Below, piece by piece: positions 1 to 36,474 of a stretch of 36,474 nucleotides of DNA. The stretch lies in assembly GCA_944323435.1 (NCBI GenBank), contig CALUSN010000004.1, positions 1 to 36,474 of the forward strand, in the 5' to 3' direction. Under the pieces are notes generated by a model that did not search any database, was not told the DNA's origin, and worked only from the letters and a program-made list of their open reading frames with translations. The stretch's first letter is position 1. Every line of letters starts with the position of its first letter. This DNA comes from Candidatus Gastranaerophilales bacterium (GTDB taxonomy: Bacteria > Cyanobacteriota > Vampirovibrionia > Gastranaerophilales > Gastranaerophilaceae). The translations under genes and the position numbers were made by a program.

Positions 1-879
1 CTTAATACAGAAAATTCAGGTATCAGAAATCAGGAACAGCTTTCTTCTTATACACAAAATTCAAGAGGCGGTTATGATATAAACGGTCACTCGATTTCAC
101 AACAGAGATTTGATGTATTCAGAAAAGAAATGGAATCTATGCAAAAATCTTATATCAAAGATCTTAAGAAATTGAATCAATTCAAAGAAGCGCAGATGCG
201 CAGCTTCTCAAAACATCCTGATTCTCACAGAAGAGAATTGAATGAATACACAGATGCAACAGTACGCGCAAAATACAATACAAAAGACAAATTAAAAGCC
301 GGTATACAAAATCTAAGCAGTAAAATAGAAGATTTAACAGCAAAAATTGCAGAAGTTGAGGAGAAAATTGCACGAGCAACAAGCCCGAGAAAGATTGCAG
401 GTCTCAAAAATACACTTAATAACTTGAAGGCTCAAAAACTTGCGGCAGAAAATGAACTTGCAATTTGTAATTCCATAAAATTCAAATCATTATTCAAGAG
501 TTCAACCTGGTTAAAAAATGAATACAGTAACTATATCGGCGGAAGTAATGCGTCATTCGGAGCTTTAAGAAGTTATGCCGGAAAAGCATTGACACATCCT
601 GCAGCAGCAGTTCCGTTAACAATGGGGCAATGGGACAGAGAATATTCTATACCGATGTTCGGCTCTCTTACACAATTAACGAAAGAACAGGGAGAAGAAT
701 ACATAACCCAGCTGGAGCAGCAGATAGCTGAGTACGAAAAAACTATTGATGCTTTAAACGATATTGAGTCGGCTGAAGAATGGGAAACAATAAAAGCTCA
801 GTATGCTGCACAATTAAAAGCTCAAGAAGAAGCTCAGGCAGCAGCACAAGCAGCTCAGGAAGCTCAAGGGCAGCAATAA
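1..879 (+). CDS. Coiled-coil hypothetical protein, 5'-truncated by window edge
   Basis: The reading frame is open from base 1 to the TAA at 877-879, so the gene starts upstream of the window and 292 codons are visible. I see no ribosome binding site before the internal ATG at 130, so I treat the frame as partial. The visible protein is polar at first, then has a long heptad-like helix (about residues 95-150 of the visible part), a short Gly/Ala-rich mildly hydrophobic stretch, and a second coiled coil. It ends in an Ala/Gln/Glu-rich tail. I recognise no family. The composition suggests a structural or scaffold protein. It converges with the U32 gene, with one base between the two stops. Confidence 0.75.
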   Translation, partial: LNTENSGIRNQEQLSSYTQNSRGGYDINGHSISQQRFDVFRKEMESMQKSYIKDLKKLNQFKEAQMRSFSKHPDSHRRELNEYTDATVRAKYNTKDKLKAGIQNLSSKIEDLTAKIAEVEEKIARATSPRKIAGLKNTLNNLKAQKLAAENELAICNSIKFKSLFKSSTWLKNEYSNYIGGSNASFGALRSYAGKALTHPAAAVPLTMGQWDREYSIPMFGSLTQLTKEQGEEYITQLEQQIAEYEKTIDALNDIESAEEWETIKAQYAAQLKAQEEAQAAAQAAQEAQGQQ

Positions 880-880
880 T

Positions 881-2638
881 TTACCCCAATACTGCCATTT
901 CACACTTTGTGCAGTCAAATTTCAAGGGGTAAATTTTCCCGAATTCATCTCTTAAGACCAGCTTTTCAGAGGATTTACACATATTAAGAGCGTACTTTAT
1001 ACAGTGCTTTGTACGCATAAGTTCAACCTCGCGTAGCGGTCGGGAGCTTTCAAACGACATTTCCGTAACTTTTGTTCCGCATGATTCGTAAAACTCTTTT
1101 GCATAAGTATTATGAACATTCCCCCTGTAATCAATTTCCGGCTTATAATAAGGAACGTAGTGCATTTTTTTCTGCTCCTCACGTTTATATTCAGAAAGCC
1201 GCTTTTGCATAAGTTTATCCAGTACGCTTCGTCTTAATTCATTTATAGATGAGACCGGCATGAAAGGGATTTCAGATTCTATTTTTATATCATTTATATA
1301 AAAATCACTCTCTCCTGTTTTAGAAAACTGTTTTAGAAAATTTTCTCTCATTTTCTCGGGATTTTTTGCCGGTTCGCCATCGGGAAGCTGTACCTGAAGA
1401 GTTACATTATCTTCATCAATAAGATTTAGTATGTTATCTTTTAACAGGACTTTGACACCGATTTGACGTTTTACCGGCTGCGCCAAAAGTTTTTCAAATT
1501 CTATATCAAGATTTCTGTATATTTTATCCCCTTTTTTAAATACTGCCGGTTTATTGGGGTAAATGTATCCATTTTCAACTTTGTTTACCAGAAATCCTGT
1601 AACTCCGTCAGTTAAACCGTCCTGAGCATGGATAATTTTGTCTGTATTAATCTTTAAAGCTCCGTTTTTTATATCGACAACTTTTCCTAGAAATTCTCCT
1701 CTGGATTTTGGAGAGAGAAAATTAAAGCAATCCTTTCTTTTTTCCAGAAAGTAATCGGTAAATCCGCGGTTGAAGCTCTTTTCCGGTGCTGGCTCAAAGG
1801 GGGAAAAGCTTTTGCCGGAAGAAGATTTGTTAGAAAATTTATCCAACTCATGCCGGTAGTACGCCGTCACATTTTTCACGTAGTTAGAATCTTTAAGCCG
1901 TCCTTCAATTTTAAAAGAATAAATTCCTGCTTCTGTCATTTCTTTTAAAAGATTAGAGGCGTTAAAATCCTTTAAACACAATGCGTATACGTCTTTTGCC
2001 AGTACTTTCCCCTCTGCAGTCTCAACAGAATACTTTTTTCTGCAAGGCTGGGCGCATTCGCCTCTGTTTGCGGAACGACCGCCGATATGTTGGCTCAAAT
2101 AGCATTGACCGCTATAAGAAACACAAAGCGCCCCGTGAACAAAAGCTTCCAATTCTAAATTCGGATTTTTTTGATAAATTTTTTTTATCTGTTCTATTGA
2201 GAGTTCACGCGCAAGTACAACCCTTGAAACACCCAGATTATTAAAGAATGTGACTTTTTCGGGGTCTCTGTTGTCGCACTGGGTGCTTATATGAACAGGG
2301 ATTTTAATCTCTTCATCAATCAAACGCTTTAAAAGCCCCATATCCTGAATAATTACGGCGTCCACATTAATATTATCAAGTTCTTTTACAAGTTTGACCG
2401 CATCTTCTGTCTCTCTGTCCGTAAGAATCGTATTAACAGTAACAAAAACTTTTACCCAAAATCTATGAGCATAATTAACGACTTCTTTGATATCCTCTAT
2501 AGAATTACTGACTTTTTGCCTTGCCCCAAAAGCCGGGGCACCGATATAAATTGCATCAGCTCCGCAATCAATTGCAGCAAAGGCGATATTCTTATCTTTT
2601 GCCGGTGATAAAAGTTCAGTTTTTATATTCATTTTCAT
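881..2638 (-). CDS. Peptidase U32 family protein, RlhA-like (23S rRNA C2501 hydroxylase type)
   Basis: The protein has 585 residues. The N-terminal half is the U32 TIM-barrel-like domain, with the start motif LLSPAKD and the family signature C172-x6-C179-x15-C195-x3-C199 embedded in HGALCVSYSGQC and SANRGECAQPC. The C-terminal third carries KHCIKYALNMC and a closing KFDCTKCEM motif, as in the long U32 members that include E. coli RlhA (23S rRNA hydroxylation, prephenate-dependent). The Cys clusters probably hold an Fe-S centre. TrhP-type tRNA hydroxylases are the alternative, but the C-terminal extension favours the RlhA group. The first ATG (2638) has no Shine-Dalgarno. A TATAAT lies 8 nt before it, so the mRNA is probably leaderless. 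A second in-frame ATG is at codon 3. Confidence 0.87.
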   Translation of the reverse strand: MKMNIKTELLSPAKDKNIAFAAIDCGADAIYIGAPAFGARQKVSNSIEDIKEVVNYAHRFWVKVFVTVNTILTDRETEDAVKLVKELDNINVDAVIIQDMGLLKRLIDEEIKIPVHISTQCDNRDPEKVTFFNNLGVSRVVLARELSIEQIKKIYQKNPNLELEAFVHGALCVSYSGQCYLSQHIGGRSANRGECAQPCRKKYSVETAEGKVLAKDVYALCLKDFNASNLLKEMTEAGIYSFKIEGRLKDSNYVKNVTAYYRHELDKFSNKSSSGKSFSPFEPAPEKSFNRGFTDYFLEKRKDCFNFLSPKSRGEFLGKVVDIKNGALKINTDKIIHAQDGLTDGVTGFLVNKVENGYIYPNKPAVFKKGDKIYRNLDIEFEKLLAQPVKRQIGVKVLLKDNILNLIDEDNVTLQVQLPDGEPAKNPEKMRENFLKQFSKTGESDFYINDIKIESEIPFMPVSSINELRRSVLDKLMQKRLSEYKREEQKKMHYVPYYKPEIDYRGNVHNTYAKEFYESCGTKVTEMSFESSRPLREVELMRTKHCIKYALNMCKSSEKLVLRDEFGKIYPLKFDCTKCEMAVLG

Positions 2639-2646
2639 AAAAATAG

Positions 2647-2652
2647 ATTATA
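2647..2652 (-). promoter_or_regulatory. -10 box (TATAAT) of the U32 gene, leaderless configuration
   Basis: On the minus strand TATAAT is followed by 8 nt and then the ATG at 2638. A start point 6-8 nt after the box would fall on or within two bases of the ATG. No Shine-Dalgarno is present. It lies in the 16-nt gap after the upstream small gene. Confidence 0.5.
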
Positions 2653-2654
2653 AG

Positions 2655-2912
2655 TTATGTTGTAAAAGGCTTGTCAGGAATATTGGCGTATAACTTATTT
2701 GAAATGCATTTATCATAGGCCGACAAAAAAACATCCAGCTTCTGTTTATTTTCCTGATATTCAGCACTTGCATATTTACGTTCCAAATGTTTGTAAATTT
2801 TTGTCAACTGTTCTGATTCCGGAATTTGCAGCGTTGATATTTTATTAATGCCGGAAATATTTTTCACACCGGGTCTGTAAATATTACAATTTTCGTATTT
2901 ATTAATTTTCAT
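2655..2912 (-). CDS. Small hypothetical protein (85 aa)
   Basis: The predicted protein is a basic, mostly helical 85 residues ending in PDKPFTT, and I recognise no family. It begins MKINKYENCN and has a central amphipathic helical region rich in Lys, Glu and Tyr. The gene lies 16 nt upstream of the U32 gene on the same strand. There is no Shine-Dalgarno before the ATG. A TAATAT box lies 6 nt upstream, so this may be another leaderless transcript, though the surrounding sequence is so AT-rich that the box is ambiguous. A shared transcript with the U32 gene is possible. Codon use looks like that of its neighbours. Confidence 0.6.
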   Translation of the reverse strand: MKINKYENCNIYRPGVKNISGINKISTLQIPESEQLTKIYKHLERKYASAEYQENKQKLDVFLSAYDKCISNKLYANIPDKPFTT

Positions 2913-2963
2913 ATAAATATATTATTTAGTTTCAAAATTAATGTCAATCTATAAAAATCAGGG

Positions 2964-3434
2964 TTATTTAAAATTTTTAATATAACCCAGGACTCTTTTT
3001 GCCATAGGAGTAAGCTTTTGGTTTATATTCAGTTTTAAATTAATGCCGGATGAATTTACTTCAAACTTATTTCTTATAACCAAGCCCTTTGACATTTCCA
3101 GTGAATCTCCTTTGACGGATAATATTCTATTTCCTGCAATATCAAATTCAATTTTGGATACTTCAGAGAGATTACCTTGGTTATTGAATAAATTTTTTAT
3201 TATATTAAGCCCCTGATAAGCAGGATGTTCCGATTTCTGTGCAACCAATCTGTAAGTATCAAGTCCGTCAACAGATTCTTTTTTGTATAGTTTTAAATAT
3301 TTTATAAATGGAAATGATTTTGCATTTCCTGCATTATTAACATTAGATTTCAGACAATATTCCCCTCTAATGGATTTGAATTCTCTAAGTGTGTAAGGAC
3401 AATTCGGAGCGTCTAATTTTTGCAATTTTACCAT
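2964..3434 (-). CDS. Small hypothetical protein (156 aa)
   Basis: The protein has 156 residues with no recognised domain. The second half alternates hydrophobic and polar residues in short strands, suggesting a beta-rich fold, and it ends in a basic tail. The ATG at 3434 has a reasonable Shine-Dalgarno (AAAGGAT, about 9 nt upstream). A TACAAT -10 box lies at 3460-3465 (minus strand). Behind it is a 23-bp element almost identical to one upstream of the small gene at 34259-34690. There is a weak resemblance to that protein around HP..QGL, too short to call homology. The gene reads away from the 3736 gene. Confidence 0.65.
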   Translation of the reverse strand: MVKLQKLDAPNCPYTLREFKSIRGEYCLKSNVNNAGNAKSFPFIKYLKLYKKESVDGLDTYRLVAQKSEHPAYQGLNIIKNLFNNQGNLSEVSKIEFDIAGNRILSVKGDSLEMSKGLVIRNKFEVNSSGINLKLNINQKLTPMAKRVLGYIKNFK

Positions 3435-3467
3435 TATAAAAATCCTTTCGCTTATTGCTATTGTATT

Positions 3468-3490
3468 AAAACCTGTAAAATTATTTTTTG
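3468..3490 (-). promoter_or_regulatory. 23-bp upstream element shared with the 34690 gene
   Basis: On the plus strand this reads AAAACCTGTAAAATTA followed by TTTTTTG. It matches 34720-34742 with one mismatch in 23 bases. It lies 34 nt before the ATG of the minus-strand gene at 3434 and just upstream of its TACAAT box, so it covers the -35 and spacer region. The position suggests a promoter or operator element. Confidence 0.45.
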
Positions 3491-3668
3491 TTAAAAGTAT
3501 TACGTATAATTATTTCCGGCTTTATATTAGACTATAAGTTAAATATCAAGCTGTCAACTACTTTTTACTTCCTCCAAAACTCTATTATCCGATGTTTTAA
3601 GAGTTTAACCCCAAAAACTAAACTAACAGGTAATTTATGTTGATACATAACACCTTACAATTTCTGTA

Positions 3669-3715
3669 GGGGCTTTCAAGAAAGGTTTAAATTTACTTTT
3701 ATCTTGCTCAGCCCC
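3669..3715 (+). promoter_or_regulatory. Stem-loop in the 5' leader of the 3736 gene
   Basis: The stretch folds as GGGGCT (3669-3674) with AGCCCC (3710-3715), then a small internal loop, then CAAGA (3678-3682) with TCTTG (3702-3706), continued by a few more pairs. A TACAAT at 3656-3661 would place the transcript start at about 3667-3669, so the hairpin would be at the extreme 5' end. The Shine-Dalgarno and ATG of the next gene follow 21 nt later. There is no U-tract, so a terminator is unlikely. The rest of the 301-bp interval 3435-3735 shows only the minus-strand control region near 3434-3490. Confidence 0.5.
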
Positions 3716-3735
3716 GTCTATGGAGATATGTTGTT

Positions 3736-4047
3736 ATGGAAAAATTTCAGAATAAATATTTGGAAATAAAAAACATCAGCAAAGATATTGTGAACTGGGT
3801 AGAAGATATTGCCGAGGAAAACAACTGCAAAGTTGAACGCAAAGAGTGGAAAAGCAAATATAACAGCTATGTTGTTTATGACTATGAACCTTTTTGTTCT
3901 GAAGGTTTTGAGATAAATATTCTTCTCAGTTCATTTGATATATCATACCTTAATTTTATTAAATATCTTTACAATGAAAAACTAAGTACAATAGAATATT
4001 TGGACAATTGTATAAAGATTCCTGCCATAAAAAACTATTCACATTAG
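3736..4047 (+). CDS. Small hypothetical acidic protein (103 aa)
   Basis: The protein has 103 residues and is rich in Glu, Asn, Tyr and Ile, with a helical first third followed by short strand-like segments. It has no signal peptide, no membrane segment and no motif I can name. A GGAG about 11 nt before the ATG could serve as ribosome binding site. The leader contains the stem-loop at 3669-3715. The gene ends 47 nt before the aminotransferase, which has its own TATAAT box (4059-4064), so the two are probably transcribed separately. Confidence 0.6.
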   Translation: MEKFQNKYLEIKNISKDIVNWVEDIAEENNCKVERKEWKSKYNSYVVYDYEPFCSEGFEINILLSSFDISYLNFIKYLYNEKLSTIEYLDNCIKIPAIKNYSH

Positions 4048-4058
4048 AAAATTTGGTT

Positions 4059-4064
4059 TATAAT
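4059..4064 (+). promoter_or_regulatory. -10 box (TATAAT) of the aminotransferase gene
   Basis: A perfect TATAAT lies 30 nt before the ATG at 4095. The GAGGAG ribosome binding site falls between them, a conventional leadered arrangement. I see no good -35. Confidence 0.5.
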
Positions 4065-4094
4065 ATTCTTTAGCCAATAGCGAGGAGTATTATT

Positions 4095-5336
4095 ATGCAG
4101 GAAAAATTTAATGATTATGTACAGTCTCTTGAAACATACATAATGTTTCGTATAAAAGAAACCGTTGCAAAGATTACACCGGAATTAAAAGCAAAAGGAA
4201 GAGCGCCTATTACTTTATCAATGGGCGCGCCGACGGCAGCTCCGCCAAAGTATTTGATTGATGCCCTAAAAGCGGCTTTAGATGAGCCAGGCATACATAC
4301 ATATTCAAGTCCGAAAGGTGAAAAATACTATAGAGAAGCGGTTGCAAGAAGAATGAAAGAGCGCTTCGGAGTAGAACTCAATCCTGATACGGAAATATTT
4401 TCGCTTATCGGCTCAAAAGAAGGACTTGCAAACTTTATCAGAATTCTTATTAATCCGACAACCGTTGATGAAGATAAAGATATTATTATGGTGCCTGACC
4501 CGGGATACGCTTCATACGGCGAGATGATAAAAGTATCAGGCGGAAAAGCTTATTCTGTTCCGCTGACTCCTGAAAATAATTTTATGCCTGATATGGAGAA
4601 AGTTTGGGAAAATCTGATTAAAGAAGGATATAAACCTCAAAAAGTCAAAGCATTATTGATTAATTACCCTAACAACCCTCTCGGAGCAACTGCAACAAGA
4701 GAATATTACGGAAAGCTTGTTGATTTTTGCAAGAAACATAATCTGCTTTTGATTTCTGACGCTGCATACACTGATTTGTACTTTAAGCCGGAACTCAAAC
4801 CGATGAGCATTCTGGAAATTGAAGGTGCTAAAGATGTTGCAGTAGAATTCTTTAGCTTCTCAAAACCTTACGCAATAACCGGCTGGAGACTCGGATGGAT
4901 ATGCGGAAACGCGGATGCTGTAAAAGTTTTCGGGAAACTTAAATCAACTCTGGATTCCGGATTATTCAAGGCGCTTCAAAAAGCCTGCGCGGAAATTCTA
5001 AACTCTAAAGAAGGCGATGAATATATTAAAGAAGCCAATATAAGATTTAAAAAGAATCAGGAAATTTTTGTTAAAGGCTTAAAAGAGGAACTCGGCTGGG
5101 GTGAATTTAAGATTCCTGATGCAACATTCTACCTCTGGATTCCTATCCCTCCGAGATATAAAACTTCGGTAGAATTTACGGATGATTTAATGCACAAATC
5201 CGGCGTTGTAATGGTTCCGGGAGATGCATTCGGCAAATACGGAAAAGGCTTTTGCAGAGTTTCTGTTGTCTGCTCGGAAGACGAACTCAGAGAAGTTATC
5301 AGAAGAATGAAAGAGGATGGATTTACCTTTTTATAA
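4095..5336 (+). CDS. Class I/II PLP aminotransferase, LL-diaminopimelate aminotransferase-like
   Basis: The protein has 413 residues and is a full-length fold-type I aminotransferase. The motif LIGSKEG (about 104-110), NYPNNPLG (190-197), SDAAY (221-225) and the Schiff-base lysine K257 in SFSKPYAITGWRLG match the DapL/class I layout. Similarity is strongest to the DapL branch, which converts tetrahydrodipicolinate to LL-diaminopimelate for lysine and peptidoglycan. However, the usual GIGDPD near residue 42 is replaced by LSMGAPTA, and the usual SLSKTYNMTGW by SKPYAITGW, so substrate specificity is uncertain. The ATG at 4095 has GAGGAG 8 nt upstream. The gene stands alone and ends at a strong terminator. 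Confidence 0.87.
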   Translation: MQEKFNDYVQSLETYIMFRIKETVAKITPELKAKGRAPITLSMGAPTAAPPKYLIDALKAALDEPGIHTYSSPKGEKYYREAVARRMKERFGVELNPDTEIFSLIGSKEGLANFIRILINPTTVDEDKDIIMVPDPGYASYGEMIKVSGGKAYSVPLTPENNFMPDMEKVWENLIKEGYKPQKVKALLINYPNNPLGATATREYYGKLVDFCKKHNLLLISDAAYTDLYFKPELKPMSILEIEGAKDVAVEFFSFSKPYAITGWRLGWICGNADAVKVFGKLKSTLDSGLFKALQKACAEILNSKEGDEYIKEANIRFKKNQEIFVKGLKEELGWGEFKIPDATFYLWIPIPPRYKTSVEFTDDLMHKSGVVMVPGDAFGKYGKGFCRVSVVCSEDELREVIRRMKEDGFTFL

Positions 5337-5349
5337 TACAGTTAAAAGA

Positions 5350-5384
5350 AAACGTCCGGCTGAATGTAATTCAGCCGGACGTTT
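5350..5384. terminator. Bidirectional rho-independent terminator
   Basis: This is a perfect 16-bp stem (5350-5365 with 5369-5384) closed by a 3-nt GTA loop. A T-rich tract follows on both strands. It serves the aminotransferase on the plus strand and the convergent SEC-C gene on the minus strand. Confidence 0.92.
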
Positions 5385-5401
5385 CTAGTCTTTTTATCAC
5401 T

Positions 5402-6652
5402 TTAAACATCTTTTCCGCAGCAATTCTTATATTTTTTACCGCTTCCGCAAGGACAAGGAGAATTTCTTCCGACCTTTTCAGTAATCTCAGGTTTCTGCGG
5501 ATGTGGTTCGGAAATGTAATCAAATATCTCAGAAAATGCTTTTGAACAATATAAAATAGTTGCAGATGAATATATTCTGTTTTCCAGATATTCTGATTTA
5601 TATTTCTTGATTAACTCTTCATAAGTAAATTTTGTATCCATAATTTCATTTATAGTATCTATAAAATTCGGATATTTTGTTGAAACTCTGTCCAGAATAA
5701 TATTAGGAATAGATTCATTAGTTAAAAAATATTCAACACAGTTTTTTACATTCTCAACTTTTGTCTTATCCTCAAATATAGTACAGAATGTTTTGTAAAA
5801 AGGAATAGCATAAAGTCCGTTTTTCTCATCAAAAATTACTGCAACATCATATACTTCATTATGGGAAGAAAATCCGCCCATAGAATTTTCAAGGAAATTA
5901 GAATAATTATTGTCCAATTCTTTTACATGGAAAAACTTAAAATTAGTTATATCACACCCTTTATCTGAAAGGTCGATTTCTTCTCCTTCATTAAAAGCTC
6001 CAATTATATCATCTGCATGCTTATTAGTTGTAAGAATTATATCAGTATCAAAAGTTTTTATAAATTTTTGATACATACCAGCTATTGTGTCCTTTATCTC
6101 TTGTTCTTTATCAGGATTATCCGTATAGAGCATTTTCGGAGAGTGAACCAGCTTCATAACTGCATATCTGTATGCTTCTTCTTTTTGAGAATGAGAAAGA
6201 ACACTTGATATTTCTATAACATAGTATTCCCCGTCTAGTTCAAATATTCTTGCAGTAATATACTGTCCGGCGTATATTCCTCTAAAATTAGTCATTTTGG
6301 TAAGAGAAAGAACTGTATAAGTTTTTTCATTAATAAGATTATACAATTCAAATCCGTTTTTCAGAATCTTTTTAATTTCAAAAATTGAAGCCTGAGCATT
6401 TATAAAGCTTTCAATAACAGGATCTGTTCCTTTTTCTTCTTTAAATAATTGCAGAATTGATTTGTTATCCAGCCTGCGCTCAAAAATATACGGCAAAAAT
6501 ATTTTTTCCATTTGATTAAGCGAAATATTTTTAGCACCGATAGTTGCAAGGTATTCATAAAAATCTGCTTTTACTTTCTCATTTGATTGTGTAAAGTCAA
6601 AAATTTCTTTGACAATATTATTAATCCCGTTAATTTTATCTATTACTGTCAT
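5402..6652 (-). CDS. SEC-C metal-binding domain protein
   Basis: The protein has 416 residues. The last 23 are a textbook SEC-C zinc motif ([16 protein letters not shown], then GKDV), the module that ends SecA and many unrelated proteins. The remaining ~390 residues are acidic, mixed helix and strand, with no transmembrane segment or signal peptide, and I do not recognise a catalytic motif. The ATG at 6652 has a strong GAGGAG Shine-Dalgarno. A promoter TTGATA (6704-6709) - 17 bp - TATTCT (6681-6686) lies upstream on the minus strand. The gene is monocistronic. The function is unknown: the SEC-C tail suggests binding of protein or nucleic acid through zinc. Confidence 0.82.
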
Positions 6653-6680
6653 CGCTTTCTCCTCAAAGTCTATAATATAT

Positions 6681-6709
6681 AGAATAACTTAAGCAAATTT
6701 ATTTATCAA
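6681..6709 (-). promoter_or_regulatory. Promoter of the SEC-C gene
   Basis: On the minus strand TTGATA (6709-6704) and TATTCT (6686-6681) are separated by 17 bp, and the GAGGAG ribosome binding site follows. This is a conventional sigma-70-type promoter. The rest of the 206-bp divergent region to 6859 is AT-rich. It holds no obvious plus-strand promoter that I trust. Confidence 0.45.
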
Positions 6710-6858
6710 TCATTCTTGTTCTTAACCTGTTGGCTTAATTATAACAATTGCTTAACGAATCTTTACATTTCTTCTTATACCATGATATTAGGGCAATTTT
6801 TTGTAAGCCGATTACTTTATATATTTAGTTAGGTTTATTTTTGTAAAGGTTTATTATT

Positions 6859-9072
6859 GTGTCACAAATTAATCCGAATATAAATAATCAATATAATCAG
6901 GAACAGGCAATGCTTATGCAGCAGCCGCGCCCTCAGCAAATGCAGCCGGTTCGTTTACCTAACTATTATTATGTTCCTGATACGTACAGACCGAGTGCAA
7001 AAGAGATGATAAAAGAGAATCCGATGTACGACATGTTCTTAAAACCTTTTATAGAACATCCGCTTGCGCTTCTCGGCACATGGCTGGGGCTGGGAATCGG
7101 GCTTGATGCGTATTCAAGAGCTTGCGGGGGAGAGTACGATAAGAGCCTGGTAAAGAAAGCTGCAGATTTCGGAGACAACATTCAAAACTCAAAATTCATA
7201 CAGAGCAAACCTGTTCAAACAGTAATAAGCGGGTTTAATGCAGCAGGAAAAGCCGGACATAAAGCCGTTCAAAACAGTGCGATTCTGCGTGCTATGAAAG
7301 AAACTCCGACAATGCCGGAGTGGGCTATGGTTAAGTCTCAAATGTTTAACCAGAAACAGGAAATCGTGCAGGAATTTTTGAAAATTACAGATACATTAAA
7401 ACTCGAAAATGCTGAAATTCCGAAATTAAAAAATCTCGGGCTTAATGATTATGAAAAATCAATGCTCAAGAAAGTTTTTAATGTCCAAAAAATCTCACAA
7501 ATTCCGGAGCAGGAAGCGGTTAATCAAATTCTTTTGAACCGTCTGGGGAAATCACCCGATGAGATTCAAAAGATACAGAAACTCGGCGCAATATCAACAA
7601 AGACCGTAAAAGAAGAAATCTTAAAAGAAATGGGTTTAACGACTGACAAGCTTAAACTCATTAAAGATGATGTTTACGGAAACTATATAAATGATGTTAA
7701 GACTGCTGCCGAGAAAGTAAAAGGCAAAGTCAGAATCGGAGCCGGTCATTATCCGTGGCTGGGAGCTTTCACTAAGCCTTTTGAAAGAACAATCGGATGT
7801 GATGAGGTTTATAATAAACTTCACAGTATTATGGAAGGTCCTAAAACCGCAACCGGAAGATTTACTTCAAAGCTTATGCAGATGGTACACCGCGGATTTA
7901 CCTTCGGCGGCGGTAAACTCGGGGCTTTAATATTTATTGCGCCTCTTCTGGTTGAACTCGGGGTCAATGTTAAAAAGGCAGACAAAGACCAGAAAGTCGG
8001 AACAGCTGCAAACGGTTTTGTTGATAATATCTCGTGGGTATTCACTTTCCCTCTGGCTCTTAGAATGCTGCACGCAATAGGCGGTATTAAACATGCCGGC
8101 ATGGGAAAAGATAAAGTTGAACAGGTTAGAAAACTTACGGAAGATTTTAACAAACGTGTAGAAACAACTATAGTAAAAGACGGTGTAAAAATTCCTAATC
8201 CGAACACCTTCAAGAATAAATTAGAATATGATCTTGCAAGGGCTCAGGTTGAAAAACAAATCAAAGCTTTGAAAAAAGTTGAAGGTCAGAATATTTTAAC
8301 AAAAGGAGTAAGAAAACTTGCAGGAATTTTGACTCCTGATTTATGCCGCCTGAACAGTTACAGAAATTCTAATGCTATTGCAAATACAACCCGTAAACTT
8401 CCTGCCTTCTTTAGAAACTGCGCCGGTATTCCGATAAGAGTCGCAGCTTGGGCAGCTTTATCTATGGGAGTTCTGGGCGCAGCGCTTACAAAATGCACGA
8501 CTGCAATTTTTGGGAAGTCTTATGATTCAATGAAACAGGACGAAAGAAAAGATAACTTGAAAGCCCAGCAAAAATTCCTGAAAGATGATTTAAACGAACG
8601 TTTATACGAACTCCAGCGTATAAAACAGTACGGAAATACTCCCGCAAGGCAGGTAATACCTCAAGGACAAATGATTGCTTCAAGAGGCAGGTCAGAGAAC
8701 GGGATGAATATAACTTCTCCGGAAATAGAAAATAATACGGTTGATAATTATACTTATATCCCGTCTCAAGACAACAAAATCCCTTATATTCCGGAAAACA
8801 ACAGTGTAGACAATTATACCTATATTCCGTCTCAGGATTCGAAGATTCAGTCTCCGGTTAAAGACGGTAAAACGGATAATTACACCTACATACCATCTTC
8901 TGAAAATAAAATAAAACCGGAGCCGGAGAAGAGCAGATATATTCCGTCCCAGAAGGCTGCAAATATCCAGAAAACCTTTGATAACTCCGGAATTCAGGGA
9001 GTTCTGGACAGAGCACAAAAAGCGGAAGACAAAGCCTTGAGAGTTCTGGCAGGCAATTTTGAAGGAATGTAG
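6859..9072 (+). CDS. Large multi-pass membrane protein with C-terminal 22-residue repeats
   Basis: The gene starts with GTG at 6859, preceded by AAAGG, and encodes 737 residues. The N-terminus (about 1-50) is Gln/Pro/Asn-rich. Hydrophobic Gly-rich segments occur near residues 67-85, 350-370, 390-415 and 530-550, consistent with membrane helices, separated by long charged helical stretches. The C-terminal tail has three copies of a unit beginning DNYTYIPS at residues 629, 651 and 673, an exact 22-residue spacing, followed by a partial RYIPSQ. I recognise no family. It may be a lineage-specific envelope protein. An AT-rich dyad just after the stop may terminate it before motA. Confidence 0.75.
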   Translation: MSQINPNINNQYNQEQAMLMQQPRPQQMQPVRLPNYYYVPDTYRPSAKEMIKENPMYDMFLKPFIEHPLALLGTWLGLGIGLDAYSRACGGEYDKSLVKKAADFGDNIQNSKFIQSKPVQTVISGFNAAGKAGHKAVQNSAILRAMKETPTMPEWAMVKSQMFNQKQEIVQEFLKITDTLKLENAEIPKLKNLGLNDYEKSMLKKVFNVQKISQIPEQEAVNQILLNRLGKSPDEIQKIQKLGAISTKTVKEEILKEMGLTTDKLKLIKDDVYGNYINDVKTAAEKVKGKVRIGAGHYPWLGAFTKPFERTIGCDEVYNKLHSIMEGPKTATGRFTSKLMQMVHRGFTFGGGKLGALIFIAPLLVELGVNVKKADKDQKVGTAANGFVDNISWVFTFPLALRMLHAIGGIKHAGMGKDKVEQVRKLTEDFNKRVETTIVKDGVKIPNPNTFKNKLEYDLARAQVEKQIKALKKVEGQNILTKGVRKLAGILTPDLCRLNSYRNSNAIANTTRKLPAFFRNCAGIPIRVAAWAALSMGVLGAALTKCTTAIFGKSYDSMKQDERKDNLKAQQKFLKDDLNERLYELQRIKQYGNTPARQVIPQGQMIASRGRSENGMNITSPEIENNTVDNYTYIPSQDNKIPYIPENNSVDNYTYIPSQDSKIQSPVKDGKTDNYTYIPSSENKIKPEPEKSRYIPSQKAANIQKTFDNSGIQGVLDRAQKAEDKALRVLAGNFEGM
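8743..8940 (+). repeat. Three in-frame 66-bp (22-codon) tandem repeats
   Basis: Copies begin at 8743, 8809 and 8875. Each encodes DNYTYIPS followed by a Gln/Ser, acidic, Lys, Ile segment and a variable Pro/charged linker. A fourth, partial copy (RYIPSQ) follows. Third codon positions differ between copies, so the repeat is kept at protein level rather than being a recent DNA duplication. Confidence 0.8.
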
Positions 9073-9076
9073 CTAT

Positions 9077-9102
9077 TTTAACATTTTAATCAAAATGTTA
9101 AA
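9077..9102 (+). terminator. AT-rich 11-bp inverted repeat after the membrane protein gene
   Basis: TTTAACATTTT (9077-9087) pairs perfectly with AAAATGTTAAA (9092-9102) across a 4-nt loop, five bases after the stop codon. No proper U-tract follows and the stem is AT-rich, so termination would be weak. An operator for motA is less likely because the motA -10 box is 70 bp further on. Confidence 0.45.
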
Positions 9103-9172
9103 TTCTCCATAATTCCTATATTTAAAGGATTTATTGAAATTAAAAATATAGTTTAATACTAATAGAATATTA

Positions 9173-9178
9173 TATAAT
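9173..9178 (+). promoter_or_regulatory. -10 box (TATAAT) of motA, very short leader
   Basis: TATAAT ends 12 nt before the motA ATG, with GGAG between them (9181-9184). A start point 6-7 nt after the box would leave a leader of about six bases and exclude most of the GGAG. Confidence 0.45.
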
Positions 9179-9190
9179 TCGGAGATTATT

Positions 9191-9961
9191 ATGGATATAT
9201 TTGCAGTCGTAGGACTGTTTTTCGGTATTACAATGATTTTAATCGGGCAAGCCATGGAAGGCGGAAATATAGCCCAATTGTTACAAATAACAGCGGCATT
9301 TATTGTACTCGGCGGTACTACCGGTGCGGTAATATTAAGTTTTCCTCCCAAAACACTGCTTTCTGCAATAAAGATGCTTAAGAATGTATTTATGCCGCCT
9401 AAATCCGATTTTAATGCATTGATAACAGAAATAGGCGGGTTTGCAACAAAAGCAAGAAAAGAAGGTATTATTTCTCTTGAAAAAGAAGCTTACAATGCTT
9501 CGGATTCATTATTGACTCTTGGTCTTGGAGCAGTTGCCGACGGCACAGACCCGACTCTTGTCAGAGAAATGATGGAAAATCAAATCGAACAATTTGAAAA
9601 CCATGTAAATAATGCGGCGAAAGTTTTTGAATCATTTGGCGGGTATTCCCCGACATTAGGTATTATAGGTGCTGTAATGGGTTTGATCCAGGTTATGCAA
9701 AACCTCTCTGACCCGTCTAAGCTAGGTGCCGGTATTGCAGTTGCTTTCGTTGCAACAATTTACGGTCTGTTTGCAGCAAATCTGGTTATGATACCAATAA
9801 GCACGCGTATTAAATTTATATTTCAGGATGTAATGTTATATAAAAATATGATACTGGAAGGCGTACTTTCTATTCAGGCAGGGGAAAGCCCTGTATTAAT
9901 TGAAAGAAAGCTGCATTCCTTTATACTTGATGACAACAAGGATGCAAATACTAATGGCTAG
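9191..9961 (+). CDS. motA: MotA flagellar motor stator protein
   Basis: The protein has 256 residues and the MotA/ExbB-type layout: two N-terminal helices, a cytoplasmic loop, and two C-terminal helices. The signature PTLGIIGAVMGLIQVM followed by LGAGIAVAFVATIYGLFAAN is the classical MotA TM3-TM4 motif, with the prolines and small residues that face MotB. With MotB it forms the ion channel driving flagellar rotation across the inner membrane. The last 8 bases overlap motB, so translation is coupled. No other flagellar gene is in the window. The peptidoglycan-binding partner downstream supports a stator rather than an ExbB/TolQ energiser. Confidence 0.93.
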   Translation: MDIFAVVGLFFGITMILIGQAMEGGNIAQLLQITAAFIVLGGTTGAVILSFPPKTLLSAIKMLKNVFMPPKSDFNALITEIGGFATKARKEGIISLEKEAYNASDSLLTLGLGAVADGTDPTLVREMMENQIEQFENHVNNAAKVFESFGGYSPTLGIIGAVMGLIQVMQNLSDPSKLGAGIAVAFVATIYGLFAANLVMIPISTRIKFIFQDVMLYKNMILEGVLSIQAGESPVLIERKLHSFILDDNKDANTNG

Positions 9962-11021
9962 AAAAAAGAAACATCCCGAACACGAGAATCTGGAAAGATG
10001 GCTTGTATCTTATTCCGATTTTATAACTCTATTATTTGCAACATTCGTTGTTTTATATGCTCTTGCACAGGTTGATGCAACGGATTTTGCCAAACTGGAA
10101 GAATCTTTAAAAAATGCTTTCAGTCAGAGCGGCAGTCTTTTTGACGGTCAACAGTCTGTAATGGACGGCAGCGATTCCCTGTTTGACCAGCAGCAGGCAA
10201 ATTCTTTCATTCCAAGCTTGATGCTTGAGTATATAAGTCCTAAATATGAAGAAGAATCTTTCAAAGAAATAGAAGAATCTATACAAAAGTTAACAGAAGC
10301 CGGTGAATTAAACGGTATTTCAACAAAGATTACCGATAAGGGATTATTAATTACATTTGATGATAAATATCTTTTTGCCCCAGCATCAGCATATTTGGAT
10401 AGCAATGCAAAAAAGCTTCTTGATAAAGTAGGTGTGCTCATTTGTAAAAAATTTGTTCTGCATTCTATGAGAATTGAAGGCCACACAGACAGTGACCCGA
10501 TAAGCAGCACACAATATCCTTCAAACTGGGAACTTTCAGCTGCAAGGGCGTCTTCAGTTGTCCGGTATATGATCTCAAGATTTAAATTTTCGCCATCACT
10601 TTTCTCTGCAATAGGATACGCAGATACAAGACCGCTTGAAACGGCAATCTCTCCTAAGGATCCGGCAAACAGAAGAGTTGAAATACTGGTTCTTAAAAAT
10701 AAATACAGAAGAGAGTTTGAAACCAGACATGATAACACTATGCATCTGACCAGAGCCCAGCAGGAAGCGATTCAAAAACAGCGGAGTGAAATTATTGCAG
10801 AAGTGGAAGGAAGTGCTATATCACCGGCGGCCAAAAAGCTGCTTGAAGAAAATCAGGAAAGAATCCGGAGACAGAAAAGTGAAAAACTATCAAAAAGTAA
10901 TATGGAACTTTATATAAATCTTGACAATGAAACTGACAAAAATTCTAATATGCCGTCTGCTGATAGACCTGTAATAAGATTGGATTCTAATATACCGGAA
11001 GATGAGGATTTCGGATTATGA
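9954..11021 (+). CDS. motB: MotB flagellar motor stator protein with C-terminal extension
   Basis: I choose the ATG at 9954, overlapping the motA stop by 8 bases, because it places the single transmembrane helix at residues 20-40, as in MotB. The channel aspartate is D22 (SYSDFITLLFA). The OmpA/MotB peptidoglycan-binding domain runs from about 125 to 245, with the motif IEGHTDSDPI and RASSVVRYM. After NRRVEILVLKNKYR the protein continues for about 110 charged, helical residues ending EDEDFGL, which ordinary MotB proteins (about 300 residues) lack. The total is 355 residues. A gene beginning 18 bases further upstream in this frame would be an artefact extension. The 3' end overlaps the next gene by 4 bases (ATGA). 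Confidence 0.9.
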   Translation: MARKKKHPEHENLERWLVSYSDFITLLFATFVVLYALAQVDATDFAKLEESLKNAFSQSGSLFDGQQSVMDGSDSLFDQQQANSFIPSLMLEYISPKYEEESFKEIEESIQKLTEAGELNGISTKITDKGLLITFDDKYLFAPASAYLDSNAKKLLDKVGVLICKKFVLHSMRIEGHTDSDPISSTQYPSNWELSAARASSVVRYMISRFKFSPSLFSAIGYADTRPLETAISPKDPANRRVEILVLKNKYRREFETRHDNTMHLTRAQQEAIQKQRSEIIAEVEGSAISPAAKKLLEENQERIRRQKSEKLSKSNMELYINLDNETDKNSNMPSADRPVIRLDSNIPEDEDFGL

Positions 11022-11626
11022 TAAAGTTTTCGGTAGGCATATCACTGGGGGCCACATCGGCAATAGAAAGCGGAGTTGCAGTCAGAGAAATCTCCACAGG
11101 TAAACTCATATATGTTGACAAATTATTTTCTATGAGTGATGTTCAACTCTTTTTTGATAATTACACATCTATTAAAAATTCTGTATTTTGCATCTCTCTA
11201 CCCTGGGATAATACAATGCTGGATGGGAAGTGGCGGGTATTATCTAAGCCGTATCAATTACTTCACTCACGGGAAGAAGAATTTCCGAACAGAGATAATT
11301 GGATGCAGAGATTTTCACCGCGAGGTTCTGATTTGTTTTTAAAATTAGCAAAAGAAAATATTGATATTTCAAGATTTGAAGTGTATCTGGCAAGACAAAA
11401 ATTTAATCTTTACTCAAATTTCAAAGAGCGTTCCAGTGCAGATTGCAAGTTTTTACAATCAGCCCTGAAATATGAATACGGATTTGATTCTCTGCCTGCT
11501 AATATGATGCCTGTTGCACAGCTTGAAGCAATAATAGGATGTTTACTGGGTGAAGAAAAATTAAAAAATAACACAAAGACCATATTTAAATTCAAAGAAC
11601 TGGACGTTATAAATCTTACTGCATAG
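11018..11626 (+). CDS. Hypothetical protein, third gene of the motAB operon
   Basis: The protein has 202 residues and begins inside the motB stop (ATGA overlap), so it is almost certainly co-translated with the stator genes. The N-terminus, VGISLGATSAIESGVAV, resembles the first strand-loop of RNase H/actin-like folds. A later segment, VFCISLPWDNTMLDGKWRVL, and the C-terminal PVAQLEAIIGCLLG are laid out like RNase H-like proteins of the DUF429 type, but key acidic residues are not evident. That comparison is a guess. It has no signal peptide or membrane helix. A stator-associated cytoplasmic factor is possible. Confidence 0.8.
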   Translation: MIKFSVGISLGATSAIESGVAVREISTGKLIYVDKLFSMSDVQLFFDNYTSIKNSVFCISLPWDNTMLDGKWRVLSKPYQLLHSREEEFPNRDNWMQRFSPRGSDLFLKLAKENIDISRFEVYLARQKFNLYSNFKERSSADCKFLQSALKYEYGFDSLPANMMPVAQLEAIIGCLLGEEKLKNNTKTIFKFKELDVINLTA

Positions 11627-11653
11627 CAAATTAATGCTAGATATTAATTTGCT
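11625..11653. promoter_or_regulatory. Perfect 11-bp inverted repeat in the uvrB promoter
   Basis: AGCAAATTAAT (11625-11635) and ATTAATTTGCT (11643-11653) are exact reverse complements across a 7-nt spacer. The right arm ends one base before the uvrB TATAAT and the dyad covers the -35 region. The left arm overlaps the stop codon of the preceding gene. No U-tract follows, so an operator is more likely than a terminator. It does not match the usual LexA boxes I know. Confidence 0.6.
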
Positions 11654-11654
11654 G

Positions 11655-11660
11655 TATAAT
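11655..11660 (+). promoter_or_regulatory. -10 box (TATAAT) of uvrB, leaderless configuration
   Basis: A perfect TATAAT is followed by only six bases (GTTATT) and the uvrB ATG at 11667. There is no Shine-Dalgarno. The predicted transcript starts at the ATG. Confidence 0.6.
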
Positions 11661-11666
11661 GTTATT

Positions 11667-13649
11667 ATGGAAAGAAAATTTGAACTTGTGTCGAAATATA
11701 AGCCGGCTGGAGATCAGCCTAAAGCAATAAAGGAGCTTGTGGAAGGGCTGAAAGCCGGAGATGATACCCAGACGCTTCTGGGTATTACAGGTTCAGGAAA
11801 AACTTTTACCATAGCAAATGTAATTGAGCAAATCCAAAAACCTACACTTATTATTGCTCACAATAAAACACTTGCGGCGCAGCTTTATAATGAGTTCAAA
11901 GAGCTTTTTCCGAATAACGCGGTTGAATATTTTATCTCTTATTATGATTATTACCAGCCGGAAGCTTATATTCCCAGAACGGACACTTATATAGAAAAAT
12001 CTGCAAGCATCAACGAAGAAATTGACCGGTTGAGACACAACACAACAAGAAGTTTGTATGAGAGAAACGATGTTATAATTGTTGCATCTGTAAGCTGTAT
12101 TTACGGTTTAGGTTTGCCGGAGAGTTATTTTAAAGGAACAATAAAAATAAGTGTCGGGGATACTCTTGACAGGGCAGATTTAATTAAGCATCTTGTTATG
12201 ACTCAATATACAAGAAATGATTTAGTTCTTGAACGTTCTACTTTCCGCGCTAGAGGTGATATTCTGGAAATCATGCCTGCTTACGAGAAAATTATTACAA
12301 GGATTTATTTTTTCGGGGATGAAATCGAAAAAATTGTAAGAATTGATAATTTAACGGGTGAAATTCTGGAGGCTCCTGAAAGTGTAATTATTTACCCTGC
12401 AGTTCATTATATTGCGTATGATGAAAATGAGGATGAAACTATTGCAATGATAAGGGCAGAACTTAAAAACAGGGTTGCGGAACTGGAGAGTCAGAATAAA
12501 ATCCTTGAATCCCAGAGGCTTCAGCAGAGAGTCAAATATGATATTGAAATGATTAAGGAGATGGGATACTGCTCCGGAATTGAAAATTATTCAAGGATAA
12601 TTGAGCGCCGCCCGGTAGGTTCAGCGCCGGCTACACTTCTGGATTACTTTAGAGGAGATTTCCTGACTGTAATTGATGAATCCCATGTTACAATTCCGCA
12701 GCTAAACGGCATGTACCACGGCGATGCTTCCAGAAAAAATACTCTTGTGGAGTTTGGTTTCAGACTCCCGTGTGCAAAGGATAACAGACCTTTAAAAAGC
12801 AAAGAATTTTTTGCAAAAGTAGGACAAAAGATTTATATTTCTGCAACTCCCGGTGAATTTGAAAGAAAAACTTCCCAGCAGATGGTTGAACAAATTATCC
12901 GTCCGACAGGACTTGTTGATCCGAAAATCAGCGTAAGACCGATTGAGTCGCAAATACCTGATTTGAAGGCTGAGATTGAAAAGAGAGCTAAAAAAGAAGA
13001 GCGTGTTCTTATAACAACTTTAACAAAACGTATGGCGGAAGATTTGTGCGACTTTTTCTTACAGGAAGGAATTCGTGTAAGATACTTGCATAGCGGAATT
13101 AAATCAATAGAGCGTGTAGAAATTTTGAGAGATTTAAGGCTCGGCGAGTTTGACGTTCTTATAGGTGTTAACCTCTTAAGAGAAGGGCTTGATATTCCGG
13201 AAGTTTCGCTCGTGGCAATTATGGATGCGGATAAAGAAGGGTTTTTAAGGTCTGATACAAGCTTAATCCAGACAATCGGACGTGCAGCGCGTAATGCTTG
13301 CGGCGAAGTTATTATGTACGCGGATAAAATCACTGATTCTATGCAGAGAGCAATTGATGAAACCAACAGAAGGCGTGAAATTCAGCTTGCGCATAACAAA
13401 AAATACGGAATTATTCCGCAGACAATTAAGAAGCCGATTGAAAACAACCTGCTCTCACTTGTTGCAAGCTACAGAGACCTTGAAGATATTGTTGCGGAAG
13501 AAATGGTTGATTTAGGTATAGAAAAGAAAGATCTGCCGAAACTTATTACAAAACTTGAGAAAGATATGCATAAAGCTGCAAAAATTCTTGATTTTGAACG
13601 CGCGGCTGAAATTAGAGACCGGCTAAAGAAATTAAGAGAGATGGTTTAA
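11667..13649 (+). CDS. uvrB: UvrABC system protein B (excision nuclease helicase subunit)
   Basis: The protein has 660 residues from the ATG at 11667. The frame extends 11 codons upstream, but MERKFELVSKYKPAGDQP is the typical UvrB N-terminus. Walker A GITGSGKT is at 39-46, the damage-binding beta-hairpin YYDYYQPEAYIP near 92-103, and DESHVTIPQ in the Walker B/motif II region. Helicase motifs V-VI (GVNLLREGLDIPEVS, QTIGRAARN) are intact. A C-terminal UVR domain (KAAKILDFERAAEIRDRLKKL) binds UvrC. It loads onto lesions with UvrA and recruits UvrC, whose 3' end lies at the far end of this window. The promoter has a strong dyad and a leaderless layout. Confidence 0.97.
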   Translation: MERKFELVSKYKPAGDQPKAIKELVEGLKAGDDTQTLLGITGSGKTFTIANVIEQIQKPTLIIAHNKTLAAQLYNEFKELFPNNAVEYFISYYDYYQPEAYIPRTDTYIEKSASINEEIDRLRHNTTRSLYERNDVIIVASVSCIYGLGLPESYFKGTIKISVGDTLDRADLIKHLVMTQYTRNDLVLERSTFRARGDILEIMPAYEKIITRIYFFGDEIEKIVRIDNLTGEILEAPESVIIYPAVHYIAYDENEDETIAMIRAELKNRVAELESQNKILESQRLQQRVKYDIEMIKEMGYCSGIENYSRIIERRPVGSAPATLLDYFRGDFLTVIDESHVTIPQLNGMYHGDASRKNTLVEFGFRLPCAKDNRPLKSKEFFAKVGQKIYISATPGEFERKTSQQMVEQIIRPTGLVDPKISVRPIESQIPDLKAEIEKRAKKEERVLITTLTKRMAEDLCDFFLQEGIRVRYLHSGIKSIERVEILRDLRLGEFDVLIGVNLLREGLDIPEVSLVAIMDADKEGFLRSDTSLIQTIGRAARNACGEVIMYADKITDSMQRAIDETNRRREIQLAHNKKYGIIPQTIKKPIENNLLSLVASYRDLEDIVAEEMVDLGIEKKDLPKLITKLEKDMHKAAKILDFERAAEIRDRLKKLREMV

Positions 13650-13660
13650 CTTATTTATGT

Positions 13661-13666
13661 TACAAT
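13661..13666 (+). promoter_or_regulatory. Extended -10 box upstream of metG
   Basis: TG-T-TACAAT is an extended -10 box 24 nt before the metG ATG. An AAGGA ribosome binding site lies in between. metG could be transcribed from here or by read-through from uvrB, as no terminator separates them. Confidence 0.4.
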
Positions 13667-13690
13667 TATTAAAAATAAGGAATTGAGATT

Positions 13691-15247
13691 ATGGAAAAAT
13701 TTTATATTACAACTGCTATTGATTATGTTAACGGAGCGCCGCATATCGGACACGCTTATGAAAAAATTCTTACGGATGTAATTTACAGACACTTTACGCA
13801 AAGATGCGCCAATACTTATTTTCTTACCGGAACTGATGAGCACGGAATTAAGATTCAGAAAACATCGGCGGAAAAGGGAGTTTCCCCAAAAGAATTTTGT
13901 GATATGAATGCACAAAAGTTTAAAGACGCCTGGAAAGCTCTGGATGTAGAATATTCTCAATTTATAAGAACTACTGATGAGCAGCACGAAAAGGTTGTAC
14001 AAAAGATTTTCAAAAAACTTGTAGAAAAAGGTGATATTTATAAACACGCTTATACAGGGCTTTACTGCTCCGGCTGCGAAGCTTTTTTGAGCGAAAAAGA
14101 CCTTACGGAGGACGGACTTTGTCCTGACCATTTGAAAAAACCGGAAGTTGTTCAGGAAGAAAATTACTTCTTCAAACTTACAAAGTATAAAGATGCTATA
14201 ATCAAGCATATCAAAACCCATCCGGATTTTATAATTCCGTCATTCAGAGCAAACGAGGTTATCAATCAGCTTGAAAATATTGAAGATATTTCGGTTTCGC
14301 GCGCAAAAACAAGCGTAAACTGGGGTATTCCGGTTCTTGATGACGATTCGCAGGTAATTTATGTCTGGATAGATGCTCTTTCTAACTATATTACAGCGCT
14401 CGGATACGATACGGATAATTCGGAAGACAAGTTTAAACAGTTCTGGCCTGCAAATGTTCAGGTTATCGGAAAAGATATTTTAAAATTCCACAGCATATAC
14501 TGGATTGCAATACTTATGGCGCTTGAACTTCCGCTTCCTGAACATATTCTTGCGCACGGCTGGATTACAATTGACCAAACAAAAATGTCAAAGTCTTTAG
14601 GAAATGTCATTTCTCCGACAAGTGTTCTTGAAGCGTTTAATCTGGATATTCCGGATCCTTTGAGATACTATATGGCATCTGCTGCCCCTTGCGGAAAAGA
14701 CGGTAACTATTCTGATGAAGATTTTAAGGAAAAAGTTAATGCGCATCTTGCAAACTCTATGGGAAATCTTCTGAACAGAACTCTTTCAATGCTTGTAAAA
14801 TATTTTGACGGAGATGTTAAGCCGGAATTTCTCTGTAATAACACCCTGAAAGAACAAGCACTGGAGACAGTTAAAGCTGTAAAACACCATTTTGATTATA
14901 TGGAAGTTCAGGAAGCAGCGTTGAAAATCAATGAACTCGTTGATGTTACAAACAAATACGTAACTGATAATGCCCCTTGGACGCTTGCAAAAGAAGGACA
15001 GATGGAAAAATGCGGAGAGGTTTTAACCAATGTACTTCAGGTTATGACAGTAATTTCATCTCTTATTTACCCATATTGCCCGAATATTGCATCAAGAATG
15101 GCAGAACAGCTTTCTTACGATTTAAAGACAAAGCTTGATGATATTACATGCGAAAGCTTAAAAGCAGGACATTTGATTGACAAGGATAATATCAAGCCGG
15201 TCTTTTTAAGGGTGGATAGCGAGTTTGCAGACAAAAAGAAAAATTAA
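13691..15247 (+). CDS. metG: Methionyl-tRNA synthetase
   Basis: The protein has 518 residues, the short form lacking the C-terminal EMAP-like tRNA-binding domain. The class I signatures are present: PHIGH (17-21) and KMSKS (298-302, in DQTKMSKSLGN). A single zinc knuckle CSGC...CPDH uses C126, C129, C144 and H147. TGTDEHG (46-52) and YVWIDAL (224-230) line the active site. An anticodon-binding helical domain fills the C-terminus. It charges tRNA-Met with methionine in the cytoplasm. The start is set by AAGGA before the ATG at 13691. Confidence 0.97.
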   Translation: MEKFYITTAIDYVNGAPHIGHAYEKILTDVIYRHFTQRCANTYFLTGTDEHGIKIQKTSAEKGVSPKEFCDMNAQKFKDAWKALDVEYSQFIRTTDEQHEKVVQKIFKKLVEKGDIYKHAYTGLYCSGCEAFLSEKDLTEDGLCPDHLKKPEVVQEENYFFKLTKYKDAIIKHIKTHPDFIIPSFRANEVINQLENIEDISVSRAKTSVNWGIPVLDDDSQVIYVWIDALSNYITALGYDTDNSEDKFKQFWPANVQVIGKDILKFHSIYWIAILMALELPLPEHILAHGWITIDQTKMSKSLGNVISPTSVLEAFNLDIPDPLRYYMASAAPCGKDGNYSDEDFKEKVNAHLANSMGNLLNRTLSMLVKYFDGDVKPEFLCNNTLKEQALETVKAVKHHFDYMEVQEAALKINELVDVTNKYVTDNAPWTLAKEGQMEKCGEVLTNVLQVMTVISSLIYPYCPNIASRMAEQLSYDLKTKLDDITCESLKAGHLIDKDNIKPVFLRVDSEFADKKKN

Positions 15248-15279
15248 GACATTTTGTTGTTGCAACTAAGATTTTATGC

Positions 15280-15285
15280 TAATCT
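15280..15285 (+). promoter_or_regulatory. Extended -10 box of the WG-repeat gene, leaderless configuration
   Basis: TG-C-TAATCT (TG at 15277-15278) is followed by 7 nt and the ATG at 15293. No Shine-Dalgarno precedes the start. Confidence 0.4.
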
Positions 15286-15292
15286 TATTGTT

Positions 15293-16162
15293 ATGAAGAA
15301 ATGTGCTTTATTAATATTATTATTAACTATTATTCATAATACTGTTTTTGCTTCTCCTTCCGTCTATAAAGAAGATGATTTGTTCGGACTGAAAAACGAA
15401 ACGGGGAATATAATAATTGAAGCAAAATACCGCAAGCTGATACGGCTGGGCGAATCCGGCTGGATATTTCAGGAGGGCAGCAAATTCGGTATAATAAGTG
15501 ATGACGGACAAATTTTAGTAGAACCAAAATATTCAAGAGCCGAACGGGTTTTGGGTAAATTTGCAAAATTAACCCGCGGCAGCAAATGCGGTCTTTTTGA
15601 TGAAAAAGGATTTGAAGTTCTGCCGGTCGAATATTCTTCTATTGATTTGCTTTTCGGCGGCATGTTTCTTACATGTAAAAATTACAAATACGGCGTTACA
15701 GACTTAAACGGACAGCTTATTTTAGATAATCGTTTTGATGATATTTACATGCCAAAACCAAATGTAATGATAATAGTATATAATGGTCAACAATATCAAA
15801 TAGAAGGTATTAACGGCAAAGAAATGACGCTTCCTAATAACCTGTATTCAATAAACGATAGCTCAAACTTTACGATAACGGAACTTGTTACAAAACCAGG
15901 AGTTACCACCGGGTACTATAGTGTTACCGCAACAAATTATTTTTTAAAACTCTTTTCCTCTATATCTCCTGCTTATGAAGATACAATCGATGAGTTAATG
16001 TTTTGGCAGGGTGCAGATGCGGCAGGTGTGATTATGAAGTTTACCTGGCTTCCAAAATTCCCTTTTGTTTATGCTAAAAACTATTACAAAAATCTGACTG
16101 CGCCTAACAACGGGCCTTTAAGTAAAGTAAAAACAGACCTGAAAAAACAACTCAGCGAATAA
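15293..16162 (+). CDS. Secreted WG (KWG)-repeat protein
   Basis: The protein has 289 residues from the ATG at 15293. The frame opens earlier with a TTG, but the ATG starts exactly at a signal peptide (MKKCALLILLLTIIHNTVFA, cleaved near SPS). After the signal come three to four WG repeats, each a short strand with KFGI/KCGL/KYGV, then a D..G turn, then a second strand (ISDDGQILVEPKYS, FDEKGFEVLPVEYS, TDLNGQLILDNRFD). The C-terminal ~100 residues are unrelated and unrecognised. WG repeats form beta-rich binding surfaces, so the protein probably acts in the periplasm or at the surface. It converges with the next gene, with two bases between the stops. Confidence 0.85.
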   Translation: MKKCALLILLLTIIHNTVFASPSVYKEDDLFGLKNETGNIIIEAKYRKLIRLGESGWIFQEGSKFGIISDDGQILVEPKYSRAERVLGKFAKLTRGSKCGLFDEKGFEVLPVEYSSIDLLFGGMFLTCKNYKYGVTDLNGQLILDNRFDDIYMPKPNVMIIVYNGQQYQIEGINGKEMTLPNNLYSINDSSNFTITELVTKPGVTTGYYSVTATNYFLKLFSSISPAYEDTIDELMFWQGADAAGVIMKFTWLPKFPFVYAKNYYKNLTAPNNGPLSKVKTDLKKQLSE

Positions 16163-16164
16163 TT

Positions 16165-16653
16165 TTATTCTTTTAAAACACTTTCTCCGGATAACTTTTC
16201 TCCGCTTATAATATATCTGGCAGTTTCGGTTTTCATCAAATGGTTATCTACCAGTGAAAATGATTCCAGACTCAATGTATTGATTCCGCTAAAATTGTTA
16301 TCTGAAAGTCTTATCGTAATTATATCAGTTAACATTTTATTGTCGTACGGAGCCTTCTTTGAAAATACAATCACATTACCCTCAACAGATTTTAAAGAAA
16401 CTTCGGCATTTGCGCCGCTAAACGGATTTGAAAGAGTTATCTTATCACCGACTCTCGATAAAGTCCAAAAATCTATGCTTTGCGGTTTAAAAGTTCCAAA
16501 ACTATTTGTATCATCAAGTTTTGCCGTAACTCTCCAGCTTCCAAAAAATGCTTTTGGAACATCATTTACTGAAACTCCGGCTTTAAATTTATACTCTTCT
16601 GCAGTAACCACAGAACTAAATAATAAGATAATAATTAAAAAAATTTTTTTCAT
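16165..16653 (-). CDS. Secreted beta-rich hypothetical protein (162 aa)
   Basis: The protein has an N-terminal signal peptide (MKKIFLIIILLFSSVVTAEE, cleavage near the second Ala) and about 140 residues of alternating strands, including FFGSWRVTAKLDDTN and ISGEKLSGESV. The layout resembles small lipocalin- or barrel-like periplasmic proteins, but I recognise no family and there is no lipobox. The ATG has no Shine-Dalgarno. TATAAT lies 7 nt upstream, so the mRNA is probably leaderless. It diverges from the histidine kinase gene across a 79-bp gap with back-to-back promoters. Confidence 0.78.
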   Translation of the reverse strand: MKKIFLIIILLFSSVVTAEEYKFKAGVSVNDVPKAFFGSWRVTAKLDDTNSFGTFKPQSIDFWTLSRVGDKITLSNPFSGANAEVSLKSVEGNVIVFSKKAPYDNKMLTDIITIRLSDNNFSGINTLSLESFSLVDNHLMKTETARYIISGEKLSGESVLKE

Positions 16654-16660
16654 ATAATAT

Positions 16661-16666
16661 ATTATA
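16661..16666 (-). promoter_or_regulatory. -10 box (TATAAT) of the 16165-16653 gene, leaderless configuration
   Basis: The minus-strand TATAAT is followed by 7 nt and the ATG at 16653. No Shine-Dalgarno is present. A possible -35 is TGTGAC (16684-16689), 17 bp upstream. Confidence 0.5.
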
Positions 16667-16720
16667 ACAATTTTTTACCAAATGTCACATAGTTCACTGT
16701 TTATATTTGCGAATCTATTA

Positions 16721-16726
16721 TATAAT
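16721..16726 (+). promoter_or_regulatory. -10 box (TATAAT) of the histidine kinase gene, leaderless configuration
   Basis: TATAAT is followed by six bases (ATTGTT) and the ATG at 16733. No Shine-Dalgarno is present. The arrangement is almost the same as that of uvrB. Confidence 0.6.
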
Positions 16727-16732
16727 ATTGTT

Positions 16733-18382
16733 ATGGGGAAATTTGATTTATTTAACAAATTTAACAGCGCTGTAATCGTCATCAATTCTGCAAGGGAAAC
16801 TGTTTTCAGAAATAATGTTTTTAAAAGAGTTTTTCCTGATTTTAAAACACTGGAAAAATTCTCTCACAAACTGAATTATAATGTATGTGCTCTTGTAAGT
16901 AATGACGTAACAGTACATTCCCCGATTAATCAGGCCATAAATTCAAAAGAAGATTTTTCAGCATTTATTACTTACCAAACTTCAAACAATGATTTATATT
17001 ATTATGATATGAATGCCACTAAAAAAGGGGCGTACAATATTATCGTGTTTACGGATGTTACGGCAAAAGAAGAGCTGGAAAATATTGGCAAAAGAAATCA
17101 AAATCTTCAGAAAAAAATATCACTGCTGGAATCAGACAATAAAAATTTATCAAAGATAAAACTTCAGGCGCAGTCGCAGGCAATGAAACTTCTGCTGCTT
17201 AACAATATATCTAATATTATAAGAGAATCCATTGATACATCTGTTATTCTAAATTCTGCTCTGGAAGAGATTGCTCAAATGTTCGGCGCATTCAGGGCTT
17301 ATTATGCATTAGCTTTAGGCGGAAATAAATTTAAAATTGCGGAATCACTTGAGAGAAAAGACATAAATACAGAGATTTCTTTTGATAAAGATGTAAACGA
17401 CTGTATTAAAAAGAATAAAGTTTCCTGTTCAACTTGTATGAAAGAATACAAAGAGGCAAAACCTTTCAGAGAAATCGTTCAGAGAGTTATTCTTCCTATT
17501 TATCATCTAAACAAACTTCTTGGAATAATTGTACTTTCGACAAAACAAAAAACAAAACTTGATGACACGCTGGAAGTCTTAAACGGAGTTTCTTCCCAGC
17601 TTGGAAACGCAATTATTCAGGCTGAGTTGTACAAAAAAAATGAACAGATGGTTAAAGATTTAACAAAAACTTTAAAAGAATTAAAAGACACCCAGTTAAA
17701 ACTAATTAATTCCGAAAAGATGGCGTCTTTAGGTCAGCTTGTTGCAGGAGTTGCGCATGAAATTAACACTCCGGTTGCTTCAATAAAATCTAATAATGAG
17801 ATTACAAAAAAACTTATTTCTAAAATTAAAGATGCTGAAATTTTAAATCTTTTAAAAGAAATAAATGAAATAGACGGAGAGGCAATTGACAGAATAAACC
17901 GCCTTGTTGTTTCTTTAAGAAAATTTGTAAGGCTCGATGAGGCAGAATTGCAGGAAGCTGATATTAATAAAGAAATCGATTTAACACTGGATTTAATCCG
18001 GCATGAGACAAAAAACAGAATTGAGATTGTAAAAAATTATTCAAAACTTCCGCCGGTCAAGTGTTATCCGAATATGCTGAATCAAGTGTTTATGAATATA
18101 CTTGTAAATGCAGTCCACGCAATAAAAGACAGAGGAACAATAACCATTGACACAAATTACAAAAATGATAATTTATCAGTCAAAATTAAAGATACCGGAT
18201 GCGGAATAAAAGAGCCGGATAAAATTTTCTTTGCTGGATATACAACAAAAGGCGTCGGTGTCGGAACAGGCTTAGGGCTTGCAATTTCACAAAAAATTAT
18301 TGAAAAACATAAAGGAAAAATTTCTGTAAAAACAAAAATCAATGAGGGAAGCGAATTTACTATTACTATCCCGGGTAAGTAG
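16733..18382 (+). CDS. Soluble GAF-domain sensor histidine kinase, orphan
   Basis: The protein has 549 residues from the ATG at 16733. An upstream in-frame ATG exists, but the -10 box lies inside that extension. The N-terminal ~115 residues look PAS-like, followed by a coiled coil (116-155) and a GAF-like domain (about 160-300) containing C232-x2-C235. A second coiled coil leads to a HisKA-type dimerisation helix with phospho-acceptor H342 (VAGVAHEINTP). The ATPase domain has the N box MNILVNA (N455), G1 DTGCGI, F box FFAGYTTK and G2 GTGLGL. There are no membrane helices, so it senses a cytoplasmic signal. No response regulator gene is adjacent. Confidence 0.9.
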   Translation: MGKFDLFNKFNSAVIVINSARETVFRNNVFKRVFPDFKTLEKFSHKLNYNVCALVSNDVTVHSPINQAINSKEDFSAFITYQTSNNDLYYYDMNATKKGAYNIIVFTDVTAKEELENIGKRNQNLQKKISLLESDNKNLSKIKLQAQSQAMKLLLLNNISNIIRESIDTSVILNSALEEIAQMFGAFRAYYALALGGNKFKIAESLERKDINTEISFDKDVNDCIKKNKVSCSTCMKEYKEAKPFREIVQRVILPIYHLNKLLGIIVLSTKQKTKLDDTLEVLNGVSSQLGNAIIQAELYKKNEQMVKDLTKTLKELKDTQLKLINSEKMASLGQLVAGVAHEINTPVASIKSNNEITKKLISKIKDAEILNLLKEINEIDGEAIDRINRLVVSLRKFVRLDEAELQEADINKEIDLTLDLIRHETKNRIEIVKNYSKLPPVKCYPNMLNQVFMNILVNAVHAIKDRGTITIDTNYKNDNLSVKIKDTGCGIKEPDKIFFAGYTTKGVGVGTGLGLAISQKIIEKHKGKISVKTKINEGSEFTITIPGK

Positions 18383-18510
18383 GAAATTTAAAGTTTTGTA
18401 AACCGCCGTATTCTTGATTATTATTAAATTATAAGAATATACTAATTATAATAATAATTAATTTTTGTAAAAATATCTGGCAGGCTAGTTAAAAAAATGT
18501 CAAAATATGT

Positions 18511-18580
18511 TATATTAATACTACCGAGATTAAGTGTAAATTTTACCCTAATTCAAAAGGGAATGTAACAAAAAATTTAC
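18511..18580 (+). promoter_or_regulatory. Promoter and nested inverted repeats in the HEAT gene leader
   Basis: An extended -10 (TG-T-TATATT, box at 18511-18516) predicts a transcript start near 18523 and a leader of about 150 nt. In it, GTAAATTTT (18536-18544) pairs with AAAATTTAC (18572-18580), enclosing CCCT (18546-18549) with AGGG (18558-18561). This is a foldable 45-nt element well upstream of the ribosome binding site. I recognise no riboswitch class. Confidence 0.4.
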
Positions 18581-18674
18581 AAAATAAATAGATAAAGGCA
18601 ATTTTTATAAATAAGAAAACTTTATATTACTGTGTAGAAGTTAAAAATATGTTTACATATTGGAGGTAACGTGT

Positions 18675-19532
18675 ATGGCAATTACAGTAAACAGCAAAAA
18701 AAAGCAGGTTAAGAAAACTTTTCAGGAATTAATTAATGATTTAATGACATCAAGTTCTGAAAAAGTTAGATATAATGCTGCCCGTGTTCTTGGAGAAATG
18801 GGCGATTCAAAAGCTGTTGAACCGTTAATTGAAGTTTTGAAGAATGATAAAAACGGTTCTGTTCGTTTATATGCCGCTCGTGCATTGGGCGAATTGGGTG
18901 ATTCTAAAGCCACTGAACATTTGATTGAATCTTTAAGAGAAGATCGTAACGTTGACGTAAGAGTTCGTGCAGCACGTGCACTCGGACGTCTCGGCGGAAA
19001 AATCGTAGTTGAACCTCTCGTAGAAGCTCTTAATGATGAAAATTCTCAGGTTTGTATAACTGCAACTGATGCTTTAATTGAAATCGGTGATGTTGCAACT
19101 GACGCATTAATGAAATCTTTAGACCACGAAAAGGTTAATGTAAGATGTGATGCAACCCGTGCTCTGGGTGAAATCGGAAATAAAAAATGCGTTGATAAAA
19201 TTATCAACATGTTGTATGACGAATGGGTTAACGTAAGAATTTATGCAGTAACTTCTTTGGGTAAATTAAATGATAAAAAAGCTGTTCCTGCCTTGATTGA
19301 TGTTATGAAAAACCGTTCAGAAAATGATTTAGTCAGAGCCGGGGCTGCAGCAGCTCTGGGCGTTTTAAGAGACCAGAGAGCACTACTTCCTTTAAGAGAA
19401 TTGATTATGGAAGCAGAGGAACTCGGTGAATTAGAAGATACGGCTTTAAAATCTTTCAAAAAGATTATGGCAGCTAACTGGCAGGCAATCCCCGGTGCAA
19501 CACAGCAAAAGAAACCTGCTCAAACATTTTAA
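18675..19532 (+). CDS. HEAT-repeat protein, PBS-lyase type
   Basis: The protein has 285 residues from the ATG at 18675, set by GGAGG 8 nt upstream. After a basic 12-residue start, it is almost wholly made of about seven HEAT repeats of roughly 31 residues, with recurring VR..AARALGE.GD..A..PLIE (for example in VRYNAARVLGEMGDSKAVEP). This is the repeat type of phycobilisome lyases and cyanobacterial-style scaffold proteins. No lyase partner or phycobilin gene is here, so a protein-protein scaffold is more likely. The sequence is unusually regular and has a long leader and a strong terminator, consistent with good expression. Confidence 0.88.
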   Translation: MAITVNSKKKQVKKTFQELINDLMTSSSEKVRYNAARVLGEMGDSKAVEPLIEVLKNDKNGSVRLYAARALGELGDSKATEHLIESLREDRNVDVRVRAARALGRLGGKIVVEPLVEALNDENSQVCITATDALIEIGDVATDALMKSLDHEKVNVRCDATRALGEIGNKKCVDKIINMLYDEWVNVRIYAVTSLGKLNDKKAVPALIDVMKNRSENDLVRAGAAAALGVLRDQRALLPLRELIMEAEELGELEDTALKSFKKIMAANWQAIPGATQQKKPAQTF

Positions 19533-19544
19533 TCAAAAAAATAA

Positions 19545-19573
19545 AAAAGACCTTGATATAATCAAGGTCTTTT
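19545..19573 (+). terminator. Rho-independent terminator of the HEAT gene
   Basis: A perfect 13-bp stem (19545-19557 with 19561-19573) with a 3-nt loop carries an A-run before it and a T-run within its 3' side, 12 bases after the stop codon. Confidence 0.9.
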
Positions 19574-19597
19574 TGTTGCATGATGTCCAATCCCGTC

Positions 19598-19744
19598 AGT
19601 TAATAAATTTATTATTAACTCCAACTAATCTCTTATAAAAATAGCAATGTTTACTTATAGAAATTGCACTTTAATATGATATTAACTTTTGTAAACCTGA
19701 AATCCCTTGATTTTAAACGATAAGTATAATTAATCTCCAACTAA
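19598..19744. promoter_or_regulatory. Dyad and direct repeats upstream of the GAF/HD-GYP gene
   Basis: AGTTAATAA (19598-19606) and TTATTAACT (19612-19620) form a perfect 9-bp dyad with a 5-nt spacer. CTCCAACTAA occurs twice, at 19619-19628 and 19735-19744. TATAAT boxes lie at 19725-19730 and 19862-19867. The 309-bp gap between the terminator and the start at 19883 holds no ORF I believe, so it is probably a control region. Confidence 0.4.
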
Positions 19745-19882
19745 AGTATAAAATTTTAAAAAATTATTAAAGTTTTTGAAAAAAGTGCCGTTATATATAA
19801 TATTAGAAATGACAATTTGGATAAATCAGAGTGTATAAGGTTTAATGATTGTCTACAGAGCTATAATTTAGGAAGGAAAATT

Positions 19883-21247
19883 ATGACAGATAAAGAAGAA
19901 ATTGGTGCATCATTATTCAGCCGTTCAATAGACTTGATGGAAAATGATCCGCTTGAAGAAATTTTTGCATTAAATATTGGCGACTTTGTATCTGAATATT
20001 TAATTTCTGAAGAGCTTGCAAATAAAATCGGTAAAGATGTCAAGGATAAGACAACAAGACTTAAATCACAGCTTAAAGAACTAATATCAATATATTCTTT
20101 AGACAATACTCTTTGCGTCTTAGGGTTTAATTCCAGTGATGAGTATGTAGTTTATAACTCTATAGCTAAGACTCTGACTCAAATATTGGATGTTGATGCG
20201 TGTCATATTTATCTTACAAAAGAGTTTACAAAAGGATTAAATTTTGAGGATAAAGTTCTCGGTCTGGTTGGTTCTTCGGTTGATTTTGACGAGGACATTT
20301 ATGCAAAGAGACTCGGATACTCGCAAGATGATAAATCTATTATCGTAAAAGCTTTTAATACTTTAGAAAAAGTTCAGATTAAAGATGTTTCAAAAATTGA
20401 TAATTTTATTCCAAAATATGAATTAAAAGAATATGATGTAAAATCTCTTGCAGTTGTACCTATGCATAACAATGCGCATGTAGTAGGGGTAATTGTTATT
20501 GAAAATTATAAAGAAAAAATGATTAAACGCGCTTACATGAACTTGCTGGAAACTATAGGCCGACTATTTGGAACATCGATGCATCTTCAAAAAACAATTG
20601 AAGAAACCGAAAGTTTAATAAATGAAGATTCAATCTTTGCAGAAGAATTACAGCATAAAAGGGCAGAATTAACAGCTCTTATAGGAGATTTAGGAGCCAA
20701 CCAGCAGGCTTTTGTAGAAAAACTTGCAAAAGCGGTGGATGAAAAAGGGCAATACAAAGTTGCTCACTCTCAAAATACAGCAGACTTATCGAAAAGACTT
20801 TGTAAACAGCTTGGTTTGAATGAAAAAACAACAGATTTGGTTTATTATGCCGGCTTACTGCAGAATATCGGTAAAATCACGCTTCCTGAATCTTTATTTG
20901 CAAATAAAGGGAAATTATCAAAAGAAGAGTGGGATAAACTTCAAAACCATCCAAATGTCGGAGTAAATCTTTTAATGAATATAAATTTCTTATCAGAAGT
21001 TATTCCATATATTCATTACCATAAAGAACGCTGGGATGGCGGCGGTGAACCAGAAGGATTGAAAGGCAATTCTATACCTTTCGGGTCAAGAATTATAGCG
21101 GTTGCTGATGCATATACCGCAATGACATCTGACAGATCTTATCGAATGGCAATGTCTAAAGAACAGGCGCTTGAAATAATAAAAGATGAAGCCGGCTCAA
21201 AATGGGATCCGGTTGTTGTAAATGCGCTATTTGAAGTAGTTAATTAA
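19883..21247 (+). CDS. GAF plus degenerate HD-GYP domain protein
   Basis: The protein has 454 residues from the ATG at 19883, chosen for GGAAGG 6 nt upstream; the frame opens 22 codons earlier without one. A helical N-terminus (1-75) is followed by a GAF-like domain (about 80-235), a coiled linker and an HD-GYP domain (about 275-454). Family motifs are clear (NKGKLSKEEW, NHPNVG, KERWDG, EGLKG, IPFGSRIIAVADAY) but the defining HD metal dyad is Q327-N328, the paired histidine is H380-K381, and the GYP is GEP (388-390). H295, H356 and D409 remain. Cyclic-di-GMP hydrolysis is therefore doubtful, and a binding or signalling pseudoenzyme is more likely. Confidence 0.87.
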   Translation: MTDKEEIGASLFSRSIDLMENDPLEEIFALNIGDFVSEYLISEELANKIGKDVKDKTTRLKSQLKELISIYSLDNTLCVLGFNSSDEYVVYNSIAKTLTQILDVDACHIYLTKEFTKGLNFEDKVLGLVGSSVDFDEDIYAKRLGYSQDDKSIIVKAFNTLEKVQIKDVSKIDNFIPKYELKEYDVKSLAVVPMHNNAHVVGVIVIENYKEKMIKRAYMNLLETIGRLFGTSMHLQKTIEETESLINEDSIFAEELQHKRAELTALIGDLGANQQAFVEKLAKAVDEKGQYKVAHSQNTADLSKRLCKQLGLNEKTTDLVYYAGLLQNIGKITLPESLFANKGKLSKEEWDKLQNHPNVGVNLLMNINFLSEVIPYIHYHKERWDGGGEPEGLKGNSIPFGSRIIAVADAYTAMTSDRSYRMAMSKEQALEIIKDEAGSKWDPVVVNALFEVVN

Positions 21248-21252
21248 AATAT

Positions 21253-21278
21253 CAGGCGGGAATTTATCCCGCCTGTTT
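21253..21278 (+). terminator. Rho-independent terminator of the GAF/HD-GYP gene
   Basis: CAGGCGGG (21253-21260) pairs with CCCGCCTG (21268-21275) across a 7-nt loop and is followed by TTT. It lies five bases after the stop. Confidence 0.85.
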
Positions 21279-21343
21279 AGTAATGCACTCATTGATTTTT
21301 TTATACTTTTACCTTACTTTATTGTAGGGAGGAAGAGAGTTTG

Positions 21344-22243
21344 ATGAGAAGGCGCACAATAGGAACAATTAATGGTATTTCTGCTGCTGCAAGTTACGGG
21401 CTTAATCCGCTTTTTGCACTGCCTTTATTTACTAGAGGAATGGAAGTTAACTCTGTTCTGTTTTACAGATATGCATTTGCAGTACTTTTGTACGGTTTTT
21501 GGATAAAATTCCATAAAAAAATATCCTTAAAAATTCACAGAGGAGATATATTACCAGTATTTGCACTCGCTCTTTTATTTTCCTTTTCATCTTTGACACT
21601 TTTTGATGCATTTAATTATATAGCACCAGGTGTTGCTTGCACAATTCTTTTTATTTATCCGATACTTGTCGCGCTTATGATGACAATATTTTTTAAAGAA
21701 AAAATGTCAAAAACAGTTATTACATCAATTGCATTAACTTTTACAGGAATTTATCTTCTTTACAACGGAAAGCCGGATGAAACATTGAATACACACGGCG
21801 TAGTAATGGTAATTGCTTCCGCCTTTTTATACGCGGTTTATATTGTCGGAGTCAAGACAAACAAAAGAATTAAAAATATAAATAGTGCAAAATTAAGTTT
21901 TTATATAATGCTTTTCGGACTTATAGTATATATTTATAATTTAAATTTTTGTACAAACCTTCAAATTCCTTCGACGCCTTTCATGTGGATATGTTTAATT
22001 TGTCTTGCTGTATTTCCTACAATAATTTCACTGGAAACCCTTACGGTTGCAATAAAATTAATCGGCTCGACAACAACTGCAATACTGGGCGCACTCGAAC
22101 CTTTAACAGCATTACTGGTAGGAATGCTGTTCTTTAATGAACATATGACGACAAAAACTGCAACAGGTATATTTTTAATACTTTCCGGCGTGCTTTTGAT
22201 AATTTCTAAGGATAAATTATCACACCGGCCACATAAAGAATAA
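21344..22243 (+). CDS. EamA-family (DMT superfamily) permease
   Basis: The protein has about 299 residues and ten predicted transmembrane helices in two EamA halves, each about 140 residues. The second half ends in the typical ALEPLTALLVGMLFFNE motif. Members export amino acids, nucleosides or other metabolites, and the substrate cannot be told from sequence. An upstream in-frame TTG (21341) is only one codon away. GGGAGG is 11 nt from the ATG and 8 nt from the TTG, so the TTG may be the true start. It converges with the TolC-type gene with three bases between stops, so transcripts overlap. Confidence 0.88.
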   Translation: MRRRTIGTINGISAAASYGLNPLFALPLFTRGMEVNSVLFYRYAFAVLLYGFWIKFHKKISLKIHRGDILPVFALALLFSFSSLTLFDAFNYIAPGVACTILFIYPILVALMMTIFFKEKMSKTVITSIALTFTGIYLLYNGKPDETLNTHGVVMVIASAFLYAVYIVGVKTNKRIKNINSAKLSFYIMLFGLIVYIYNLNFCTNLQIPSTPFMWICLICLAVFPTIISLETLTVAIKLIGSTTTAILGALEPLTALLVGMLFFNEHMTTKTATGIFLILSGVLLIISKDKLSHRPHKE

Positions 22244-22246
22244 ACT

Positions 22247-23758
22247 TTATAAATCAATATCCGATTCTTTAATCGGCGCACCGATTACCCTCTCAAGCTC
22301 CGCTGCATTTATGTTGTAATTTAAGAGGTTATTGTAATAATCTAATTGTGCATTTAAGTACGTATTTTCAGAATCCTTAAACTCAATAGCGTCGCCCAGT
22401 CCTACCTGATATCTTCTAAATGCCAGATACTGACGTTCTTTTGCCTGTTGGAGTGCAAGTTTTGCAACATCAAGGCTGTCGTGGGAGTTAAGAAGGTTAA
22501 TATATGCGCTCTTAACTTCCAGATAAACATTCTGTTTCTGCTGCTCATAATCAGCAACGGCTTTATTGTAAGTAGCTTTTGCTTCATCAACCTGTTTTTT
22601 GAGGAGCATTAAATTCATTGCAGTATAATTAAGCTGGACTCCAAACTGGTATCCGTAGTCGTTATTAATCTGCCTTCCGCCGTGGTCATATCCTGCAAAT
22701 CCGCTTATATCCGGAGTGAATGCCCGTTTTGCAGCTCTTACATTAAGTTCTGCCGCATCCATGGCTTTTTTTGCAGCCAGAAGCGCCGGACGGGATTCTT
22801 CTGCCGTTTTTAGAAGGTCAGGGAAGTTAACCTCATACTTTTTATTGTTTAATTTATCCTTTAAAATAACCCCTTCAAGCTCCGGAATGCCGACTGCATT
22901 TGCAAGTTCTACAGCTGCAACTTCCTGCGTATTTTTAGCTTTTATTAAGTTTACACGTGCATTTCCAAGGTTATATTCAGCAGTTGTAACATCAATTTTA
23001 GCTTTCTTCCCGATTTCATAATATGCTTTTGCCTGTTTCCATTGGAGTTCAAAGTCTTTAACCGTTTCTTCATAAACTTCTCTCTGAATTTTTGCAAAAA
23101 CCATATTGTAATAAGCGACTTTTACGTTATAAATAACTGTTTCAATGCTGGATTCCGCATCATATCTTGAAGCTTCCCAGTTTCTTTTTGCCGTATCTGC
23201 AATAGCTTTGGTTTTACCAAAATCAAATAAAAGCAGATTGGCAGAAAGAGTCGGAACATAAAACATATTGTACTTTTGCTGCATCATTCTGGACATGTTT
23301 GCAGGCATTGTGGACATAAGCATATCGTTTCTTGAGTAGCTTACTCCTGCGCCGAAGGTCGGGAAATAATTAGACCATGCCTGACCGATTCTTGTTTTAT
23401 AAATCTCGGCGTTGCTTATAGCTGACATAATTGTCGGGTGATGGGTGATTGCAAGCTTAATACAGTCACTCAAAGTTACTTCGCCGTTCATATCGGCGTA
23501 TTCAATCTGGCTGGTTATTGTAGGAAACTTTGTCTCATACATTCCCTTTGCTTCTTTAGAGGAATCTTTTCTGGCTTTTTCATTACTCTTGAACTTTTTC
23601 CATTCTCGTTTTTTGTTTACCTTTTGTTTTTCAGGTTTAACAATTTCTATTTTATCCGACTCTTTTACTTTTTCTTTTTTCGCGGATTTAGCAATAGCAG
23701 GAGCCGAAAGACTTGTTATTATCGAACATATGAGCAATGTATTTAAAATCTTCTTCAT
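22247..23758 (-). CDS. TolC-family outer membrane efflux channel
   Basis: The protein has 503 residues with a signal peptide (cleaved near APAIA-KS), then an unusually Lys/Glu-rich, low-complexity linker (about 25-70) and two OEP repeats (ITLSDCIKLA-type start at about 95, then the long helices and the second repeat from about 300). It is the outer membrane tunnel of the efflux complex encoded upstream. The ATG at 23758 lies one base after the RND stop, so translation is coupled. The charged linker between signal and barrel is longer than in E. coli TolC and may extend into the periplasm. Confidence 0.93.
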   Translation of the reverse strand: MKKILNTLLICSIITSLSAPAIAKSAKKEKVKESDKIEIVKPEKQKVNKKREWKKFKSNEKARKDSSKEAKGMYETKFPTITSQIEYADMNGEVTLSDCIKLAITHHPTIMSAISNAEIYKTRIGQAWSNYFPTFGAGVSYSRNDMLMSTMPANMSRMMQQKYNMFYVPTLSANLLLFDFGKTKAIADTAKRNWEASRYDAESSIETVIYNVKVAYYNMVFAKIQREVYEETVKDFELQWKQAKAYYEIGKKAKIDVTTAEYNLGNARVNLIKAKNTQEVAAVELANAVGIPELEGVILKDKLNNKKYEVNFPDLLKTAEESRPALLAAKKAMDAAELNVRAAKRAFTPDISGFAGYDHGGRQINNDYGYQFGVQLNYTAMNLMLLKKQVDEAKATYNKAVADYEQQKQNVYLEVKSAYINLLNSHDSLDVAKLALQQAKERQYLAFRRYQVGLGDAIEFKDSENTYLNAQLDYYNNLLNYNINAAELERVIGAPIKESDIDL

Positions 23759-23759
23759 T

Positions 23760-26700
23760 TTATATCTCCAAATCTTTTTCGGAAATCTCTTTTTTCGGGA
23801 ATTTATCTACAAATTCCTGAACGATTACATAGAATGCCGGAGTAAGAGCTGCCCCGAGAGTTGCAGCTGCAATCATACCGCCGAATACTGTCGAACCTAC
23901 GGATATTCTTGAATTAGCACCGGCACCGTGTGCAAAAAGCATCGGAAGTACACCGATAATAAATGCTAATTCTGTCATCATAATTGCTCTGAACCTTAAT
24001 TTTGCCGCCTTAACTGCCGCATCTTTTACGGATAAGCCGTGTTTTTCGTGCTCTTCTTTTGCAAACTCAACAATCAAAATAGATTGTTTAGCCGCAAGAC
24101 CGACAAGAGTAATCATACCAACCTGAGAATAAATATCAAAGGACTGATTAAGCATAAGTTGGAATATTAAAGCGCCTAATGCCGCAATCGGCGATATTAA
24201 GAGTACCGCAATCGGGATTGTATAACTTTCGTACAAAGCAACCAGAAACAGGTATACAAATATTAACGCCATTGAAACAATTAATATTGTCTGTCCGGAA
24301 GCTTCTCTTTCCTGCGCGGAAGTACCGGACCAATCAAAGCTTATATCCGCTGGAAGCACATTTTTTGCAACGGCTTCCATTGCATTCATAGCATCGCCGG
24401 AGCTTTTCCCCGCAGCCTGCTGACCTTGAATTTGTACAGACTTATACTGGTTGTATCTTGTAATTGATGCCGTACCGATTGTTTGTCTCAATTTTACTAT
24501 TGATAAAACAGGAACCATAACACCATTATTATTCTTTACATATATTCCGGACAAATCCGTTGCTTTATTTCTAAACTTACTTTCTGCCTGTAATTGCACC
24601 TTATAAACCCTGTCATATTTGTTAAAGTCGTTAACATAATAAGTACCGAGCATAGAAGAAAGGGTTGAATATAATTCCTGTAAGTCCACGTTTTGTGCAA
24701 GAGCCTTTTCATAGTCGATTTCTACAATATACTGAGGAACATTAGCCTGAAATGTAGTATAAACACTTGACAAATCCGGATTCTGATTTGCAGCGGCAAT
24801 AAGCTTTCCTGCCCAGCCTTCCAAATCCTGCGGAGTATATTCGCCTTTAGAAAGCATCTGGAATTCAAAACCGCCCATCATACTCATCCCCATTATCGCT
24901 GGAGGTGAAAACGCAACAATGGACGCTTCTTTAATAGTTGAAGCCTGTGCTCTTATCTTATTAAGAATCGCAATATGTGACATGTCAGTTGCCTGACCTT
25001 TTATTTTTCTTTTAATCCATTCCAGAACACCGACATTTCTGTCTGCATAATCATCAAGCTGAATAATAACCGTTGACTGGTTTGATGCTCCATTACCGCC
25101 AAAAACAGTCAGCTTTTCTTTATTTATACCATCAATATCTTTTATAAGATCAGTAAATTTCCTTGAAACCTGCTCTGTGCGTGTTAATGACGCTCCGTCA
25201 GGAAGTGTAATCTGCGCCAGAAGAACACCCTGATCCTCGTCCGGAATAAAGCCTGTAGAAATTGTTCTGAAGCAGAAGAATGTCAAAGCCAGAATAATTA
25301 TATAGCAAACTATAACAAGTTTTTTGTCATGAACAAACTTGATAACGTATTCCATATAAAAATCTTCAAGTTTTGCAAACATGTCATTAAACTTGACTAC
25401 CAGAATATTACCCTTTTCTTCAAGCTTTGCAATTAAAGGATGCTTTTGTTTAATATTACTTTCACCCTGATGCCCGAGAAAATGCGAACACATAGCCGGC
25501 GAAAGCGTAAGTGCGCAAATTGCTGAAAGTGCAATAGAGACCGCAATACAAACCGCAAATTGCTTGTACATTATGCCTGTCATACCGCCCATAAATACAA
25601 TAGGAACAAATACTGCCATCAAAACGAGTGCCATAGCGACAAGAGCAAATCCAACCTCCTGCATGGTAAGCTGAGTCGCAATAATCGCAGATTTACCCTC
25701 GTCAATATGCCTTTTCACGTTTTCTATAACTACAATTGCATCATCGACTACAACCGCAACAGCCAATACCATTGCAAACAAAGTTAAAAGGTTAATTGAC
25801 ATCCCAAGAGCTTTGAGAATGGCAAAAGTTCCCACCAGAGAAACCGGAATTGTAACACAAGGAACAAGAGTTGCCATTCCGTCTCCCAGAAATAAGAAAA
25901 TAATGACAACTACGATAAATCCGGTAAGGAGAATTGTAAATTCAACCTCCTTCATTGATTCATGTATATAATCAGCATCGTCCTTTACATATAAAATCTT
26001 AATTCCGTTAGACATTTCTGCATTTAACTGTTCAACTTTAGCTTTTACAGCTTTAGACAGATTTATAACATTTGCGTCTGGCAACTGGGAAATCATTACA
26101 ACAGCGGAAGGTTTACCATTAACAAGCCCCAGATTAGAGTATGATTCCGCTCCTAGTTCAACTCTTGCTATATCTTTAAGTTTTACATTAGAGCCATCCA
26201 TATTTGAACGTATTATAATATTTTCAAATTCTTCAACATCATCAAGTCGTCCCTGGGTTTTCAATGTCAATTGAAGCGCTCCCGGATCATCTGTCGGAAG
26301 CTGCCCCAGCGCTCCCGCTGTGACCTGTGTATTCTGATTGGCAATTGCTGTTTTAACCTCGCTTGTTGAAACATTTAAACCTGCCATTTTCTGCGGATCA
26401 AGCCAGATTCTCATTGAATAATTTCCGGCACCGTATACCTCTACATCAGCAACCCCGTCAATACGTTTTAAATCATCTTTTATATAAATAGAACCATAAT
26501 TTGTTAAATCTAATTGTGTCCAGTCGCCGGATTCAGGATACAATGTTAAGATAATTGCACCGGAACCTGATGTTCTGCTTATTGCCGTAACACCGGTCCT
26601 CTGAACATCTTCCGGAAGCTGGGATTGAACCTGCTGAATCCTGTTCTGGACATTCATAAGGTTTATATTCTTATCTGAACCAACCTTAAAATACAAAGTA

Positions 26701-26990
26701 AGAGAATAACTTCCGTCATTTGATGTTGATGTCATATATGTCATATCTTCAACGCCATTAAGCTTATTTTCCAACACTGTGGCAACAGAAGATTCTATAA
26801 CTTCCGCACTGGCGCCCTGATAATTGGCAGAAACCCTTACCTGCGGCGGAGTTACATCCGGATAGCTTTCCTGTTTAAGGCTTACCATGGAGATTAAACC
26901 CATAATCACAATACATACGGAAATTACTAATGCAAATCTTGGTTTCCTTATAAAAAAGAATAGCTTTTCTTTATCAAAAATCTGTTTCAT
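23760..26990 (-). CDS. RND (HAE1/AcrB-type) efflux pump inner membrane protein
   Basis: The protein has 1076 residues, normal for AcrB-type pumps. It has twelve transmembrane helices and two large periplasmic loops. The proton-relay pair D416-D417 lies in TM4 ([19 protein letters not shown]) and the matching lysine in TM10 ([17 protein letters not shown]). [12 protein letters not shown] near residue 600 is typical. Drug-type substrates are likely, but the class cannot be stated. The start overlaps the MFP stop by one base (TAATG). It works with the membrane fusion protein and the TolC-type channel of the same operon. Confidence 0.96.
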
Positions 26991-28138
26991 TATTTTTCAC
27001 TCTGCTTAGTCGTAATTTTTAACTTCTGGCCTTCCTGAGCTACATTCTGAATACCTGTTACTACAATAACATCAGACATTTCAAGCCCTTCTTCTACAAC
27101 CCAGTTATTGTTTATATCATCAGAAACTTTTATGTCTTTTCTTACAGCTTTATTGTTTTCATCAACTGCCCAAACATAATATCCGCTCATTGCATCTCCT
27201 TTAGTACATGCCTGAGGAACTGTCATATATTCAACAAGCTCTGGAGCTATTAGTTTAACCTTCATATAAGCACCCGGAACAAGCCATCCTTTTGAGTTGT
27301 CAAAAGTTGCACGCATTGTAACAGAGCCGGAATTCTTATCTATCTTGTTATCAACAAAATTAATCTTACCGACCTCATCGTACCAGTCGCCGTCAGAAAA
27401 CTGAACTTTTACCTGAACATCTTCAAATTTATTACTTGCTCTCAGTAATTTTACAAAATCATCTGTTTTCAAGCTGAAAGTTACATAAACAGGCGAAACG
27501 CTCGCAACATTAACCAGCGACCCGGAGGAAGCCGTTACATAGTTTCCTTCTGTTATGTTAACCTTACCGATTCTTCCGTCTATCGGTGATTTTATGGTTG
27601 TATAGCCTAAATTTACTTTTGAAAGTTCTAGCTGTTGTTTTGCAGCATCCAATAATGCCTTGTTCTGGTTTCTGGTTGCAAGGCTCTGGTCAACATCAGA
27701 ACGGCTAATCAAATCTTCTTTTACAAGCGCATTAGCCCTGTCCAATTCCTGCTGGGCATTAGTATAAAGCGCCTGATACTGATTAACCGTTGCCATAGCG
27801 TTATTTACAGACAACTGGAATTCTCTCGGGTCTATCTGGAAAAGAAGCTGACCTTTTTTAACAAAATCACCTTCATTAAAATATTTTTTAAGCAAAAATC
27901 CGGAAACACGAGCTATAACATCAATAGAGTATTTAGCCTCAACCCTTCCCGTAGCCTCTGCCGAAACATTAATTTTTTCTATATGAGGATTATCAACAAT
28001 AACTTCCTTTGGCATGCTAAGAGCACGTCTTTGAATAACACCTGCTATAAATCCGGCTGATTTATTATAAATTATAGGAACTATTATTATAAGCAATATA
28101 ATAATTCCTACCTGCTTACGCGTAAGTTTTATTTTCAT
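26990..28138 (-). CDS. RND efflux periplasmic adaptor (membrane fusion protein)
   Basis: The protein has 382 residues from the ATG at 28138, which has GGAGAGAGG immediately upstream. The frame continues 40 codons further into the MerR gene, which I regard as spurious. One N-terminal membrane anchor ([15 protein letters not shown]) replaces a lipobox. Barrel-sandwich/lipoyl halves ([26 protein letters not shown] and [10 protein letters not shown]) flank a helical hairpin, followed by beta-barrel and membrane-proximal domains. It bridges the pump and the outer membrane channel. The 106 bp to the MerR gene contain no terminator I can see, so the four genes are probably one operon. Confidence 0.94.
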
Positions 28139-28244
28139 ACCTCTCTCCATATACTTTATTTGGAATAATTTAATTCTAAAATCTATTGATAGTAATGTCA
28201 ATTCCGATTTACAAATTTTCAAATAAATAAAGGAGAAAATTTGG

Positions 28245-28664
28245 TCATTTAACAGCACACTCCTGCTTGTTTGTTTGATTCATAGGGTTCCAGTTATCCT
28301 GCAGGTTATGTTTTATTAGATTTTTGTAGTGTTCTTCTTTATAATCCAGTATCGCAAGCTGTTTTTTCAAATCTTCCATCTGTTTCAAAGCTTTTTCACG
28401 CGTAGCTTTTATGATTTCATATCTCTCGGAAATTGTTGAATCACCGACAATACACAGGTCTATATAACGTTTTACAAGTTTATTTTCCGTACCTATTGAG
28501 CGGAGACATTTTACTATTCTTACCCAGTTTAAATCATTATCCGAAAACATTCGTATATTATTACGATTCCTTGTAACAAAAGGGAAAAAACCGCTTTTAG
28601 CCCAGAAACGAAGTGTATGTTCGGAAATATCCATCTTTTCAGCAACTTCTTTAATTGTATACAT
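28245..28664 (-). CDS. MerR-family transcriptional regulator
   Basis: The protein has 139 residues. The winged helix-turn-helix is at 1-70 (MYTIKEVAEKMDISEHTLRFWAKSGFF then the RMFSDNDLNWVRIVKCLR wing). A long dimerisation coiled coil (about 95-125) ends with no clear effector domain. Cysteines are few and not in the metal-site pattern of MerR/CueR, so it resembles small-molecule or stress sensors. AGAGG lies 7 nt before the ATG. As the first gene of the efflux operon it probably controls that operon and itself, as MerR proteins act on promoters with long spacers. Confidence 0.87.
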   Translation of the reverse strand: MYTIKEVAEKMDISEHTLRFWAKSGFFPFVTRNRNNIRMFSDNDLNWVRIVKCLRSIGTENKLVKRYIDLCIVGDSTISERYEIIKATREKALKQMEDLKKQLAILDYKEEHYKNLIKHNLQDNWNPMNQTNKQECAVK

Positions 28665-28695
28665 GCAATTCCTCTTTCATTACAATATAACTTTA

Positions 28696-28721
28696 GCACA
28701 AATTAAGTATTTGCGCACAAA
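28696..28721 (-). promoter_or_regulatory. Direct repeats upstream of the MerR/efflux operon
   Basis: TTTGTGC occurs twice on the minus strand (28702-28696 and 28721-28715), exactly 19 bp apart, near two helical turns. It lies just upstream of the MerR ribosome binding site. It could be the regulator's own site, although MerR operators are normally dyads. Confidence 0.3.
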
Positions 28722-28834
28722 AGTTTATTGCAGCAACTATTTATACTATTTCATCATATTCTGTTGTTATAAATACAAATGAATAGCTGCAAATGGCAAT
28801 GATATAACTGACATATAAATTGTAGCTGCGGTTT

Positions 28835-29788
28835 TTAATAGGAACGCTGATTTACTATATAAATATTAAGGATTTCCTGATACAATTCCTGCGGCAGCTT
28901 TCCGAAGGCTTTCAATAAACTTTCTGCTTTTTTAATTTTTGCCAGGCATACCCTTCTGTCGTATTGATTAAGTATCTCCGGCTCTGTTTCGATATGGGTT
29001 TTAAATTCATTTAGCAGTTCTAATAAATCCTGAGGGTTGTCAATTGTAATTTCAATTCTGTCAAAGGATTCTACTGCTGCAACATTTACCAAGTGCTGCC
29101 ATTTCTTTTCATAAGGTGCCCCTATTTGTTTGTCAAAATCTATTTCCGGATGGTCGGCTTTGTATTGCTTTTCTTTCTTTGTCCATTCTTTTTCCGGCAG
29201 GGTTGCCTTGTCAAACCTGTATAACATTTGGTATTTTATATCATCACTTTTTATTTCATAACCGTATTTTACTGCACTTTTAATTTCTTCGATTAAATAA
29301 TTTAGTTCAATTGCAGCCCTTTTGTCCTGATTGCAATTTTCAGTAACCCGTCTCAAGTGGGCTTTATTCATATCAATAAGATTTAGAATTTCTTCCTTTG
29401 ACTTTGGAGTATAAAGTTTTTTTAACTCTTCCTTATCATATACTTCGCCTTTTTTATCAAGTTCCTTGCAAACCTCCTCAAAAGCTTCCTGGTAATCGGA
29501 ATCATTAAGGGTTGCAAAATTAAATATATCTTCAATTTTTTCGTGCGAAGTTTTATACCGTAAATCAACAGCTCTGCCTAACGCCGCAGCACCGGCTGTA
29601 CCGAAAAGCCCTAAAGTAAATATTGTTCCTAAAACCGCAGGATTTTCTATTGGGTTTGTTTTAGCCCTCTGTTCTGTTTTGATTTCATTCTTGTTATTAT
29701 CAACTGTTGTTTTAACGAGCATTCCGCCTGAAATAGCTGTAGTAAATGCCAGCGGCAGTATTGCTTTTGAAAATCGGGTTTTAATCAT
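28835..29788 (-). CDS. Membrane-anchored hypothetical protein (317 aa)
   Basis: The protein has 317 residues. An N-terminal hydrophobic segment (about 10-28) could be a signal anchor, and a second Gly/Ala-rich segment (about 50-73, including LGTIFTLGLFGTAGAAALG) is a probable membrane helix. The remaining ~240 residues are charged and helical, possibly facing the cytoplasm or periplasm. I recognise no family. The ATG has AAGGAAGTG 6 nt upstream. It is divergent from nadE across a promoter region with shared elements, which suggests co-regulation or a common operator. Confidence 0.75.
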   Translation of the reverse strand: MIKTRFSKAILPLAFTTAISGGMLVKTTVDNNKNEIKTEQRAKTNPIENPAVLGTIFTLGLFGTAGAAALGRAVDLRYKTSHEKIEDIFNFATLNDSDYQEAFEEVCKELDKKGEVYDKEELKKLYTPKSKEEILNLIDMNKAHLRRVTENCNQDKRAAIELNYLIEEIKSAVKYGYEIKSDDIKYQMLYRFDKATLPEKEWTKKEKQYKADHPEIDFDKQIGAPYEKKWQHLVNVAAVESFDRIEITIDNPQDLLELLNEFKTHIETEPEILNQYDRRVCLAKIKKAESLLKAFGKLPQELYQEILNIYIVNQRSY

Positions 29789-29874
29789 ATTACACTTCCT
29801 TAGTTTTGTTAAAGCTTATGAAGCTTTGGAATTGCTTATTTTATCTTTTATTTTTACATAACTTAATATATAGG

Positions 29875-29937
29875 GTTAATGTCGGATTATACTAACCCGA
29901 CATTAACTTTGCAATAGAATTTTCCGCAAGGTATAAT
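29875..29937. promoter_or_regulatory. Symmetric divergent promoter of nadE and the 29788 gene with an 11-bp dyad
   Basis: The self-complementary hexamer TTGCAA (29909-29914) can be the -35 for both strands. Exactly 17 bp to its right is TATAAT (29932-29937, plus, for nadE). Exactly 17 bp to its left is TATAAT on the minus strand (29886-29891, for the 29788 gene). GTTAATGTCGG (29875-29885) and CCGACATTAAC (29897-29907) form a perfect 11-bp dyad straddling the minus-strand -10 and touching the shared -35. A further small dyad AAAACC-GAGA-GGTTTT (29938-29953) overlaps the nadE Shine-Dalgarno. Confidence 0.7.
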
Positions 29938-29957
29938 AAAACCGAGAGGTTTTAAGA

Positions 29958-31988
29958 ATGAATTTGTACGAACTATCCGAAATAGCAGATAAGAGATTTT
30001 CTCACGGAGAAGAAATCCCTGAAAATATTATTGATGGGATTAAAAATATTGTATCAGAAGGCGGGTATATCGGGATGGCGCAGATTAACCCGATTGCCGG
30101 AAATATTGAATATAACGCAAAAAAGATTGCAAAATACATTAAATATGCCGCTAAAATCGGGCTTGAAATGGTTGTTTTTCCTGAACTTGCGCTAATGGGG
30201 TATCCGATAGAAGATACAATTGACAGACATCCGGTTATTGTTGATGAAAACATTAAATGGCTTAAAGGGCTTGCAAAGATTACAAGCGGAACTACAGCTT
30301 TAGTCGGGTTTGTAGAGCCGAGAAAAAAGGATGCGGAAGGCAAGAAGTATTTTAACTCCGTTGCTATACTGAAAAACGGGAAAATTCAAGGTATTGTAAG
30401 AAAATCTCTGCTTCCTAATTATTCTGAATTCAATGACTACAGATACATAGAGCCGTCTCCGGTTGTAGGAGTTCAGCCTGCAGAAACTCTCGGGTGTTTT
30501 GATAAAGACAGTATTAAAGACTCTCCGAAAGTATATGAAAAATACGGAATCTCAATATGCGAGGACTGCTGGAACAATAAAGAATTTTTTGAAAAACACC
30601 TTTACGAAAAGGATCCGATAGAAGAACTTTCTAAAGAAAACCCTGAAATATTTATAAACTGTTCTGCGTCTCCGACTAGAGCAAAGAAAGAGCAGTTAAA
30701 ACACAACATGCTCTCGTTCATTGCAAAAAAATATAAAACTCCAATAGTTTATGTAAATCAGGTCGGCGCAATTGATAACAGCTCTTTTGACGGCTCAAGC
30801 AGAGTATTCGGTTCAAACGGTGAACTTATAGCAAGGGCAAAATCTTTTGAAGAGCAGTTTTTAATCGTAAATCCCTCAAAAGGCATAGGGAAAATTTACC
30901 CCCTTACAAAAGGGCTTGATAAATCTTTAACAGAACAAAAAGTTTTCACACTTGAGTACGAATCTGACTTAGAGAGAACATACAAAACAATTATTCAGGG
31001 AATAAGAGATTATTTCAAAAAATGCGGGTTTAAACGTGCGGTTTTAGGTCTTTCAGGCGGGCTGGATTCAACTGTTTGCGCAGTTCTTATGGCTGACGCT
31101 ATCGGGAAAGAAAACGTTTTTGGTATTTCCATGCCGTCTCATATTACAAGCAGGGAAAGCAAGTCTGATGCTGAAGAACTAGCTCATAATCTGGGCATAA
31201 ATTTTGCAGAGGCATCAATCAGACCGATGATTGATACAACTACGGAATGCTTGAATAAATTATTTGGGGATGTAGAAAAAGCCTGGGGAAAATACTGGGA
31301 TGCCAAAAGTGGAATGTTTACTAACCACCGTGAAACATTTACCCCCTCGTTTACACCGGATAATATACAAGCCCGCTCAAGAGCTATGTTTCTCTGGGGA
31401 ATAAGTAACGAATTCGCTTCCTGTATTCCGATTGCAACCTCCGATAAATCAGAGCTTTATATGGGATATGCAACCATTAACGGTGATATGTCAGGCGGAT
31501 TTGCGCCAATTGCGGATGTTCCTAAGACAAAACTGTTTGCTTTTGCAAGATGGCTTAACGCAAACAGAGAAGAAAAAAATGCAATTCCGGAAGCAATAAT
31601 ATTAAAAAAACCGGGAGCAGAGCTTGCAATCGACCCTAAGACAGGAAAACCGCTTATCGCAGAAGATGCTCTGATGCCTTATGAATTCTTGGATGAAATT
31701 ATCTGGCGTGTAGAAAACAAAAACGAAGGGTATCAGGATTTATTAGAAACCTCATTTGTTTATGAGACTCACAATAAGATTTCAAAAGAGCAAAAAACTG
31801 AATGGATAGACAAATTTTTCAGAAGAATGTCAACCGCCCTTTATAAATGGTCAATCTTACCGCCGTCTGTAATCGTAGAATCACGCTCTATTAATAAATA
31901 TGATTACCGTCAGCCTATAACCTCCGCTAAAATTAACTACAAAGGGGTAAATGACGAAACTGTAAATGCAATTCTTACAGAATTATAA
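29958..31988 (+). CDS. nadE: Glutamine-dependent NAD+ synthetase
   Basis: The protein has 676 residues. After a 36-residue N-terminal lead come the nitrilase-type glutaminase domain (GMAQINPIAG, E in VVFPELALMGYP, K in VRKSLLPNYSEF, C in SICEDCW) and the synthetase domain with ATP pyrophosphatase P-loop LSGGLDSTVCA. The loop TSDKSELYMGYATINGDMSGG and DVPKTKLFAFARW bind deamido-NAD. It makes NAD+ from deamido-NAD, ATP and glutamine in the cytoplasm. GAGAGG lies 8 nt before the ATG. The promoter is the best in the window. The N-terminal lead is longer than usual. Confidence 0.96.
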   Translation: MNLYELSEIADKRFSHGEEIPENIIDGIKNIVSEGGYIGMAQINPIAGNIEYNAKKIAKYIKYAAKIGLEMVVFPELALMGYPIEDTIDRHPVIVDENIKWLKGLAKITSGTTALVGFVEPRKKDAEGKKYFNSVAILKNGKIQGIVRKSLLPNYSEFNDYRYIEPSPVVGVQPAETLGCFDKDSIKDSPKVYEKYGISICEDCWNNKEFFEKHLYEKDPIEELSKENPEIFINCSASPTRAKKEQLKHNMLSFIAKKYKTPIVYVNQVGAIDNSSFDGSSRVFGSNGELIARAKSFEEQFLIVNPSKGIGKIYPLTKGLDKSLTEQKVFTLEYESDLERTYKTIIQGIRDYFKKCGFKRAVLGLSGGLDSTVCAVLMADAIGKENVFGISMPSHITSRESKSDAEELAHNLGINFAEASIRPMIDTTTECLNKLFGDVEKAWGKYWDAKSGMFTNHRETFTPSFTPDNIQARSRAMFLWGISNEFASCIPIATSDKSELYMGYATINGDMSGGFAPIADVPKTKLFAFARWLNANREEKNAIPEAIILKKPGAELAIDPKTGKPLIAEDALMPYEFLDEIIWRVENKNEGYQDLLETSFVYETHNKISKEQKTEWIDKFFRRMSTALYKWSILPPSVIVESRSINKYDYRQPITSAKINYKGVNDETVNAILTEL

Positions 31989-32121
31989 AATCAGTACACA
32001 ATAAAACGTTTCTATGATTAATTTCAATTGCAATTTCTGCTTATTGTATAAAGAGTGCTTCTTGAATACATCTCGCTTTGAAATGTAAATATTTGTAAAT
32101 TTAACCAAATCAAAAAAGCAA

Positions 32122-32158
32122 TTTCTACAAACGGGTAGTTTTAATATAAATGTAGAAA
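32122..32158 (+). promoter_or_regulatory. Inverted repeat around the promoter of the 32179 gene
   Basis: TTTCTACA (32122-32129) and TGTAGAAA (32151-32158) are exact reverse complements. A likely -10 (TAATAT, 32142-32147) lies between them, so a bound protein or a fold would cover the promoter. GTGAGG and the ATG at 32179 follow. The remaining sequence from 31989 is AT-rich with no ORF. Confidence 0.4.
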
Positions 32159-32178
32159 ATAAAGTGTGAGGTAAAAAT

Positions 32179-32475
32179 ATGTCAACAACAATTACTCCGG
32201 TACAAACTCAAACAGCAGAAGCACCTGCATTTAAGGCAAAAGGCAAATCTGCCAATATGATTGCAGATATGGTTATCCCGAAGGCAAAAAAATTAACACC
32301 GGAACAGGCTTTTATGGAACGTGTTGCCGGTATGAGCTGCGCAGCAAGTACTCCTGATAAAGAAATCCTAAAAGAAACAGTGCTCAGAGAAACAGCGCTT
32401 GGTCACTTTGATTTTGTAAAAGGTATTAATGAATATCTGGCAAATAGCGCTGCAAAAAATGGTTATAAAAAGTAA
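32179..32475 (+). CDS. Small hypothetical protein (98 aa)
   Basis: The protein has 98 residues. The first 20 are Thr/Gln/Ala-rich and disordered-looking, then PAFKAKGKSANM, then two probable amphipathic helices. It has no signal peptide and no membrane segment, and I know no family. GAGG lies before the ATG. The gene has its own promoter region and a strong terminator, so it is a separate unit. Its regular codon use and good signals suggest abundant expression. The FxAK segment recalls FTALKS of the 34690 protein, but such a short match may be chance. Confidence 0.72.
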   Translation: MSTTITPVQTQTAEAPAFKAKGKSANMIADMVIPKAKKLTPEQAFMERVAGMSCAASTPDKEILKETVLRETALGHFDFVKGINEYLANSAAKNGYKK

Positions 32476-32487
32476 TTTTAATATGTA

Positions 32488-32520
32488 AAAAGGCGCAGCC
32501 AAAGGCTGCGCCTTTTTTTT
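32488..32520 (+). terminator. Rho-independent terminator
   Basis: AAAAGGCGCAGCC (32488-32500) pairs with GGCTGCGCCTTTT (32504-32516) across an AAA loop, followed by more T. It ends the 32179 unit. Confidence 0.95.
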
Positions 32521-32591
32521 GTTATTAAATATAAATACTACTTTACATTCAATCTTAATAATTGTATTATTATATTGAGATTGGAGGAATT

Positions 32592-33905
32592 TTGGCAGAA
32601 AAGTTCAAAATCATAGGCGGAGAGACTTTAAGAGGCGAAGTTTCTATCGGTGGAGCAAAAAATGCTGTATTAAAGCATCTTGCTGCAACAATATTAGTTA
32701 AAGGGAAAACCAAAATATATAATGTCCCCCGTCTAACAGACGTTGATATTATGCTGAATGTCCTTTCCGATCTGGGCGCAAAATATATTTATGATAAAGA
32801 AGAAAAATCTGTTGAGGTTGATGCTACCAATATTACTTCAATTACAGCAAAATACGAACTTGTTAGTAAAATGCGGGCATCTTTTATAATACTCGGCGCT
32901 TTAATGTCAAGGTGCAAAGAAGCTATTGTCGCCCTTCCTGGCGGCTGCGCAATCGGCGAAAGACGGGTTGATTTTCATATAAAAGGATTGGAAGCTCTCG
33001 GTGCAAAAATAAAAATAGAAAACGGATATGTTCATGCCAAAGCTTCAAAACTTATCGGAACAGATATTTATCTGGATATTCCGTCAGTGGGTGCGACAGA
33101 AAATTTAATGCTTGCAGCAGTCCTTGCGGAAGGCTCTACCAGAATTCAAAATGCGGCGCAGGAACCTGAAATTATTGATCTTGCAAACTTTTTAAATACA
33201 ATTGGGGCTGATATAATCGGAGCCGGTTCGTCAGAAATCATAATTAACGGGGTTAAGGCCGAAAATCTGCACTCTGCAGAATATACAACAATTCCGGACA
33301 GAATTGAAGCAGGTACTTTCATGGCTGCAGTTGTTGCTACAAAAGGTAAGGCCGTCATAAGGAATGTTTTTCCGGCTCATTTAACATTTTTCAACGATAA
33401 ATTAATAAAAATGGGAGCAAACATAAAGCTTATTGAGCCTACAACAATAGAAGTAAGCTGCAGAAGCAGATTAAATTCCATAAATTTTGTTACCCAGCCT
33501 TATCCGGGATTTCCTACGGATTTACAGGCTATTGCAATGACTTTGCTTACAACTGCAAACGGAGTCGGAATTATTACCGAAAGTTTGTATGAAAACCGTT
33601 TTATGCAGGTTCCTGATTTGAGAAGAATGGGGGCTGATATACATCAAGACAGGAACCATGCAATTGTAAAAGGTGTAAAAAATCTAACCGGAGCAACGGT
33701 TGCCGCCAGCGACCTGAGAGCAGGAGCCGCACTTGTTATTGCAGGTTTGATTGCTAACGGCGAAACTACAGTTGAAAAACTGCACCATATTGACCGCGGA
33801 TATGAAGAGTTTGAACAAAAACTCCAAAAAATGGGCGGCAGGATTTACAGATATGATGAAACTGAAAATCAAATAAAGGGGGTATTTAATGAGTCCCGCT
33901 TATAA
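32592..33905 (+). CDS. murA: UDP-N-acetylglucosamine 1-carboxyvinyltransferase
   Basis: The protein has 437 residues from the TTG at 32592. The frame extends ten codons upstream through a -10-like TATATT, but LAEKFKIIGGETLRGEV starts where MurA proteins do, and GGAGG precedes the TTG. The catalytic loop has LPGGCAIGERRVDFH with the active-site Cys that reacts with phosphoenolpyruvate and fosfomycin. K of GGAKNAVLK and RMGADI near the end are conserved. It performs the first committed step of peptidoglycan synthesis. The last 17 bases overlap the next gene. Confidence 0.95.
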   Translation: MAEKFKIIGGETLRGEVSIGGAKNAVLKHLAATILVKGKTKIYNVPRLTDVDIMLNVLSDLGAKYIYDKEEKSVEVDATNITSITAKYELVSKMRASFIILGALMSRCKEAIVALPGGCAIGERRVDFHIKGLEALGAKIKIENGYVHAKASKLIGTDIYLDIPSVGATENLMLAAVLAEGSTRIQNAAQEPEIIDLANFLNTIGADIIGAGSSEIIINGVKAENLHSAEYTTIPDRIEAGTFMAAVVATKGKAVIRNVFPAHLTFFNDKLIKMGANIKLIEPTTIEVSCRSRLNSINFVTQPYPGFPTDLQAIAMTLLTTANGVGIITESLYENRFMQVPDLRRMGADIHQDRNHAIVKGVKNLTGATVAASDLRAGAALVIAGLIANGETTVEKLHHIDRGYEEFEQKLQKMGGRIYRYDETENQIKGVFNESRL

Positions 33906-34221
33906 AAGATGGTATGACCATGACCCGAAACTATTGGAAGTTATTGAGCTTTTAAAAAACTATCAGGATGAACTAAAAGAACATGCTGTTGTTTTTCTTG
34001 ACAAATTGGAACAAAAGGTTTCAAAAGAAGCCTTAGACAGATTTTATGATCTTGTAAGACCGGTTAACGGGTGCAGATGGTATGATAAAGATCCTATTAT
34101 ATCAAAAACTGTAGAAATACTGCGTGTTGTTCCGCCGGAAGTTCAGCATGCCTGTGCTGAAAGGTTTATTAATGCTCTGAAAGAAATGGGAATTGAATAC
34201 GAGAGCCCTAATCATAGTTAA
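33889..34221 (+). CDS. Small protein with two RWYDxDP repeats (110 aa)
   Basis: The protein has 110 residues and two copies of a ~38-residue unit, residues 7-44 and 63-100, each beginning RWYD[HK]DP and followed by an amphipathic helix with E.L and a second helix. The copies share about a dozen identities at a constant 56-residue offset. I cannot name a family. It starts inside the murA coding region (17-bp overlap), behind AAAGGGGG, so it is translationally coupled. No signal peptide or membrane segment is seen. A regulator or partner of MurA is a possibility from context only. Confidence 0.8.
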   Translation: MSPAYKRWYDHDPKLLEVIELLKNYQDELKEHAVVFLDKLEQKVSKEALDRFYDLVRPVNGCRWYDKDPIISKTVEILRVVPPEVQHACAERFINALKEMGIEYESPNHS

Positions 34222-34228
34222 AAAAAAA

Positions 34229-34256
34229 GGATGTGTTATTGCACATCCCTTTTTTA
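34229..34256 (+). terminator. Rho-independent terminator of the murA unit
   Basis: GGATGTG (34229-34235) pairs with CACATCC (34242-34248), with an A-run before and a T-run after and one bulged C. It starts seven bases after the stop. It may also slow transcripts of the convergent minus-strand gene. Confidence 0.88.
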
Positions 34257-34258
34257 AC

Positions 34259-34690
34259 CTATTTTTTTAATTTATCTGTAAGGTCATTTGGTTTTAATTC
34301 TTTAATCTGGGCAGTTAACCTTTTTATAGTGTCGTTTTCTTCTCCAACACCGTAAAAGCCTGTTTCTAAAGTAATTTTCTTATCAGGTTTGAAAATTCTA
34401 TTTAATAAACTTTGGGATTTATCTTTCACTTTTAACGTTAACATAGAAGTACGGAACGATAATTTATGTCCGGCTTTGTCAAAAGAGTTGTATTTTTTTT
34501 TCTTGAATATTGCATTAACATCATATTTGCTGCATAAATTTGTAATAGCTTCTGATTCATTAAATGCTTTTATAAGCCCCTGCACTTTCGGATGCCTGTC
34601 TACATTGTAATATTTATTCATCTTTATTGATTTCAAGGCCGTAAAGCTTTGAGATGTGCCGTTGTTTGTACTAACACTATTAATTTGCAT
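34259..34690 (-). CDS. Small basic hypothetical protein (143 aa)
   Basis: The protein has 143 residues and is strongly basic. The first 20 residues are Ser/Thr/Asn-rich and disordered (MQINSVSTNN then SFTALKSI), then a helical segment, then short strands, then a Lys/Leu-rich helical end. There is no signal peptide or known motif. AAAGGATG lies before the ATG at 34690. The region upstream has a 10-bp hairpin and the 23-bp element shared with the 3434 gene, 30 nt from the start. The likely promoter overlaps this. Confidence 0.65.
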   Translation of the reverse strand: MQINSVSTNNGTSQSFTALKSIKMNKYYNVDRHPKVQGLIKAFNESEAITNLCSKYDVNAIFKKKKYNSFDKAGHKLSFRTSMLTLKVKDKSQSLLNRIFKPDKKITLETGFYGVGEENDTIKRLTAQIKELKPNDLTDKLKK

Positions 34691-34717
34691 AATTCATCAT
34701 CCTTTCTTTTCAATAAC

Positions 34718-34752
34718 ATAAAACCCGTAAAATTATTTTTTGCGGGTTTTAT
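34718..34752 (-). terminator. Hairpin after the glycosylphosphotransferase gene, overlapping a promoter-like element
   Basis: ATAAAACCCG (34718-34727) pairs perfectly with CGGGTTTTAT (34743-34752) with a 15-nt loop. It lies 24-58 bases after the minus-strand stop at 34776, so it could end that gene, but the minus-strand T-run is weak. The 23-bp element (34720-34742) repeated at 3468-3490 lies inside, which argues for a promoter or operator role as well. Confidence 0.5.
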
Positions 34753-34775
34753 ATAATAATGTTACAAAATTTTAC

Positions 34776-36119
34776 CTATCGACATCTACCTGAAATAACT
34801 TTTGCAGCGAACTGAATAAAAATTATTAGTTCCCAAAGAATATGTCTGTGCTTTATGTAATACAAGTCATAGGCAAGTCTGTCCTCAGAAGTCGGCTCGC
34901 AAACATTAACCTGCTGCCAGCCGCACCATCCCGGCCGAACCCAGTTTCTGCATTCCCAAAACGGCATTTTTTCTTTATTTTCATAATAAATTTCTTCTCT
35001 GACCGGACGGGGCCCAACAATGCTCATTTCTCCGCGTAAAACATTTATCATTTGCGGAAGCTCATCAATATGGAATTTTCTTAAAATTTTACAGAAAGGC
35101 ATAATCCTTTTATCATCATATTTAATTTCGGTTAAATCATCATCAAAATTTGCATCTACTTTATCCTGATACATTGTTCTGAATTTAATCATTTTGAAAG
35201 GTTTGCCAAATTTACCGATTCTCGTCTGCGTAAAAAATACCGGTCCGAAATCTGAAAGTTTTATTCCGATAACCGCTATTAGCGATAGAGGTATTGTAAT
35301 TAGCATTATAAGAATTGAGGCAATTATATCGCAAAATCTTTTCAGGTAGGCAAATATAAGAGCTTTTTTCTTGACACAGGCGTAAAAAAGCCAGTTGACA
35401 GTCATTTTGGATACAAGATATTTATGTGTAATTTTTTCGTAAAATTTAGGCATTCTCCAGACTTTTACACCGAGCGGAATACCTTTTATCAAATCCGTTA
35501 GAATTACCGCATCCATCCGCGATTTGACCGCAATAATTACAATTTTTACATTATTATCTTTAATTACAGCTTCGGAGTCACAGGTGAGACCCAATATCGG
35601 AATTGTAGAATCCTCATCTTCAATTGTATTCATATTATCATCCAGAAATCCTACAACTTTCATACCCAATTCCGGTCTGGACTGAATTTCTTCTGCTATA
35701 AGTTTTCCGTCCTGACCTGCGCCTACTATTAAAACATTTTTTACAGATTTAAAAAATTTTGTATAAATTAAATATATGCTCCTAATTAAAAGCAATCCAA
35801 AAAATGTTAAGATACCGTTTATGACTAACAACAGTATGGTAACTATATTAAAACCGCCCAGACAGAACGGAATACCTGCAAAAACCGTTGCAATTGTAAC
35901 ACCCTCAAAAAGAAGATACATATCCTTCAAACCGTATTTTTTTATTTCATAAAACCCTTTCAGGTAAAGAACCAGCATTGTAATTATCAAAAACCAGAGC
36001 ATTAAGTAGAAAAGAATTGTATACGGCACAAATGTTATAAAAGTATAAAGAGCCGCAATCATTATAATTAAAGCATCAACAATTGCTAGTATATAAACGG
36101 ATTTAGAAATAACAGGCAT
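34776..36119 (-). CDS. Polyprenyl glycosylphosphotransferase (WcaJ/EpsE-type)
   Basis: The protein has 447 residues from the ATG at 36119, chosen for AGGAG just upstream; the frame's first ATG is five codons earlier and contains that Shine-Dalgarno. Four N-terminal membrane helices are followed by a Rossmann-like domain (LIVGAGQDGKLIAEEI, FLDDN). The C-terminal catalytic domain has the transferase signatures KFRTMYQDK, DELPQMINVLRGEMSIVGPRPV and PGWCGWQQV. It moves a sugar-1-phosphate onto undecaprenyl phosphate, starting exopolysaccharide or O-antigen repeat units. No other sugar genes are adjacent. It lies downstream of uvrC on the same strand. Confidence 0.93.
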   Translation of the reverse strand: MPVISKSVYILAIVDALIIMIAALYTFITFVPYTILFYLMLWFLIITMLVLYLKGFYEIKKYGLKDMYLLFEGVTIATVFAGIPFCLGGFNIVTILLLVINGILTFFGLLLIRSIYLIYTKFFKSVKNVLIVGAGQDGKLIAEEIQSRPELGMKVVGFLDDNMNTIEDEDSTIPILGLTCDSEAVIKDNNVKIVIIAVKSRMDAVILTDLIKGIPLGVKVWRMPKFYEKITHKYLVSKMTVNWLFYACVKKKALIFAYLKRFCDIIASILIMLITIPLSLIAVIGIKLSDFGPVFFTQTRIGKFGKPFKMIKFRTMYQDKVDANFDDDLTEIKYDDKRIMPFCKILRKFHIDELPQMINVLRGEMSIVGPRPVREEIYYENKEKMPFWECRNWVRPGWCGWQQVNVCEPTSEDRLAYDLYYIKHRHILWELIIFIQFAAKVISGRCR

Positions 36120-36156
36120 ACGCTCTCCTATCATAAAAGTTTATTTAACTTACATT

Positions 36157-36162
36157 ATTATA
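36157..36162 (-). promoter_or_regulatory. -10 box (TATAAT) of the glycosylphosphotransferase gene
   Basis: The minus-strand TATAAT is 37 nt before the chosen ATG (36119), in the 97-bp gap after uvrC. A conventional leader with AGGAG follows. Confidence 0.45.
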
Positions 36163-36216
36163 ACACATTTAGAAGTTATGGTAAATGCTGTAACGCAGCT
36201 TGACATAAATCAAAAA

Positions 36217-36474
36217 TTAATTTTTCTTAACCGCAGATTTGCTTCGCAAATCTCTATGGAATGTTATTGCAAACCTGTGTGCTTCGTCTCTTATTCTCTG
36301 GATAAGATATAATGCGTTGGAGTCGCGTGGAAGCAGAATTGATTCGGATTGGTGCGGTAAAAAAACTTCTTCTTCGCGTTTTGCAAGAGATACAAAGTCA
36401 ATCCCGCCTTCTCCGACTTTTATTCCCATATCTTCAACTATTTGCATAACACTTGATAACTGACCTTTGCCGCC
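36217..36474 (-). CDS. uvrC: UvrABC system protein C, 3' end only
   Basis: The last 85 codons are visible; the gene runs off the window edge. GGKGQLSSV and the following LPRDSNALYLIQRIRDEAHRFAITFHRDLRSK are unmistakable UvrC RNase H-like endonuclease domain. Most UvrC proteins continue with about 55 residues of tandem helix-hairpin-helix (IPGIG...) after this point. Here the frame stops at once (KSAVKKN-stop), and no such motif follows in the next 95 bases in any frame I read. UvrC makes the incisions with UvrB at damaged DNA. Whether this form is fully active is open. Confidence 0.92.
   Translation of the reverse strand, partial: GGKGQLSSVMQIVEDMGIKVGEGGIDFVSLAKREEEVFLPHQSESILLPRDSNALYLIQRIRDEAHRFAITFHRDLRSKSAVKKN

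Follow-up and report, generated by a model that had tools for sequence, protein, structure and literature searches.

We analysed a 36,474-nucleotide stretch of DNA from Candidatus Gastranaerophilales bacterium (hereafter the window; its own genome is G000 in the comparisons), in which nadE, encoding a glutamine-dependent NAD+ synthetase, is separated from a divergent neighbour gene by an intergenic region with the following features.

28835 to 29788, minus strand: divergent gene of 317 aa, with two hydrophobic N-terminal stretches and no Pfam match
29875 to 29907, no strand assigned: probable member of a dispersed family of REP-like palindromes, symmetric and without a GTAG tag, recognised by its repetition and absent from the orthologous site of the relative G053
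29886 to 29914, minus strand: putative promoter, TTGCAA, 17 bp, TATAAT, with its -10 in the loop of the repeat; in G000, G019 and G035 only
29909 to 29937, plus strand: predicted nadE promoter, TTGCAA (-35), 17 bp, TATAAT (-10); the pattern recurs in 14 genus genomes
29909 to 29929, no strand assigned: candidate operator, a degenerate copy of TTGCAW-N9-WTGCAA (here TTGCAAtagaattttCCGCAA), proposed from half-site conservation
29958 to 31988, plus strand: nadE, 676 aa, with CN_hydrolase (PF00795) and NAD_synthase (PF02540) domains (Pfam)

Elsewhere in the window, genes for an RND-type efflux transporter and HlyD-type membrane fusion adjoin a MerR-family regulator gene (23760-28664, minus strand), an ordinary efflux operon layout.

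The initial annotation had read the intergenic region as two promoters mirrored around one shared -35, with an 11-bp dyad over one side as a possible NAD-related operator. The letters are as it described: TTGCAA at 29909-29914 is its own reverse complement, and a TATAAT lies 17 bp from it on each strand, at 29932-29937 on the plus strand and at 29886-29891 on the minus strand, where the putative promoter matches the consensus at 10 of 12 positions with a 17-bp spacer. The 11-bp arms of the dyad are indeed perfect, but they form the outer part of a 15-bp inverted repeat (29875-29889/29893-29907) with 14 of 15 positions paired around a 3-nt loop. Dinucleotide shuffles of the window gave 0.1 hairpin placements of this strength, indicating that the dyad is not random; six hairpins of its class lie inside the window, and many in the genome. 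Although a stem of 15 bp might suit an intrinsic terminator, a T tract is absent after the hairpin on both strands and the hairpin sits between divergent genes. We consider a terminator extremely improbable and dropped it for the missing T tract.

nadE was detected in 55 of 58 genus genomes, and the upstream regions were read at 45 nadE places. In 14 genus genomes nadE is preceded by the pattern TTGCA-N16/17-TATAAT, as TTGCAA-N17-TATAAT in nine (among the 45 places) and with a non-palindromic -35 and a 16-17 bp spacer in five (TTGCAT in G011, G012, G052 and G062; TTGCAG in G049), showing that the promoter is conserved and the palindromy of its -35 is not. Besides the three genomes that carry the dyad, eleven keep the nadE promoter free of it; in several other species nadE lies close behind another gene, without such a promoter. 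It is well supported by this conservation across the genus that nadE has a predicted sigma-70-type promoter with TTGCAA as its -35, from which transcription would begin near 29944. That half of the proposed pair is retained, and the mirror half is not. TTGCAA was also tried as a genome-wide -35 and rejected, being found 17 bp upstream of TATAAT 2 times against 1.3 in the control over 420 kb of the own genome, which is no enrichment.

Six of the 65 genus genomes contain the mirror pattern ATTATA-N16-18-TTGCAA-N16-18-TATAAT, three of them at the nadE locus and the other three at unrelated single places; the reversed control for the exact pattern gave 1 match in the same 65 genomes. Full-length relatives of the 317-aa gene were found only in G019, G035 and G053 among 56 genus genomes searched, and the whole intergenic region is alignable only in these three among 65. 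The initial annotation had named a lack of conservation of the mirror geometry as evidence against its own reading, and the alignment of the relatives' intergenic regions showed just that for most of the geometry. Only the repeat-bearing species (G000, G019 and G035) have the minus-strand -10, and all three retain it.

Comparison of these filled sites with the empty one is informative about the origin of the arrangement. In G035, positions 29875-29907 are identical to the window. G019 differs by five changes in or next to the left arm and by a single change in the right arm, as counted by hand on the alignment, and pairing of the dyad falls to 11 of 15 positions, against 14 of 15 in the window (also a hand count). 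G053 has the same divergent gene pair with an intergenic region 31 bp shorter and flanks that align; TTGCAA and the plus-strand TATAAT are intact there at 17 bp, and the dyad and the minus-strand TATAAT are both absent. We infer that the 31-bp difference is an insertion and not a deletion, although G053 is the one informative empty site and a deletion there could produce the same picture. At a second locus with matching flanks, the copy in G000 (contig C99) is broken and that in G019 (contig C37) is intact. This reciprocal decay at the two loci argues against selection for symmetry at either of them.

Searching the own genome with the dyad region as query gave more copies beside unrelated genes, the best of them on contig C115 (GTTAATGTCGGGTTAGTAAACCCGACCTACATTG); other copies of AAAGTTAATGTCGGGTTAGTA in this genome likewise adjoin unrelated genes. 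The strict pattern GTTAATGTCGG-N4-16-CCGAC(A/C)T was present in 10 of 65 genomes and its reversed form in none of the 65; counting both strands, G053 has 18 matches and G043 has 4. Over 1.09 Mb of the own genome, a looser consensus (GTTAATGTCGG-tip-CCGAC...) matched 31 times, corresponding to about 29 places since symmetric copies are counted twice, compared with 2 in the reversed sequence; 26 of the 31 lie outside ORFs of at least 100 aa, though such ORFs cover 86% of the sequence. The tips of the copies vary and keep their self-complementarity (GTTAGTAAAC, CTTGGTAAAG, ATTGGTAAAT and GCAATGC). Judged by this repetition, the dyad is a member of a dispersed, mostly intergenic family of REP-like palindromes. 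A related symmetric hairpin, GTTCTTGTCGGGC-TATA-GCCCGACAAGAAC, was seen on contig C16 of the own genome (stretch position 19250).

GTAG-tagged REPs are palindromes of 20-40 bp with a 5-13 bp stem, a short loop and an unpaired GTAG at one end (PMC3733652). The family resembles them in being a short palindrome with an 8-bp stem, a variable, covarying tip and a multi-copy, mostly intergenic distribution, in forming head-to-head dimers, and in the unpaired GTAG (TGTAG) that ends most of its members, the majority of copies ending in CCGACCTACA (= TGTAGGTCGG). In contrast, the window copy belongs to a symmetric minority that ends in CCGACATTAAC; its pairing reaches 15 bp, and its own end, ATTAAC, is paired. 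Lacking the unpaired GTAG, it is filed here as REP-like and not as a canonical GTAG REP. REPINs are inverted REP doublets (PMC3116915), and G053 carries four inverted pairs of about 133-138 bp (contigs C7, C9, C14 and C26) with GTTAATGTCGG at both outer ends, an organisation that matches the REPIN doublet. The spacers of these pairs are AT-rich and look alike, so that the pairs resemble a REPIN- or MITE-like element for which no transposase is evident. Unlike a REPIN, the window locus has no inverted doublet but a single hairpin, possibly a doublet minus its middle; the symmetric form would arise from a head-to-head doublet by loss of all sequence between the tips. A limited literature search for palindromic repeats of Gastranaerophilales yielded unrelated microbiome papers and no description of such a family.

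No cognate RAYT transposase was identified for the family in the own genome, G053 or G043. The own genome has one Y1_Tnp gene; a different REP (GTAGGATGTGGTAAATC...) flanks that RAYT, and we rejected a link between it and the repeat. No Y1_Tnp match was found in the copy-rich G053. On contig C41 of G043, two copies of the family are found in the neighbourhood of a RAYT that a different GTAG palindrome flanks more closely, weakening the apparent link. The RAYT-like Y1_Tnp gene of the own genome is on contig C65 (within 1200-4100), where several copies of another GTAG-tagged palindrome, GTAGGATGTGGTAAATCTTTGATTTACCGCATC, flank it.

These observations bear directly on the suggestion that the dyad is the operator of an NAD-related regulator such as NrtR, able to block or switch both genes. 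An NrtR-family winged-helix protein (PF21906) is encoded in 63 of 65 genomes, the own copy being on contig C71 (within 4000-9500). Like NrtR operators, the dyad is a palindrome at an NAD gene; it is symmetric and abuts the -35. However, among the nadE upstream regions examined in the genus the dyad occurs only in G000, G019 and G035, it is a dispersed repeat whose sequence also adjoins unrelated genes, and in the closest relative, G019, one arm has decayed and the symmetry is broken. It also mismatches the mycobacterial NrtR site, GTTTTCGA-N7-TCGAAAAC (PMC6800001), and the nrtR upstream regions bear TGTAACA...TGTTACA instead, so nrtR does not share the dyad with nadE as it would in an NrtR regulon with this operator. 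For other NAD biosynthesis genes, a motif search over 58% of the genome yielded no more than a partial nadK candidate. We therefore regard NrtR as unsupported as the dyad-binding protein, and an operator role of this kind as very unlikely. The TGTAACA...TGTTACA inverted repeat lies upstream of the NrtR-family gene in many genus genomes.

A better operator candidate, by sequence conservation, is TTGCAW-N9-WTGCAA, a conserved inverted repeat that spans the -35 and spacer of the nadE promoters of the genus, its left half being the -35 itself. Across ten distinct nadE promoters the right half-site scores 47 of 60, where shuffled spacers give 20.6, and none of 20,000 shuffles scored as high; the test overstates significance, the sequences being related and the motif having been chosen after viewing them. 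In the window the right half is degenerate (CCGCAA), and a search of 1.09 Mb found no further intergenic instance with the 9-bp spacing that could define a regulon. It is possible, though less likely than not, that nadE is regulated through this repeat and that the conserved TTGCAA reflects an operator as much as a -35. Nothing ties the NrtR-family protein to either the dyad or this inverted repeat.

Taken together, the locus is very probably best explained as an ordinary, conserved vegetative nadE promoter beside a copy of a REP-like repeat acquired in the common ancestor of the three species. That ancestor of three close Gastranaerophilales species would have gained the copy directly upstream of the nadE -35, so that its outer arm would end beside TTGCAA and its loop would supply, at the right spacing, a minus-strand TATAAT. 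The result looks like a mirrored promoter because TTGCAA is its own complement. Two points count against this explanation: the dyad is almost exactly symmetric, unlike most family members, and the minus-strand TATAAT is retained in all three species with the repeat. Still, the mirrored layout most likely arose as a by-product and not as a designed switch, and the minus-strand -10 would be an accident. The inserted repeat might nevertheless have given the 317-aa gene a functional minus-strand promoter, polymerase binding in one direction at a time: the element's consensus match and spacing, its retention in three species and a start codon some 90 bp farther on that has a fitting ribosome site all favour this. 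Such a promoter is not required, since the gene exists in G053 without the minus-strand -10, and, judged by eye, the changes among the three species show no visible avoidance of this promoter. We consider it somewhat unlikely that the minus-strand promoter works. It is unlikely, too, that insertion of a mobile palindromic repeat beside a self-complementary -35 created, in one step, a mirror-image divergent promoter sharing that -35 that was then fixed in the three species.

Under the preferred explanation of a repeat copy beside the nadE promoter, what looks like an operator dyad beside a metabolic gene can turn out to be a copy of a dispersed repeat, and comparison with empty sites can expose such cases; a further outcome of the analysis is the description of a REP-like family in Gastranaerophilales. 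If polymerase uses the minus-strand -10, the repeat would have given the neighbour gene a new divergent promoter with no regulator needed, and an active -10 would make this locus a clean natural example of promoter birth through repeat insertion.
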